From positions 1 to 64,000 of the forward strand of contig NZ_WARX01000006.1 in the NCBI RefSeq assembly GCF_009720385.1: a DNA stretch of 64,000 nt, read 5' to 3'. This stretch comes from Catellatospora vulcania. Its GTDB lineage: Bacteria; Actinomycetota; Actinomycetes; Mycobacteriales; Micromonosporaceae. Position numbers and translations under genes: made by a program. The notes under the pieces were generated by a model, which was not told where the DNA came from, did not search any database, and saw only the letters and a list, made by a program, of their open reading frames with translations. Within the stretch, counting starts at the first letter, position 1. Every line of letters begins with the position of its first letter. Shown here piece after piece: positions 1 to 64,000 of this stretch.

Positions 1-76
1 GCACCCCGCGCCCCGCGCCGCACCCCGCTCGGCGCGCCGCACCCCGCTCGGCGCGCCGCACCCCGCTCGGGCGCCG
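1..76. repeat. Four tandem copies of a 19-bp GC-only unit
   Basis: The unit GCACCCCGCTCGGCGCGCC begins at 20, 39 and 58, with a degenerate copy at 1-19. The last copy runs into the hairpin at 62-101. The array lies downstream of dnaE1 at the window edge, so it may continue to the left. There is no spacer structure, so it is not a CRISPR array. Confidence 0.8.
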
Positions 77-101
77 TGCCGCGGCAGGCGCCCCGAGCGG
101 G
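62..101 (-). terminator. GC-rich hairpin downstream of dnaE1
   Basis: Arms CCCGCTCGGGCGCC (62-75) and GGCGCCCCGAGCGGG (87-101) pair with a one-base bulge and an 11-base loop, six bases beyond the dnaE1 stop. There is no T-tract, which is common for actinobacterial terminators. Its role as a terminator is inferred. Confidence 0.55.
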
Positions 102-107
102 CCCGGC

Positions 108-3641
<3,534 letters not shown>

Positions 3642-3731
3642 GGCGTACCCACCCCCAGCTTGTCGACGGTACCGCTCAGCCTAGTCCTGCGCTCCGACGC
3701 GTTCCACCCGCCGCTCCCCGGGTGCCGGGCG

Positions 3732-4781
3732 TCACCGGGCGAAGGGTTCCACCATCACCGATGCGGCGTTCAGCCAGGCCCGCTTCGTGGTCTGCTGGAG
3801 CGCGCCGTACTCGATCGACGAGCCGGTCTCCAGGGCCGGGTCGAAGGGCACCACGACCACCGCGCGGGTCCGCGTGGCGAAGTGCTTGCGCAGGTCCTCC
3901 AGCAGCGGCGAGGTGCCCGGGGTGGCGCACGACAGCAGCGTCACCGCGTTCTCGGCCAGCTTGCCCAGGCCGACCTCGTGCAGCAGGTCGATCATCCAGT
4001 CCGCGGTGAACGCGGCATCCTCGCGGGGCACCGTCGTGATGACGAGCTGGTCCGCGGCGCGGATCACCGTCTGCCAGTTGGCGCTCTCCACGTTGTTGCC
4101 GGTGTCCACGCAGACGATGTCGTGGGTGCGGCACAGCAGGTCCAGCACCCGGCGCACGGTGTGCTGGTCCAGGCGCTGGGCGAAGCGCGGGTTCTCCTCG
4201 CCGGCCAGCACGTCGTACGACCCGTCGGAGGCGTGCCGCAGGTAGTCGTCGAGCCGGTCCTTCAGCTCGGGCAGCGGCGCGTTCTCGATCTCCAGCAGGT
4301 CGCTGAGCAGGTGCCGGATGGTGCGCGCGTGCCGCGCGCTGCCCGCCCGCAGGCCCAGCGTGCCGCGCAACTCGTTGTCGTCCCAGGCCAGCACGCCCCG
4401 GCCGCGCACGCTGCCGATGGTGGCCGCGGCGAGCACGGTGGCGGTGGTCTTGTGCACCCCGCCCTTGGGGTTGGCGAAGGCCAGCACCTTCGGGCCGCCC
4501 AGTTCCCGGCGCAGCACCGAGACGGCGTGGTCGACGTCGTCGGCCCGGGCCGAGGGACGCCACTCGATCCGTCCGGCCGGCGCGCCGTACGCGGGCCCCG
4601 CCGGGGTGGCGGTGGCCGGGCCGGTCGGGTGGGCCGGCTCGGCGGGCGCAGGCTCACGGGGCGGCGCGGCGCGGGCCCGGTCGAGCAGCACCCGCCAGCG
4701 TGAGGTCGCCTCGGCGGGCGTCAGCTCGCCGGGTCGGCCCCAAGCCGTGGGACCGTCGCCCCGCTGGCCGTTGCGCTCCAC
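3732..4781 (-). CDS. ParA/MinD-family deviant-Walker ATPase
   Basis: About 349 residues. A Pro/Ala-rich N-terminal tail of about 75 residues precedes a MinD/ParA-like ATPase domain. The deviant Walker A reads NPKGGVHKTT. The expected switch I and Walker B positions carry WDDNELRGTLG and IVCVDTGNNVES. Such proteins position chromosomes, plasmids or cell-surface machinery, or regulate secretion and motility. No parB partner lies next to it, so it is an orphan and its cargo is unknown. I chose the GTG at 4781 because GGGGAGGG sits 8 bases upstream. A TTG at 4823 in the same frame is the alternative. A TAGCCT hexamer lies further upstream. Confidence is high for the family, low for the role. Confidence 0.85.
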   Translation of the reverse strand: MERNGQRGDGPTAWGRPGELTPAEATSRWRVLLDRARAAPPREPAPAEPAHPTGPATATPAGPAYGAPAGRIEWRPSARADDVDHAVSVLRRELGGPKVLAFANPKGGVHKTTATVLAAATIGSVRGRGVLAWDDNELRGTLGLRAGSARHARTIRHLLSDLLEIENAPLPELKDRLDDYLRHASDGSYDVLAGEENPRFAQRLDQHTVRRVLDLLCRTHDIVCVDTGNNVESANWQTVIRAADQLVITTVPREDAAFTADWMIDLLHEVGLGKLAENAVTLLSCATPGTSPLLEDLRKHFATRTRAVVVVPFDPALETGSSIEYGALQQTTKRAWLNAASVMVEPFAR

Positions 4782-5010
4782 GGTGTGCGCCCTCCCCGCC
4801 CTGCCAGAGTGATCAATGATCAATGCGGTGCCAGGCTACGCACCTCGACACCAGCTTGACCACCCTATGTGTTCCGGCACCCACACCTCCAGACCCTGAC
4901 GGCCGATTGCCGCGGAGAAGAGGTGAAGACGTCTAACGAACCGGGCCTCCACCTGCTCAACGACGTCACTCGATGCAGGGTGCGGACACCCGCGGGGGAC
5001 GCCCACCGGC

Positions 5011-6057
5011 TCAGCCCGCCTCCCCGGCGTCGGACGCCGCCGCCGAGGGGGCGTGCGCCGGGGATGCCGGAGCCGTGCCGTCCTCGGACGGGCTCGTCTC
5101 CGCCGCCGGCGAGACGCGCGGCGACGCCGGGCCCGAACCCGGACCGGCCGACGCGGGATCGCTCGGCTCCGGCCGCTCGCTCGGCGTGGCACTGGGCTCA
5201 GCGGCGGGCGTGGCGCTCGGCTGCGCGCTCGGCTTGGCACTCGCCGTGGCGGACGGGTCGAGCTGGCCCACCTGCTCCGGCAGCGGGGGCAGGAACACCG
5301 CCCGGTCCAGCCGCCGCACCTCGGGCGCGGGGTCGACAGCCCGCACCTCGGGACGGGACGCGATCTGGTCCAGCGCCGCCGGGGTCGCCCGCACCACCGC
5401 CGCGTACACGCAGGTGCAGCCCGTGCGGTAGGCCTCGGCCTCGGCCTGCGCGACCGCCGAGCCGCCCAGGTACGTGTCGCGCAGCCGCTCCTCCTCCGCG
5501 TCCGCGGTGGTCAGCTTGCCGGCCAGGCCCCGGAAGTCCGTGGCGTCGGCGTCCTTGCGCGCGGCGACCTGCTTCATGCCGGCCACCACGTCATCAGGGA
5601 TCTGGAAGGCCGGGATGCGCACCGACGTCGTCGGCGTCCTGCCCAGCGGCACGCGGGCGTAGACCTCGACCACCGAGACGCCGCCGAGCACCGGCGTGAG
5701 CCGCTCGGGTGCCAGGTACGCCTTGAGGCTGACCAGCGCGTACGTCTCCACCGGGGTGGCCGCCGGGCGCTTGAGCAGACCGGCCAGCTCGGAGCGGGCC
5801 TGTTTGGCGTACAGCGGCACCGACTGCCCCTGCACGACGCCGACCTGCACGGTCTCGCCGAGGGTGGCCTCCGGGGTGGCCGTGGTCCCGCGGTGCGCGG
5901 TCCACACCACGGCCAGCAGCACCCCGGTGACCCCGAGCAGGGCAGCCCCGGTGAGCAGCCGCGACCGCAGCCGCCCGCGCCCGATGCGGACGAAACCGCC
6001 CGCGAGCCGCGGCACTATGACCTGATCCAGATGCCGCAAGAACCTTTGCGGGCGCAT
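5011..6057 (-). CDS. Membrane-anchored protein of unknown function
   Basis: I do not recognise a family. The 348 residues comprise a short basic cytoplasmic N-terminus, one transmembrane segment at about residues 36-55 (LLTGAALLGVTGVLLAVVW), an extracytoplasmic domain of about 210 residues and an 80-residue Pro/Ser/Ala/Glu-rich low-complexity tail. Two cysteines in TGCTCVY could be oxidised outside the cell. The ATG is supported by AGAGGA 7-8 bases upstream. It follows rluD on the same strand with a 46-base gap and may be the last gene of an lspA-rluD operon. Topology suggests an envelope role, but nothing more specific can be said. Confidence 0.7.
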   Translation of the reverse strand: MRPQRFLRHLDQVIVPRLAGGFVRIGRGRLRSRLLTGAALLGVTGVLLAVVWTAHRGTTATPEATLGETVQVGVVQGQSVPLYAKQARSELAGLLKRPAATPVETYALVSLKAYLAPERLTPVLGGVSVVEVYARVPLGRTPTTSVRIPAFQIPDDVVAGMKQVAARKDADATDFRGLAGKLTTADAEEERLRDTYLGGSAVAQAEAEAYRTGCTCVYAAVVRATPAALDQIASRPEVRAVDPAPEVRRLDRAVFLPPLPEQVGQLDPSATASAKPSAQPSATPAAEPSATPSERPEPSDPASAGPGSGPASPRVSPAAETSPSEDGTAPASPAHAPSAAASDAGEAG

Positions 6058-6103
6058 CCGGCGTTCCTCTCATCCGGCCTCGCGCGGGGGGCGCGAGCGC
6101 GTG

Positions 6104-7042
6104 TCAACCAGCCTCGCGCAGCCGTTCGAGCGCTTGCGCGAGGTCTGGCGGGTACTCGCTGACGAACCGGACCTCTTGTCCGGTGCCGGGGTGGTTGAAG
6201 CTGAGCTCACGCGCGTGCAGCCACTGCCGGTGCAGGCCGAGGCGGGCGGAGAGCGTCGGGTCGGCGCCGTAGGTCAGGTCGCCTACGCAGGGGTGCCGCA
6301 GAGCGGAGAAGTGCACCCGGATCTGGTGGGTGCGACCGGTCTCCAGTCTGATGTCGACGAGGCTGGCGGAGGGGAAGGCCTCCAGCGTGTCGTAGTGGGT
6401 GATGCTGGGCTTGCCGCCCGACATCACCGCGAACTTCCAGTCGTGCGTGGGGTGCCGGTCGATGGGGGCGTCGACCGTGCCCCGCAGTGGGTCGAGGTGG
6501 CCCTGCACCACCGCGTGGTAGCGCTTGTCCACCTCGCGGTGCTTGAAGGCCCACTTCAGCGCGCTGTACGCGGTCTCGCTCTTGGCGACGACCATGAGCC
6601 CGGTGGTGCCCACGTCGAGCCGGTGCACGACGCCCTGGCGCTCGGCGGCGCCGCTGGTGGCGACGGTCTGCCCCATCCCGGCCAGGCCGCCGATCACGGT
6701 CGGGCCGGTCCAGCCGGGGCTGGGGTGGGCCGCGACGCCGACCGGCTTGTCCACCACCACGATGTCGTCGTCACTGTGGATGATCCGCAGGCCGTCGACC
6801 TGCTCGGCCACCACGACGGGGGCCGTGGGCGGGGCGGGCAGGGTCACCTCCAGCCAGCTGCCGCCGGTGACCTTGTCCGACTTGCCGCGGGGCACGCCGT
6901 CGACCGTGGCGTCACCGGCTTCGACGAGGGTGGCCGCCGCGGTGCGCGACAGCCCGAACAGCCGGGAGACCGCCTGGTCCAGCCGCATCCCGTCCAGCCC
7001 GTCGGGGACCGGCAGGGAGCGGGTCTCCCCCTTCAGGCCCAT
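6104..7042 (-). CDS. rluD: RluA-family 23S rRNA pseudouridine synthase
   Basis: 312 residues. An N-terminal S4-like RNA-binding segment ([17 protein letters not shown] near 21-37) is followed by the RluA catalytic domain. The catalytic aspartate lies in the family motif [11 protein letters not shown], and RTHQIRVH is the second conserved motif. The family isomerises specific uridines in the large-subunit rRNA. The exact RluA/C/D paralogue cannot be fixed from sequence alone. Its ATG overlaps the lspA stop by one base (TGATG), so the genes are probably translationally coupled. The lspA-rluD order is common in actinobacteria. Confidence 0.93.
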
Positions 7043-7668
7043 CACCGCGAACCTCGGTCCGAGGAGACGGAGGCGGCGGCACGCGAGTCGCCCGGCGCCG
7101 CGTCGGCGTCGGTCTTCTTCTCGGACGTGATGCGGCTGCCGTCGCGCTGGCGGCCCTGGATCTCCAGCAGCACGGCCAGGCACACGCCGCCGACCAGGGC
7201 CATGTCCGCGACGTTGAAGATCGGGAAGGCCCGGCCGTGCGGGTCGAACACGCTGATGAAGTCGACCACGTGCCCGTGGAACGGGGCCGGCGCGCGGAAG
7301 ATGCGGTCGATCAGGTTGCCGAACACGCCACCGAGGATCATGCCCAGCGAGATCGCCCACGGCAGCGAGCGCAGCCGGCGGACCATGAAGCCGATCCAGG
7401 TGAGTACGACCAGGGCGATGATCGGGAAGATGAAGGTGTAGTCCTCGAGCAGGCTGAACGCCGCCCCGCTGTTGCGGGTCAGCGACATGTAGACCGCGCC
7501 GCCGAGCACCTTGACCGGCTCCTGCGGGTCCAGCTTCGTCGCCCACTCCTTGGTGACCACGTCCAGCGCCAGGGCGAACACGGCCATCCCCGCGAAGACG
7601 GACACAGCCTTACCGCGGCTGATCCGAGGTGGGGAGTGCTCCGGTTCCCGCTGACTGTCCTGGTCCAC
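7042..7668 (-). CDS. lspA: Lipoprotein signal peptidase (signal peptidase II)
   Basis: This integral membrane aspartyl protease cleaves the signal peptide from diacylglyceryl-prolipoproteins. About 208 residues with four predicted membrane helices. The catalytic motifs are visible: [10 protein letters not shown] (conserved NxGxAF) and the two aspartates in [10 protein letters not shown] and [19 protein letters not shown]. Both ends extend beyond the usual 160-residue core with hydrophilic tails. I prefer the GTG at 7668, with GGGGAG about 7 bases upstream, over an in-frame TTG at 7683. The product would mature the lipoproteins of this organism, including the PASTA lipoprotein at 48.8-49.5 kb. 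Confidence 0.95.
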
Positions 7669-7750
7669 CGACACACTCCCCAAGTCTCGGGCGCCGGACG
7701 CGCCCTTCGTACGATCATGCCGGGTCGGCCTGCCCGGCCGGGCACCGGCC

Positions 7751-8530
7751 CTAGCGGCGCTCTTCCAGCTGCTTGCAGGTCACGCACAGCGTGGCGGACG
7801 GGAACGCGGCCAGCCGCTCCACCGGGATCGGGTTGCCGCACTTCTCGCACCAGCCGTAGCTGCCCTCGTCGAGGCGCTCCAGTGCGCGCTCGACCTGGGT
7901 GATCCGCTCCAGGATGTTGTTCGCCAGCGTGATCTCCTGCTCGCGCTCGAACGTCTTGGTACCGGTGTCGGCCTGATCGTCGCCGGCCGAGTCGGTGAGC
8001 CGGTCGCGCTGCAGTTCGGCGATCTCGACGAGCGTGTGGTCGTACTCCTCCTGCAGCTCGTCACGGCGCGCGGTGAGCGCCACCCGGATCTTCTCGGTCT
8101 CCGCGGCGCTGCGATCACCCTTCTTCGCCGCGGTCGCCTTGGCGGCCGTACGGCTGGCGGTCTTGGACTCGGCAGGTTTGACCATGGTCGCTCCCTCGGC
8201 CGCGGTCGTGGCGGCGCTCGGCGTTGCCTGGGCGGGGGGATTCTCTTCCGTCCCGGCGGCGTGCCGCCGGGTGGTCGGGGTGGCGCGCGTCGACTTCTTG
8301 GCGTCGGCGGCGGCCGCGGCGGGCTTGGCCGCCGTCTTGCGCGCGGGCTCGGCCGAGCCGGGCGCGCGCTTGCGGGCAGTGGTGTCCGAGGTAGCCGTCA
8401 CCGTCTCCCCCTTCGCCGTGGCCGCCCCCGCGGCCACTGTCTTCACGGAGCGTTTCGGCGCCGCGGTGGTCTTCGCGACGGCCTTCTTCGCCGCCGCTCC
8501 GGTCTTGCTCCCGCCTGCCCTTTCGGCCAT
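7751..8530 (-). CDS. DksA/TraR-type zinc-finger protein with Lys/Ala-rich histone-like N-terminal tail
   Basis: 259 residues in two parts. Residues 1 to about 150 are almost entirely Lys, Ala, Thr and Pro with KKAVAK and KTAAK-like repeats, resembling eukaryotic H1 or actinobacterial HupB tails. Residues 150-259 form a helical hairpin ending in a DksA/TraR C4 finger: C228-x2-C231-x17-C249-x2-C252, with CEKCGNPIP and CVTC. DksA-fold proteins bind RNA polymerase through the secondary channel, but actinobacterial DksA/TraR-like proteins often lack the acidic tip pair. The ATG at 8530 follows CTGGGGGA. An in-frame upstream extension lacks protein character. It sits just upstream of lspA, a frequent actinobacterial arrangement. 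Confidence 0.85.
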   Translation of the reverse strand: MAERAGGSKTGAAAKKAVAKTTAAPKRSVKTVAAGAATAKGETVTATSDTTARKRAPGSAEPARKTAAKPAAAAADAKKSTRATPTTRRHAAGTEENPPAQATPSAATTAAEGATMVKPAESKTASRTAAKATAAKKGDRSAAETEKIRVALTARRDELQEEYDHTLVEIAELQRDRLTDSAGDDQADTGTKTFEREQEITLANNILERITQVERALERLDEGSYGWCEKCGNPIPVERLAAFPSATLCVTCKQLEERR

Positions 8531-8767
8531 GGCGTCCCCCAGATGCAAAACGGGCGCGCGGCTCACGCCGCGCACTCCAATAGGCTGGCAAGAATACGGA
8601 ACGTATGGACGGTCCACAAACATGCCACGCACTGCCTGTCGAATTCCTGTGAGTACCCCGGAACCACCCGAAGTATCCGCAGGAAAGGCACCGATCATCG
8701 CGGTCATGCCGGACATTGCCGCGCGACCGTCCCTTTCTGGTGAATTTGGCAAAAGGGACAATATCAC

Positions 8768-10264
8768 CTAGTCCCCGTGTTCCCGGCCGTCCTCTCCGAA
8801 CCAGTGGGCCAGCCGGCCCCGCCGGCTCACCGCCCGCAACCGCCGTTCGGCTTCGTCGCGTACCGCTTCGGTGGCGACAATCAGCAGACTGTCACCCAAT
8901 CGCAACCGTGTGTCGCGATCGGGCACGAAACCGACGCCGTCGCGCAGCACCAGCGTCACCGAGGCGCCCACCGGCAGCCGCAACTCGTCGAGGTGCACCC
9001 CGGCCAGGCCGGACCCCGGCGGCACCTCGATCTGCAGCAGCTCGGCGTGCATCCGGTCCAGCGGGGCGGTCTCCACCCGCAGCTCGGTGGCCTCCCCCGG
9101 GGCGGTCACCCCGAGCCGCAGGGCCACCACCGGCAGCGTGCCCGCCTGCACCATGGTGAACACCACCACCAGCACGAACACGATGTTGAACAGCGCCTCG
9201 GCGCCCGGCACGCCCTGCGCGAGCGGAATCGTGGCCAGCACGATCGGCACCGCCCCGCGCAGCCCCGCCCAGGACAGGAACAGCTGCTCGCGCCAGCCCA
9301 CCCCGAACGGGGTCGCGCTGGCCAGCACCGACAGCGGGCGGGCGACGAAGGTCAGCACCACCCCCACCAGCACCGCGGGCACCAGCATCTGGACCAGGCC
9401 GGGCGGCGACACCAGCAGGCCGAGCAGGACGAACAGGCCGATCTGGGACAGCCAGGCCAGACCGTCGGCGAAGCCGAGGATCGCCTGGCGGTGCGGCAGC
9501 CGCGAGTTGCCGAGCACCACCCCGGCGGCGTAGACGGCCAGGAAGCCGGAGGCGTGCGCGACCGCACCGCCGGCGTACGCCAGCACCGTCAGGCCCACCG
9601 CGGCCAGCGGGTACAGGCCCGCCGCGGGCAGCGCCGCCCGGCGCAGCAGCTCCCGGCCCACCACGCCGACGAGCAGGCCGATCACCGCACCGGCGGCCAG
9701 CTCGTACGCGATCAGCAGCGTCTCCTGCCACCACGGCCCGATGCCCGCCGGGCTCGACAGCAGGATCACCAGCAGCACCACCGGGGCGTCGTTGATGCCC
9801 GACTCCGCTTCCAGCGTGGCGACCAGCCGCGGGCGCAGCCGCAGCCGGCGCAGCGTGGAGAAGACGGCGGCCGCGTCGGTGGACGACAGCACCGCCCCGA
9901 TCAGCGCCGCGGTGCGCCAGTCCCAGCCCAGCAGGAAATGGCAGACCACGGTGACCACCACCACGCTGACCAGCACGCCGAGCGTGGCGAGCGTGGAGGC
10001 CAGCCCCAGCACCGGACGCAGCGTGGTCCAGCGGGCGGTGAGGCCGCCCTCGGCGATGATCAGCACCAGCGCGCAGGTGCCCAGCAGGCGCACCAGCTCG
10101 GCGTTGTCGAACCGCAGGCCGAAGACCGACCCCAGCAGCACACCGAGGGCCAGGTAGACCAGGAGACTGGGCACCCCCAGCCGGGTGGACCAGCGCACGG
10201 CGGCCACCGCGACGAGCAGCACCGCGGCCCCGATCAGCAGGGCCATGTCGAGGTGCGCGATCAC
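8768..10264 (-). CDS. CPA1-type cation/proton antiporter with C-terminal TrkA-C domain
   Basis: 498 residues. About twelve hydrophobic helices cover residues 5-390, followed by a cytoplasmic RCK_C/TrkA-C domain (about 400-480, EVPPGSGLAGVHLDELRLP). The ion-binding region is recognisable from SSTDAAAVFSTL and ESGINDAPVV, typical of CPA1 exchangers such as NhaP2/CvrA. The likely substrate is K+ or Na+ exchanged for protons, with the TrkA-C domain as a regulatory nucleotide sensor; specificity is inferred. The GTG start overlaps the DUF167 stop by four bases (GTGA), implying coupling. An internal ATG six codons in is an alternative start. Confidence 0.9.
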   Translation of the reverse strand: MIAHLDMALLIGAAVLLVAVAAVRWSTRLGVPSLLVYLALGVLLGSVFGLRFDNAELVRLLGTCALVLIIAEGGLTARWTTLRPVLGLASTLATLGVLVSVVVVTVVCHFLLGWDWRTAALIGAVLSSTDAAAVFSTLRRLRLRPRLVATLEAESGINDAPVVLLVILLSSPAGIGPWWQETLLIAYELAAGAVIGLLVGVVGRELLRRAALPAAGLYPLAAVGLTVLAYAGGAVAHASGFLAVYAAGVVLGNSRLPHRQAILGFADGLAWLSQIGLFVLLGLLVSPPGLVQMLVPAVLVGVVLTFVARPLSVLASATPFGVGWREQLFLSWAGLRGAVPIVLATIPLAQGVPGAEALFNIVFVLVVVFTMVQAGTLPVVALRLGVTAPGEATELRVETAPLDRMHAELLQIEVPPGSGLAGVHLDELRLPVGASVTLVLRDGVGFVPDRDTRLRLGDSLLIVATEAVRDEAERRLRAVSRRGRLAHWFGEDGREHGD

Positions 10265-10581
10265 CGACCCGCCTCGTGCAGCGCGGTCAGGCGGTCCGCC
10301 AGGTCGGCGGGCGGCGTCTCGATCAGGAAGAGCTTGTCGCGGCTGGCCAGGCCCGTCCGCAGAGAGACCGTGGCGGCGGGCAGGAGCAGCGCCTCGGCCA
10401 GCGCCCGGCGGGCCGCCTCGGTCGCCCTGCCGTCGACCGCGGGGGCCTGCACCGCCACGATCAGGGCGGTGCCGTGCGGGCCCGGGTAGACGCCGCCGAC
10501 CCTGGTCCGGCCCGCGCCCGGCTTGACCCGGACCGCGACGACCGCAGGTTCCGTCACCGACGAGGACCCATCACGTGCCAT
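10261..10581 (-). CDS. DUF167 (YggU-like) small protein
   Basis: 106 residues matching the DUF167 fold, with VRVKPGAGRTRVGG near the N-terminus and the family signature GRATEAARRALAEALLLP followed by GLASRDKLFLIE. No biochemical function is established for the family. Its stop overlaps the antiporter start, so the two are probably co-transcribed. The upstream Shine-Dalgarno is weak, and a GTG nine codons further in is a possible alternative start. Confidence 0.85.
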   Translation of the reverse strand: MARDGSSSVTEPAVVAVRVKPGAGRTRVGGVYPGPHGTALIVAVQAPAVDGRATEAARRALAEALLLPAATVSLRTGLASRDKLFLIETPPADLADRLTALHEAGR

Positions 10582-10743
10582 GACCCATTGTGCCGGAAGC
10601 CTCTCGCGGCCATGTGGCGGACCTCCGGTGTCCCGTCCGGGTGCGGTGGACCGCCCCGGCGCGCCACCGGTTCAGGCGGCGCGCCAGGCGGTCCGTGTCC
10701 CCGCCCGAGACCGGCGGCGGGAGCACCGGAGGACCGAGGCCGG

Positions 10744-11406
10744 TCAGACCCGGCGTGCGTCGGCCAGCAGCGCGCTGTCCGGCTCGCAGAGACCGCAGGG
10801 GCTGAAGCCGAGGTCCACGGCTTCGGACACCGGGAGCGGCTCGTACGGCCGTCCCAGCAGGTGCACGCACCCGGCCACGTGGTAGCGCGGCCGTCCGTCG
10901 ATGACCAGCACGTCCGACGACATCCGGGCGATCCGCGCCGCGTCGGCCGGGGAGACGCGCTGCGCCACCGGCTCGTCCGGCGGATCCTCGTCGTCGAAAT
11001 CGTCGGCCCGCCCGCCGGCCCCCTGCGCCGGCAGCATGACCTCGGTCTGCTGATATCCGGCTGACATCGGTTCGGTGTCGGTGCGGCCGAGCACCGGCTG
11101 GCGCGCCGGCTCGTCGTCCCAGTCGTCCCGTTCGGGAACCCGGGGCGGCACCACAGCCCGGCCGCCGGCACGCCGGCCGGCCGGTTCGTCATCCTCGTCA
11201 CCGTCGAACTGCTCGTCCTCGTCATCGTCGAGGAGCCCGGCCGCGGCACGCGCGGCGGCAGCCTGGCGTGCGCCCACCACAAGGGCGACCGCGGCCAGCA
11301 GACTGGTGCCAATCGAACCGACGAGCAACCCGCTCGATCCGTCCGTGAGCCCCAGCACGAGCAGCACAACGGCAACGAGGATGAGCAGCAGACTTGCGAC
11401 TATCAC
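10744..11406 (-). CDS. Two-helix membrane protein with a C-terminal Ada-like Cys/His module
   Basis: 220 residues. Two transmembrane helices at about 3-20 and 28-45 are followed by a long acidic, disordered linker (LLDDDEDEQFDGDEDDE). The C-terminal 46 residues contain Y175-H176-x3-C180, then GFSPCGLCEPD with C204 and C207. The spacing H-x3-C-x23-C-x2-C with a preceding G-x-x-PC resembles the zinc-binding N-terminal module of Ada methyltransferases. No methyltransferase domain is present. Whether it binds metal is inference. It lies immediately downstream of divIVA on the same strand after a 336-base gap. GTG start. Confidence 0.7.
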   Translation of the reverse strand: MIVASLLLILVAVVLLVLGLTDGSSGLLVGSIGTSLLAAVALVVGARQAAAARAAAGLLDDDEDEQFDGDEDDEPAGRRAGGRAVVPPRVPERDDWDDEPARQPVLGRTDTEPMSAGYQQTEVMLPAQGAGGRADDFDDEDPPDEPVAQRVSPADAARIARMSSDVLVIDGRPRYHVAGCVHLLGRPYEPLPVSEAVDLGFSPCGLCEPDSALLADARRV

Positions 11407-11742
11407 AGCTCACCCCCGCCGCGTCGGCTAGATCCAGGTCTCGGCTGGTCCGGGACACGCTCCTGGGCATCACCCGGGGGGAGGCGCGCACGAACCGGCC
11501 GTCTCGCTACCGGCGCGGGAGGGTCCCGCACCGGCGAACCCGGGGCGCCAAGCCGTTTCACGGCTCGGAGGCACCCAGGCTCGTTTTCTATCTGCGGTGC
11601 GACGGCAGCGACGAGGGGGGAGGCTGCCGCGGTGACTCTGGCTGTGCGTGAGGGGTGAAACTCTGGTGGTCAGACAGCCCGGACTCGGCGCGTCCCGGGC
11701 GGTCCGCCGATGCGGACCGCCAGGGGACGTGGCCGGGTCGGG
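11407..11742. other. Gene-free stretch between divIVA and the Ada-like membrane gene
   Basis: No open frame with coding character, tRNA or rRNA is visible. It holds the divIVA hairpin at 11698-11721 and presumably the promoter of the downstream minus-strand gene, which I could not place confidently. Confidence 0.6.
11698..11721 (-). terminator. Hairpin downstream of divIVA
   Basis: GGCGGTCCGC and GCGGACCGCC form a perfect 10-bp stem with a CGAT tetraloop, 21 bases past the divIVA stop. There is no T-tract. It is the likely end of the dcw transcript. Confidence 0.7.
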
Positions 11743-12525
11743 TCAGCGACCGTTGAAGGAGCCCGAGCCGGAGCCCGCGGCGGCCAGGCCACCGCCGGCC
11801 GGCCGGTCCTCGCGGCCGATCTCGGCCTCCAGGCTCTGGCCGCGGCCTTCGAGGTCGCGCAGCTGGCTCTCCAGGTACGCCTTCAGGCGCGTGCGGTACT
11901 CCCGCTCGAACTGCTTGAGCGTGTCGATGTGCTGCTGCAGGGCGGTGCGCTTGGCGTCCAGGCCGCTGATCGCCTCCTGGTGGCGCTGGCGGGCGTCACG
12001 CTCCAGCGCGTCGGCCTTCGCCCGCGCGTCCCGGGTGACCTCCTCGGCCTTGGAACGGGCCTCGGACAGCACCTTGTCGGCCTCGCGGCGCGCGTCGGAC
12101 ACGTGGTCGTCGGCGGTGCGCTGGGCCATCATCAGCACGCGCAGGGCCTGCTGCTCGCCCTCGGGGCCGGACATCGCCGCCGCGGCCGCCATGCCACCGC
12201 CGCGCAGCTGCTCCAGCTCGTTCTGCATGGCGCGGGCAGCCTGCTCGGCGGCCGACTTGTCGCGCTGCATGCGGTCGAGCTGAGCCTTCATCTCGTTCAG
12301 CTCGGCCGCCAGGCGCGGGTCGGGCCCGCCGGGGCCGACCGGCTGACGGCCACCGCCGCCGCGCTCGACCTGCATGCGCAGTTCGCTGTTCTCTTCGATC
12401 AGACGGGCGAGTTCGCGCTCGACCTCATCGAGGAAGGCGTCGACCTCCTCCTCGTCGTACCCCCGCTTGCCGATCGGAGGCTTTTTAAAGGCGACGTTGT
12501 GCACGTCGGCCGGGGTGAGCGGCAT
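11743..12525 (-). CDS. divIVA: DivIVA/Wag31 polar-growth coiled-coil protein
   Basis: This membrane-curvature-sensing scaffold marks the poles and organises tip growth in actinobacteria. 260 residues. The N-terminal lipid-binding domain is clear: [20 protein letters not shown], then [22 protein letters not shown] Gly/Pro-rich linker follows ([14 protein letters not shown], about 76-90). A second long coiled coil from about 95 to 240 is rich in Ala, Arg and Glu. The C-terminus is a short Gly/Ser tail. ATG start with GGAG five bases upstream. It is the last gene of the division cluster, after sepF and yggT. Confidence 0.96.
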
Positions 12526-12580
12526 CGAAACTCCTCGGGTCAGTCGCGGCCGCGTTGGGGGACCGGTCCTCAGGTGGGGG

Positions 12581-12877
12581 TCACCCGGGGATCAGTCCTC
12601 CGACGATAATCATCAGCACGTAAAGGATAATCAACAGGACGATGGAGCTCAGGTCGATGCTCACGGTACCAATGCGCAACGGTGGGATCACACGCCTCAA
12701 CGCTTTGAGAGGCGGATCAGTGACGCTCCACACCACCTCGAGCGCGGCGGCCGACCCCCGCGCCGGCTGCCAGCGCCGACTGTACGAGAGCACGGTACCC
12801 ATCACGAACCTGGCCAGGAGCACCAGGTAGAACACGTAGATCGCGAGGTACGCGACCTGCAGCACAGGTGAAAACAC
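12581..12877 (-). CDS. YggT-family membrane protein
   Basis: 98 residues with two hydrophobic segments (about 5-28 and 75-97) and the family motif [15 protein letters not shown] between them. YggT proteins are small integral membrane proteins conserved next to sepF and divIVA in Gram-positive bacteria. A role in division or envelope homeostasis is suspected but not proven. GTG start (MFSPVLQV). It sits 55 bases upstream of divIVA and 24 bases downstream of sepF on the same strand. Confidence 0.9.
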
Positions 12878-12901
12878 GACAGTCGGAGTCCCTCGGTAGG
12901 A

Positions 12902-13669
12902 CTAACTCTGGTTGAGGTACCCGCCCTCGGCGATCTTGGCCTTGTCCTCGGCGGTTACCTGGACGTTGGCCGGTGAGAGCAGAAACACCCGGTTGGTGAC
13001 GCGCTCGATCGTACCCCGCAACCCGAATGCGAGTCCCGCAGCGAAGTCAACCAGACGCTTGGCGTCCGCCTCGTCCATCTCCGTCAGGTTCATGATCACC
13101 GGTGTGCCGTCCCGGAACCGCTCCCCGATCTGCCGCGCCTCGTTGTACGTGGTGGGATGCAGCGTGGTGATCTGCGGCCGCCGGTCGTCCTCGGCCGTCG
13201 CCGCCACCCGCTGCTGCGGCTGCACCTGGGGCGCCAGCGCCAGGTTGTCGCGCGTTGCGGTGGTGGTCGACGACGCCGTGCTAGGCGCCGCGGTCAGCGG
13301 ACGGGTGATCGGGCGGACCGTGGCCCGCTCGGCCCGCGCCGCCTCCAGGCGTGCCTCCACGTTCAGCCGGGTGGCCTCCGCCCGCGCCGACTCGCGCGCC
13401 GCCTCCAGCCGGGCCGAACCGCTGCGGTCCGCCGCCATCCGGGTACGCGGGACCGACGGCGCCTCGTCGAGGTCGTCGTCGTCCTCGAAGTCGTCGTTGT
13501 ACCGGCCCCCGTCACGCGAGTAGCGGTCCTCCGCCCGGTCGCCGCGGCGACCCCCGCGGTCGCGGTAACCGGAGGAATACCCCTTGTCGTAGGCAGGCTC
13601 GTCGTACTCGTGCTCGTCATCGTCCTCGACCAGCCCGAGCCAGACACCCGCCTTCCGCAGTGCGCCCAT
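12902..13669 (-). CDS. sepF: SepF, FtsZ membrane anchor
   Basis: 255 residues. An N-terminal amphipathic anchor ([14 protein letters not shown]) is followed by an acidic Asp/Glu/Tyr-rich linker of about 130 residues and the SepF core at about 170-250 ([50 protein letters not shown]). In organisms lacking FtsA, SepF binds the FtsZ C-terminal peptide and tethers the ring to the membrane. I chose the ATG at 13669 because GGAGGGG lies just upstream and the product then begins exactly with the membrane anchor. A start ten codons earlier is possible but would bury the anchor. Confidence 0.95.
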
Positions 13670-13835
13670 TGCCGCGCCCCTCCGTCCGCCGTGCGGCACA
13701 AACCCCCGTGCCTGTGCCGCTCTCGCGCAGACACCAGCTCTCCGTCAAAGCCCGCCACCGAGCCAGTGCCTGCCGCACTTCATCTTCACTCACGTGGGTT
13801 AACCACACTCGTGTAATTTCGGTGCAGCCGCCAGG

Positions 13836-14576
13836 CTACCGCAGGGGTGGTCGCATTCCGAGCAATGCGCTGCCGATGCGCACATGTGTCGCGCCGCACG
13901 CCACGGCCTCGTCCAGATCGTCGCTCATGCCCGCGGAGACCACCGTCGCATCAGGATGCGCCGCCCGGATCAGCGCGGCGCATCGGGCCACCTCCGCGAA
14001 GGCGCGCTCGGGCGCCCAGTCCAGCGGCGCCACCGCCATCACCCCCCGCAGCCGCAGCGCGGGCGCGGCGGCCACGGCCTGCGCCACGCGCAGCAGCGCC
14101 CGATCAGGATCGTCGCCGGCCGCCAGCGCGCCGCCGCGCTCCGGGTCACCGTCCACACTGAGCTGCACCAGCGCGTCGAGCTGCCCCGGCCGGCCCTCGT
14201 CGGCCGCCCGCGCCGCCGCGGCCCCCAGCGCCGTCGCCAGCCGCACCGAGTCGACCGAGTGCACCATCGCCGCGTACGAGGCCACGGAGCGGGCCTTGTT
14301 GCGCTGCAGCTGCCCGATGAAGTGCCAGCGCAGGTCCACCCCTGCGGCGGCGGTCTCCGCGGCTTTGGGGGCCGCCTCCTGGTCGCGGTTCTCCCCCACG
14401 TCGGCCACCCCGAGCGCGGCCAGGTGCAGCACGTCGGAGGCGGGGTAGGTCTTGGTCACCGCGACCAGGGTGATCTCGCCCGGGGCGCGCCGCGCCTTGC
14501 CTGCGGCGGCGGCGATGCGCTCGCGCACCGCTGCCAGGTTCGCCGCGATCTGCTCGCGCCGCTGCTGGTCAGTCAA
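13836..14576 (-). CDS. yggS: YggS/PROSC-family PLP homeostasis protein
   Basis: About 246 residues with the alanine-racemase-like TIM barrel. The PLP lysine lies in LVAVTKTYP near residue 45. GENRDQEA and WHFIGQLQRNK are family signatures, and GMSDDLDEAV with RIGSALLG closes the fold. The family controls free pyridoxal phosphate and has no known enzymatic reaction. The TTG start at 14576 has TGGAG six bases upstream; another in-frame TTG at 14588 is the alternative. An intrinsic terminator (14598-14637) lies between ftsZ and this gene, so yggS-sepF-yggT-divIVA probably has its own promoter. Confidence 0.92.
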   Translation of the reverse strand: MTDQQRREQIAANLAAVRERIAAAAGKARRAPGEITLVAVTKTYPASDVLHLAALGVADVGENRDQEAAPKAAETAAAGVDLRWHFIGQLQRNKARSVASYAAMVHSVDSVRLATALGAAAARAADEGRPGQLDALVQLSVDGDPERGGALAAGDDPDRALLRVAQAVAAAPALRLRGVMAVAPLDWAPERAFAEVARCAALIRAAHPDATVVSAGMSDDLDEAVACGATHVRIGSALLGMRPPLR

Positions 14577-14597
14577 GATCCACTCCAACCAAGAAGA

Positions 14598-14637
14598 AAG
14601 CTCCGATCATGCTGTTCTTACCGCATGACCGGAGCTT
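14598..14637 (-). terminator. Intrinsic terminator between ftsZ and yggS
   Basis: On the minus strand AAGCTCCGGTCATGC and GCATGATCGGAGCTT form a 15-bp stem with one mismatch and a 10-base loop. The pyrimidine run TCTTCTT follows. The upper arm contains GATCATG, a sequence shared with the palindromes at 54.3-54.6 kb. Confidence 0.75.
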
Positions 14638-14669
14638 GCTCACGACGGGCAGGCCGCGCCGTCGGCCGC

Positions 14670-14731
14670 GAAGATCGCTGTGCCGAGATCTGCGGTCTGA
14701 CCGCACCTTACGACCCGAAACAGCGATCTTC
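14670..14731. repeat. Palindromic element, family I (copy A)
   Basis: Outer arms GAAGATCGCTGT (14670-14681) and ACAGCGATCTTC (14720-14731) are perfect complements. An inner palindrome TGCGGTC-T-GACCGCA lies between them. It begins three bases past the ftsZ stop. Two further copies flank the gene at 62572-63810. Confidence 0.85.
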
Positions 14732-14734
14732 CGG

Positions 14735-15844
14735 CTACGAGCCGTTCTTCAGGAAGTCAGGGACGTCCACGTCGTCGAAGAGCACCTTGCGCTGGGACTG
14801 CGTGGGCGGAGTGTTGGTCGGCGTCGGGTGGCGCAGGGTGGGCGCCTCCACCGGCGGGGTGACCTTGCGCGGGATCTCGACCGGCTTGTAGGACGGCGAG
14901 CCGCCGTCGAAGCCGGCCGCGATCACGGTCACCCGCACCTCGTCGCCGAGCGCGTCGTCGATGACCGCGCCGAAGATGATGTTCGCGTCCGGGTGGGCCG
15001 CGTCGGTGACCAGCTGCGCCGCGTCATTGATCTCGAACAGGCCCAGGTCGGAACCGCCCGCGATGGACAGCAGCACGCCGCGCGCGCCGTCCATGCTCTG
15101 CTCCAGCAGCGGGCTGGAGATGGCGCGCTCGGCCGCCTCCACCGCGCGGTTGTCGCCGCGGGCGCTGCCGATGCCCATCAGCGCGCTGCCGGCGCCGCTC
15201 ATGACGCTCTTGACGTCGGCGAAGTCGAGGTTGATCAGACCCGGCGTGGTGATCAGGTCGGTGATGCCCTGGACACCGGACAGCAGCACCTGGTCGGCCT
15301 GGCGGAACGCGTCCATCATGGTGATGCCGCGGTCGCCGAGCGCCAGCAGCCGGTCGTTGGGGATGACGATGAGCGTGTCGCACTGGTTGCGCAGCTCCTC
15401 GATCCCGGACTCGGCCTGGACCTGGCGGCGCTTGCCCTCGAACGAGAACGGCCGGGTGACCACGCCGATGGTGAGCGCGCCCAGCTTGCGGGCGATGTTG
15501 GCCACCACGGGCGCGCCGCCGGTGCCGGTGCCGCCGCCCTCGCCGCACGTGACGAAGACCATGTCGGCGCCCTTGAGCACCTCCTCGATCTCGTCGCGGT
15601 GGTCCTCGGCGGCGTTCTTGCCGACATCCGGGTTGGCCCCGGCGCCGAGCCCGCGGGTCAGCTCCCGGCCCACGTCGAGCTTCACGTCGGCGTCGCTCAT
15701 CAGCAGCGCCTGCGCGTCGGTGTTGATGGCGATGAACTCCACGCCCTTGAGGCCGACCTCGATCATGCGGTTGACGGCATTGACGCCACCGCCGCCGATG
15801 CCGACGACCTTGATGACCGCGAGGTAATTGTGCGGAGGTGTCAT
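14735..15844 (-). CDS. ftsZ: Cell division GTPase FtsZ
   Basis: This tubulin homologue polymerises into the Z-ring. 369 residues. The T4 GTP-binding loop GEGGGTGTG is at 101-109. The N-terminal [15 protein letters not shown] and the T7 catalytic loop [11 protein letters not shown] are intact. A short variable linker ends in the C-terminal peptide [13 protein letters not shown], the docking site for SepF and FtsW. I start at the ATG at 15844, with GAAGGAAGGG just upstream; an in-frame extension upstream is not protein-like. A candidate promoter lies at 15977-16005. Unlike most relatives, no pgeF gene follows it. Confidence 0.98.
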
Positions 15845-15976
15845 CGGACCCTTCCTTCGAGGCTCTTGTGCCACAAGGGCGAGGGCTGCGCCCCCACCCG
15901 GCCTAGCTTGCCGCAACGGCGGAGGCGGACCTCCGGTCATTGCCGCTCCGCAGCGGTTCGGGGCGGGAACCCTAAA

Positions 15977-16005
15977 CCTCTACTAGAGCCTTACGGTTAT
16001 GTCAA
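15977..16005 (-). promoter_or_regulatory. Candidate ftsZ promoter
   Basis: On the minus strand a perfect -35 TTGACA (16000-16005) is followed by 17 bases and TAGAGG (15977-15982). The region is AT-rich relative to its surroundings. The -10 lacks the final T, so the match is imperfect. ftsZ-proximal promoters are established in Streptomyces. Confidence 0.5.
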
Positions 16006-16127
16006 TCATTGTCTTGTACGGAAACGTAAGCGTCGGCACGCTGTGATCCAAGGACCACTGCGGCGTGTCTCGCACTCCACTATGGAGACCTCGCGCACGC
16101 GACCACCGCCGCGGGCCGTCCACGGGC

Positions 16128-16937
16128 TCAGCCGAGGGTCACGACCTCCGGCACGCCGCTGACGTCGATGCGCTTGTCCGGCTTGGCCAGCAGAGCATCC
16201 GCCGCCTTCGCCTTCAGCTCACTGCCCTCAGCGTCGCCCCAGGTCACGACCCGGTCGCCGGCCAGCTCCAGCCGGATCCGGGCGGGCCCCTCCACGACCA
16301 GGGTGGCCAGTTGGGACCGCAGCCGCTCGGTCAGCGACCGCAGCACCGCCAGCGCGGACTGGGTGGAGACGTCCTGGGGACCAGGCGTGGCCAACTGCAC
16401 CCGCACGACACCGGACGGGACGCTGGAGACCGTACGGTAGATCACACCATGATCATCAAAAAGATCATACTTCTTTCCGTTGGGCACCGCGCCGACCGGA
16501 GTGCGCTCGACCACCTCGATGACCAGAGTGGACGGCCAGCTGCGGGTGACGGTGACCTCGCGGGCCGGCGCCAGCGCCGCCACCCGGGCGCGCACCGCGT
16601 CGGTGTCCACCCTGGCCAGCGGGGTGCCGTCGGGCACCGCCGCGGCGGTGCGCACCTGGTCCGGCTCCAGGATCAGGGCGCCGGACACGAACACCTCGCG
16701 CACGCCGAGCACCGGCGAGACGAAGATCAGCCAGCCCAGCGCGCCCAGCACCAGCAGCGCACCGGCGGCCAGGCCCAGCCGGGCCACGATCTGCCGGTTG
16801 CGGCGCACCCGGCCGGCCCGCGACAGCGGGATCCGGGTACGCCGCATGAACTGCCGGACCCACGGCGGCACGGCGTCGGTGCCGGCCCGTACGAGCCGCC
16901 ACCGCCGCCGCGATCCGTCGTCGGGGCCCTCGGGCAT
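16128..16937 (-). CDS. ftsQ: Division protein FtsQ/DivIB
   Basis: This bitopic divisome protein works with FtsL and FtsB to control septal synthesis. 269 residues. A basic cytoplasmic tail of about 50 residues precedes one membrane helix (about 53-73, LGLAAGALLVLGALGWLIFV). An extracytoplasmic POTRA domain follows (VREVFVSGALILEPDQVRTAAAV), then a beta domain with WPSTLVIEVVERTPVGAV. The ATG overlaps the murC stop by one base. Codons around 16440-16490 (GKKYDLFDDHGVIY) form a distinctly AT-rich patch in an otherwise GC-rich gene. Confidence 0.95.
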   Translation of the reverse strand: MPEGPDDGSRRRWRLVRAGTDAVPPWVRQFMRRTRIPLSRAGRVRRNRQIVARLGLAAGALLVLGALGWLIFVSPVLGVREVFVSGALILEPDQVRTAAAVPDGTPLARVDTDAVRARVAALAPAREVTVTRSWPSTLVIEVVERTPVGAVPNGKKYDLFDDHGVIYRTVSSVPSGVVRVQLATPGPQDVSTQSALAVLRSLTERLRSQLATLVVEGPARIRLELAGDRVVTWGDAEGSELKAKAADALLAKPDKRIDVSGVPEVVTLG

Positions 16938-18421
16938 CAGGCCGGCTCTCGCGCGTCCGGCGAGGCGTGGCGGGCGACGTACCCGTTCGGGGAGACCGGG
17001 TCGGCGCGCTCGGCCAGGGCCGCCATCAGCTCGTCGCCCATCAGCGAGATCGGCGGCGCGCCCATGGTCACCACCACGTCGCCCTCGCGGACCCGGCGGA
17101 CCACCTCGCCCGGCACGTCCTCCCAGGACGGCACGAAGACCTTCTGCTCGGGCGGCAGCGGCACGGCCGCGGTCAGCGCGACCCCGCCCTCACCCGGCTC
17201 GCGCACCTCGCCGGGGCCGAACACCTCCATGATCACGGCCTCGTCGGCGAGCGCCAGCGCGGTGGCCATCTCCTCCTGCAGGTCCCGGGTGCGGTACATG
17301 CGGTAGGGCTGGAACACCACCACCAGGCGGCCGTCCCCGGCCACCTCGCGCAGCGTGTGCAGGGCCGCGGTCATCGAGGTCGGGTGGTAGGCGTACTCGT
17401 CGTACACCCGTACCCCCTGCACGATGCCCTTGAGTTCGAAGCGCCGCCGCACGCCCGGGTGCGAGGCCAGCCCGGCGGCCACCACCTCGGGGTCCACGCC
17501 CAGCTTGAGCGCGGTCAGCACGGCCGAGGCGCTGTTGAGGCCGAGGTGCCGGCCGGGCACCGGCATGGAGAACTCGCCCAGCTCCTGCCCGTTGAGCGAG
17601 GCCAGGTAGCGCACGCCCGCGGCGGTGGTGGTGATGTCGGTCAGCCGCAGGTCCGCCTCGGGCGACTCGCCGTAGGTGAACACCGTGCGGCCCAGCTCGC
17701 GCAGCCGGGCCGTGACCCGCATCGCGCCCGGGTCGTCGGCGCAGGTGACCACGAAGCCGTCCGGCTCGACCAGCGTGCCGAACTCGACGAAGGCGTCCTC
17801 CAGATTGGCCAGCGTGCCGTACGTGTTGAGGTGGTCCTCCTCCACGTTCGTGATGATCGACACGTGCGGCCGGTAGAGCAGGAAGGACCGGTCGCTCTCG
17901 TCGGCCTCGGCGACGAAGTACTCCCCCGTGCCGTGGTGGGCGTTCGAACCGACCTCGGAGATCTCCCCGCCGATCACGAAGGACGGGGCCAGCCCGGCCT
18001 GCTGCATGATCAGGGTGATCATCGAGGTGGTGGTCGTCTTGCCGTGCGTGCCGGCCACCGCGATGGTGCGCCGCCCGGTCATCGCCGCGGCCAGGGCCTC
18101 CGAGCGGTGCAGCACGCGCAGCCCGCGCTTGCGCGCCTCGGCCAGCTCCACGTGGTCGGCCGGGATCGCGGTCGAGTAGATGACCGTGTCGACGCCGTCC
18201 AGGTTCGACACGTCGTGGCTCATGTAGATCGTGCCGCCCAGCGCCCGCAGCGCCGCCAGCGCGGGCCACTCGCGCAGCTCCGAACCGGACACCGGCACGC
18301 CGCGGGTCAGCAGCAGGCGGGCCAGTCCGCTCATGCCGACGCCACCGACGCCGATCATGTGCACCCGGCCCAGGTCCTCCGCGGTGAGCACACCCGCCGG
18401 GATCATCTCTGCCGTCTCCAC
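16937..18421 (-). CDS. murC: UDP-N-acetylmuramate--L-alanine ligase
   Basis: This cytoplasmic ligase adds L-Ala to UDP-MurNAc. 494 residues. The N-terminal Rossmann domain carries MIGVGGVGMSGLARL. The central ATP-binding loop is GTHGKTTTTSM. Mur-ligase signatures EADESDRSFL and NVEEDHL follow, and the C-terminal domain shows YDEYAYHPTSM. The GTG start has GGGAGG six bases upstream and lies 11 bases after murG. An internal ATG (MIPAGVLT) is a weaker alternative. Confidence 0.97.
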   Translation of the reverse strand: METAEMIPAGVLTAEDLGRVHMIGVGGVGMSGLARLLLTRGVPVSGSELREWPALAALRALGGTIYMSHDVSNLDGVDTVIYSTAIPADHVELAEARKRGLRVLHRSEALAAAMTGRRTIAVAGTHGKTTTTSMITLIMQQAGLAPSFVIGGEISEVGSNAHHGTGEYFVAEADESDRSFLLYRPHVSIITNVEEDHLNTYGTLANLEDAFVEFGTLVEPDGFVVTCADDPGAMRVTARLRELGRTVFTYGESPEADLRLTDITTTAAGVRYLASLNGQELGEFSMPVPGRHLGLNSASAVLTALKLGVDPEVVAAGLASHPGVRRRFELKGIVQGVRVYDEYAYHPTSMTAALHTLREVAGDGRLVVVFQPYRMYRTRDLQEEMATALALADEAVIMEVFGPGEVREPGEGGVALTAAVPLPPEQKVFVPSWEDVPGEVVRRVREGDVVVTMGAPPISLMGDELMAALAERADPVSPNGYVARHASPDAREPA

Positions 18422-18432
18422 TGCACGCCTCC

Positions 18433-19563
18433 CTAGTTTCGCTTCGCCGTCGCCAGCGCGTTCAGCAGGAACGAGCGCAACTGCTCGTCACCGTCCCGCC
18501 GGCCGTACGCCGCCGCCGCGTAGCCCATCGTGGCCAGCCGGGCCGGGTCCGTCACCAGCGGCAGCACGTTCTGCTCGATCCACTGCGGGGTCAGCTCGCC
18601 GTCGTCCACGATAAGTCCACCACCAGCCTCAACGACCGGGAGCGCGTTGCGCCGCTGCTCGCCGTTGCCGTACGGCAGCGGGACGTAGATCGCGGGCACC
18701 CCGAGCGCGGCGGTCTCCGCGCAGGTCAGCGCGCCACCGCGGCACAGCGCCAGGTCGGCGGCGGCGTAGCCGAGCTCCATCTCGTTGATGAACTTGACCC
18801 GCACGTACGGCGCGGCCAGGTCGCTGGGCACCTCGACGTCGTCGTTGCGGGCCCCGATCACGTGCAGCACCTGCACGCCCGCCGAGGTCAGCGCCTTCGC
18901 CGAGGCGGCCACGGCCAGGTTGATCGAGCGGGCGCCCTGCGACGCGCCGAAGACGAACAGGGTCGGCCGGTGCGGGTCCAGCCCGAAGTGGGCGCGGGCC
19001 CGCTCGCGCAGCGCGACCCGGTCCAGCGTGGTGATGGACTGGCGCAGCGGCACGCCGACCACGGTCGCGCCGCGCAGCGACTCGTCCTGGCGCGGCTGGT
19101 GCGGGAAGCCCACCGCGATGTTCTCGGTGAAGCGCATGCCCAGCTTGTTGGCCACCCCGGCAGGCACGTTCACCTCGTGGATCACGATCGGCGTGTGCCG
19201 CCGCCACGCGGCCAGGTAGGCCGGGACGGAGACGTACCCGCCGAAGCCGACGACCGCGTCCGCCTCGACCTCGTCCATGACCGCCCGCGCCGCCTTGGTG
19301 GACCGGAACATCCGGTCCGGGGTGCGCAGCAGGTTCAGGTTCACCGAGCGGGGCAGCTGGTACGCCGGGATGTGCCGCAGGTCGTAGCCCGCCGCCGGGA
19401 TCAGTTCCGTCTCCAGGCCACGGGGCGTGCCCAGGCAGGTGATCCGGACCTCGGGGTCGTGGCGGCGCAGACAGTCCGCGAACGCCAGCAGCGGGTAGAT
19501 GTGCCCGCCGGTGCCACCACCGGCCAGCACCACCGACCGCAACCGGCCGTCACCTGACACCAT
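18433..19563 (-). CDS. murG: UDP-GlcNAc:undecaprenyl-PP-MurNAc-pentapeptide GlcNAc transferase
   Basis: This GT-B glycosyltransferase converts lipid I to lipid II at the inner face of the membrane. 376 residues. The N-terminal glycine loop GGGTGGHIYPLLA, HEVNVPAGVANK and the C-terminal CRGGALTCAETAALG are the diagnostic motifs. I use the ATG at 19563, which shares its A with the ftsW TGA. A GTG one codon earlier would give a GTGA overlap. The ATG has better spacing from AGAGGAG. Confidence 0.97.
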   Translation of the reverse strand: MVSGDGRLRSVVLAGGGTGGHIYPLLAFADCLRRHDPEVRITCLGTPRGLETELIPAAGYDLRHIPAYQLPRSVNLNLLRTPDRMFRSTKAARAVMDEVEADAVVGFGGYVSVPAYLAAWRRHTPIVIHEVNVPAGVANKLGMRFTENIAVGFPHQPRQDESLRGATVVGVPLRQSITTLDRVALRERARAHFGLDPHRPTLFVFGASQGARSINLAVAASAKALTSAGVQVLHVIGARNDDVEVPSDLAAPYVRVKFINEMELGYAAADLALCRGGALTCAETAALGVPAIYVPLPYGNGEQRRNALPVVEAGGGLIVDDGELTPQWIEQNVLPLVTDPARLATMGYAAAAYGRRDGDEQLRSFLLNALATAKRN

Positions 19564-21083
19564 CACCGTCTCCTCTCACCCGGACCACCTGCATTGCCCG
19601 ACCGTCCCGGTGACCCGCCCGAACGGCGGTCCCCCGGAGACTGTCCGGCAGTGCGCGACGCCGGCTCCTTCGCCTGCGGCTCGCGCGCCTTCGCCACCGG
19701 TGCCGCCGCGGTCGCGGACGCCGCCGTGTCGGCGGGTCGCGCCGGTGACGGCAAAGGTGGCAACGGCGCCCACACTAGCTGGGCCCACTTCGGGGCCGGA
19801 CGGGCATGCAGGGCTCGGGCCGCGTCCGGCTCCGCGCGGGCGAACGACGCCAGCATGCCGACCGCCGCCAGGGTCACCACCAGGGCCGTGCCGCCGTCGG
19901 AGATGAACGGCAGCGGCAGGCCGGTGATCGGCAGCAGCTTGACCACCCCGCCGATGTTGATGACCGCCTGTGCCACCAGCCACAGCGTCACCGCGCAGGC
20001 CGCCATCCGGCGGAACGGGTCGTTGACCCGGCGGGCGATGCGCAGGCCGGTGAAGGTCAGCACGGCGAACAGCGACAGCACCACCAGGCAGCCGACCACG
20101 CCGAGTTCCTCGGCGATGACCGCGAAGATGAAGTCGTTGTGCGCGCTGGGCAGCCAGTTCCACTTCAGGCTGGACTTGCCCAGCCCGACCCCGAACCAGC
20201 CGCCGTCGGAGATCGCCAGCAGCCCCTGCTTGGACTGGTAGCAGGTGTCGTCGTTGGCCGCGCAGCTGATGATTTCGGCGTCGGTCTGGAAGAACGCGCC
20301 GAACCGGTCCGAGCGGTAGCCGCCCAGGCCCGGCGCGACGATGAGCAGCGCGATGCCGGCCAGGCCGGTGCCGATCAGCATGCCGAAGTAACGCATCGGC
20401 GTGCCGGCGGCCCAGAGCAGGCCGATGAACAGGATCAGCAGGCACAGCATGGTGCCCAGGTCGGTGTAGCCGACCAGCACGAACAGCAGGCCCACCAGCG
20501 GGAACAGCGGCGTGAACAGCTCCTTCAGCCGCACGATCGAGTTGCCCTTGCGGGTCAGCACGTCCGCGCCCCACAGCACCAGCGCGAACTTCGCCAGCTC
20601 GGAGGGCTGCAGCTGGACCGGGCCGATGTAGAGCCACAGCGTCTCGGAGTGGATGAAGCCGATCTGCGGCTTGGGCAGCGCCTTGGAGGCGTGCAGCAGC
20701 GCGATGCCGTCCATCAGCAAGAGCAGCACGATCGACACCGTCAGCGCCACCGGGGCCATCGCCCGGAAGGTGCGCCGCGGCAGCCGCTGGCAGACCCAGA
20801 ACGCGGCCAGGCCCACCACCGCGGCGATGACCTGCTGCGCGATGACCGTGAACGCGCTGCCGCTGGCGCTGTACGCCGCGACGCTGGTCGCCGAGTACAC
20901 CATCGCCAGGCCGATCACCAGGAGCAGGCCGGCGCTTGCCAGCAGCAGGTAGTACGAGGCCAGCGGCCTCGACAGCAGCCCGCGCAGGGCGGCGAGCCAG
21001 GTGAACAGGTCCACCCGCAGCACGCGGGGCGCCGGCGGGCCCGCCTGCTCGGGCGGGGCAGCCGTACGGGCGTCACCGGTCAT
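19563..21083 (-). CDS. ftsW: SEDS-family septal glycosyltransferase FtsW
   Basis: This polytopic peptidoglycan polymerase pairs with the class B PBP FtsI. 506 residues with about ten membrane helices between 40 and 420. The SEDS signatures are GPVQLQPSELAKFALVLW and the final-loop motif VKLLPITGLPLPFISDGG. A large periplasmic loop holds three cysteines (ISCAANDDTCYQ). The C-terminal 85 residues are a disordered Pro/Ala/Arg-rich cytoplasmic tail, longer than in E. coli; mycobacterial FtsW tails of this kind contact FtsZ. Position in the dcw cluster favours FtsW over RodA. Confidence 0.95.
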   Translation of the reverse strand: MTGDARTAAPPEQAGPPAPRVLRVDLFTWLAALRGLLSRPLASYYLLLASAGLLLVIGLAMVYSATSVAAYSASGSAFTVIAQQVIAAVVGLAAFWVCQRLPRRTFRAMAPVALTVSIVLLLLMDGIALLHASKALPKPQIGFIHSETLWLYIGPVQLQPSELAKFALVLWGADVLTRKGNSIVRLKELFTPLFPLVGLLFVLVGYTDLGTMLCLLILFIGLLWAAGTPMRYFGMLIGTGLAGIALLIVAPGLGGYRSDRFGAFFQTDAEIISCAANDDTCYQSKQGLLAISDGGWFGVGLGKSSLKWNWLPSAHNDFIFAVIAEELGVVGCLVVLSLFAVLTFTGLRIARRVNDPFRRMAACAVTLWLVAQAVINIGGVVKLLPITGLPLPFISDGGTALVVTLAAVGMLASFARAEPDAARALHARPAPKWAQLVWAPLPPLPSPARPADTAASATAAAPVAKAREPQAKEPASRTAGQSPGDRRSGGSPGRSGNAGGPGERRR

Positions 21084-21161
21084 CGAGAGGACTCCGATCT
21101 CGGCCGCTGCGGACGGGGGGTGCTGTTCTGTTGTGCCGTGTCCGGCGCGCCCGGCGCGGGG

Positions 21162-22553
21162 TCAGGCGGGCAGGGCGCGGACCGCCTCGGCGAATGCGTC
21201 GCCACGGCGGGCGTAGCTGGGGAACATGTCCAGGGACGCGGCGGCCGGCGCGAGCAGCACGGTGTCGCCCGGCTCGGCCAACCGGGCTGCCGCCTGCACC
21301 ACCTCCGCCATCGCCCCATCATCCGTGCGAGCCACGTCCACCACGGGCAGGTGCGGCGCGTGTCGCGCCAGTGCCGCGGCGATCTCGGCCCGGTCCACGC
21401 CGAGCAGCACCGCCCCGGCCAGCCGGGGCGCGACGCGCGCCGTCAGCTCGTCGATGTCGACACCCTTGAGCTGGCCGCCGGCCACCCACACGATCCGCTC
21501 GTACGAGGTCAGCGACGCCTGGGCGGCGTGCGGGTTGGTCGCCTTGCTGTCGTCGACCCAGGTCACACCGTTGACCGTGGCCACGTGCGCGTTGCGGTGC
21601 GGCTCGGGCACGTACCCGGCCAGGCCGCGCCGGATCGCCTCGTGCGGCACGCCCACCGACAGCGCGAGTGCGGCTGCCGCGAGCGCGTTGGCCACGTTGT
21701 GCGCGCCGACCGGGTGGATGTCGGCCAGGGTGGCCAGCTCGTGGGCGTCGCCGTCGCCGGTGCGGTCGACGAGCACGTCCTCGACCACGCCGACGCAGCC
21801 GCGCGGCGGCACGTCCAGGGTGAACCCGACCACCCGTCCGGGCGGCCCGGCCGCGTACAGCCCCTCCAGCAGCGCCCTGACGCGCGGATCGTCGAGATTG
21901 CCGACCGCGGTGCCCCCGGTGGCCGCCGAACGCCACACGGCCGTCTTGGCCGTCGCGTAATGGTCGAAGCCGCCGTGCCAGTCCAGGTGGTCGTCGGCGA
22001 GGTTGAGCAGCGCGCCGCCGTGCGGGGCCAGCGTCGAGGACCAGTGCAGCTGGAAGCTGGACAGCTCGACGGCCAGCACCTCGTATCCGCCGGGCCCGCC
22101 GGCCTGCGCGTCGACCAGCGGCATGCCGATGTTGCCCAGCGCCGCCGTGCGCAGCCCGGCCGCGCCCAGGATGGCGGCCAGCATGGTGACCGTGGTGGTC
22201 TTGCCGTTGGTGCCGGTGACCGCCAGCCAGCGGGGCCCGTCCGGCTTGCGCAGCCGCCAGGCCAGCTCCGGCTCGCTGTACACCTCGATGCCCGCGGCCG
22301 CGGCGGCCAGGGCGAGGGGGTGGTGCGGCGGGAAGCCCGGGGAGACGACCAGGTCGTCGACCCCGGACAGCAACTGCCCGGGGTCGGGCTCGCCGATCAC
22401 CACGTTGACGCCCAGGCCCGCGAGCCGCTCGGTCTCGGCCGAAGCCGCCCGGTCGACCACGGTCACCTTGGCGCCGAGGCCCGCCAGGGCGGTGGCGCAG
22501 GCGGCTCCGGCCACCCGCGCCCCGGCCACCAGCACCGAACGGCCCTCGTACAT
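21162..22553 (-). CDS. murD: UDP-N-acetylmuramoyl-L-alanine--D-glutamate ligase
   Basis: 463 residues. It adds D-Glu to UDP-MurNAc-L-Ala. The N-terminal UDP-binding loop is SVLVAGARVAGAACATAL. The ATP loop is TGTNGKTTTVTML. NLADDHLDWHG and WVDDSKATNPHAA are conserved Mur-ligase blocks. The ATG at 22553 follows GGGGTGA and lies five bases after the mraY stop. The same frame is open upstream across mraY but is not coding there. Confidence 0.97.
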   Translation of the reverse strand: MYEGRSVLVAGARVAGAACATALAGLGAKVTVVDRAASAETERLAGLGVNVVIGEPDPGQLLSGVDDLVVSPGFPPHHPLALAAAAAGIEVYSEPELAWRLRKPDGPRWLAVTGTNGKTTTVTMLAAILGAAGLRTAALGNIGMPLVDAQAGGPGGYEVLAVELSSFQLHWSSTLAPHGGALLNLADDHLDWHGGFDHYATAKTAVWRSAATGGTAVGNLDDPRVRALLEGLYAAGPPGRVVGFTLDVPPRGCVGVVEDVLVDRTGDGDAHELATLADIHPVGAHNVANALAAAALALSVGVPHEAIRRGLAGYVPEPHRNAHVATVNGVTWVDDSKATNPHAAQASLTSYERIVWVAGGQLKGVDIDELTARVAPRLAGAVLLGVDRAEIAAALARHAPHLPVVDVARTDDGAMAEVVQAAARLAEPGDTVLLAPAAASLDMFPSYARRGDAFAEAVRALPA

Positions 22554-22558
22554 CGGTG

Positions 22559-23668
22559 TCACCCCATCACGCGCAGGAAGTCGCTGTAGAAGATGCCCAG
22601 GCCGATCGCCACCCCGATGCCGCCGACGATCCAGAAGCGGACGACGATGTTGACCTCGCTCCAGCCTGCCAACTCGAAGTGGTGCTGGAGCGGCGACATG
22701 CGGAAGACACGTTTTCCGGTGGTCCGGAACGAGATCACCTGGATCACCACCGACATCGTGATGATCACGAACAGGCCGCCGATGATGAGCAGCAGCAGCA
22801 GGGTGCGCGTCGACATGGCCAGGCCCGCGATCAGGCCGCCCAGCGCCATCGAGCCGGTGTCGCCCATGAAGATGCGGGCCGGCGAGGTGTTCCACCACAG
22901 GAAGCCGACGAGCGCACCGGCCGCCGCGGCGGCGATCATCGCCACCTCGAGTGGATCCCGCACCGCGTAGCAGTAGTTGTTGGCGTTGGACGCGTAGCCG
23001 GACGTGTCCGCGCACCAGTGCTGGTACTGCCAGGCCGCGATGAAGCTGTACGCCCCCAGCACCATCACCGAGGTGCCGGTGGCCAGGCCGTCCAGGCCGT
23101 CGGTCAGGTTCACGCCGTTGGTGGCGCCGAGCACCACCGCCACGAACAGGATGATCGCGCCGACCTTGCCGATGTCCAGCCAGTCGATGTCGCGGATGAA
23201 CGAGAGCTTGGTGGAGCCGACGGTCTCGGTGTTCGAGCCGGGGTCGCTCAGCGCGATGATGCCGAACGCCGCGCCCACCAGCAGCTGCCCGAGCAGCTTG
23301 CCGCGCTTGTTCAGGCCGCCGCTGTTGCGCCGGCGGACCTTGAGGAAGTCGTCGATGAAGCCGACCGCGCCGGAGAACACGAACAGGCCCAGCAGCACCA
23401 GTGCGGTGATGGTCGGCGTGATCTGGGCGATCTGCTTCTCGGGCAGCGTGGTCAGGCTCAGGTGGGCCACCACGTACGCGATGACCGTGCCGAAGATGAA
23501 CACCACGCCGCCCATCGTGGGCGTGCCCTTCTTGGACAGGTGGGTCTGCGGCCCGTCCGTGCGGATGGGCTGGCCCGCCTTGAGCCGGGTGAAGGCTTTG
23601 ATGGCAATGGGGGTGCCGAAGAGGGATACCGCGAACGCCACCAGGATCGCGACGATGATCGATCTCAT
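22559..23668 (-). CDS. mraY: Phospho-MurNAc-pentapeptide transferase
   Basis: This ten-helix membrane enzyme transfers phospho-MurNAc-pentapeptide to undecaprenyl phosphate, forming lipid I. 369 residues. The Mg2+/substrate aspartates are seen in [17 protein letters not shown] and [14 protein letters not shown]. The histidine motif is SPLQHHFEL and the N-terminal signature is KKGTPTMGG. Its ATG overlaps the murF stop by four bases (ATGA). Confidence 0.98.
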
Positions 23669-25089
23669 CGGTGGCCGTCTCCGTCACTCGCGCCCGCGAG
23701 GGCGCGTGTCTCGCGCAGTGCGTCCACCACGTCCCAGGTTCGGTAACGCGAACCCTTCACCAGCACGACGTCTGCGGACCGCAGCCGCTCCCGCAGCACG
23801 CCGATCGCCGCGGCCTGATCGCTGACCAGCACCGACTCACCTTCCCAATGCCGCACCGAGGCCGCGCCGTCGAGGATCGGCGCGGCTGACTCGCCCACCA
23901 CGATGAGCAGGCCGACGCCGAGCGTAGCCGCCAGCGCTCCCACCTCGGCATGGCCGTCACGCTCCGCCGGACCGAGCTCGGCGTGGTAGCCGAGCACCGC
24001 CACGGTGCGCCGCTCGTCCTGACCTGCGCCGCCGAGGGTGTGCAGCGCGCGCAGCGCCGTCGCGGTCGAGGCCGGATTCGCGTTGTACGAGTCGTCGATG
24101 ACCGTGACACCGTCGGCACGGTCGAAAACATCCATCCTTCGGGTCGAGACGGCGCGCAACCGGGCCAGCGCCGCGGGCAGTTCGGCCCACGGCAGGCCGC
24201 AGCGCAGGGCGACCGCGGCCGCCAGCAGCGTGTTGCCCACCTGGTGCGCCCCGGTCAGCCCCAGCTCCACCCGCGCGGACTCGGTTCCTCGCACCACGGT
24301 GTACGAGGGACGCCCGCGCCCGTCCAGCTCCACGTCCACGGCCCGCAGGTCCGCGTTGTCGGCCTGTCCCACCAGCACCGACGGCGCGGCGGTGACGCCC
24401 GCCATCGCCGCCACCCGGTGATCGTCACCGTTGAGCACGGCGAGCCCGTCCGCGGGCAGCGCCTGCACGATCTCGGACTTGGCCAGGGCGATGCCCTCCA
24501 CCGAGCCGAACTCGCCGATGTGCGCCACCCCGACGTTGACCACCACGCCGATGTGCGGCGGGGCGATCTCGCAGAGGTCCTTGATGTGCCCGATGCCGCG
24601 CGCGCCCATCTCCAGCACCAGGAAACGGGTGTCCGCGTCGGCCTTCAGCGCCGTGTACGGCAGCCCCAGCTCGTTGTTGAACGTGCCGGGTGGCGCCACG
24701 GTCGGGCCGAGCCCGCTGAGCAGCCCGCCGATCAGGTCCTTGGTGGTCGTCTTGCCCGACGAGCCGGTGATCGCCACGACGGTGGTGTCGAGGCGGTCCA
24801 GCACCGCGCGGGCCAGCCGGGCCATCGCGGCCAGCGGGTCGGCGACCACGATCGTCGGCAGCTCCGCGACCGGGCGCGTGCCGAGCACGGCCACCGCGCC
24901 GGCGGCCGCGGCGGCCGGGGCGAAGTCGTGCCCGTCGGCCTTCTCGCCTGCGAATGCGACGAACAGCCCGCCCGTCCCGAGCTTGCGGGAGTCGAACTCC
25001 ACGGTGCCGGTCACCAGGGTCTGCGGGTCGCCGCCGTGCAGCGTGCCGTCGACGGCGGCGGCGATCTCGGCCAGGCTCAGCGGGATCAT
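23665..25089 (-). CDS. murF: UDP-MurNAc-tripeptide--D-Ala-D-Ala ligase
   Basis: 474 residues. It adds D-Ala-D-Ala to the UDP-MurNAc tripeptide. The N-terminal domain has [22 protein letters not shown]. The ATP loop is [24 protein letters not shown] and [12 protein letters not shown] are family blocks. It is coupled at both ends, by ATGA overlaps with murE upstream and mraY downstream. Confidence 0.97.
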
Positions 25090-26708
25090 CGGCCCTCCTC
25101 CTGCTCGGCGGCCGTAGCGGCCTGGTTCCGTTGCCCGGCTCCCGGCCCGGCGTCGCCGGCGGGGCCGAAGCGGGCGATCAGCGCGGCCGCCAGCTCGACG
25201 CGGTCGTCGAAGGGCAGCACCTGGCCGTTGATCTCCTGGCCGGTCTCGTGGCCCTTGCCGAGCAGCGCGATCACGTCGCCGTCCTTGGCCCGCTCCACCG
25301 CCTCGGCGATGGCGGCCCGGCGCCCGGCGATCTCGACCACCTCGGCAGCCGCGCCCGCAGTGCCCGCGAGCACGCCCTGCCGGACGGCTGCCGGGTCCTC
25401 GGTGCGCGGGTTGTCGTCGGTGACGATGAGCAGGTCGGAGCCGTGTGCACCGGCCGCGCCCATGAGCGGGCGCTTGCCGGTGTCCCGGTCGCCGCCCGCA
25501 CCCAGCACGCAGATGAGGCGGCCGCCCCGGACGTCGGCCAGCGAGCGCAGCGCGAGCAGCGCGGCCTCGATCGCGCCGACCTTGTGCGCGTAGTCGACGA
25601 CGCCGACCACCGGGCCGGGCGCGTCGACCTGCTCCAGCCGGCCGGGCACGCCCGGACAGGCGGCGATGCCGTCGGCGGCGGTGCGCGGAGCCACCCCGAC
25701 CGCGGTCAGGCAGGCCAGCGCCAGCAGCGCGTTGGCCACGTTGTGGCGGCCGGGCAGGCGCACTCCGGCGGGCACCGGGCCGGCCGGGCCGAGCGCGGTG
25801 AAGCGCTGGCCGAAGTCCCGCTCGACGACGTCCGCGGCGTGCCAGGTGGCGGCGGGGTCGCCGAGGGCCGAGTAGGTGACGGTGGCCGGGCGGCGCAGCG
25901 GCAGCAGCGCCGGGTCGTCGAAGTTGAGCACCTCGACCCGGCAGCGGCCGTCGAACAGCCGCGCCTTGGCCTGGAAGTAGTCGTCGGAGTCGGTGTGGAA
26001 GTCCAGGTGGTCCGAGCCGAAGTTGGTGTAGCCGCCGACCGCGAAGCGCACCCCGCCGACGCGGCCCATCACCAGCGCGTGGCTGGACACCTCCATCACC
26101 ACCGCGGTGACGCCGTTCTCCCGGGCCAGCGCGAACAGGGCGTGCAGGTCGGTCGCCTCGGGGGTGGTGCGCACGCTGGTCACGGTCAGGTCGCCCAGGC
26201 GGGTCTCCACGGTGCCGATCAGGCCGGTCTTGTGGCCCGCGGCGCGCAGCCCGGACTCGACGAGGTACGCGGTGGAGGTCTTGCCGGCGGTGCCGGTCAG
26301 CCCGATGACGGTCAGCGCGGAGGTGGGCGAGCCGTAGACGGCGTCGGCGACCGGCCCCAGCGCCTCCCGGGCGTCCGCGACGACGAGCACGGGCACCCCT
26401 GCCGCGAGCGCGGGTGCGAGCGCCGGGTGGGCGGCTCCTGCGGCGTCGGTCAGCACGGCGACCGCGCCCGCGGCCAGCGCGCCGGGGACGAACTCCGCGC
26501 CGTGGCGGCGCGCGCCCGGCAGCGCCGCGTACAGGTCGCCGGGGCGCACCTGGTCGCCGGCGTGGGTGATGCCGGTGACCTCGACCGTGAGCGCCTCCGG
26601 CGATGCCGCGCAGTCCGCTCCGACAAGGGCCGCGAGCGTGGCTAGGCCGACCGGCGTCACGCGGGCCGGCCGCAGGGGCGCGGCGGTGGAGCTGAGTTTC
26701 CCTGGCAC
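25086..26708 (-). CDS. murE: UDP-MurNAc-L-Ala-D-Glu--meso-diaminopimelate ligase
   Basis: About 540 residues. The ATP loop is GLTGTAGKTSTAYLVES and the central signature is TTPEATDLHALF. The substrate-selecting motif is DNPRTEDP; DNPR is the established signature of meso-DAP rather than L-Lys ligases, so the wall is predicted to be DAP-type. Start choice is uncertain. I prefer the GTG at 26708 (MPGKLSSTA), which has AAGG nine bases upstream and a TAAGGT hexamer at leaderless spacing. In-frame starts at 26735 (ATG) and 26747 (GTG) would add 9-13 residues. Confidence 0.94.
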   Translation of the reverse strand: MPGKLSSTAAPLRPARVTPVGLATLAALVGADCAASPEALTVEVTGITHAGDQVRPGDLYAALPGARRHGAEFVPGALAAGAVAVLTDAAGAAHPALAPALAAGVPVLVVADAREALGPVADAVYGSPTSALTVIGLTGTAGKTSTAYLVESGLRAAGHKTGLIGTVETRLGDLTVTSVRTTPEATDLHALFALARENGVTAVVMEVSSHALVMGRVGGVRFAVGGYTNFGSDHLDFHTDSDDYFQAKARLFDGRCRVEVLNFDDPALLPLRRPATVTYSALGDPAATWHAADVVERDFGQRFTALGPAGPVPAGVRLPGRHNVANALLALACLTAVGVAPRTAADGIAACPGVPGRLEQVDAPGPVVGVVDYAHKVGAIEAALLALRSLADVRGGRLICVLGAGGDRDTGKRPLMGAAGAHGSDLLIVTDDNPRTEDPAAVRQGVLAGTAGAAAEVVEIAGRRAAIAEAVERAKDGDVIALLGKGHETGQEINGQVLPFDDRVELAAALIARFGPAGDAGPGAGQRNQAATAAEQEEGR

Positions 26709-26784
26709 GGCGTCAGACCTTACCCGCTGGCCCATGACCCGCCGCACACCTGTGCCCGCTGTGTCTGACTTCTAATGACATTGA

Positions 26785-29034
26785 TCAGTAATGCGTCACG
26801 AACGTGGGCGACTTGACGGTGCTCGGCAGCACCTTGAAGTGCCGCAGCGTGAACGCCATGATGTCGCGGAACGCCGGGCCCGCCACCTTGCCGCCCGCGC
26901 CGACGCCCGGCGTCTTGACGAACACGGCGATGACGTAGCGCGGGTTCTCCGCGGGTGCCATGCCGATGAACGAGCCGACCTCGCCCTTGACGTACTTGCC
27001 GTTGACGACCTGCGAGCCGGTGCCGGTCTTGCCGGAGATGCGGTATCCGGGCAGCGCGGCCGAGCGGCCGGTGGCCTGGTCGACGGTGGTCACCGCCTCC
27101 ATGATCTCGCGCAGCGCCGCGGCGTTCTCGGCGCTGATGACCCGGTGCGACTTGGCCGGGGCCGGCCGGGTCACCTTGCCGTCGGGCGCGATGGTCTGCT
27201 TGATCAGGTGCGGCTGCACCCAGGTGCCGTCGTTGGCGATCGCCGCGTACGCCGCCGCCATCTGCAGCGGGGTCACCGCCATCTCGTGCCCGATCGGGAT
27301 CGAGCCGTGCGACGTGCCGCTCCAGTCCTCCGGCGCCTGGAGCTGGCCGGACGACTCACCGGGCACCCCGATGCCGGTGGGCTGGCCGAGCCCGAAGAGC
27401 TTCTGGTACTCGTACAGCTTCTCCGCGCCGAGCTTCTCGGCGACCTTGATGGTGGCCACGTTCGACGAGAACGCCATCAGCCCCGGCAGCGTGATCTTCG
27501 TGCCCTCGGCGAACTGGTGGGTGTCCCAGTAGACCTGGTCGCCCTTCTTGATCGACGGGCCGATCTTGATCGTCGAGTCGGGCTCGATCACGCCCTCCTG
27601 CAGCGCCGCCGACAGCACGATCGCCTTGTGCACCGAGCCGGGGTCGACCACCACCGAGGTGGCGTTGTCGGCCAGCTGCTCCGGCTTGGCCGCACCCGGG
27701 TTCGCCGGGTTGAACGTCGGGTACGTGGCCTGCGCGACCACGTCGCCGGTCCGGGCGTCCAGCACCACGGCCGCGCCCCACACCGCCTTGACCTTCTCCA
27801 TGCTCGTGTACAGGATGTGCTGCGCCTGCCACTGCACGTCACGGTCGATCGTGAGCATCAGCGAGCTGCCCGGCTGCGCCACGACCTCGCGGCGGTAGCC
27901 GCCCGGGATGGGCTTGTTCAGCTGCCCGTTGCCGGTCTCGTACTGCAGCTCGCCGTTGCGGCCGCGCAGCAGCTGGTCGTAGCGCGCCTCGATGCCGGCC
28001 AGGCCGTTGAGGTCGGTGCCGGTGAACCCGATGAGGTTCGCGGCGAGGTCGTCGCCGGGCATGTCGCGCCGCTCGTCGCGCTTGACGATGACACCCGCCA
28101 GGTTCAGCGCGCGCACCATCTCCGCGGTCTGCACGCTCAGCCCGCGCAGCAGCCAGCGGAACCGGATCGGCGCGCCGCTGACCTCCTGCTTGCCCTTCTG
28201 CAGCAGCGGCTCCAGCTCGGACGGGGCCTTGCCCAGCAGCGGCGCGAGCGCCACCGCAGTCGCCCTGGGGTCTTTGACCAGCTCCGGGTCGACGGCCACG
28301 AAGCGCGCCTCCACGCTGTGCGCGAGCACCTTGCCGGTGCTGTCGAAGATGGCGCCGCGCTGCGCGGGCAGCACGATCTTGTCGAGCCGGTCCTGCAGTC
28401 CCTGGGCGGCGAACGCGGGCGCGTCGGCGAGCTGGAACTGCACCAGCCGCACCCCGATCGCGGCGAACAGCAGCAGTGACAGGGCGGTGGCCAGGCGCAG
28501 CCGGCGGCGCGGCTCGCCCATCTTCGGCGGGTCGGGCGGCGGGGCGACCGGGCGCTGCCGCCGATCCTGGCCACGGCCACGGCCGGCGGGCAGCCGGTCC
28601 CCGCGGCGCGGCTCCCGGGCACGGGCGGCCTGCGTACGACCGATGAATTCGCGGTCGCCACGGACCACGGGACGGCCACGGCCCGCGGGCGCGGTCCGGC
28701 GGCGCGGGGTCTCCTCGACGTCGAAGTCGCCGCCGCCGACGTCCCCGCCGTCGTCGGCCCGGCGCGGGCGACGGCCCGCGGAGGCGCCCGTGACCCGGCC
28801 CAGGCGCTGGGGCGGGCGGCCCTCCTCGGCCCGGCCGCCGCGCACCATGCGCAGCTCGGCCCGGCGGCGCTGCAGCTCGGCCTCGGCCTGCGGGTCCGGC
28901 GCGGACTCCGCGCCGTCGCCGGAGCCGCCGTCGCGGGTGGTCCGGCCGCGCGGGGTGAACGCGCGCGCGTCGCCGATACCGCTGCGGCGGTTGCGGCCCC
29001 GGTCCTCCGGCTCGTCGGTGTCGCGTCGCGCCAT
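26785..29034 (-). CDS. ftsI: Class B penicillin-binding protein FtsI (PBP3)
   Basis: This septal transpeptidase is the partner of FtsW. 749 residues, longer than the usual 580-650 because of an Arg/Gly/Asp-rich disordered cytoplasmic region of about 170 residues before the single membrane helix (LATALSLLLFAAIGVRLVQFQ). A PBP dimerisation domain follows. The transpeptidase domain carries the catalytic SxxK in DPGSVHKAIV, SxN in FSSNVATIK and KTG in SGKTGTGSQVV. The ATG is preceded by AAGGGG. An extended N-terminus is typical of this protein in Micromonosporaceae and relatives. Confidence 0.96.
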   Translation of the reverse strand: MARRDTDEPEDRGRNRRSGIGDARAFTPRGRTTRDGGSGDGAESAPDPQAEAELQRRRAELRMVRGGRAEEGRPPQRLGRVTGASAGRRPRRADDGGDVGGGDFDVEETPRRRTAPAGRGRPVVRGDREFIGRTQAARAREPRRGDRLPAGRGRGQDRRQRPVAPPPDPPKMGEPRRRLRLATALSLLLFAAIGVRLVQFQLADAPAFAAQGLQDRLDKIVLPAQRGAIFDSTGKVLAHSVEARFVAVDPELVKDPRATAVALAPLLGKAPSELEPLLQKGKQEVSGAPIRFRWLLRGLSVQTAEMVRALNLAGVIVKRDERRDMPGDDLAANLIGFTGTDLNGLAGIEARYDQLLRGRNGELQYETGNGQLNKPIPGGYRREVVAQPGSSLMLTIDRDVQWQAQHILYTSMEKVKAVWGAAVVLDARTGDVVAQATYPTFNPANPGAAKPEQLADNATSVVVDPGSVHKAIVLSAALQEGVIEPDSTIKIGPSIKKGDQVYWDTHQFAEGTKITLPGLMAFSSNVATIKVAEKLGAEKLYEYQKLFGLGQPTGIGVPGESSGQLQAPEDWSGTSHGSIPIGHEMAVTPLQMAAAYAAIANDGTWVQPHLIKQTIAPDGKVTRPAPAKSHRVISAENAAALREIMEAVTTVDQATGRSAALPGYRISGKTGTGSQVVNGKYVKGEVGSFIGMAPAENPRYVIAVFVKTPGVGAGGKVAGPAFRDIMAFTLRHFKVLPSTVKSPTFVTHY

Positions 29035-29110
29035 CGTCGCCCCTTCTACGCCTTCACGCAGGCAGGCTCCGGCACGGCTCCGCGTGGGGAGCCATGCCGG
29101 AGCCCGATGC

Positions 29111-29662
29111 TCACTGGCTGGTGATGCTCGGCTTGCCGGTGGCCGGCTGCGGCACCCCGATGATCTTGCCGTCGGGGAGCCGGATGAAGGCGGGCGCGCC
29201 CGCCGGCACCAGGCCCAGCCGCTTGGCCGCCGCCTCCAGGCGACCCGGCGACTCCGCCTCCGTGATCTCCTGGGTGATCTGCTGCTCGCGCAGGTCGAGT
29301 TGCGCCTGCTGCTTCTTCAGATCGGTCAGCTGGATACCGCTCTCGGCGATCTTGGTGTTGAGCACCAGGATGCCGAGCACCCCGGCGACCACGACCAGCA
29401 CGATGAGCAGCACAAACGGCGTTCGCGGCGCCGCCACCGGCACCGGCGGAGCCAGCCGCAGCCGCGGTCGCCGTGCCTCCGGCGACGTCACAGGCTCCGG
29501 CTGCACCGCCAGCGCGGCACTGCCCCTCGTCCGGTAACGGTCCCCGGAACGGCCTTCCTCACGCGCCTTCGCTTCGTTCGTCACGGCCCGACCCCCCGGT
29601 CGCGACGCCTCCTGCGAGGACGCTGTGCTGCGGCGCGATGCCCGCAGCGGTGTCACGTTCAT
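29111..29662 (-). CDS. ftsL: FtsL-like bitopic divisome protein
   Basis: 183 residues in the ftsL position between rsmH and ftsI. A basic, disordered cytoplasmic tail of about 85 residues is followed by one membrane helix (about 88-106, VLLIVLVVVAGVLGILVLN). A leucine-zipper-like coiled coil comes next (IAESGIQLTDLKKQQAQLDLREQQI in register, about 107-145), then a short beta-rich end. FtsL sequences diverge strongly. The assignment rests on topology and synteny. An FtsB/DivIC-like relative is the alternative. Confidence 0.85.
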   Translation of the reverse strand: MNVTPLRASRRSTASSQEASRPGGRAVTNEAKAREEGRSGDRYRTRGSAALAVQPEPVTSPEARRPRLRLAPPVPVAAPRTPFVLLIVLVVVAGVLGILVLNTKIAESGIQLTDLKKQQAQLDLREQQITQEITEAESPGRLEAAAKRLGLVPAGAPAFIRLPDGKIIGVPQPATGKPSITSQ

Positions 29663-29698
29663 CCCTACCCCCTTTGCTCGCAGCCTGCCGGGCCCCGG

Positions 29699-30757
29699 TC
29701 AGGGACCCTGGTGTCTGTCATGCGGAGCCCGCTCCGCGGCCTTGAACGGGCGGCCGGCCTTCGGTTCGCTCCGGCTGGTGCCCGGTTCCTCGATCAGTTG
29801 CACGGCCCGCAGGCGCACCGACGCCGCCCGCGGATTGCGGGCCACCTCGGCCTCCGACGCCATCTCGGCCCCGCCCCTGGTCAGCAGGCGCAGCGTCGGC
29901 CCGGTGCCCGGCAGCTCGACCGGCAGGTCCACCGGTCCGGTGCTGCGGGCGCGGGCCGCGAAGGCCTGCTTGGTGATCCGGTCCTCGAGCGAGTGGTACG
30001 ACAGCACCACCACCCGTCCCCCGGGCGCCAGCACGTCGATCGCGGCGGGCAGCGCACGCTCCCACGTGGAGAGCTCGCCGTTGACCTCGATGCGCAGCGC
30101 TTGGAACGTCCGCTTGGCCGGATGTCCCCCGGTACGCCGGGCCGGCGCCGGGATCGAGTCCCGCACCAGCTCGGCCAGCAGGGCCGATGACGTGATCGGC
30201 GCCTTGGCACGTTCGCGCAGGATCGCCGCCGCGATCCTGGACGCGAACTTCTCCTCCCCGTAGACCCGCAGGATCCGGGTCAGCTCCGGGTGGGAGTAGC
30301 TGTTGACGATCTCCTGGGCGGTGACGCCCCTGGTCTGGTCCATGCGCATGTCGAGCGGCGCGTCCTGGGCGTACGCGAACCCGCGGTCCGCCTCGTCCAG
30401 CTGCAGCGACGACACGCCGAGGTCGAACAGCACGCCGTCGACCTTCTCCAGGCCGAGCTTGCTCAGCACCAGCGGCAGCTCGTCGTAGACGGCGTGCACC
30501 AGGTGCACCCGGTCGCCGAACCGCTCCAGCCGGCGCTGCGAGTGCGCCAGCGCCTCGGTGTCGCGGTCGAGCCCGACGAGGATGGTCTCCGGGTGCGCCA
30601 GCAGCACCGCCTCGGCGTGGCCGCCGAGCCCGGTGGTGCCGTCGACGTAGACCGTGCGGCCGCCGGGTGCGTGTCCGGGCCGGTCCAGGGCGGGGGCCAG
30701 CAACTCCAGGCATCGATCAAGCAGAACCGGCACGTGTACGCCACGCGGCTCCACCAC
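29699..30757 (-). CDS. rsmH: 16S rRNA m4C1402 methyltransferase
   Basis: 352 residues. RsmH (MraW) uses SAM to methylate N4 of C1402 in 16S rRNA. The N-terminal [13 protein letters not shown], the SAM loop [33 protein letters not shown] and [13 protein letters not shown] are diagnostic. The C-terminal 50 residues are a basic, disordered extension. The GTG start follows a G-rich run; a second GTG is the next codon. Confidence 0.97.
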
Positions 30758-30952
30758 TTCGACCCCCCTGTTTTCGCTGTGCCTCGTCGTACCGCCAGAT
30801 CCCCAACCGCTTCCCCGTTCCCACCCTCGTCGCGGCCGAGGATGGGAGCGATGCGCCTGGCGTCGGGGAAGTGACGCCAGGTGCCGGAGCGGGTGGAGAT
30901 CTCGCGGTACGACTGTCGAGCCCGGCCGTGAACGGTTGCCGGACCCCCGTCC

Positions 30953-31384
30953 TCACAGACCGCCGGGCAGCACCCCCTCCTCGATGCCGGCGAACTCGTC
31001 TTCGTTCGCCTCGAGGTAGGCGTCCCACGCCTGCCTGTCCCAGACCTCGACCCGGGTGCTGGCGCCGATGACCACGAGGTCACGGTCCAGTCCCGCGTAC
31101 TCCCGCAGGTGGCTCGGGATGGTGACCCGGCCCTGCTTGTCGGGGATCTCGTCGTGCGCGCTGGCGAAGAAGACCCGGCTGTAAGCGCGGGCCGCCTTGT
31201 GCGTCATCGGAGCCTCGGCCAACTGGCCCGCGATGCGCTGGAACTCCGGCGTCGGAAAGACGTAGAGACAGCGCTCCTGCCCTTTGGTGATCACGACACC
31301 TCCTGCCAGCTCGTCACGGAACCGAGCGGGCAGGATCAGCCGGCCCTTGTCGTCGAGCCGGGGAGTATGGGTGCCCAGGAACAT
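30953..31384 (-). CDS. mraZ: MraZ transcriptional regulator of the dcw cluster
   Basis: 143 residues with two SpoVT/AbrB-like repeats: N-terminal [21 protein letters not shown] and C-terminal [19 protein letters not shown]. MraZ forms a ring-shaped oligomer that binds direct repeats upstream of its own gene and regulates the whole dcw cluster. Matching repeats are present at 31491-31514. The ATG is preceded by a strong GGAGGGGG. A 195-base gap separates it from rsmH. Confidence 0.97.
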
Positions 31385-31488
31385 CGGCCCCCACCCCCTC
31401 CAGCGCCGACACCGCCGCCGTCTCGTTTCGCGGACGAGTCGCCGTGCGTTGCCTCCGGGGCCGGCGGACCATCCGGCCCGCCATTGCG

Positions 31489-31520
31489 CCCCACTTTACT
31501 CCACTTCCCTCCACGGTCAA
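31489..31520 (-). promoter_or_regulatory. MraZ operator repeats overlapping the mraZ promoter
   Basis: On the minus strand GTGGAG, GTGGAG and GTGGGG occur exactly 10 bases apart (complements CCAC at 31511, 31501 and 31491). They lie inside a promoter with -35 TTGACC (31515-31520), a 16-base spacer and -10 TAAAGT (31493-31498). Tandem 10-bp-spaced repeats are the known MraZ binding pattern. The promoter call is inferred from sequence. Confidence 0.85.
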
Positions 31521-31650
31521 TGCGGATTCAGCCTTCCGGGTGCGGTTTCGCTCCACATAGGCGCAGCTCATGGCCGTAAACGACCGGTGGAGGGCGGCGC
31601 GGCGCGTTACCAAGGTCATCTTTTTGACACCCGGGTTTACCCCAGCAAAA

Positions 31651-31709
31651 AGCACCCTCCGTCTCCGCACGGTCACCCGGAGGTGGTTATGCGATGACAG
31701 AGGGTGCTT
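31651..31709 (-). terminator. Long-loop terminator downstream of the 91-residue gene
   Basis: On the minus strand AAGCACCCTC pairs with GAGGGTGCTT, which runs into TTTTGC. The 40-base loop holds a second stem (CTCCG/CGGAG). The T-run direction fits termination of the gene at 31772-32047. Confidence 0.65.
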
Positions 31710-31771
31710 GACAGCTCTCTCTTGGTGCTACTCAGTTATATGACCGTCGATCGGTGGAGGGGTTTGCCCGC

Positions 31772-32047
31772 TCAGTTGTCGGCGGCGTCCGTATCGGCGT
31801 CGTCGGCGTCGTCCTCGGACCGGGCGTCTGTCGCGGCGGCCTCGGGCTCTGCCTGCGGATCCTCGCCGGACGGGCGGCGCTGGTCGCGGCGGGCCTGCCC
31901 GTCAGGCTGGGCGGACGCGCTCGCGGAGGTCTTGGCGGCGGTGGGGGCGGGTTTGGCGGCCGGGGCGCCGAGCAGGCTGACCGCGGCGATACCGGCGCCC
32001 AGGCCCAGCAGCAGACGGGCCGGGCGCCGCTCGGGGAGTTCGAGCAC
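31772..32047 (-). CDS. Small membrane or secreted protein with an acidic disordered tail
   Basis: 91 residues, not recognised. A short N-terminus (LELPERRPARLL) leads into one hydrophobic stretch (about 11-28, LLLGLGAGIAAVSLLGAPA). A Thr/Ala/Ser/Gln-rich region follows, ending in a strongly acidic tail (SEDDADDADTDAADN). The GTG start is supported by GGAAGGA eight bases upstream, and a terminator follows. It is divergent from murT, so the 199-base gap would hold both promoters. Composition is biased, so a chance open frame is not excluded. Confidence 0.5.
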   Translation of the reverse strand: MLELPERRPARLLLGLGAGIAAVSLLGAPAAKPAPTAAKTSASASAQPDGQARRDQRRPSGEDPQAEPEAAATDARSEDDADDADTDAADN

Positions 32048-32233
32048 AGCGATGTCCTTCCAGGGGTGCGGCCCACCACTGTGCCAAGTGCTCGCCACCC
32101 GGCACGTGGTGCGCATTCGCGCACGGCCGCTGTATCGTTTTACCCCTTCGGACCCGATTCGCGCAATACGCTGGGAAAACAGGAGGCGAGGCAGTGGTTC
32201 ACGCCACAGGCCTGACGCGGTCCGGGAGTCAGG

Positions 32234-32249
32234 TAGCCTCTCCCGCGTG
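32234..32249 (+). promoter_or_regulatory. Leaderless promoter of murT-gatD (candidate)
   Basis: A TAGCCT hexamer (32234-32239) sits seven bases before the murT GTG with no Shine-Dalgarno between. The predicted transcript would start at or next to the first codon. Confidence 0.5.
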
Positions 32250-33506
32250 ACGGAGAACAAGCTGCCGCTGCGGGCCTCGCTCGCGGCATCGGTCTCGCGC
32301 ACCGCCGCGGCGCTCTCGCGCGCCACCGGCCGGGGCGACGGATCGGTCATCGGCGGGCGCCTGGGCATGATGATCGACCCGGACCTGCTGGCCCACCTGG
32401 CGGCCGGGCGACGCATAGCCCTGGTCTCCGGCACCAACGGCAAGACCACCACCACGCGGTTCACCGCGGCGGCGGTCGGCGTGCTCGGCGACGTCGCGAC
32501 GAACTCGTTCGGCGCGAACATGCCCACCGGCCACACCTCCGCCCTGGCCCGCGCCGGCGCCACGCCGTACGCCGTGCTGGAAGTCGACGAGCACTACCTC
32601 GCGCAGGTGCTGCGAGCCACCACGCCGCTGGTGGTGGCGCTGCTGAACCTGTCCCGCGACCAGCTCGACCGGGCCAAGGAGGTGGCGATGATGGCGCAGC
32701 TGTGGCGCGACGCCCTCGCCGACCACCCCGACGTGCACGTGGTCGCCAACGCCGACGACCCGATGGTCGTATACGCCGCCGCCGCGCACGCCGCCTCCGG
32801 CGAAGGCAAGGTGACCTGGTTCTCCGCGGGCCAGCGCTGGCGCGAGGACGCGCACGTCTGCCCCGCCTGCGGCGCGCACATCGAGCGCGACGAGACCGAC
32901 GCCGACGCCTGGCGCTGCGCCACCGGCGACCTGGCCCGCCCGGCCCCGCAGTGGACGGTCGACGAGTCCGCCGTGATCGACCCCGAGGGCGTACGCCACG
33001 AGGTCAAGCTCCAGCTCCCCGGCAAGGTCAACGTCGGCAACGCGGCGACCGCGCTGGCCGTGGCGCACCGGTTCGGGGTCTCCCCCGCCGACGCCGCCCC
33101 CAAGCTGGCCGAGGTCGCCAGCGTGGCCGGCCGCTACGCCCAGGTCGACCGGGACGGGCGCAACATCCGCCTGCTGCTGGCCAAGAACCCGGCCAGCTGG
33201 CTGGAGGCCTTCGACATGGCCGAGGAGCAGCCCACCCTGCTGTCGATCAACGCGCGGGACCCCGACGGCTTCGACACCAGCTGGCTGTTCGACGTCGACT
33301 TCGCCCCGCTGCGCGGCCGCCAGGTCCTGATCACCGGCGACCGGGCGTACGACCTCGCCGTCCGGCTGCAGGTCAACGACGTGCCCTTCACCCATGTGAA
33401 GTCATTCGACGAGGCCGTCGCGGCGGTGCCGCCCGGCCGCCTGGAAGTGATCGCGAACTACACCGCGTTCCAGGACATCCGAGCGGAGTTGGATCGAGTT
33501 GTCTAG
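32247..33506 (+). CDS. murT: Lipid II isoglutaminyl synthase, Mur-ligase subunit MurT
   Basis: 419 residues. With GatD it amidates the D-Glu of lipid II. The ATP loop is SGTNGKTTTTRF (about 61-72), followed by Mur-ligase blocks LEVDEHYL and LLNLSRDQLDR and the C-terminal DUF1727 domain. The MurT zinc ribbon insert is present as C205-P-A-C208 and C224, but the usual fourth cysteine position reads G227 (WRCATG). The GTG start is favoured by a TAGCCT hexamer at leaderless spacing. It overlaps gatD by eight bases. Confidence 0.95.
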   Translation: MTENKLPLRASLAASVSRTAAALSRATGRGDGSVIGGRLGMMIDPDLLAHLAAGRRIALVSGTNGKTTTTRFTAAAVGVLGDVATNSFGANMPTGHTSALARAGATPYAVLEVDEHYLAQVLRATTPLVVALLNLSRDQLDRAKEVAMMAQLWRDALADHPDVHVVANADDPMVVYAAAAHAASGEGKVTWFSAGQRWREDAHVCPACGAHIERDETDADAWRCATGDLARPAPQWTVDESAVIDPEGVRHEVKLQLPGKVNVGNAATALAVAHRFGVSPADAAPKLAEVASVAGRYAQVDRDGRNIRLLLAKNPASWLEAFDMAEEQPTLLSINARDPDGFDTSWLFDVDFAPLRGRQVLITGDRAYDLAVRLQVNDVPFTHVKSFDEAVAAVPPGRLEVIANYTAFQDIRAELDRVV

Positions 33507-34206
33507 CGCACTCCAGATCGTCTGGGTCTACCCCGACCTGCTGTCCACCTACGGCGACCGCGGCAACATGCTGATCCTGGCGCACCGCGCCAAGCTGCGC
33601 GGCATCCCCGTCGACACCCTCGAGGTGCGCTCCGACCAGGCCCTGCCCTACGGCGACATCTACCTCATCGGCGGCGGCGAGGACGGCCCGCAGGCCCTGG
33701 CCGCCCAGCGGCTGGCCGCCGACCGCGGCCTGCACCGCGCCGTCGACCGCCGCGCCGTGGTCTTCGCCGTGTGCGCCGGATACCAGCTGCTCGGCAACAG
33801 CTTCTTCGCCAAGGGCGCCAAGTGCGACGGCCTGGGCCTGCTCGACCTGCACTCCGACCGCGGCCCCACCCGCGCCGTCGGCGAGCTGGCCGGCGACATC
33901 GACCCGGCGCTGGGCCTGCCCATGCTCACCGGCTTCGAGAACCACGGCGGCCGCACCCACCTCGGTCCCGAGGTGAAGCCGCTGGCCAAGGTCCGGGCCG
34001 GCATCGGCAACGACGGCGCGACCGAGGGCGCCTGGTCCGGCACCGTCATCGGCACGTACTCGCACGGCCCCGCCCTGTCCCGCAACCCGGCCCTGGCCGA
34101 CCTGCTGCTGCGCTGGGCGACCGGCGAGGAGTCCCTGGCCGCCCCCGACGACACCTGGCACACCCGGCTGCGCGGCGAGCGCCTCGGCGCCGTGGGACTC
34201 GTGTGA
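33499..34206 (+). CDS. gatD: Lipid II isoglutaminyl synthase, glutaminase subunit GatD
   Basis: 235 residues of the class I glutamine amidotransferase (CobB/CobQ-like) fold. The nucleophile is C92 in VFAVCAGYQLLG and the catalytic histidine is H189 in GTYSHGPAL. It supplies ammonia to MurT. A TTG start inside the end of murT gives tight coupling. Its stop overlaps the next gene's GTG (GTGA), tying all three genes together. Confidence 0.95.
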   Translation: MSSALQIVWVYPDLLSTYGDRGNMLILAHRAKLRGIPVDTLEVRSDQALPYGDIYLIGGGEDGPQALAAQRLAADRGLHRAVDRRAVVFAVCAGYQLLGNSFFAKGAKCDGLGLLDLHSDRGPTRAVGELAGDIDPALGLPMLTGFENHGGRTHLGPEVKPLAKVRAGIGNDGATEGAWSGTVIGTYSHGPALSRNPALADLLLRWATGEESLAAPDDTWHTRLRGERLGAVGLV

Positions 34207-35036
34207 CCGCGTCGTCCGAGGTCTCGACCTCGACCGAGCCCGACAGCGCACCGACCGGCGCCACGCCTGCCGCGCCGCCCCGGCCCGGCGCGGCAGGCTC
34301 GCCCTCCCCCGACTCAGGCTCGCCCTCCGTCGACTCCGTGTCGGCGGATCCGGTCCAGCCCGCGCCGGCACCGGCCGGACCTGGGACGGGCACGCACTGG
34401 CCGCGACTGGCCGCGCTCGCCCTGCTGGTCGGGCTGGCGGGCTTCGCCGCGTGGAAACTGCCGCTGGACAAGCTGCCCGCCTGGGTGGACCAGCTCGGCC
34501 CGGCCGCGCCCGTGGTCGCCGTGCTGGTCTGCGCGGTGCTGCTGTGCGCGCTGGTGCCGCGTACCGCGATCTCGCTGGGCTGCGGCGCCCTGTTCGGCGC
34601 GGTCGCGGGGGCCGCCTGGTCGCTCACCGCCGCGCTGCTGGCCGCGACCATCACGTATGCCGCGGGCCGCTGGGCGGGGCGCGACTTCGTCGCCGCGCAC
34701 GCCGGTGACCGGCTGGCCCGGCTCGACCGCTGGCTGGCCCGGCGCGGCCTGCTGGCCGTCATCGTGGTGCGGTTGCAGCCGATCGCCCCGTTCGGGCTGG
34801 TGGGGTACGCGTACGGGACCAGCTCGGTGCGCTTCCGGCACTACCTGCTGGGCACCGCGCTGGGCGGGCTGCCGTCCTCGTTCAGCTACGCCACCATCGG
34901 CGCGGCCGCCATCGCGCCGCACTCGCTGAGCTGGCTGACCTTCATCCCGGCCGCGACCGGCATCCTGATCAGCGCCGCCGCCGCCCTGCACTGGCGCCAC
35001 CAGACCCGCCACACGGGCCGCCCCGCCACCGCTTGA
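34203..35036 (+). CDS. TVP38/TMEM64 (DedA-like) membrane protein
   Basis: 277 residues. A Pro/Ser/Ala-rich cytoplasmic tail of about 60 residues precedes five or six membrane segments. The SNARE-associated/VTT signature region is RTAISLGCGALFGAVAGAAW, then RFRHYLLGTALGGLPSSFSYATIG. VTT-domain proteins are implicated in lipid scrambling, including undecaprenyl phosphate recycling for some DedA members. The GTGA overlap with gatD suggests a shared role near the lipid II cycle, which is inference. Confidence 0.85.
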   Translation: MTASSEVSTSTEPDSAPTGATPAAPPRPGAAGSPSPDSGSPSVDSVSADPVQPAPAPAGPGTGTHWPRLAALALLVGLAGFAAWKLPLDKLPAWVDQLGPAAPVVAVLVCAVLLCALVPRTAISLGCGALFGAVAGAAWSLTAALLAATITYAAGRWAGRDFVAAHAGDRLARLDRWLARRGLLAVIVVRLQPIAPFGLVGYAYGTSSVRFRHYLLGTALGGLPSSFSYATIGAAAIAPHSLSWLTFIPAATGILISAAAALHWRHQTRHTGRPATA

Positions 35037-35128
35037 CATGTCCGGCGTCAGGGCCTGACAGTGCCCCGGCATCGGGCGGCGGATCATCCGGCTGGACAGA
35101 TGCCGCATCCGCGGCGGAGCCGGCAGTG

Positions 35129-35194
35129 AAGATCTGTTTTTGTGGACGATGAATGCCCCTCCAGGGGCCGTCGGCGTCCACAAAAACAGATCTT
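35129..35194. repeat. Palindromic element, family II (copy E1)
   Basis: A perfect 20-base arm AAGATCTGTTTTTGTGGACG (35129-35148) pairs with its complement at 35175-35194. An inner GCCCC/GGGGC stem lies in the loop. Its reverse complement matches copy E2 at 36145-36220 through the loop, so the two copies are inverted around one gene. Confidence 0.92.
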
Positions 35195-35206
35195 GCGCCG
35201 CCGGTC

Positions 35207-35223
35207 TAGGCTCTGCGGGCGTG
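35207..35223 (+). promoter_or_regulatory. Leaderless promoter of the AbiEi-like gene (candidate)
   Basis: TAGGCT (35207-35212) lies eight bases before the GTG start. No Shine-Dalgarno is visible. Confidence 0.45.
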
Positions 35224-36150
35224 CGTGCGCTGCCGCGGGACGACTCGTCCGATCTCGACTTCCTGCTGTTCCGGCAGAGCGACGTGCTCACCCGGGCGCA
35301 GGCGCTGGCCCATTTCTCCGAGAAAGCCATCCGTCATCGGCTGGACACCGGCCGCTGGCGACGGCCGCGGCGCGGCGTCTACGTCCTGCGCGACGCGCCC
35401 GATGACGACGACCAGCGGCGCTGGGTCGCTGTACTGGCCGGGCCGCCGGGCACGGTGACCGCGGGCCGCACCGCGCTGGCTCAGCTCGGCCTGCGAGGCT
35501 TTCACGTACACGCGATACACCTGCTCATGCCGTCGGCCGCCCGCGACCGCGACACACCGCACGACGTGATCACCCACCGCACCCGACGACTGGAGCCGTC
35601 GGACGTGCACGATCTCGGCAGCCCGCCCTGCACGATGCCCCCACGCTCGGTCATCGACGCGGCACAGTGGGCACGCTCCGACGACGAGGCCCGGTCGGTC
35701 GTCGCGGCCGCGGTGCAGCAGCGGCTGGTGGACGCCGCGGACCTGCGCGCCGTGCTCGCCCGGCTGAGTTCCGTACGGCGGCGTCCGGTGATCACTTTGG
35801 CGGTGAACGACGCGGCAGCCGGAGCAGGGTCGCTGCCCGAGGCGCAGTTCCTGGCGCTGTGCCGCCGAGGCGGCCTGCCACGGCCGAAGCTGCAGGTGAG
35901 CCGCCGTGACGGAACCGGGCGGCAGCGCTACCTGGACGCCCTGTTCGAGCAGTACGGCGTCCACGCCGAGATCGACGGCGCGCAGCACCTCGATGTGCGG
36001 GCGTACTGGGCGGACATGCAGCGGCAGAACGCGTTGTGGGTGCGCGGCGAGCGGGTGCTGCGGTTCCCGGCTTGGGCGATACGCAACCATCCGGACGAAG
36101 TCCTCGAAACGGTCCGTGCCGCCCTGCGGGCCGCAGGCTGGACCGGTTGA
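35221..36150 (+). CDS. Orphan AbiEi-like antitoxin domain fused to a DUF559-like nuclease domain
   Basis: 309 residues. The N-terminus looks like the AbiEi/type IV antitoxin winged helix (FLLFRQSDVLTRAQALAHF, then RGVYVLRDAP). The middle has the AbiEi-like MPPRSVIDAAQWA. The C-terminal 100 residues resemble DUF559/Vsr-like PD-(D/E)xK nucleases: SLPEAQF (E207), YLDALF (D240), HAEIDGAQH (E250, D252). No AbiEii toxin gene is adjacent, so this is an orphan. It is a single gene between two inverted palindromes, and its TGA lies inside the left arm of E2. I start at the GTG at 35221 because upstream sequence is the palindrome. Confidence 0.75.
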   Translation: MRALPRDDSSDLDFLLFRQSDVLTRAQALAHFSEKAIRHRLDTGRWRRPRRGVYVLRDAPDDDDQRRWVAVLAGPPGTVTAGRTALAQLGLRGFHVHAIHLLMPSAARDRDTPHDVITHRTRRLEPSDVHDLGSPPCTMPPRSVIDAAQWARSDDEARSVVAAAVQQRLVDAADLRAVLARLSSVRRRPVITLAVNDAAAGAGSLPEAQFLALCRRGGLPRPKLQVSRRDGTGRQRYLDALFEQYGVHAEIDGAQHLDVRAYWADMQRQNALWVRGERVLRFPAWAIRNHPDEVLETVRAALRAAGWTG

Positions 36151-36220
36151 TGATCTGTTTTTGTGGACGCTGACGGCCCTTATGGGGGCACCCAGCGTCC
36201 ACAAAAACAGATCATCAACC
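36145..36220. repeat. Palindromic element, family II (copy E2)
   Basis: The arms are 28 bases and perfectly complementary (36145-36172 and 36193-36220), with core GATCTGTTTTTGTGGACGC shared with E1. The 20-base loop has an inner GGCCC/GGGGC pairing. It overlaps the stop codon of the preceding gene. Confidence 0.92.
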
Positions 36221-36230
36221 AGCGCAACTA

Positions 36231-36280
36231 AAGGAAGGGCACCTTCTTGAACGCGGAGCGTTAAGAAGGTGCCCTTCCTT
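36231..36280. terminator. Strong bidirectional terminator between leuS and the AbiEi-like gene
   Basis: AAGGAAGGGCACCTTCTT and AAGAAGGTGCCCTTCCTT form an 18-bp stem continued by AACGC/GCGTT, with one bulge. It serves convergent transcripts, ending 11 bases from the leuS stop. Confidence 0.85.
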
Positions 36281-36290
36281 TCTCGAAACG

Positions 36291-39098
<2,808 letters not shown>

Positions 39099-39217
39099 GT
39101 CCAGGTCCTCACGAGTCAGATCAAGATCAAAGTCATCGGGCGGTATGCGGACGCCTCAGCGCGTCGGCGGCGTGCTCCAGGCACACAGAGCCGTCGTCTC
39201 GTGCCGCAAGCGGGCAC

Positions 39218-39242
39218 AAAAAAGCCCCTCACGCAGGAGGGG
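39218..39242 (-). terminator. Attenuator terminator upstream of leuS
   Basis: On the minus strand CCCCTC-CTGCGT-GAGGGG is followed by CTTTTTTG. It lies between the leader peptide stop and leuS. A second hairpin, GCCGTGCT/AGCACGGC (39245-39280), starts at the leader stop codon, as in classical amino-acid attenuators. Confidence 0.88.
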
Positions 39243-39270
39243 TCGCCGTGCTCACGCGCGCTCTGTCGCG

Positions 39271-39309
39271 TCAGCACGGCTCACTAAGGAGCAGCGGGGC
39301 CCAAGCCAT
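39271..39309 (-). CDS. leuS leader peptide (MAWAPLLLSEPC)
   Basis: A 12-codon ORF reads MAWAPLLLSEPC, with three consecutive Leu codons CTG CTC CTT. Its TGA sits in the base of the first attenuator hairpin. A TATCAT hexamer (39316-39321) lies six bases upstream of the ATG, so the leader is probably translated from a leaderless transcript. Ribosome stalling at the Leu codons when charged tRNA-Leu is scarce would favour readthrough into leuS. Attenuation by such peptides is known for leuA and ilv genes in actinobacteria. I infer the same logic for this synthetase. Confidence 0.85.
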   Translation of the reverse strand: MAWAPLLLSEPC

Positions 39310-39646
39310 GACCGCATGATACCCCCGGCCGCGCGAGCCCCGCATCTCGCATAGCTCGCACACCGGCTGATCCCGTACGCCACCCGGCGGCCGGATCCCG
39401 CCATTGCCGCATGCGGCGCGCCTACGGAACACTTGCGGACAAGGCTCTCACTCCCATGCGAGCCGCCCGGCCCGTCGTGCCGGGCGTCCGGCCCAGGTAC
39501 TTGCCCTGCGAAGCAACCTCCCCGACGGAGGTCGGCGTTCTGTCGGGGCGCGAGTGATCAGCAGAATGGTGGGAGGCCCGGGTGAGCGCAGGAAGCGCCC
39601 GTCCCACGGGGGCCAGGCCCCGCAGTTGCGAACTACAGGAGGACAT

Positions 39647-40699
39647 GTGACCACGCAACGCAGTGGGGGCGAACTCACCGACCCCATGACGGTCGACGAG
39701 TTCCGTGCCACGACGAATGCCATCGTGGCCAACATCGAGCAGGTCATCGAGGGCAAGACCGCCACCGTGCGGCTGGCCCTGGCCGTGCTGCTGGCCGAGG
39801 GCCACCTGCTCATCGAGGACGTGCCCGGCGTCGGCAAGACCAAGCTGGCCAAGGCCCTCGCACGGTCCATCGACTGCTCCGTGCGGCGTATCCAGTTCAC
39901 CCCCGACCTGCTGCCCAGCGACGTCACCGGGGTCAGCGTCTACAACCAGGAGACGCGCGACTTCGAGTTCAAGCCGGGCGCCGTCTTCGCCAACCTGGTG
40001 GTCGGCGACGAGATCAACCGGGCCTCGCCGAAGACCCAGTCGGCGCTGCTCGAGTGCATGGAGGAACACCAGGTCACGGTGGACGGCGTCACGTACACCA
40101 TGGAGATCCCGTTCATGGTGATCGCGACCCAGAACCCGATCGAGATGGAGGGCACGTACCCGCTGCCCGAGGCCCAGCGCGACCGGTTCACCGCCCGCAT
40201 CGCGATGGGCTACCCCGACGCCGCGGCCGAGTACGCCATGCTCGACGGCTACCACTCCCACGACCCCCTCGAGGACCTCACCTCGGTCGTCGACGGCGGC
40301 ACCGTACGCCGGCTCATCGCCACGGTGCGCAGCGTGCACGTGGCCGAGGCCGTCAAGCGCTACGCCGTGGAGCTGGTCACCGCCACCCGCGAGGCCCCCG
40401 AGCTGCGCCTGGGCGCGTCCCCCCGGTCCACGCTGCAGCTGCTGCGCACGGCCAAGGCCGTCGCCGCGCTGGACGGCCGCGACTACGTCGTGCCCGACGA
40501 CCTGCAGACCCTCGCGGTGCCGGTGCTCGCGCACCGCGTCATCCCCACCGCCGACGCCCAGCTGGCCCGGCGCACCACCGACGCGATCCTGTCCGAGCTG
40601 GTGCACCGCCTGCCGGTGCCGCACGACCGCGGCGGGCGCTCCCCCTACGACACCCGCCCGGCGACGCCGCCGAACTCCTTCTACGACCGGCGGGGCTGA
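39647..40699 (+). CDS. MoxR-family AAA+ ATPase
   Basis: 350 residues. Walker A is DVPGVGKTKLAKA, Walker B is LVVGDEINRASPKTQSALLE, and sensor 1 is VIATQNPIEMEGTYPLPEAQRDRF. MoxR ATPases act as chaperones or metal-insertion factors with von Willebrand-type partners. The conserved trio MoxR-DUF58-transglutaminase is intact here. The GTG start has a near-perfect AGGAGG four bases upstream. Confidence 0.93.
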   Translation: MTTQRSGGELTDPMTVDEFRATTNAIVANIEQVIEGKTATVRLALAVLLAEGHLLIEDVPGVGKTKLAKALARSIDCSVRRIQFTPDLLPSDVTGVSVYNQETRDFEFKPGAVFANLVVGDEINRASPKTQSALLECMEEHQVTVDGVTYTMEIPFMVIATQNPIEMEGTYPLPEAQRDRFTARIAMGYPDAAAEYAMLDGYHSHDPLEDLTSVVDGGTVRRLIATVRSVHVAEAVKRYAVELVTATREAPELRLGASPRSTLQLLRTAKAVAALDGRDYVVPDDLQTLAVPVLAHRVIPTADAQLARRTTDAILSELVHRLPVPHDRGGRSPYDTRPATPPNSFYDRRG

Positions 40700-40703
40700 G
40701 GCG

Positions 40704-42005
40704 ATGCGTGAGGCGCTGCGCGGGCTCACCACCCGCGGTCGCTCGTTCCTCGCCGCGGGGGCGGCCGCGCTGCTGTGCGCGCTCGCCCTCGGCGAGAAGG
40801 ACCTGATGCGGGTGGCGGTGCTGCTGGTGGCGCTGCCGCTGATGGCGGCGGCGTACGTCGGCCGGGCGCGCTACAAGCTCGCCTGCACGCGCAGCCTCGA
40901 CCCGTACCGGGTGCAGGCCGGGGGCAGCGCGCGGGTGCTGCTGCGGCTGCAGAACATGTCCCGCCTGCCCACCGGAACCCTGCTGCTGGAGGACCGGCTG
41001 CCGTACGCGCTGGGCAGCCGCCCCCGGCTGGTGCTGGAGCGCCTCGGCGCGCAGCAGGCCAGCTCCGTGGCGTACACGGTGCGCGCCGAGCTGCGCGGCC
41101 GGTACGAGGTCGGCCCGCTGACGCTGCGCATGACCGACCCGTTCGGGCTGTGCGAGCTGACCCGCTCGTTCCCCAGCGCCGACAAGCTCACCGTCATCCC
41201 GAACGTGTCGCCGCTGCAGCTGGTGCGCCTGGCCGGGGAGTACTCCGGCACCGGCGACAGCCGCGCCCGCTCGGTGGCCGTGCACGGCGAGGACGACGCC
41301 GCGACCCGGGAGTACCGCCGCGGCGACGACCTGCGCCGGGTGCACTGGCGTTCGACCGCGCGCGTCGGCGAGCTGATGGTGCGCCGCGAGGAGCAGCCGT
41401 GGGAGAGCCGGGCCACCGTCCTGCTCGACACGCGGCTGGGCGCGCACCGCGGCGAGGGCCCGACGGCCAGTTTCGAGTGGGCGGTGTCGGCCTCGGCCAG
41501 CATCGCGGTGCACCTGCGCCAGGCCGGATACCGGCTGCGCCTGGTCACCGACACCGGCGCGGACATCGACGCCACCGAGGGCGTCGGCGACGGCATGCTG
41601 CTCGACCACCTGGCCGAGGTGAAGTCGTCGCCGCGCGGCGACGTCGGCAGCCTGGTGGAGCACACCCGGCGCCGCGCCGACGGCGGCCTGATCATCGCGG
41701 TGCTGGGCCTGCTCAGCGCCGAGGAGGCGCGCCTGCTGTCGGCGCTGCGCAGCAGCGGCACCACCTGCGTGGCGTTCTTCCTGGACGCCAGCACCTGGCT
41801 CAACCTGCCCGCGCAGGCCCGCGAGGCCGCCGAGCACGAACACGCGGCGGCGGCGCTGTCGCTGATGCAGAGCGGCTGGCGGGTGGTGCGGGTCAAGCAC
41901 GGCGACCAGCTGCCCGCGCTGTGGCCGCAGGCGGCCCGGGGCCAGCAGGGCTTCGCGGTACGCGCGGCGATGGCCGAGACGGTCACCATGGGAGGCGGCC
42001 GATGA
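40704..42005 (+). CDS. DUF58 domain protein
   Basis: 433 residues. Two N-terminal membrane helices (about 15-55) anchor an extended beta region. The DUF58 core carries the signature REYRRGDDLRRVHWRSTAR near 200-218. A von Willebrand A-like C-terminal part follows (ATVLLDTRLGAH). It works with the upstream MoxR ATPase and the downstream transglutaminase protein, whose ATG overlaps its stop (ATGA). The biochemical role of the trio is not established. Confidence 0.9.
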   Translation: MREALRGLTTRGRSFLAAGAAALLCALALGEKDLMRVAVLLVALPLMAAAYVGRARYKLACTRSLDPYRVQAGGSARVLLRLQNMSRLPTGTLLLEDRLPYALGSRPRLVLERLGAQQASSVAYTVRAELRGRYEVGPLTLRMTDPFGLCELTRSFPSADKLTVIPNVSPLQLVRLAGEYSGTGDSRARSVAVHGEDDAATREYRRGDDLRRVHWRSTARVGELMVRREEQPWESRATVLLDTRLGAHRGEGPTASFEWAVSASASIAVHLRQAGYRLRLVTDTGADIDATEGVGDGMLLDHLAEVKSSPRGDVGSLVEHTRRRADGGLIIAVLGLLSAEEARLLSALRSSGTTCVAFFLDASTWLNLPAQAREAAEHEHAAAALSLMQSGWRVVRVKHGDQLPALWPQAARGQQGFAVRAAMAETVTMGGGR

Positions 42006-44461
42006 ACTCACGACGTCATCTGGGCCTGGTCGCGGCCGCGGCCACGGTGCTCGCCTCGGCTCCGATCTCGGACATCTTCGCCGGCTGGAGCTGGCTGTTC
42101 GAGGGCGGGCTCATGGTCGCGATGGTGGCCGGGGCCGCGCTGGGCGCGCGCTCGCTGCGCGGACGGCTCTGGGCCCAGCTGCTGGCCATGCTGGCCGCGC
42201 TGCTGATCGGCCTGACCTGGCTGTTCGGCGGGGACACCGCCATTCTCGGGCTGATCCCCACGCCCGACACGTTCGCGCACTTCGGCTCCCTGTTCGCGCT
42301 GGCCGGCGAGGAGGTCCAGAAGAGCTACGTGCCGGTGCCCGACCTGGAAGGGCTGCTGTTCGTCAGCGCGCTGGGCATGGGCGCGGTCGCGATCCTGGTG
42401 GACCTGTGCGCGGTCGGGCTGCGCCGCCCGGCGCTGGCGGGCCTGCCGATGCTGGCCATCTACTCGGTGCCGGTCGCGGTCTACGTGGACTCGCTGTCGC
42501 CGATCCCGTTCGTCGTCGGCTCGATCGGCTTCCTGTGGCTGCTGGTCAGCGACAACGTCGACCGGGTACGCCGGTTCGGCCGCCGGTTCACCGGCGAGGG
42601 CCGCGGCGTCGACGTGTGGGAACCGTCCCCGCTGGCGTCGGCCGGACGGCGGCTGGCCGTGGTCGGCGTGCTGGTGGCGGTGGCCCTGCCGCTGGCCGTG
42701 CCCGCGATGAGCGCCGGCTTCCTCGGCGAGTTCGGCAGCGGCGACGGCCTGGGCCAGGCCGGCAAGGGCCCGCGCGGCAACGGCCGGGTGGACCTGTTCG
42801 CCGAGCTGAGCGGACGGCTCAAGCAGGCCGGCGTGCAGGACATGGTGAAGGTCACCACCAACGACCCGGACCCGTTCTACATGCGCTTCGGCGTCGCCGA
42901 CCAGATCAGCGGCGGCGGCTTCGCCAGCCACCAGCCCACCGGGCAGCCGGTCAGCGACAGCCTGCCCGACCCGTCCGGGCTCGACCTGAGCGCGGTACGC
43001 ACGCAGGCCGCGACGGCCCGCGTCGAGATCACCGACAGCTTCGCGATGCCGCTGCTGCCGGTCTACTCGGCGCCGACGGCGGTCCGCGGGCTCGACGCCG
43101 CGTGGTCGTACGACCCCACGCTGCAGATCGTGTACTCGCAGCGGGCCAACTCCGCCGAGCAGTCGTACGAGTTCGACTACGTGCGCGCCGAGTTCACGGC
43201 CGACCAACTGCGCACCGCGCCGACCATGGCCACGTCCGACTCCAACCAGCGCGACTACAGCCGGGTCCCGGAGGTGCCCGAGGTGCGCGCCCTGGTGGAC
43301 GAGCTGATCGAGGGCAAGGCGAACAACTACGACCGGGTCCGCGCGCTCTACGACTACTTCTCCGCCAAGAACGGCTTCAAGTACGACGTGGCCGCCCCGG
43401 CGGGCACCTCCGGCGCGGCCATCGTCGACTTCCTGAACAACAAGCGGGGCTTCTGCGAGCAGTACGCCGCGGCGCTGGCCTGGATGGTGCGCACCGCGAA
43501 CATCCCGGCCCGGGTCGCGTTCGGCTTCACGCTGGGCAGTTCGTCGGACAACGGCGTGCGTACCCTCACCAACCGCAACCTGCACGCCTGGACCGAGGTC
43601 TACTTCTCCGGTTTCGGCTGGGTGCCGTTCGACGCGACTCCGTCCACGTACGTGGTGGGCTCGGCCCCCACGGCGTGGGCGCCCGATGTGGACGCCCCGG
43701 AGGAGACCCCGGGCGGGCCGCGACCCTCGCTGAGCGCCAACGCGAGCGGTGGTCCGGACGGTCCCGGCGGACCGTCGCGTGACCCGGTCGATCCCGAGGG
43801 CGGGCTGATCGGCCCGATCGATATCACCGAGGAGATACCCACCTGGGTGTGGGTGGCGACCGGCGGCGGGGTACTGGCGCTGGCGCTGCTGATCACCCCG
43901 GCGCTGCGGCGGTTGACGCTGCGCCGGCGGCGGCGCGTGCGGGCCGTGGCGGCAACCTCCGGCGGTGGTTTCGCCGAGGTCGGCGTGTCCGCGGCGGACC
44001 TCGCCATGACCGTGGTCGGCGACGCCGACGCGGCCCGGCGGCAGGCACATGCGGCCTGGGACGAGCTCATCGACACGATGATCGACTACCGGCTGGTGGT
44101 CGACCCGTCGGAGACCCCGCGGGCCACGATCGAGCGGCTGATCGGCACCGCGCTGCCCGCGACGGCGGCGGTGGAGCAGGCACGGCTGCTCGGGCTGGCC
44201 GAGGAGCGGGCCCGGTACGCCCCGGTGCCGCTGTCGGCCGAGCGCCTCGCCCCGGCCGTGCGCGAGGTCCGCCTGGCCATCGCCGGCGAGGCGGACCGGG
44301 GAGTGCGCCTGGCGGCGCTGCTGATGCCGCCGTCGGTGCTGCTGCGGTGGCGCAACGCGGCGTACGCCGGGTTGACCGCACTGTCGTCGGGGATGACCCG
44401 GCTCAGCGGGGTGCTGGTGCGGGTGCTGCGGCCACTGCGACCCCGGCGGCTGCTGCGCTGA
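42002..44461 (+). CDS. TgpA-like transglutaminase membrane protein
   Basis: 819 residues. Six or seven N-terminal membrane helices (DUF3488-type, about 5-235) precede a large extracytoplasmic domain with a transglutaminase core. The catalytic triad is visible: C485 in RGFCEQYAA, H528 in NLHAWTEVY and D544 in PFDATPS. A Pro/Gly-rich linker, one more membrane helix (about 617-637) and a cytoplasmic DUF4129-like C-terminus follow. The family is thought to act on periplasmic or wall proteins; its reaction in actinobacteria is unknown. Confidence 0.92.
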   Translation: MNSRRHLGLVAAAATVLASAPISDIFAGWSWLFEGGLMVAMVAGAALGARSLRGRLWAQLLAMLAALLIGLTWLFGGDTAILGLIPTPDTFAHFGSLFALAGEEVQKSYVPVPDLEGLLFVSALGMGAVAILVDLCAVGLRRPALAGLPMLAIYSVPVAVYVDSLSPIPFVVGSIGFLWLLVSDNVDRVRRFGRRFTGEGRGVDVWEPSPLASAGRRLAVVGVLVAVALPLAVPAMSAGFLGEFGSGDGLGQAGKGPRGNGRVDLFAELSGRLKQAGVQDMVKVTTNDPDPFYMRFGVADQISGGGFASHQPTGQPVSDSLPDPSGLDLSAVRTQAATARVEITDSFAMPLLPVYSAPTAVRGLDAAWSYDPTLQIVYSQRANSAEQSYEFDYVRAEFTADQLRTAPTMATSDSNQRDYSRVPEVPEVRALVDELIEGKANNYDRVRALYDYFSAKNGFKYDVAAPAGTSGAAIVDFLNNKRGFCEQYAAALAWMVRTANIPARVAFGFTLGSSSDNGVRTLTNRNLHAWTEVYFSGFGWVPFDATPSTYVVGSAPTAWAPDVDAPEETPGGPRPSLSANASGGPDGPGGPSRDPVDPEGGLIGPIDITEEIPTWVWVATGGGVLALALLITPALRRLTLRRRRRVRAVAATSGGGFAEVGVSAADLAMTVVGDADAARRQAHAAWDELIDTMIDYRLVVDPSETPRATIERLIGTALPATAAVEQARLLGLAEERARYAPVPLSAERLAPAVREVRLAIAGEADRGVRLAALLMPPSVLLRWRNAAYAGLTALSSGMTRLSGVLVRVLRPLRPRRLLR

Positions 44462-44473
44462 CGCTGATTCGAT

Positions 44474-44518
44474 GACGGCTCCGGCCCCGCTGCTTCCCGC
44501 GGCGGGGCCGGAGCCGTC
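44474..44518. terminator. Hairpin downstream of the moxR operon
   Basis: GACGGCTCCGGCCCCGC and GCGGGGCCGGAGCCGTC are perfect 17-base arms with an 11-base loop, 12 bases after the transglutaminase stop. Confidence 0.8.
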
Positions 44519-44616
44519 TGCAGGTCCGGTGGCACTGCTGGTTCGGTGACGCACTGCAGGTCCGGGTGCCACCGCACTTCCGGTGGCACGGCGCGCCTGG
44601 TCGCGCGCACGGAGGT

Positions 44617-44652
44617 GACGAGCGCCGCCCCCGTCCAGGGGCGGCGCTCGTC
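44617..44652. terminator. Hairpin downstream of the DUF3040 gene
   Basis: GACGAGCGCCGCCCC and GGGGCGGCGCTCGTC are perfect 15-base arms with a 6-base loop, 36 bases beyond the DUF3040 stop. With the hairpin at 44474-44518 it separates two convergent operons. Confidence 0.8.
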
Positions 44653-44688
44653 GTAGTCATGGCACCGGCGGTCGCGCCGGTGGAGGGG

Positions 44689-45087
44689 TCAGCGGTCGAA
44701 ATCTCCGCGGTCGCGCCAGCGATTCTCGAGGCGGTCGATGAAGCCGCCGCTGCGGCCGCTGCGGCCACCCCGGGTGCGGCGGGTCGCGGTGCCGCCCACG
44801 GAACGCAGCTCAGCGGTCTGGCTGCGCTTGTGCGCCAGCATCCAGAACGCCGCAGCCCCGAGCATCAGCACGAAGCCGACGACGCCCAGCCACAGCTTCG
44901 CGCTGTCGGCGACGCCGTAGACCACCAGGCCCAGTCCGGCGAGGATGAGCACGGCGGAGATGATGATCCGCCGGCGGGCGTGGAACTTGGGGTCGCTGTG
45001 GCGGACGGCCGAAGCGAACTTCGGGTCTTCGGACAGCGACCGTTCGATCTGCTCGAACAGCCTCTGCTCGTGCTCGGATAGCGGCAC
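44689..45087 (-). CDS. DUF3040 small membrane protein
   Basis: 132 residues. The N-terminal signature is MPLSEHEQRLFEQIERSLSEDP. Two membrane helices cover about 40-60 and 65-85, and the tail is basic and Arg/Gly-rich. DUF3040 proteins are actinobacteria-specific and uncharacterised. ATG start. It is followed by a hairpin. In many relatives it neighbours dinB, as here. Confidence 0.9.
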   Translation of the reverse strand: MPLSEHEQRLFEQIERSLSEDPKFASAVRHSDPKFHARRRIIISAVLILAGLGLVVYGVADSAKLWLGVVGFVLMLGAAAFWMLAHKRSQTAELRSVGGTATRRTRGGRSGRSGGFIDRLENRWRDRGDFDR

Positions 45088-45214
45088 GGCTCTCCTCCCC
45101 GGTCCGCCAGGTCGGCGTTCCCCTTATCCAGGGTGCGACAGAGCGCCGATTCCCCAGATGAAGATCGCCAAACCGTGAATACGTGTTGCAGCCGGACGAC
45201 TGCTACCCGTCAGT

Positions 45215-46522
45215 CTACGAGGGCGGTGGCGGGTCGGAAAGCGGGACGACCATGCCCGGAGCGGGATTTTGTGGCAGCGGCCCCGTCGCACCCCCAGAAC
45301 GCCGGGTCGTACCGAGAAGACTGGCCGGACGGACGGCCCCGCGGCCGAACCGGGCGATGACCGCATCGCTGGCCACCTCGGCCTCCCGCCAGCCGTCCTC
45401 CTCCTCGCCGAGTGCCAGCTGCCGCACCGCCCCCTCGGCTGCCAGCAGCCCCTCCAGCCGCACCCCCACCAGCCGGATGCGCTGCTGGGCCCGCACCGCC
45501 TCGAACAGCTCCCAGGCGGTGGCGAGGATCTCGTGCGCCACGTCGGTCGGGCCGGACAGCGTGCGCGAGCGGGAGATGGTCCGGAAGTCGGCGAACCGCA
45601 CCTTGATCGACACGGTGCGCCCGGCCTGCCCGGCGGCACGGGCCCGGCCCGCCACCTTCTGCGCCAGCGTCAGCAACGTCCGGCGCAGCGCCTCCGGATC
45701 GCCCAGGTCGACGTCGAAGGTCACCTCGGCGCCGATCGACTTCTCCTGGTGCTCGGTGTTGACCTGGCGCGGGTCGCGGCCCCAGGCCAGCTCGTGCAGG
45801 TGCGCGGCCAGGGACTGCCCCACCGCGGCCCGCAGCAGGCTCGGGGTGGCGTCCGCGACGTCGGCGACGGTGCGCAGGCCCAGCCGGTGCAGCGCCTCCT
45901 CGGTGCGCTCGCCGACGCCCCACAGCACCGACACCGGCAGCGGGCGCAGGAACTTCAGCGTCCTGTCCGCGGGGATGACCAGCAGCCCGTCCGGCTTGGC
46001 CCGGGTGGAGCCGAGCTTGGCCAGGAACTTGTTCGGCGCGACCCCGATCGAGCAGGTGAGCTGCTGCTCCTCGGAGATGCGGCGGCGGATCAGCCGGGCG
46101 ATCTCGGCGGGCGGGCCGAACAGGCGGCGGCTGCCGGACACGTCGAGGAACGCCTCGTCCACCGACAGCTGCTCGACCATGGGCGTGATGTCGCGGAACA
46201 CCGCCATCACGGCCCGCGAGGCCTCGGCGTACGCGTTCATGTCGGGCGGGATGAAGATCGCCTGCGGGCAGCGGCTGCGGGCGATCGCGGTGGGCATCGC
46301 GCTGCGCACGCCGTAGGCCCGCGCCTCGTAGCTGGCCGAGGACACCACGCCGCGCCCGCCGGTGCCGCCGACCACCACCGGCAGCCCACGCAGCTCGGGG
46401 CGGCGGCGCACCTCGACCGAGGCGAAGAAGGCGTCCATGTCGATGTGCAGGAACGGGCAGCCCGAATCGTCGCCGTCAGGCCCGAAGCCCTTCGGCGCCC
46501 CACCCCCGGAAGCACGTCCCAC
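45215..46522 (-). CDS. dinB: DNA polymerase IV (Y-family)
   Basis: 435 residues. Catalytic carboxylates are intact: D28 in LHIDMDAFFASVE, and D122-E123 in LSVDEAFLDVSG. The thumb helix-hairpin-helix and little-finger domain (EKSIGAEVTFDVDL) are present. This makes it an active error-prone lesion bypass polymerase, unlike the ImuB homologue at 54.6 kb. I see no clear C-terminal QLxLF clamp motif. The GTG start follows TAGCGT (46531-46536) by eight bases. No LexA box is visible upstream. Confidence 0.95.
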   Translation of the reverse strand: MGRASGGGAPKGFGPDGDDSGCPFLHIDMDAFFASVEVRRRPELRGLPVVVGGTGGRGVVSSASYEARAYGVRSAMPTAIARSRCPQAIFIPPDMNAYAEASRAVMAVFRDITPMVEQLSVDEAFLDVSGSRRLFGPPAEIARLIRRRISEEQQLTCSIGVAPNKFLAKLGSTRAKPDGLLVIPADRTLKFLRPLPVSVLWGVGERTEEALHRLGLRTVADVADATPSLLRAAVGQSLAAHLHELAWGRDPRQVNTEHQEKSIGAEVTFDVDLGDPEALRRTLLTLAQKVAGRARAAGQAGRTVSIKVRFADFRTISRSRTLSGPTDVAHEILATAWELFEAVRAQQRIRLVGVRLEGLLAAEGAVRQLALGEEEDGWREAEVASDAVIARFGRGAVRPASLLGTTRRSGGATGPLPQNPAPGMVVPLSDPPPPS

Positions 46523-46583
46523 AACCCGCGACGCTACCGCCCGGGTAAGACACCCTCACCCGGCCCACCGCCCGGTGTGTCCT

Positions 46584-46671
46584 GCAGTTTCGGGGAAACT
46601 GCACGAACCGGCGCCCCGTTTCCCGCACTTTCCCCGAAACTGCGGGCCGAACGCCGAGCTCGGCGTTCGGC
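46584..46671. repeat. Cluster of nested palindromes downstream of the phosphodiesterase-like gene
   Basis: GCAGTTTCGGGGAAA (46584-46598) pairs with TTTCCCCGAAACTGC (46629-46643); the left part is itself a hairpin GCAGTTTC-GGG-GAAACTGC. A perfect 26-base palindrome without loop follows at 46646-46671 (GCCGAACGCCGAG and complement). Confidence 0.85.
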
Positions 46672-46697
46672 GGGCTCGGCGTCGGGGAGGTGGTGGA

Positions 46698-46718
46698 GGG
46701 TGGGGGTGGGGGTGGGGG
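46698..46718 (+). other. G-quadruplex-forming G-tract
   Basis: GGG-T-GGGGG-T-GGGGG-T-GGGGG on the plus strand, with single-T loops, meets the strict quadruplex pattern. It lies between the phosphodiesterase-like gene and the palindrome cluster. Confidence 0.8.
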
Positions 46719-46755
46719 TCCGTGGGCGAAGGGGTAGGTCGGCCCGGGGAGGGGG

Positions 46756-47901
46756 TCAGGGGCGGTAGATGAGCAGGGGGATGCGCATCTCGGGCTCGGT
46801 GAGGGAGCCGTGCATGGCGACCAGGCGGGCGACCGAGGGTGCGTCCGTCGCGGTGGCGAGGATGGCCCAGTCGTCGCGGCAGACCACGACCACGTCGCCG
46901 AGGCGGGCGGCGTGGCGTTCGCCCATCGGGCCGTACCAGCCGGTGGCGATCGCCTCGTCGCGGGTGCCGATCCAGGCGGCGTGCCCGGCCCGGGCCTGCC
47001 AGGCGGCGAGCACGTCCGCGGTCGCGCCGGGCGCGGTGTGCAGGTAGCGCACCCGCGGCTCACCGGTCACCACCCGCACCCCGGCCGCCAGCGCCGGGTC
47101 GGCGTGCACGTCGATGCGGCGGTCCGCGGGCACGTCGAGCTGGCCGTGATCGGCGGTGACCAGCAGCGCGGCGTCCTCGGGCAGGCCGCCGACGAGCCGG
47201 GCCAACAGGCCGTCCACCTCGGCGGCGGCTTCGGTCCACTCGGCCGAGGTGAGGCCGTGCGCGTGGCCCGCCTTGTCCAGCTGCGGGTGGTAGCCGTACA
47301 CCAGGGCGCGGGCCGGGGCCTCCTTCAGCGCCGTGAGCATGCCGGTGGCGAGCTCCTCGACGTCGACTGCGGGCACGTACCGCGCGCCCGCGCTGGTCGC
47401 GGTGGTCAGGCCGCTGCCGGCGTACTCGGGCCGGTTCACCACCACGGTGTCGATGCCGGCGGCGGCCGCGGCGGCGTACAGCGGCGGCACCGGCACCCAC
47501 TCCCGCGGCGGCGGATCGTCAGCCCACTGGGTGTGGTTGAGCACCCGGTCGGTGCCCGGCACGATGGTGTTGAAGGCGAGCACGCCGTGGGCGCCCGGCA
47601 GCGCCCCGGTGGCGAGGCCGACCAGGCTGGTCGGCGTCGTCGACGGGAAGCCGCAGGTCGTCGACAGCGCCAGGCCGAGTTCGCCGCGCAGCGTCGCCGC
47701 GATCACCGGGGCGACCGGGGCCATCGCCGGCAGCTGGTGCCGGCCCATGCCGTCGACGAGCAGCACCGCGACCCGGCGTACGCCGTCGAGCCGGGCGGCC
47801 AGGCCCAGCCTGTCGGTGACGCCGGGCGCCCCCAGCGCGGCCAGCGCCCCGGGCAGCACGTCGGCGAGCGTGCCCTGGTCATATCTCGGCGCGACGAACA
47901 C
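46756..47901 (-). CDS. Nucleotide pyrophosphatase/phosphodiesterase-like protein (alkaline phosphatase superfamily)
   Basis: 381 residues. The metal-binding start is VAVLLVDGMGRHQLPA. The nucleophile Thr is in GFPSTTPTSLVGL, and the C-terminal metal ligands lie in YHPQLDKAGHAHG and LLVTADHGQLDV. The family hydrolyses phosphodiesters or pyrophosphates; the substrate is unknown. No signal peptide is seen, so it is probably cytoplasmic. The GTG start has GGGAGG six bases upstream and lies 20 bases after the methyltransferase stop. Confidence 0.88.
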   Translation of the reverse strand: MFVAPRYDQGTLADVLPGALAALGAPGVTDRLGLAARLDGVRRVAVLLVDGMGRHQLPAMAPVAPVIAATLRGELGLALSTTCGFPSTTPTSLVGLATGALPGAHGVLAFNTIVPGTDRVLNHTQWADDPPPREWVPVPPLYAAAAAAGIDTVVVNRPEYAGSGLTTATSAGARYVPAVDVEELATGMLTALKEAPARALVYGYHPQLDKAGHAHGLTSAEWTEAAAEVDGLLARLVGGLPEDAALLVTADHGQLDVPADRRIDVHADPALAAGVRVVTGEPRVRYLHTAPGATADVLAAWQARAGHAAWIGTRDEAIATGWYGPMGERHAARLGDVVVVCRDDWAILATATDAPSVARLVAMHGSLTEPEMRIPLLIYRP

Positions 47902-47921
47902 GAAGTCCTCCCGGGGGCAGG

Positions 47922-48674
47922 TCAGTTGTCGGCGTGCCCGCGGCGGGCCAGCAGGTGCAGCTGGGTGGCCACGTCCCGGTACGGCGGCACGGCGGCCGCG
48001 GCCAGCTCGAAGGCCAGCAGCGCCTCCGGGTCGGCGTCGGCGACGACACCCGGCACCAGGTCGGCGACCACGCGCACGCCATGTGCCTGCTCGACGTGCA
48101 GCCCGGCCTCGGCCAGCAGCGCCTCCGCGCCGATGAGGTCGAACCGGCGGCGCACCGTGTCCCGCCCGGTGACCCGGGCCTGCGCGTCCGCCAGCAGCGC
48201 GGTCGCGGCCTGCCACTGCCCGGCGACCGCCCGGGACAGCACCGCGGCGGCCCGGTTGGCGACCAGGACGCTGGCCGCGCCGCCCGGCCGCAGCGCGTCG
48301 TGCAGCGCCTGGGCGACCGCGTCCGGGTCGTCGACGAACTCGAACACGGCGTGGCACAGCACCAGGTCGGCCGCGGCGGGCGGGACGAGGTCGCCGAGCG
48401 AGTCGGCGTCGCCCTGCAGCGCGCGTACCCGGTCGGCGACGCCCGCGTCGGTGGCCCGGCGCAGCAGCGACGCCAGCGCGTCGGGGCTGGGGTCGACGAC
48501 GGTCACGGTGTGCCCGGCCTCGGCCAGCGGCACGGCGAACCCGCCGGTGCCGCCGCCCACGTCGACGATGCTGAGCGGGCGGCCGTCCTGTCCGGCCAGC
48601 TCACCGCGCAGCACCGACCAGATCACGGCGGTACGGGGTCCGGCAATGCGGGCTGTCGCCACAGTTCGCTCCAC
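47922..48674 (-). CDS. SAM-dependent class I methyltransferase
   Basis: 250 residues. The SAM loop is IVDVGGGTGGFAVPLAEAG (about 37-55). Motif II acid is in VTVVDPSPDAL and the post-loop motif is LVLCHAVFEFVDDPDA. The substrate cannot be deduced; it resembles the CmoA/UbiE-type group often annotated only as methyltransferase. The GTG start lies seven bases after TAGGCT (48682-48687), again suggesting a leaderless transcript. It is followed closely by the phosphodiesterase-like gene. Confidence 0.9.
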   Translation of the reverse strand: MERTVATARIAGPRTAVIWSVLRGELAGQDGRPLSIVDVGGGTGGFAVPLAEAGHTVTVVDPSPDALASLLRRATDAGVADRVRALQGDADSLGDLVPPAAADLVLCHAVFEFVDDPDAVAQALHDALRPGGAASVLVANRAAAVLSRAVAGQWQAATALLADAQARVTGRDTVRRRFDLIGAEALLAEAGLHVEQAHGVRVVADLVPGVVADADPEALLAFELAAAAVPPYRDVATQLHLLARRGHADN

Positions 48675-48762
48675 GTCGCCGAGCCTAGCGGCCGCCGGTG
48701 GACGGCCGTCGGGGCACGCCGTCCGGGCGGCCCGCCGGGACGGACCGCCGGCGGCGGCCGGT

Positions 48763-49494
48763 CTAGCCGCGCAGCCTGCCTTCGACGGGGCCGCGCTCGA
48801 TCACGAGCTTCGCGCCGAAACGCTCCATCAGCTGGGCCGTCTCCTCGTCGGTGAGGTCGGCGCGCATCTGCACGGCGCACGCTCCCCCGTCGATGCTCAG
48901 CGTGAACTTCAGCGTGGCGGCGGTGGGCAGGAACCGGCGCTCGCCCAGTTCGACGACGACCTTCTCCAGCTCGACCCGCGAATGCGGGCAGGTGACCAGC
49001 CGGTAGGGCTTGCCCTTCAGGTACCTCTCGACGCCCTCGACGACCCCGGGCAGCCCGTTTCCCTCGTGCACGCCGAGCACGACGGTGCCCTTCGGGTCGG
49101 CCCCGGTGCCGACGAACGTCTCCCAGTGCCCGCGGACGTACTCGTCGAGGCTGGCCGGCTCACCGGCCACCACGACCCGCACCACGCTGCCCCGGGGCAG
49201 GGTGGTGCCGCCGGGCGGGTCGGTCACCGCGACGACGCCGCGCTCCAGCAGCAGGCCCGGCTCGTACTTGACCAGCGGCACCAGCCCGGCCTTGCCGAAC
49301 TCCTTGTCCAGCAGCCCGATGGCGCGGTCCACCACCTGCGGCACCCGCGTCGTGACGACGACCGCGTCGACCGAGGGCTCCGGCACGGCCGCGGGCGGCA
49401 GGTTGCGCGCGGCGCACCCGGTGATCGCCCCGACGGCCGCGCCGGCGAGCACGAGCGCGGCGATCCGCGCCGACCGGCTCCGCTGTCCGCTCAT
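48763..49494 (-). CDS. PASTA-domain lipoprotein
   Basis: 243 residues. A type II signal peptide with lipobox AITGC places Cys27 as the lipidated residue (MSGQRSRSARIAALVLAGAAVGAITGCAA). A PASTA-like domain follows at about 50-110 (VPQVVDRAIGLLDKEFGKAGLVPL, DPPGGTTLPRGSVVRVVVAG). The remaining 130 residues are unrecognised and contain two cysteines. PASTA domains bind muropeptides or lipid II in kinases and PBPs. A cell-wall sensor role is inference. Confidence 0.8.
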   Translation of the reverse strand: MSGQRSRSARIAALVLAGAAVGAITGCAARNLPPAAVPEPSVDAVVVTTRVPQVVDRAIGLLDKEFGKAGLVPLVKYEPGLLLERGVVAVTDPPGGTTLPRGSVVRVVVAGEPASLDEYVRGHWETFVGTGADPKGTVVLGVHEGNGLPGVVEGVERYLKGKPYRLVTCPHSRVELEKVVVELGERRFLPTAATLKFTLSIDGGACAVQMRADLTDEETAQLMERFGAKLVIERGPVEGRLRG

Positions 49495-49527
49495 GTTCAG
49501 CCTTTCATCCGTGGCGAAGGCCCGGCC

Positions 49528-50829
49528 TCACGAGGTGAGGATGGTGGCGTTGAGGTGGGACTCGATGTTGGTCAGCTGCTCGGCGACGACCCCGCGGCAT
49601 TCGCTGGTGCAGCCGATGATCATCCCGAGGGCGATGGCGTTGCTGGTCCCGGATCTGATGTAGACCGGGCCGCCGGAGTCGCCGGTGCGCACGATGACGT
49701 CGCCGCCGCGGCCGCCCTCCATGAGCCCGTAGGTGCAGCCCGCGTCGTCGCAGATCGCGGTGTTCAGGCTGAACACGGTGATGCCGCAGGTGGCCTTGGT
49801 GGCCATGCCGGACAGGCAGACCACGTCACCGACCAGCGGATTGCGCTTGGCGGTGATGTTGCGCTGGGTCGGGCAGCACGGGTCGGTGTGGATGACGTTG
49901 TCGTAGGTCTCCGCGGAGGAGCCCACGAAGATCATGTCGTACGCCGGGTAGTCGCTCTCCCGCGAGGCGGCGCCCCAGTACTGCGTCGACGAGTAGATCT
50001 TGTTGCCGTTGGCGAAGCAGTGCCCGGCGCTGATGCCGCCGCTGTACACCGCCGTGTCGCCGGTGACCGACTTGCGCTTGGCGACGAACGCGGTGGTGCA
50101 GGTGTTCGTCGCACCGGAGTTGACCCGTACGCCGGCTCCGCCGAAGTGCGCCTCGCCGTCGTTGAGCCGGCCGGTGCGCGCGGTGGCGCCGAGGGTGACC
50201 TCGGCGACCTCGCCCAGCGCGTCCCGCAGCGCCTGCGCGGCCGCCGGGTAGCGCGGGTCGAAGGTGACCTGGTAGCGGGAGTCCGCCGCGCGCAGGCTGT
50301 AGCTGAACGTCGCCCGCGCCGCGTCGGGGTGCCAGGCGCGGCCGGTGAGCAGCTCGTCGGCGGCGGCCAGGCGCTCGGCCGAGAAGCAGCCGACCTTGAC
50401 GGCCGACTTGATCCCGGTGGTCCCGTCGGCGGCCGGCGAGGCCGCGGCGAGGCTGTTGTCGAGGACGGCTCCGCGGGTGCGCTGCTCCGGGGTCACCACG
50501 ATGGTCACCGTCTGCGTGTTGTGGTCGAGCGCGGTGCCGATGTATCCGCGCCGCACCTGGTCGGCGATCCGCTCCTTGCCCCCGGTGACGCCGAGGGCCT
50601 GCCGCGCGGCCAGCTGGACGGCCTCGTTGGCCCGGCGGCCCGATTCGGTGTCGAGCCACTGGCCGTAGGCGGGTGCCCGGTCGGCGGTCAGGCCCGCGCC
50701 GAGCCCGGCGGCAGGGGTGGCCACCTGGCAGTCCACGGTGAGGTCCGGCGCCGCTTGCGCGGGCAGGGAGGCGACCAGCGTGGCCAGCAAGAGGCCGCAA
50801 CTCGCCACGATCGACGACGATTTCCGCAT
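49528..50829 (-). CDS. Secreted chymotrypsin-fold serine protease with pro-region
   Basis: 433 residues. A Sec signal peptide (MRKSSSIVASCGLLLATLVASLPAQA, cut near 26) is followed by a pro-domain of about 200 residues as in alpha-lytic proteases and streptogrisins. The catalytic domain has H270 in ISAGHCF, a likely D298 in PAYDMIFVG and S385 in TGDSGGPVY. Many cysteines suggest several disulfides. Substrate is unknown. The ATG at 50829 gives a clean signal peptide; an earlier in-frame start adds an implausible N-terminus. Confidence 0.88.
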   Translation of the reverse strand: MRKSSSIVASCGLLLATLVASLPAQAAPDLTVDCQVATPAAGLGAGLTADRAPAYGQWLDTESGRRANEAVQLAARQALGVTGGKERIADQVRRGYIGTALDHNTQTVTIVVTPEQRTRGAVLDNSLAAASPAADGTTGIKSAVKVGCFSAERLAAADELLTGRAWHPDAARATFSYSLRAADSRYQVTFDPRYPAAAQALRDALGEVAEVTLGATARTGRLNDGEAHFGGAGVRVNSGATNTCTTAFVAKRKSVTGDTAVYSGGISAGHCFANGNKIYSSTQYWGAASRESDYPAYDMIFVGSSAETYDNVIHTDPCCPTQRNITAKRNPLVGDVVCLSGMATKATCGITVFSLNTAICDDAGCTYGLMEGGRGGDVIVRTGDSGGPVYIRSGTSNAIALGMIIGCTSECRGVVAEQLTNIESHLNATILTS

Positions 50830-50940
50830 CTGCTGTCCGTTCGTCCCAGGGGTGATGGGTCGAGCGAACGCTATCGGCAGTTTCTCGTCCACACAAGACG
50901 TACGGTCGTCCTTTATGGACCGCGAGTAATCGGTACGCTA

Positions 50941-53900
50941 CTAACGGAAATCCCGCGAGGCGACCGGGGTCGCCACGGTCAGTGTCTCCAGCTGATCCGC
51001 GACCAGGTTGCGCACTCCCGACGACGACTCCAGCCGCCCCCGGACCAGCAGCGCGGCACTGCCCCGGGCCACCCTGCGGTATCGCAGCCACAGGCCGGGC
51101 GAGCAGACCACGTTGAGCATCCCGGTCTCGTCCTCCAGGTTGAGGAAGGTCACCCCGCCCGCGGTGGCGGGCCGCTGCCGGTGCGTGACCAGCCCGCCGA
51201 CCAGCACCCGGGACCCGTGCTCGACCCCGGTGAGCCGGGAGATCGGCAGCGCCCCCGCCGCCGTCAGCCGCTCGCGTGCCAGCCGGATCGGGTGGTCGTC
51301 CGGGGACAGCCCGGTCGCCCACACGTCGGCCACCAGCTTGTCCACCGCGTCCATGCCGGGCAGGGTCGGCGCGTGCACGCCGACGACAGTCCCGGGCAGC
51401 CGGTCCGGGGTGTCGGTGGCGGCGGCGCCCGCCGCCCACAGCGCCGCCCGCCGGTCCAGGCCGAAACAGGCGAAGGCGTCCGCGGTGGCCAGCGCCTCCA
51501 GCTGGGCCGCGGGCAGGCCGGCCCGCCGGGCCAGATCGGTCATGTCGGCGTACGCCCCACCGCGCTCGCGCTCCTCGACAATCCGTGTCGCGACGTCCTC
51601 CCCCAGCGTGCGCACGCTGTCCAGGCCCAGCCGGACGGCCGGGCCGCCCAGCCCCCACTGCGACGGCTGCTCCCCCGGCAGGCTGCCCGCGCGGTCCTCC
51701 CCCGGCGCCCATTCCAGGTTCGCTTTGACCAGGCTCGCGTTGACGTCCGGGCGGCGCACCCGCACCCCGTGCCGGCGGGCGTCGTCGACCAGCGACTGCG
51801 GCGAGTAGAAGCCCATCGGCTGCGCGCCGAGCAGCGCCGCGCAGAACGCGGCCGGGTGGTAGCGCTTGAGCCAGGCGCTGGCGTACACCAGGTAGGCGAA
51901 GCTGATCGCGTGGCTCTCCGGGAAGCCGTAGTTGGCGAACGCGGCGAGCTTGGCGAAGATGTCGTCGGCCAGCTCCGGCCCGATCCCGTTGCCGGCCATG
52001 CCCTCGTACAGCCGCTCGCGCAGCCGCTCCATCTTGTCCATGGACCGCTTGGAGCCCATCGCCCGGCGCAGCTGGTCGGCCTCCACCGGGGTGAAGTCGG
52101 CCACGTCGATGGCCAGCTGCATCATCTGCTCCTGGAACAGCGGCACGCCCAGGGTCCGGGCCAGCGAGTTGTGCATGCGCGGGTGCGGGATGTCGACCGG
52201 CTCCAGCCCGTTCTTGCGCCGGATGAACGGGTGCACCGAGCCGCCCTGGATCGGTCCGGGCCGGATCAGCGCCACCTCCACCACCAGGTCGTAGAAGCGC
52301 TCGGGGCGCAGCCGGGGCAGCGTCGACATCTGCGCCCGGCTCTCCACCTGGAACACCCCGACGGTGTCGGCGCGGCACAGCATCTCGTACACCTCGGGGT
52401 CGTCCGGCTTCAGATCGCCGAGGTCCAGCTCCTGGCCGAGGAAGTCGAACGCGTAGTGCAGCGCCGACAGCATGCCCAGCCCCAGCAGGTCGAACTTGAC
52501 CAGGTCCACCGCCGCGCAGTCGTCCTTGTCCCACTGCAGCACGGTGCGGCCGGGCATGCGCGCCCACTCCACCGGGCACACCTCGATCACCGGCCGGTCG
52601 CAGATGACCATGCCACCGGAGTGGATGCCCAGGTGCCGCGGGGCGTTCAGCAGCTCGTTGGCGTACTCCAGCACGTGCTCCGGGATGCCATCGACGTCCT
52701 TGGCCGACACCCCGTGCCAGCGGTCGATCTGCTTGCTCCAGGCGTCCTGCTGCCCGGCCGAGAAGCCGAACGCGCGGGCCACGTCGCGCACCGCCGAGCG
52801 CGGCCGGTACGAGATCACGTTGGCGACCTGCGCGGTGTGCTGCCGGTCGTAGCGCCGGTAGACGTACTGGATGACCTCCTCGCGCCGGTCGGACTCGATG
52901 TCCACGTCGATGTCGGGCGGGCCGTCGCGCTCCGGGGCCAGGAACCGCTCGAACAGCAGGCCGCCCTCGCCGCCGACTGGGTCCACGTTGGTGATCCGCA
53001 GCGCGTAGCAGACCGCCGAGTTCGCCGCCGACCCCCGCCCCTGGCAGTAGATCTTGTTTTGGCGGCAGAACTCGACGATGTCCCACACCACCAGGAAGTA
53101 GCCCGGGAACTCCAACTGCTCGATCATCTTCAGTTCGTGGTCGATCCGCTCGTACGCCTCCGGGTACGCCTGACGGGGCCCGTAGCGTTGCGCGGCCCCC
53201 TCGTAGGTGCGCTCGCGCAGGTAAGCCACCTCGTCGACCCGGTTGCCGTGCTCATCGGTGAACGGCGGCAGCTTCGGGGCGACCAGCCGCAGGTCGAAGG
53301 CCAGCTCCCTACCCAGCTCCGCGGCGTACGCCACCGCGCGGTCCGCGCCCGGATACGGCATCGCCGCGAACCGGGCCGCCATCTCCGCGCCCGAACGCAG
53401 GTGGGCGGTCGCCGCCGCGGGCAGGTAGCCGTCGATCTGATCCAGGCTGGTGCGGGCACGCACCGCCGCGGTCACCGTGGCGAGCCGCCGCCGCGCCGGG
53501 GCGTGGTAGTGCACGTTGTTGCTGGCCACCACGGGCAGCCCGGCCCGCTGCGCCAGAAACGCCAGGATCTCGTTGCGGTCGGTGTCGGACGGGTCGGCGT
53601 GGTCGGTCAGCTCCACCACCACGTTCTCCGCCCCGAACAGCGCCTTCAGCCGGTCCAGTTCGCGCGCTGCCGCGTCCACCCCCTCGGTGAGCAGGGCGTG
53701 CGGCACCGCGCCCTTGCGGCACCCGGTCAGGATCACCGCCTGCCCGTCCAGCGTCTCGGCGATCTTCTCCAGCCGGTAGGACGGCCTGCCCTTTTCGCCG
53801 CCCAACAGGTGCGCCTCGGACAGGGTGCGGGCCAGGTTCGCATACCCCTGCGGCCCTCTGGCCAGGGCCAGCAGGTGGGTGCCCGCCGGGTCCGGCGCTC

Positions 53901-54294
53901 CCCCGCCGCGCGGCAGTCCGGCCAGGTTCAGCTCCGCCCCGAACACGGTCGGCAACCCGTGCTCCCGCGCCGCCTCCGCGAACCGCACCACCCCGTAGAA
54001 CCCGTCATGATCGGTGATCGCCAGCGCCTCCAGCCCCAGCCGCACCGCCTCGGCTACCAGCTCCTCCGGATCACTGGCCCCGTCGAGGAAGCTGAAGTTC
54101 GTATGACAGTGCAGCTCCGCATACGGCACCGTGGTGCGCGGCCGCTCGACCGGCTCGGCCCGATAAGGCTCCCGCTTCCGCGAGAACCCCGGCGCGTCAC
54201 CCCCGTCGGCCACCAGCGGATCGACCACCTGGCCGCCCCGCATCCGCCGCTCCAGCTCCGCCCACGGCAACTGCCCCTGACTATCGAACCCCAC
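50941..54294 (-). CDS. dnaE2: Error-prone DNA polymerase DnaE2 (ImuC)
   Basis: 1117 residues. PHP domain with ELHCHTNFSFLDGAS (60-74), polymerase motifs CQGRGSAANSAV (about 418-429) and PPDIDVDIESDRREE (about 459-473). A C-terminal OB-fold is present (RVLVGGLVTHRQRPATAGGV). DnaE2 is the SOS-induced translesion polymerase acting with ImuA and ImuB. The GTG start is seven bases from TACAGT, and a LexA-like box overlaps that hexamer. It is split from imuB by a 336-base block of palindromes. Confidence 0.96.
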   Translation of the reverse strand: MGFDSQGQLPWAELERRMRGGQVVDPLVADGGDAPGFSRKREPYRAEPVERPRTTVPYAELHCHTNFSFLDGASDPEELVAEAVRLGLEALAITDHDGFYGVVRFAEAAREHGLPTVFGAELNLAGLPRGGGAPDPAGTHLLALARGPQGYANLARTLSEAHLLGGEKGRPSYRLEKIAETLDGQAVILTGCRKGAVPHALLTEGVDAAARELDRLKALFGAENVVVELTDHADPSDTDRNEILAFLAQRAGLPVVASNNVHYHAPARRRLATVTAAVRARTSLDQIDGYLPAAATAHLRSGAEMAARFAAMPYPGADRAVAYAAELGRELAFDLRLVAPKLPPFTDEHGNRVDEVAYLRERTYEGAAQRYGPRQAYPEAYERIDHELKMIEQLEFPGYFLVVWDIVEFCRQNKIYCQGRGSAANSAVCYALRITNVDPVGGEGGLLFERFLAPERDGPPDIDVDIESDRREEVIQYVYRRYDRQHTAQVANVISYRPRSAVRDVARAFGFSAGQQDAWSKQIDRWHGVSAKDVDGIPEHVLEYANELLNAPRHLGIHSGGMVICDRPVIEVCPVEWARMPGRTVLQWDKDDCAAVDLVKFDLLGLGMLSALHYAFDFLGQELDLGDLKPDDPEVYEMLCRADTVGVFQVESRAQMSTLPRLRPERFYDLVVEVALIRPGPIQGGSVHPFIRRKNGLEPVDIPHPRMHNSLARTLGVPLFQEQMMQLAIDVADFTPVEADQLRRAMGSKRSMDKMERLRERLYEGMAGNGIGPELADDIFAKLAAFANYGFPESHAISFAYLVYASAWLKRYHPAAFCAALLGAQPMGFYSPQSLVDDARRHGVRVRRPDVNASLVKANLEWAPGEDRAGSLPGEQPSQWGLGGPAVRLGLDSVRTLGEDVATRIVEERERGGAYADMTDLARRAGLPAAQLEALATADAFACFGLDRRAALWAAGAAATDTPDRLPGTVVGVHAPTLPGMDAVDKLVADVWATGLSPDDHPIRLARERLTAAGALPISRLTGVEHGSRVLVGGLVTHRQRPATAGGVTFLNLEDETGMLNVVCSPGLWLRYRRVARGSAALLVRGRLESSSGVRNLVADQLETLTVATPVASRDFR

Positions 54295-54310
54295 TCGAAC
54301 AACTGTACTA
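54295..54310 (-). promoter_or_regulatory. Candidate LexA box over the dnaE2 -10
   Basis: TCGAAC-AACT-GTACTA matches TCGAAC-N4-GTTCGA at 10 of 12 defined positions. It covers the -10 TACAGT (54302-54307) and ends at the GTG. The right half is degenerate. Confidence 0.55.
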
Positions 54311-54341
54311 ACCCCCAGCTCACCAGGTCATCCCGGGTCCC

Positions 54342-54403
54342 GGTTGATCATGAACTTATGGCACGGCTCGACGGCGTGTCATTGCCACAACTTCATGATC
54401 ACC
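54342..54403. repeat. Palindromic element, family III (copy E4)
   Basis: GGTTGATCATGAACTTATGG begins the left arm and pairs with TTGCCACAACTTCATGATCA at 54382-54401 with few mismatches. It is 62 bases long and matches the reverse complement of E5 at 57 of 62 positions. Confidence 0.9.
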
Positions 54404-54448
54404 TCTCCTGAGGTGACGCGGCGACGGGCTGCCGCGGGTGACGCTTCC

Positions 54449-54513
54449 TTGATCCGTTTGTGTTGACGCCAGGTGCCGCCCGGCGACTTCCAGCGTCCAC
54501 ACAAACGGATCAA
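54449..54513. repeat. Palindromic element, family II (copy E3)
   Basis: Arms TTGATCCGTTTGTGTTGACG and GCGTCCACACAAACGGATCA pair with one mismatch. The core GATCCGTTTGTGTGGACGC differs from E1/E2 at two positions out of 19. Confidence 0.9.
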
Positions 54514-54552
54514 CCCCGGCCCCCGCCAACGGCCCAGGCGGCCACGCAACCT

Positions 54553-54614
54553 GTTGATCATGAAGTTGTGGCGGCGACACACCGTCGAGCCGTGCCATAA
54601 GTTCATGATCAACC
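54553..54614. repeat. Palindromic element, family III (copy E5)
   Basis: GTTGATCATGAAGTTGTGGC and GCCATAAGTTCATGATCAAC are the arms. It is an inverted copy of E4, so E4 and E5 bracket E3. Confidence 0.9.
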
Positions 54615-54630
54615 TGGAGGGAGGGCGGGG

Positions 54631-56160
54631 TCAGTCGAAGTGGAGGGTGGTGGACCATTGGCCGGCGTTGAGGGTCAGGAGGAGGGCGCGGCCGGTGGAG
54701 AGGAGGACCTGGAGGCGGGCGGAGCGGTGGGTGCGGCGGCCGTCCCACCACTGCTCCTCCACCGGCCAGGGACCCGCCCAGCCGGTCACCTCGATCTTCC
54801 GGCCCTCCCAGACCAGCTGGGCGGGCGGGGCGCTGAGCTCCAGCCGGGCGCTGACGCGCAGCCCCTTGCCGGACTCGTCGAGCAACTGCACGGGCTGCGG
54901 CTCGGGCAGCACCACGGCCGGGGACGGCGGCGGCAGCCGGCCGGGCCACGGGCCGGCGGGCCGCTGCGGCACCCGCTCGTCGCCCCAGGGCACCAGGGTG
55001 GCCTGCGCGCCGGGGTCGCGCCCGCCACCGAGCACCGCGGTCAGCACCGCCTCGGGGCCGAGGATGCCCTGCACCCGGTGCAGCGCCCGGTGGGCCCGGT
55101 CGCGTTCCTGCCCGACGTCGCCCCACAGCCCGGCCTGCAGTCCGGCCTGCTGGACGAGGCCGTCGGGGATGAGCCGCAGCGCGATGATCCCGGCGGTCAT
55201 CCGGCGCTGGGTGATCCACCCCTCCAGCTGCCAGCGGGTGCGGTCGGCGATGGCCTGGGCGGTGAGCACGCCGTCGTGCCGCCATACCCGGTGCAGCTCA
55301 CGGCCGTCGGCGGTGACCGCGCCGATGGCCAGCCGGGTTGCCGCCATGCCGTATCCGGCAAGCCGTTCGTGCAGCCGCTCCGCCAGCGCACGGGCTGCGA
55401 AGGCGGCGCTGTCGACCCGGTCCACCGGCTCGTCGTAGCGCTCCTCGACCTCCAGCTCGGGCGGGGCCTGGCGGACCGCGAGCGGCCGGTCGTCGCGACC
55501 GGCGGCCAGCCGCTGCGCGAGTGCGGCGTCGAGCCCGAAGCGGGCCAGCACGTCGCTGGGCGGCAGGTCGGCGAAGGCCCCGAGGGTATGCACCCCGAGC
55601 CGCCGCAGCAGGCTGGTCAGCGCGGGCCGGTCCAGGGTCGTCACCGGCATCGCGGCCAGGAAGGCGGCAGTCTGCCCGGGGGTGATGATCCGCCCGGCGC
55701 GGGCCGCCAGCAGCGCGGCGAACGTGCCGTCGGCGACGCCGATCTGGGCCTCCACCCCGCATTCCTGCGCGACCTGCTCGACGATGCGCTCGGCGGCGGC
55801 CTCCTCGCCGCCGAAGTAGCGGGCCGGGCCGCGGGCGGCGAACGCGCAGACGCCCGCCCGCAGCACCGCGACCGAGGCGGCGATCTCCTCGACGGCGGCG
55901 ACCACGGGTTCGAAGGCCCGTACGTCGCGGACCGGGTCGTAGTCGATCACGATCACCTGCGGGCACCTGCTCTGCGCCTCACGTTTGCGCAGGCCACGGC
56001 GTACGCCCTCGGCGCGGGCGGCGGCGGAGGAGGCGACGACCCGGTTGGCGTGCAGCACCGCGACCGGCCGGTGCGCGGGCACCCCGTCCAGCAGGTCGGC
56101 GGCGATGACCGGCCAGTCCGGACACCAGACGAGCATGGTGCGCTGGGCGGCGTCGCCCAT
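54631..56160 (-). CDS. imuB: ImuB, catalytically inactive Y-family mutasome subunit
   Basis: 509 residues of Y-family fold. The catalytic motifs are lost: the DMDAFF position reads VWCPDWPV, and SVDEAFLD is replaced by VCAFAARGPARYF near 104-116. A clamp-binding motif QAGLWG at 342-347 matches the known QLPLWG clamp motif of mycobacterial ImuB, which supports its role as the hub linking DnaE2 and ImuA to the beta clamp. ATG start, 31 bases after imuA. Confidence 0.93.
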   Translation of the reverse strand: MGDAAQRTMLVWCPDWPVIAADLLDGVPAHRPVAVLHANRVVASSAAARAEGVRRGLRKREAQSRCPQVIVIDYDPVRDVRAFEPVVAAVEEIAASVAVLRAGVCAFAARGPARYFGGEEAAAERIVEQVAQECGVEAQIGVADGTFAALLAARAGRIITPGQTAAFLAAMPVTTLDRPALTSLLRRLGVHTLGAFADLPPSDVLARFGLDAALAQRLAAGRDDRPLAVRQAPPELEVEERYDEPVDRVDSAAFAARALAERLHERLAGYGMAATRLAIGAVTADGRELHRVWRHDGVLTAQAIADRTRWQLEGWITQRRMTAGIIALRLIPDGLVQQAGLQAGLWGDVGQERDRAHRALHRVQGILGPEAVLTAVLGGGRDPGAQATLVPWGDERVPQRPAGPWPGRLPPPSPAVVLPEPQPVQLLDESGKGLRVSARLELSAPPAQLVWEGRKIEVTGWAGPWPVEEQWWDGRRTHRSARLQVLLSTGRALLLTLNAGQWSTTLHFD

Positions 56161-56191
56161 CAGCGCACCGCCGGCGGGTGCGCCGTCGCGG

Positions 56192-56971
56192 TCACCCGCG
56201 CACCACCCGCAGGTGGGACCGGTTCTGCCCCTCGGCGTGCGGCGACGGGCGCGGCGGCGAGACGATCACGGGTTCGGACGCGGGCACGGCCGGCCCGGAC
56301 GGTGCGGGCAGCCACATGGTGACCCGGCGCGGGCGACCGGCGGCACCGCGGCCTCGGGCCGAGACGGTCAGTTCGCGGGCGCGCAGCCGGCCGTGTCCCT
56401 GCCCCAGCCCGAGCCACATGCCCTCGACCGGGGAGAGCACGACGTCGGCGCCCTCCCACTCGCCGCCGAACGGCACCAGCACGCTGCCGCGCTGGCGGGC
56501 GCGGGCGGCGAGCTGCTGGCGTACGGACGCGGCGACCGGCCCGGTCGGGGCGGCCACCACCACGTCGAACCCGTCGAGCAGCGCGCCGACGACTGCGGTC
56601 CACTGCGGGCCGGGATGCGGCACGAGGGCCAGCCGGTCCAGGGCGATGCCCAGCTCGGCGGCGGCGGCCATGCCCAGGGTCGGCAGCCCGACCACGGCGC
56701 ACCAGGAACCCGCGGACGAGGCGGCGGACAGCAGGGCCAGCAGCAGCGAGGTGGTGCCGCCGCAGCCGGGCGCATCGGTCGAGGCGACCGCGATCGTGCT
56801 GCCCCGGCGCAGCCCTCGGCCGGGCAGCAGCTCGCGCAGCTCGGGCAGCACCGGCAGCATGCGGTCCGTGCCCAGGCCGGCGTGCTCGTCGGTGAGGTCG
56901 CTGGCGCGCCGCACCGAAGCGTGCTGCAACTCCATTGACCGGGCCTGGCTCAGCCCCGTCATGGCGGTCAT
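56192..56971 (-). CDS. imuA: ImuA-like RecA-fold mutasome accessory protein
   Basis: 259 residues. The RecA-like core has a degenerate P-loop, APGCGGTTSLLLALL, without the lysine. Weakly conserved strands follow (FDVVVAAPTG, GADVVLSPVEGMWLG). The C-terminus is Pro/Arg-rich. In actinobacteria ImuA' associates with ImuB and RecA and is required for DnaE2-dependent mutagenesis. The ATG at 56971 abuts a G-run; an ATG three codons in (56962) has better Shine-Dalgarno spacing. Confidence 0.85.
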   Translation of the reverse strand: MTAMTGLSQARSMELQHASVRRASDLTDEHAGLGTDRMLPVLPELRELLPGRGLRRGSTIAVASTDAPGCGGTTSLLLALLSAASSAGSWCAVVGLPTLGMAAAAELGIALDRLALVPHPGPQWTAVVGALLDGFDVVVAAPTGPVAASVRQQLAARARQRGSVLVPFGGEWEGADVVLSPVEGMWLGLGQGHGRLRARELTVSARGRGAAGRPRRVTMWLPAPSGPAVPASEPVIVSPPRPSPHAEGQNRSHLRVVRG

Positions 56972-57110
56972 CCCCCCGTCGTACCTGGATATTCCGTCGT
57001 CGTGATCCCCGGAGCCCGTCCCCGGCGGGCCGCGGGCGGGCGGCGCCGGGGACGAGCTGTCCGGGGTGCGCCCGGCGGGCGCGGTGGGCCCGCCCCCGCG
57101 GGCCCCGAAC

Positions 57111-57536
57111 TCACCCGGCGAGCGCGGGCCGGATCGCGAGATCCAGCGCCTCCTGCACCTCGTCGGTGAAGTGAACGGCCTGCAGCAGCAGGGTGTCGGC
57201 CTCCTGGGCGGTGACCCGGGCGATGCCCGCCTCGGCGGCGGACCTCTTGGCCGCGCCGGACGAGAACAGCGACGACCAGGCGCTCATCTCGGGGGCGACC
57301 TTGGCCAGCAGCACCCATACGCTGGTGATCTGGCGTCGCCGGGCGGGTGCGGGCAGCGCACGGGCGGCGATCACGGCGGCTGCGGCGCGCAGGGCGGCGA
57401 GATGGGCGACGGCGTAGCGCTGTGCCGGGCTCTCGGTCTCCCGGGCTTCGGCGAGCCCGCGGCGGGCGAGGACGATCAGCTCGATCGGCGTGCGGTGCGG
57501 CAGCAGATGGGCCGGCACCTTCGTCGTGGCGTTCAT
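57111..57536 (-). CDS. SAV_6107-like HEPN-domain protein
   Basis: 141 residues, almost all helical and Ala-rich (LIVLARRGLAEARETESPAQRYAVAHLAALRAAAAVIAAR), matching the actinobacterial SAV_6107-type HEPN group. HEPN proteins are often RNases or nucleotidyltransferase partners, but no RxxxxH catalytic motif is evident. It lies 139 bases upstream of imuA on the same strand. The SOS promoter at 57866-57922 points at it, so it is probably the first gene of the mutasome operon. ATG at 57536 follows GGAGGGAG. Confidence 0.8.
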   Translation of the reverse strand: MNATTKVPAHLLPHRTPIELIVLARRGLAEARETESPAQRYAVAHLAALRAAAAVIAARALPAPARRRQITSVWVLLAKVAPEMSAWSSLFSSGAAKRSAAEAGIARVTAQEADTLLLQAVHFTDEVQEALDLAIRPALAG

Positions 57537-58007
57537 GTCGGCGGCTCCCTCCATCGTCGGCCTATACCCGGCCGAGCCCAGGGCTGTCACGTCGCGCCCG
57601 GTTCGTTCCGGGCCGGGCGACCGCCCGCTTTCCGAGCCACGGAGGAAGTCGTGGTGTAGCGCTTGCCGGCCGGGCGTGGAGCTTCCCCACGCCACGCCCG
57701 GACCGGCTCGCCGGTCGGGCGGCCACCCGCTGCCCGGGGGTCGTTGGGCAGCGAGTGGCACCCGCCTGGTAGGTCGCCGGAGCCGCGAATCTCCGTTGAC
57801 CTGGGTCGGTGCCGCGAACACCGGCCCGGGGTTCGCGGTTGCGAACCGCTCCCCCCGAGACATGATCGAACACTTGTCCGAACAACGAGTAGAACGTTAG
57901 TTCGAAAAAATCGCGTTGTAAACCCTGACCCACGCCGTGTCGCCACCCGGACCGAAAAGGTAAGGACCAGATTCAAATCTGCACATGACAACAGGTAGCC
58001 TCGAGCA
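57537..58007. other. Divergent region with SOS promoter and structured leader
   Basis: From right to left: the EamA leaderless promoter (57996-58001), the SOS promoter (57866-57922), then a leader of about 330 bases with hairpins CCGGGCGTGG/CCACGCCCGG (57670-57701) and GACCGG-CTCG-CCGGTC (57701-57716). A second possible minus-strand promoter, GTGACA-N18-TATAGG, lies just before the HEPN gene. Open frames here lack coding character. Confidence 0.75.
57866..57922 (-). promoter_or_regulatory. SOS promoter with two LexA boxes
   Basis: On the minus strand -35 TTTACA (57917-57922), a 17-base spacer and -10 TAACGT (57894-57899). LexA box 1, TAGAACGTTAGTTCGA (57890-57905), matches TCGAAC-N4-GTTCGA at 11 of 12 positions and covers the -10. 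Box 2, TCGAACACTTGTCCGA (57866-57881), also matches 11 of 12 and lies downstream of the start point. Confidence 0.85.
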
Positions 58008-58010
58008 GTG
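57996..58010 (+). promoter_or_regulatory. Leaderless promoter of the EamA gene (candidate)
   Basis: TAGCCT (57996-58001) is six bases upstream of the GTG, with no Shine-Dalgarno. Confidence 0.5.
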
Positions 58011-59009
58011 CCGTTCCGTCCCCGTCCCGCCCTGGGCATCGCCATGGTCACGCTGGCCAGCCTGCTGTTCGCCGTCAACGGCACCGTCTCCAAGCTGATC
58101 CTGCGCGCCGGGGTCAGCGCGCCCGACCTCACCACGCTGCGGGCCCTGGGCGCCTGCGCCGGGCTCATCGCGCTGGGCGCGGCGCTGCGCCCCGGACTGC
58201 GCCGGTTCGCCCTCACCGCACGGCAGTTGCCGCTGCTCATCGCGTACGGCATCACCGGTTTCCTCGCCGTGCCGATGCTCTACTTCGTGGCCATCGCCCG
58301 CATGCCCGTCGGCGTCGCGCTGCTGTTCGAATACACCGCTCCGCTGTTCGTCGCGCTGTGGGCCCGCTTCGGCCAGCGCAAACCGGTGCGCCCGCGGCTG
58401 TGGGCCGGTCTGGCGCTGTGCCTGCTCGGCCTCGCCTGCGTCGCCGAGGTCTGGGGCGACCTGAGCCTGGACGGCGTGGGCGTGCTCGCCGGGCTCGGCG
58501 CGGCGGTGCTGCTCGCCACGTACTTCGTCCTCGGCGCGAAGGGGGTGGCCAGCCGCGACACGGTCTCGCTGACCGGCTGGGCGTTCGGCGTGTCGGCCGT
58601 GGCGGGCCTGCTCCTGCGGGCGCTGTCCGGCTCCGCCCCCGACTGGAGCGCACTCGGCGGGCACACCACCGGCGGCACACCGCTCTGGCTGCTCTGCGCC
58701 TACCTGCTGATCCTCGGCACCATCGTGCCGTACCTGCTGATCGCCGGCTCGCTGCGGCACCTGCCCGCGACCAGCGTCGGCATCCTCGGCATGATCGAGC
58801 CGGTGCTCGCCGCCGCCGTGGCCTGGATCACCCTGGGCGAGCTGCTCAACCCGGCGCAGCTGGCCGGCGGCACGCTGCTGCTGATCGGCGTGGCGCTGGC
58901 CGAGACCGCCCGGGTACCCGTGGCGGCGCTGATCGAGCCGGTGCCGCTGGGGCAGAATGAGGACCGTGCGGTCGCGCCCGAACGCGACCGCGTGCACACC
59001 GCCCGTTGA
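58008..59009 (+). CDS. EamA/DMT-family exporter
   Basis: 333 residues with ten predicted membrane helices in two EamA repeats (ITGFLAVPMLYFVAIARMPVG and TIVPYLLIAGSLRHLPATSVGILGMIEPV). The C-terminal 35 residues are hydrophilic. DMT exporters move amino acids or other small metabolites out of the cell; the substrate is unknown. Its TGA overlaps the next start (TTGA), so it is probably co-transcribed with the YbaK and GNAT genes. Confidence 0.9.
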   Translation: MPFRPRPALGIAMVTLASLLFAVNGTVSKLILRAGVSAPDLTTLRALGACAGLIALGAALRPGLRRFALTARQLPLLIAYGITGFLAVPMLYFVAIARMPVGVALLFEYTAPLFVALWARFGQRKPVRPRLWAGLALCLLGLACVAEVWGDLSLDGVGVLAGLGAAVLLATYFVLGAKGVASRDTVSLTGWAFGVSAVAGLLLRALSGSAPDWSALGGHTTGGTPLWLLCAYLLILGTIVPYLLIAGSLRHLPATSVGILGMIEPVLAAAVAWITLGELLNPAQLAGGTLLLIGVALAETARVPVAALIEPVPLGQNEDRAVAPERDRVHTAR

Positions 59010-59533
59010 CCGACCGCGCCCCAACGGCAGACATGGATCGAGTGATGTTGTCGCACCCGAACGTGATCGCAGTCCAGCACGCGCTTGACGCCGCCGACGC
59101 CCGGGACCACACCGGCGCCGGCTGCCGCGTGATCGTCCTGGACGACGGCGTGCACACCGCCGCCGCGGCCGCGGCCGCCCTGGGCGTCGAGGCCGCCCAG
59201 ATCGCCAACTCGCTGATCTTCGAGGTCGACGGCGAGCCGCTGCTGGTGCTGACCTCCGGCGGGCACCGGGTGGACACCGCCAAGGTCGCCGCCGACCTCG
59301 GCGTCGCCAAACTGCGCCGGGCCACACCCGAGTTCGTACGCGAGCACACCGGCCAGGTCATCGGCGGCGTCGCCCCGCTCGGCCACCCCAAGCCGGTGCG
59401 CACCCTCATCGACACCGCGCTCGCCGGTTACGGCGAGATCTGGGCGGCCGGCGGGGTGCCCCGGGCCGTCTTCCCGATCACCTACCCGGAGCTGCTGAGG
59501 GTCACCTCGGCGACACCGGCGGAGGTCGCATGA
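59006..59533 (+). CDS. YbaK/EbsC-type aminoacyl-tRNA deacylase
   Basis: 175 residues. The fold is recognised from AAQIANSLIFEVDGEPLLVLTSG, the lysine block DTAKVAADLGVAKLRRATPEFVREHTGQVIGGVAPLGHP and VFPITYPELLRVT. The family hydrolyses mischarged Ala-, Pro- or Cys-tRNA in trans. The TTG start overlaps the previous stop; an ATG nine codons later (59033) is a reasonable alternative. Confidence 0.9.
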   Translation: MTDRAPTADMDRVMLSHPNVIAVQHALDAADARDHTGAGCRVIVLDDGVHTAAAAAAALGVEAAQIANSLIFEVDGEPLLVLTSGGHRVDTAKVAADLGVAKLRRATPEFVREHTGQVIGGVAPLGHPKPVRTLIDTALAGYGEIWAAGGVPRAVFPITYPELLRVTSATPAEVA

Positions 59534-60072
59534 GGCTGGTCCCCTGGACCTCCGACGACCTCGGCCGGCGCATGGACGACGTGCTGACCGTGTTCGGCGA
59601 GGCCATGTCGTACCACCCCCAGGCCCTGGCCGTGCGGCGCGGCTACATCACCACGCACCTGCAGCGCCCGTACTTCCGGGCGATCGCCAGCCTGAGCGAC
59701 CAGGGCCAGCTGCTCGGCTTCGCCTACGGCTACCACTCCGAACCCGGCCAGTGGTGGCACGACCAGGTCAGCGCGGTGCTCGACCCCGGCGCGCGGCAGC
59801 GCTGGCTGACCGACTGCTTCGAGGTGGTCGAGCTGCACGTGCGCCCCGCCGCGCAGGGCCACGGCCTCGGCGAGGCGCAGCTACGGGCGCTGCTGGCGAT
59901 GACCGGCGCGGCGACCACGCTGCTGTCCACCCCCGAGGCCGACGAGCAGGCCTCCCGCGCCTGGCGCCTCTACCGCCGCACCGGCTTCGTCGACGTCTCC
60001 CGCCACCTGCTCTTCCCCGGCGACCCCCGCCCCTTCGCCGTCCTCGGCCGCCCCCTGCCGATGACCCACTGA
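59530..60072 (+). CDS. GNAT-family N-acetyltransferase
   Basis: 180 residues. The acetyl-CoA site is ELHVRPAAQGHGLGEAQLRALL (R/Q-x-x-G-x-G at about 114-119). The remaining fold is typical (FRAIASLSDQGQLLGFAYGY; ASRAWRLYRRTGFVDVSRHL). Substrate is unknown. The ATG overlaps the YbaK stop (ATGA). It converges with the next gene, three bases away, without a visible terminator. Confidence 0.88.
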   Translation: MRLVPWTSDDLGRRMDDVLTVFGEAMSYHPQALAVRRGYITTHLQRPYFRAIASLSDQGQLLGFAYGYHSEPGQWWHDQVSAVLDPGARQRWLTDCFEVVELHVRPAAQGHGLGEAQLRALLAMTGAATTLLSTPEADEQASRAWRLYRRTGFVDVSRHLLFPGDPRPFAVLGRPLPMTH

Positions 60073-60075
60073 CCC

Positions 60076-60765
60076 TCAGGTCAGCACCTTGCGGACCACG
60101 GTGAGGAGCTGGCCGAGGCCCAGCACGGCCAGGGAGAACCACAGGACCAGGACCATCGTCACCACGCCGGCCGCGAGATCGGGGCCGACCTGCGCGGTCG
60201 CCGTGGCCGCCAGCAGCAGCGACAGCAGCGTCAGCCAAGCCCGGGTGGGCCGGTCGCCGATGGTCGCCGAACCCGCCGCGCGCAGCCCGACCGCCCCGGC
60301 CCGCGCCCGGACATACTCGTGCAGCCACACCATCGCCCCGCAGGCCAGCAGCAGCGTCTGCTGCGCGCCGAGCGCCCCGAGCGCGACCAGCCAGCACACC
60401 TCGCTCATCCGGTCGAGCATGGTGCGGTAGAACGAGGCGAGCCGGGAGGTCCGGCCCAGCAGCACCGCCAGCGTCTGCCCGACCGTGTCCGCGGCCAGGC
60501 CAAGCACCAGGACCGGGACCGCCAGCGCGGGCCATGAACCGCCCCGGGCCGCGATGACCGGCACCAGCACCGCGCAGGCCGCGGCGGCCGTCATCGCGTA
60601 CGCGGGCCGCGCGCCGAACCGGGCCAGCACCCCACTCACCGTGAACGCGGCCCGCAGCCACTTGCGCAGCAGCGGACCCGCATGGCGCGGGTCGTACCCG
60701 TCGTGCGAGTTCGACCAGCCGGAGACGTAACCGTCCCAGCTCGTGTTCGTCGTCGGCGCCGCCAT
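60076..60765 (-). CDS. Integral membrane protein resembling a degenerate CDP-alcohol phosphotransferase (DUF5941-like)
   Basis: 229 residues with about five or six membrane helices. A hydrophilic start (SGWSNSHDGYDPRH) leads to a segment that aligns with the CDP-alcohol phosphatidyltransferase motif. The motif is eroded: the expected DxxDGxxAR and GxxxDxxxD read ADTVGQTLA and FYRTMLDRMSE, with loss of DG, AR and the last Asp. It may be a DUF5941-type protein without transferase activity. ATG at 60765 follows GGGAGTGGGG. Confidence 0.6.
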   Translation of the reverse strand: MAAPTTNTSWDGYVSGWSNSHDGYDPRHAGPLLRKWLRAAFTVSGVLARFGARPAYAMTAAAACAVLVPVIAARGGSWPALAVPVLVLGLAADTVGQTLAVLLGRTSRLASFYRTMLDRMSEVCWLVALGALGAQQTLLLACGAMVWLHEYVRARAGAVGLRAAGSATIGDRPTRAWLTLLSLLLAATATAQVGPDLAAGVVTMVLVLWFSLAVLGLGQLLTVVRKVLT

Positions 60766-60811
60766 GCCCCACTCCCGGTCCGCCTGCCTCGGCAGGCCAC
60801 TCGGGTGGGAG

Positions 60812-61732
60812 CTACACCGCGGCGCCCACCCGTAGCCGCTGCCACACCTCACGGGTGGCCGTCGACCGGTTCAACGTGATGAAGTGCAGGCCGGGTGCGC
60901 CCTCGGCCAGCAGCTTCGCGCTCAGCTCGGTGGCCACCTCGACGCCGATGGCGCGCACCGCCTGGGGGTCGTCGGCGACGGCGCGCAGCCGCTCGGCCAG
61001 GTCCGGCGGGAACGCCGCGCCGGACAGCTGGGCCATCCGCTCGATCTGGCTGACGTTGGTCACCGGCATGACGCCCGGGATGATCGGCACGTCGCAGCCC
61101 GCCGCGGCGGTGGCGTCGCGCAGCCGGGCCCAGTCCTGCCAGTCGAAGAAGAACTGCGTGATCGCGTAATCGGCGCCCGCCCGGCACTTGCGGATGAAGT
61201 GGTGCACGTCCGAGGCGAAGTCGGCCGAGCGCGGGTGCTTCTCCGGGAACGCGGCCACGCCGACGCAGTAGTCGCCGCTGTCCTTCAGCAGCCGCACCAG
61301 CTCTTCGGCATAGTGCAGCCCCTGCGGGTGGGCGACCCAGTCGGCCTGCGGGTCGCTGCCCGGCGGGTCGCCGCGCAGGGCCAGCATGTTGCGCACGCCT
61401 GCGTCCGAGTAGTGCCCGATGACGTTGCGCAGCTCGCCGATCGAGTGGTTGACCGCGGTCAGGTGACCCAGTGGCAGCAGCGTGGTCTCGGTCGCGATCC
61501 GCTCGGTGAGCTGCACCGTGGTGTCCCGGGTGCTGCCGCCGGCGCCGTACGTGATGGAGACGAAGGACGGCTGCAGCGACTCCAGCTCCCGGATCGACTG
61601 CCACAGCAGGCGTTCGCCGTCGGCGGTCTTGGGCGGGAAGAACTCGAACGAGAACGTCGGCTCCCCCGATGCCAGCAGCTCGCGGACGGTCGGCCGGGGT
61701 CCCGGCATGGTCGATGGAGCACGCAGCGTCAC
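60812..61732 (-). CDS. metF: Methylenetetrahydrofolate reductase
   Basis: 306 residues. It reduces 5,10-methylene-THF to 5-methyl-THF using FAD. The signature EFFPPKT (about 29-35), [21 protein letters not shown] and QFFFDW are diagnostic. Length matches bacterial MetF. The GTG at 61732 lies seven bases after TAGAGT (61740-61745), so a leaderless mRNA is likely and no leader riboswitch can exist on this transcript. Confidence 0.96.
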
Positions 61733-61842
61733 CCTGCCGACTCTATCGGCCGACCGGTCTGAAGAGCGGTTTCGTCCCAGTGCGTGGTGCGCCCCGCGCA
61801 CGTGACCGTGCTCACCCGTCCCTTCCGCCCCAGCCGCCGTGC

Positions 61843-62127
61843 TCACCGCGGCTCCTCGTCGGTGAGGAACCAGTCCGTGAACGCGGCCGACCCGCGTCCC
61901 ACCGCCGGATGGCGGCAGGCGGCGAGCAGCCCGCGTTCGGCATACCGCCGCGGCGGGCAGGGCCACGGCAGCTCGCACACCCGGCAGCGGTGCACCGGCG
62001 GCCGGAACCCCGCACCCGGCACGTGGTCGTGCAGCAGCCGCGCCGCCAGCCGCCACATCAGCGGCTGCACCACCTGCTCCGGCGGCTCCAGCGGCGGGTT
62101 CTCCCAGTCGATCGGGGGCAGGTCCAT
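61843..62127 (-). CDS. 94-residue four-cysteine protein of unknown function
   Basis: Not recognised. Residues 1-45 are Pro-rich with one amphipathic helix. Residues 46-72 carry four cysteines (C48, C51, C57, C71) and H46 and H73 in [14 protein letters not shown] and LLAACRHP. The C-terminus is acidic. The arrangement could bind zinc. The ATG at 62127 has GGAGGG four bases upstream. The same frame stays open upstream but is not protein-like. Confidence 0.65.
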
Positions 62128-62571
62128 CAAACCCTCCAGGGTGTACGCGACGAGGGGCACCGGGGCGGCGCAGGCCATGGGAGATGACGCGCCGCCCCGG
62201 CGGCTCACACCGGCCTTGGGAGTGCCGTCGACCAGCGCGAGCCCGTCCATCACAGCGAAGATTCCGTGCCCTGGGAGGGGCCAGCGCAGAAATGTGGAGG
62301 GGCCAGAGGGACTTGAGTCCTTACACGGCGGTGAGCAGCGACGATCCCCGCAACAGGAATCCGGAGCCACCTGCCGGAGCAGGTCACCGACCGTCAATGC
62401 CCCGGACTGCCGGAAGATGCGGTCGCCCGGACCACTCGTTGCGAAGATCGCTGCTTCGCCGCAAAAAGTGAGGCGAGACCTCAGGTTTTGACCTGAAACA
62501 GCGATCACCGTCCGGAGGGAGCGATGCCGTAAACCATTTGGCAGCGGTGGGGCAGATGACCAGGCTGGGCG
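62128..62571. other. Gene-free region containing a family I palindrome
   Basis: It separates the divergent four-Cys and helical-repeat genes. Besides the palindrome at 62444-62508 I see no coding sequence. The direct repeat GGAGGGGCCAG occurs twice near 62271-62307. Confidence 0.65.
62444..62508. repeat. Palindromic element, family I (copy B)
   Basis: GATCGCTGCTTC (62446-62457) pairs with GAAACAGCGATC (62495-62506) with one mismatch. An inner AAAAGTGAGG/CCTCAGGTTTT stem is present. Its orientation is inverted relative to copy C. Confidence 0.85.
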
Positions 62572-63810
62572 GTGATGAGTGACGCCGACGACGCACCGCG
62601 CTGGCAATACGACCCCGTCCGCACTCTTGCCGGGGACCTCCAGCGAGGGCACGGCATGGGTGTGGTGAAGGCGCACGCCGAAGCGGCCGGCCCGGACGCC
62701 GTCTTCGCCTGCGTCCAGCGCGACCACCGATGGTGGTGGCTCGACGAGCGGCCGGAGTACCTGGCCAGGCTCATGCTCAAGCTGCGGATGGATCCGACCG
62801 CGGTGGTCGCCCTGCTGCACGCTGCCGAGGACCTCGAATCCGACGACGACAACACCTTCGATATGGCACTCGGTGTGCTGGAGACACTCGGCTTCGCGGG
62901 CGACGAGCAGGTCGTACGGGCACTTCGGCACTACGTGATCCACGGTGTGCGCTGGCTGGAGGTGCTGGAGGCGATCGCCCGGCGGTGGCCGCGGGCGACG
63001 TGGGACGACCTGGACGGCATCGCGCTCGCCCGGCTGACCCCGGCCATGGCGGACGAAGTCTTCGCCAGCAGGCAGCCCTGGCTCGGCTGGGCGGCACGCC
63101 ACGCACGGGTGGCTCGGCTGGCCCAGCGCCGGTCTGCGCGCCCCCCGCGCCCGGCCCCCGCTCTGGCACCCGACGCCGACCAGCTGCTGGCGTTGCTGGC
63201 CGACCCCGCGCAGCCGCGGGCCGACAAGCGAAGCGCCCTGCGCGACCTGGCCCGTTCCGGATCGGACCGCAGACTCCTCGGGTTGGCCGAGGAACTGCGT
63301 GGTATCCCTGGCCTCTCCGACGCGGTGATGGCGCTCGGACCGGCCGCGCTGGACCATGCCCGCGCGTGGGTGACGGGCGACCGGCTGGTCTGGCTGGGCG
63401 GCAGCCTGCTGGCGGCCCACGGCACAGAACGCGACATTCCCCGGCTGCTCGCCGTATGGGACCGGCTGTGGGACAGCGACGACTGGTGCGGCTTCGACCG
63501 GCTCGCCGACGGGTTCGCGCGCTTCGGGGCCCTGGCCGCCGACGCCGCCCCGCGGCTGCGAGCGGTGATCCGGCAGACGCCGCACTCGTACGAACGCACC
63601 GCCTGCCTGCGCGCACTACTGGCAATCGACCCGGTCGGCGCGGAAGGCCCCCTCGCACTGGGCCTGCTCGACTGCGAGCAGGACGTCCGCAGCCTCGCGG
63701 TGGCCCACGCACCCGACTCCAAGTTCACCCGCCAGGCACTGACCACCCGAAAAGACGACCCGACCGAGGCCCCGGAGATCCGCCAGGCCGCCGCCGCCCG
63801 GCTCGGCTGA
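62572..63810 (+). CDS. Helical-repeat-like (HEAT/ARM-like) protein of unknown function
   Basis: 412 residues, not assigned to a family. The N-terminal 100 residues hold a Trp-rich stretch (DHRWWWLDERPEYL). Repeated helical pairs of 30-40 residues follow from about 205 to 412 (QLLALLADPAQPRADKRSAL, DIPRLLAVWDRLWDSD, SYERTACLRALLAI), resembling HEAT/ARM scaffolds. No catalytic motif, signal peptide or membrane helix is seen. GTG or ATG (62575) start. It is flanked by family I palindromes, 63 bases upstream and 3 bases downstream. Confidence 0.65.
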   Translation: MMSDADDAPRWQYDPVRTLAGDLQRGHGMGVVKAHAEAAGPDAVFACVQRDHRWWWLDERPEYLARLMLKLRMDPTAVVALLHAAEDLESDDDNTFDMALGVLETLGFAGDEQVVRALRHYVIHGVRWLEVLEAIARRWPRATWDDLDGIALARLTPAMADEVFASRQPWLGWAARHARVARLAQRRSARPPRPAPALAPDADQLLALLADPAQPRADKRSALRDLARSGSDRRLLGLAEELRGIPGLSDAVMALGPAALDHARAWVTGDRLVWLGGSLLAAHGTERDIPRLLAVWDRLWDSDDWCGFDRLADGFARFGALAADAAPRLRAVIRQTPHSYERTACLRALLAIDPVGAEGPLALGLLDCEQDVRSLAVAHAPDSKFTRQALTTRKDDPTEAPEIRQAAAARLG

Positions 63811-63813
63811 GGA

Positions 63814-63877
63814 AAGATCGCTGTTTCGTGTCGAAAACTGTGGTCTGACCTCACTTTCTGACACCAACTAGCGATCT
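63814..63877. repeat. Palindromic element, family I (copy C)
   Basis: AAGATCGCTGTTTCGTGTC (63814-63832) pairs imperfectly with GACACCAACTAGCGATCT (63860-63877). The inner palindrome TGTGGTC-T-GACCTCA matches the inner palindrome of copy A. It starts three bases after the preceding stop. Confidence 0.85.
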
Positions 63878-64000
63878 TGGACCGGCGGCGGGTCGGCGGC
63901 GGCGGCGGTGTCGTACAGGGGCGGTAGAAATCAGGTCGGCGCTTGGGGGCCTGCGCCGGGGGTCGGGTGTTGTTCCGGTATTGCCGTGGGACGAGCCTGG

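Follow-up and report, generated by a model that had tools for sequence, protein, structure and literature searches.

Classical attenuators upstream of leuS were predicted in S. avermitilis and S. coelicolor by Seliverstov et al. in 2005 (PMC1262725, in the part of the text available). In S. lividans TK24, the available text of a 2021 report (PMC8079986) describes leuL2 (MRAVRLLLSEPR), a small gene before leuS that is transcribed leaderless and is followed by a hairpin and a U-stretch. Here we consider a locus in a 64,000-nucleotide stretch of the Catellatospora vulcania genome (contig NZ_WARX01000006.1, positions 1 to 64,000; hereafter the window). Judged from its sequence, the element is very probably a leuL2-type attenuator, a kind already published for Streptomyces and here seen in another genus. 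Like leuL2 as described for S. lividans, it has a 12-amino acid leader in which three Leu are followed by Ser-Glu-Pro (MRAVRLLLSEPR versus MAWAPLLLSEPC), then a hairpin, a U-run and leuS. Unlike the Streptomyces leuS leaders, it belongs to the Micromonosporaceae. The arms of its first hairpin (P1) read GCCGTGC/GCACGGC, versus GCCGCGC/GCGCGGC at the Streptomyces loci, the P1 loop is shorter, and the Leu codons are CTG CTC CTT, whereas Streptomyces mostly has CTT CTG CTT.

Other known leaders share parts of this arrangement. Actinobacterial ilvB leaders, as outlined in PMC1262725, also combine branched-chain codons in a leader peptide with hairpins and a terminator, and S. lividans ilvL is described as leaderless (PMC8079986, available text); unlike the window element, however, ilvB leaders carry Ile, Val and Leu codons and precede a different gene. 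The polycysteine ORFs of mycobacteria are likewise leaderless regulatory small ORFs in an actinobacterium, but the available text (PMC13236596) concerns cysteine and describes translation attenuation. The window element is unlike the leuA LEU element, a conserved pseudoknot before leuA, in that it precedes leuS and includes a terminator. The trp and his leaders of E. coli have a Shine-Dalgarno sequence and an overlapping anti-terminator. With these leaders the window element shares regulatory codons, a hairpin with pause-like spacing (for hisL, see the available text of PMC9291695) and a downstream terminator, but it is predicted to be leaderless and no conserved overlapping helix was found.

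The locus is read on the minus strand. A -10 box, TATCAT (TANNNT; 39316..39321), is separated by the six bases GCGGTC from the leader ATG (39309-39307), and the leader MAWAPLLLSEPC is encoded at 39271..39309 by the codons ATG GCT TGG GCC CCG CTG CTC CTT AGT GAG CCG TGC TGA. The regulatory Leu codons CTG CTC CTT occupy 39286..39294, with the near-invariant codon CTT at 39288-39286. The predicted P1 hairpin (39245..39280) has its 5' arm GCCGTGC at 39280-39274, running into the stop codon TGA (39273-39271), and its 3' arm GCACGGC at 39251-39245; the pairing comprises 8 bp, a 1x1 mismatch and 5 bp. Two nucleotides after P1 follows an intrinsic terminator, CCCCTC-CTGCGT-GAGGGG-C-TTTTTT (39218..39242), identified by folding and by a terminator scan. 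Its stem-loop spans 39242-39225, C and T6 continue down to 39218, and it lies ~120 nt ahead of leuS. A candidate RNA polymerase pause site, T|G, is located at 39234..39235, 10 nt past the P1 stem. The probable Shine-Dalgarno sequence of leuS, GAGGA (39106..39110, by eye), precedes the ATG at 39098, and leuS (36291..39098) encodes a leucyl-tRNA synthetase of 935 aa (NCBIfam leuS_bact, TIGR00396, 907.1 bits, cut-off 548.4) that is 95% identical to that of C. methionotrophica.

The sequence-only reading of this DNA had described TATCAT, six bases, ATG and the codons CTG CTC CTT, and all are at the positions claimed when the minus strand is reread. A stop codon within an 8-bp hairpin is borne out by the fold, in which the P1 5' arm contains TGA, and a terminator with T6 ahead of leuS by the terminator scan and the fold. 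The statement that all elements of an attenuator are visible is right for the leader, the Leu codons, P1 and the terminator, but a conserved anti-terminator overlapping the terminator was not found. The same reading stressed that the controlled gene is the synthetase; leuS does lie downstream, but such control of it is not novel, having been put forward in 2005 (PMC1262725, available text).

We scanned 164 actinobacterial regions upstream of leuS, namely the window, 63 named loci, 47 same-family genomes (fetched from 60 searched besides the window's own) and 53 class genomes; 17 non-actinobacterial loci (L063-L081 minus L067 and L075) were excluded. A strict leader was defined as TANNNT 3-10 nt before the start codon of a short ORF in which a stretch of four codons encodes three Leu or more. 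Such leaders occur in 95 of the 164 regions: the window, 34/63 named loci, 33/47 same-family genomes and 27/53 class genomes (at L018 the leader start was assigned by motif). A weaker leader, in which one or two Leu codons cluster at the corresponding position, is found in 15 of the remaining 69, and at least two adjacent Leu are encoded in 46 of the 47 same-family genomes (33 strict and 13 weaker). The strict form is absent from 29/63 named loci, 26/53 class genomes and all eight fetched genomes of family f2, and thus the leader is dispensable. In the leuS upstream scan, no leader of any kind was present in those eight f2 genomes, nor in the named Nocardia, Prescottella, Williamsia, Mycolicibacterium, Rhodococcus and Corynebacterium, nor in the named Cellulomonas, Isoptericola, Bifidobacterium, Frankia and Actinomycetospora, among others. 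Locus L118 has a terminator-like hairpin, and no leader is visible there by inspection.

The sequence-only reading had named loss of the Leu codons or terminator in orthologues as the finding that would count against it, and the orthologues favour it. Leu codons and the hairpin pair are retained across Micromonosporaceae, Streptomyces, several Pseudonocardiaceae, Geodermatophilaceae, Brachybacterium and further families. The leader, P1 and terminator of the window can be aligned with the Streptomyces element (alignment A1, covariance model R1; 59 of 63 non-redundant elements, with L008, L026, L044 and L053 excluded for long or odd P1 regions). The covariance model of these 59 elements has matches in 132 of 296 class genomes (E ≤0.001, strict filters), part of which precede genes other than leuS. 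Many actinomycete families carry this switch, which was published for a few Streptomyces.

Within the C. vulcania genome the element stands out. The minimum free energy of the whole leader is -44 kcal/mol (z -3.10; 1 of 200 dinucleotide shuffles was as good), and the only terminator-like site in 39080-39600 is this terminator, versus 0.2 expected. Across the 8.83-Mb genome, there is a single match to the core pattern CTYCTTN6CCGYGCTGA and none to the reversed control. The covariance model of relatives, which includes the window sequence itself among its 59 sequences, gives the window site E 1.6e-16 and the next-best genome match E 1.59. A search of the window against Rfam yielded no family above its cut-off. 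The sole match at E ≤10 in 39050-39450, to a Burkholderia sRNA model (15.9 bits, cut-off 49.5, E 0.3), was taken as chance, and identity with the T-box (RF00230) was rejected, the window having no match over the cut-off. The sole T-box match of the genome is sub-threshold and lies on another contig (C15:204062-204228; 40.9 bits, cut-off 93); it is perhaps an ileS-type T-box of actinobacteria.

Small ORFs are common in GC-rich DNA and a -35 box is missing here, as would suit a chance small ORF ahead of an ordinary terminator. Such a coincidence is refuted by the conservation across families, and the codon choice, the covariation and the single genome-wide match also stand against it; we regard its probability as negligible. 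A sigma-70 scan of 39080-39600 on both strands identified no promoter and no -35 consensus, and other in-frame start codons are present upstream of the leader ATG. Of the 95 strict leaders, 69 have 6 nt and 24 have 7 nt between TANNNT and the start codon, counts that come from a scan that itself demanded TANNNT 3-10 nt before the start, and most Streptomyces loci have the same 6-nt spacing as the window. We infer that transcription starts at the leader ATG. RNA-seq of S. lividans speaks for this leaderless reading: the available text of PMC8079986 describes the orthologue there as transcribed leaderless.

The position of the Leu codons relative to P1 is nearly fixed. In 93 of the 95 strict leaders (all except L008 and L009), the in-frame CCG of P1 follows one of the codons of the Leu run at a distance of exactly three codons, and by in-frame count this Leu codon is CTT in 89 and CTC in four. 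If the codon that ends the Leu run is counted, the figures for the 95 are CTT in 87, CTC in seven and CTG in one. Since the element finder was biased by its limits (it accepted a Leu-to-CCG gap of 6-7 nt only, and only terminators at most 6 nt away), these spacing and gap counts were remade without them. Across 16 leuS genes, picked by hand, CTT accounts for one of 1128 Leu codons, and all 66 Leu codons of the window leuS are CTG, set beside CTG CTC CTT in its leader. The distance from Leu codon to P1 is also maintained in leaders with an early TAG (L087, L096, L103, L108, L110 and L111), and thus the conserved feature is the distance and not the end of the peptide. Selective tRNA charging is already known as a theory of codon choice in attenuators (PMC1183508, available text). 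The L163 element retains a single Leu codon, the CTT (MASQQQRLIGPR, translated by eye).

CTCCTT looks like an anti-Shine-Dalgarno sequence, which bears on a different explanation: the leader could give a fixed read-through, or its CUCCUU could sequester the leuS Shine-Dalgarno sequence, with no leucine sensing by attenuation in either case. Pairing of this sort has been proposed for the leuA LEU element (PMC1262725, available text). However, most Streptomyces leaders have CTTCTGCTT at the same place, without CTCC, for which reason pairing between the Leu codons and the leuS Shine-Dalgarno sequence was rejected by sequence inspection. Neither the fixed spacing from Leu to P1 nor the covariation of P1 is explained in this way, and we consider a translational or constitutive role very improbable.

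In the alignment of 59 sequences, 91.7% of the cells of P1 and the terminator are paired. The covariation score of the two hairpins was equalled in none of 500 shuffles and the number of pairs changed on both sides in 16 of 500, scores that are inflated by the relatedness of the sequences. One pair of P1 is UA in 30, CG in 27 and UG in two of the 59. The gap between P1 and the terminator is 0-4 nt in 91 of 91 folded elements (the 95 strict leaders minus L007, L009, L132 and L139; in L034 and L155 the fold put the upstream hairpin elsewhere), and the upstream hairpin domain is 22-84 nt long.

For partition-function folding we used 104 of the 107 elements found (L086, L151 and L155 were dropped), each in four states: ribosome-free, or with a ribosome at the last Leu position, at the one preceding it or at the stop. 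In every state, the median of the mean terminator pair probability is 0.98. Nine of the 104 have a value below 0.7 in some state, two of them (L044 and L049) when the ribosome occupies the last Leu codon. Since the probability stays high in every state, P1 and the terminator are, as a rule, not mutually exclusive by sequence, and a classical competition between them is unsupported. No conserved anti-terminator helix overlapping the terminator was found in the 104 sequences and four states by this method, which describes equilibrium and does not reach a kinetic anti-terminator. When no ribosome is present, the terminator probability is 0.01-0.16 in L002, L067, L082, L084 and L095; it is 0.79 in the window, and most other elements have high values. 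Pairing between leader and terminator was rejected as a general mechanism, the probability being high in the window and most others.

A kinetic trp-type anti-terminator is the main rival to our reading of the mechanism. P1 would then be the 1:2 hairpin, and stalling at the Leu codons would free its 3' arm for the 5' arm or loop of the terminator, as a 2:3 anti-terminator. The trp and his leaders have the same order of parts, and a ribosome on the last Leu codon partly opens P1, leaving remaining pairs with a median probability of 0.84 and a lowest tenth of 0.19. Anti-terminator hairpins are also stated for the Streptomyces leuS leaders in the available text of PMC1262725. However, in the folds of the 104 sequences the P1 3' arm forms no conserved helix with the terminator, and until its own 3' arm exists the terminator 5' arm stays largely single-stranded (ribosome at the last Leu codon: median paired 0.24; at the stop: 0.33). 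The P1 loop of Streptomyces is moreover ~40 nt long, so a ribosome at the stop is not expected to lie over the P1 3' arm. We regard a trp-type switch as unlikely.

Two features of the terminator deserve mention. In 14 of the 104 elements, including L007, L008, L009, L010 and L034 from Pseudonocardiaceae, a four-T run directly behind the terminator stem is missing, and rho-independent termination is therefore doubtful in those 14. The terminator loop CTGYGY is often conserved, although loops need not be. Pairing of the P1 3' arm with this loop was considered and dropped; by eye, the variable base of P1 does not covary with the loop.

The distance from P1 to a pyrimidine-guanine step in the terminator resembles that of a known pause. 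The hisL pause has a stem-to-pause distance of 10 nt and the consensus G-10 Y-1 G+1 (PMC9291695, available text). Of 72 unique elements, 67 have a Y|G step 10/11 or 11/12 nt past P1 and 33 have G-10 in addition; 500 shuffles of the loop gave on average 28.2 (at most 41) and 9.9 (at most 18), respectively. These counts are weakened by the shared ancestry of the elements. In the window the signature is complete, with 10-nt spacing, G-10, T-1 and G+1.

Taken together, the conserved leader, the fixed spacing between Leu codon and CCG, the covariation of P1 and the S. lividans orthologue favour attenuation, and the element is very probably a leaderless, ribosome-mediated, leucine-responsive attenuator in which the supply of leucyl-tRNA sets the expression of leuS. 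Counted against attenuation are the lack of a conserved overlapping anti-terminator, the 14 elements missing the four-T run, the single Leu codon of L163 and the many loci without a strict leader. According to PMC1262725, regulation by the S. coelicolor ilvB leader was also unaffected when its regulatory codons were mutated. The leucine response and its direction are what we infer from the arrangement of the parts. The RNA would begin at the leader ATG, and a 70S ribosome would load on the 5' end and translate CTG CTC CTT. With ample charged leucyl-tRNA, it would reach the stop codon and mask the 5' arm of P1, which would block P1 and allow termination before leuS. With scarce leucyl-tRNA, the ribosome would stall at the Leu codons, chiefly at the rare CTT, and P1, at its fixed distance downstream, would fold.

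The folded P1 would first probably pause the polymerase within the terminator, given the hisL-like spacing. It could then impede the terminator as it closes in the RNA exit channel, and leuS would be transcribed. This hindrance is suggested by the base of P1 abutting the base of the terminator stem. Inside the polymerase, the base of a terminator is located where the RNA-DNA hybrid has its upstream edge. Closing the terminator would put the base of P1 0-4 nt from that point, where a second duplex should not fit. We put forward this role of P1, by abutment and pausing, as a tentative proposal with slightly less than an even chance of being correct. The mechanism is only partly classical. Near-fixed CTT codons and abutting hairpins give precise, testable predictions for attenuation on leaderless mRNA, where a Shine-Dalgarno sequence is missing and no conserved overlapping anti-terminator is apparent.

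Related elements also precede other genes. We examined what lies downstream of 40 covariance-model matches, a non-random set chosen to cover many families and to include weak or second matches, and identified leuS in 25, cimA in nine and ilvB in three, with three left unassigned (L192, L218 and L226). The cimA calls rest on L214, a citramalate synthase by TIGR00977, and on tblastn with L214 for the others; the ilvB calls rest on NCBIfam for L219 and on tblastn for the others. The 25 LeuS proteins are of two kinds, five being window-like (62-69% identity) and 20 only 35-41% identical. Of the 17 second-kind LeuS entered in a 45-protein tree, 16 group with 12 LeuS from other phyla, apart from the first kind (100/100); the seventeenth, L205, was excluded from the reading of the tree for a wrong-frame translation. 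The second kind sits on a long branch, with a median identity of 39% to the first kind and 39% to other phyla. One genome (G267) carries both kinds, with the leaders MRGLLLLTRPR (L193) and MRAALLLSQPR (L194), each followed by P1 and a terminator. The attenuator thus precedes leuS although the synthetase is of two deeply diverged types, both present in one genome. Since related leaders stand before both, the leader either stayed during gene replacement or was copied.

The cimA leaders (L188, L189, L190, L191 and L213-L217) have Leu/Ile or Val/Ile runs, an abutting hairpin pair and a U-run, as in MFYGLLIIGRRAG (L188). By inspection, most lack TANNNT at leaderless spacing, and therefore we do not claim that they are leaderless. 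Among the literature matches listed, which comprise titles and abstract openings and cover few subscription papers, no publication concerns cimA leaders or leaders before two LeuS types. As a broader proposal, which we hold to be possible and on balance doubtful, this may be a widespread actinobacterial attenuator design without an overlapping anti-terminator. In such a design, a translation-gated P1 would pause the polymerase and then block closure of the terminator, and the same module, with other codons, would serve two diverged LeuS types, ilvB and cimA, the sensor codon in leuS being the almost unused CTT.

In the window genome, the TANNNT-based scan identified no leader before ilvB or cimA. 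Upstream of its ilvB (contig C1), a short ORF (MSTSRPSARVLT), two adjacent hairpins and T6 were seen by eye, possibly the same two-hairpin design.

The 3' side of leuS also has palindromic sequences. Immediately after the gene lies a perfect 19-bp inverted repeat (36230-36281) that is probably a terminator. Beyond the leuS 3' end there are two palindromic copies of a 66-nt element (GATCTGTTTTTGTGGACG...; 35127-35194 and 36145-36220), 82% alike and ~1 kb apart, which looks like a small repeat or REP-like hairpin.
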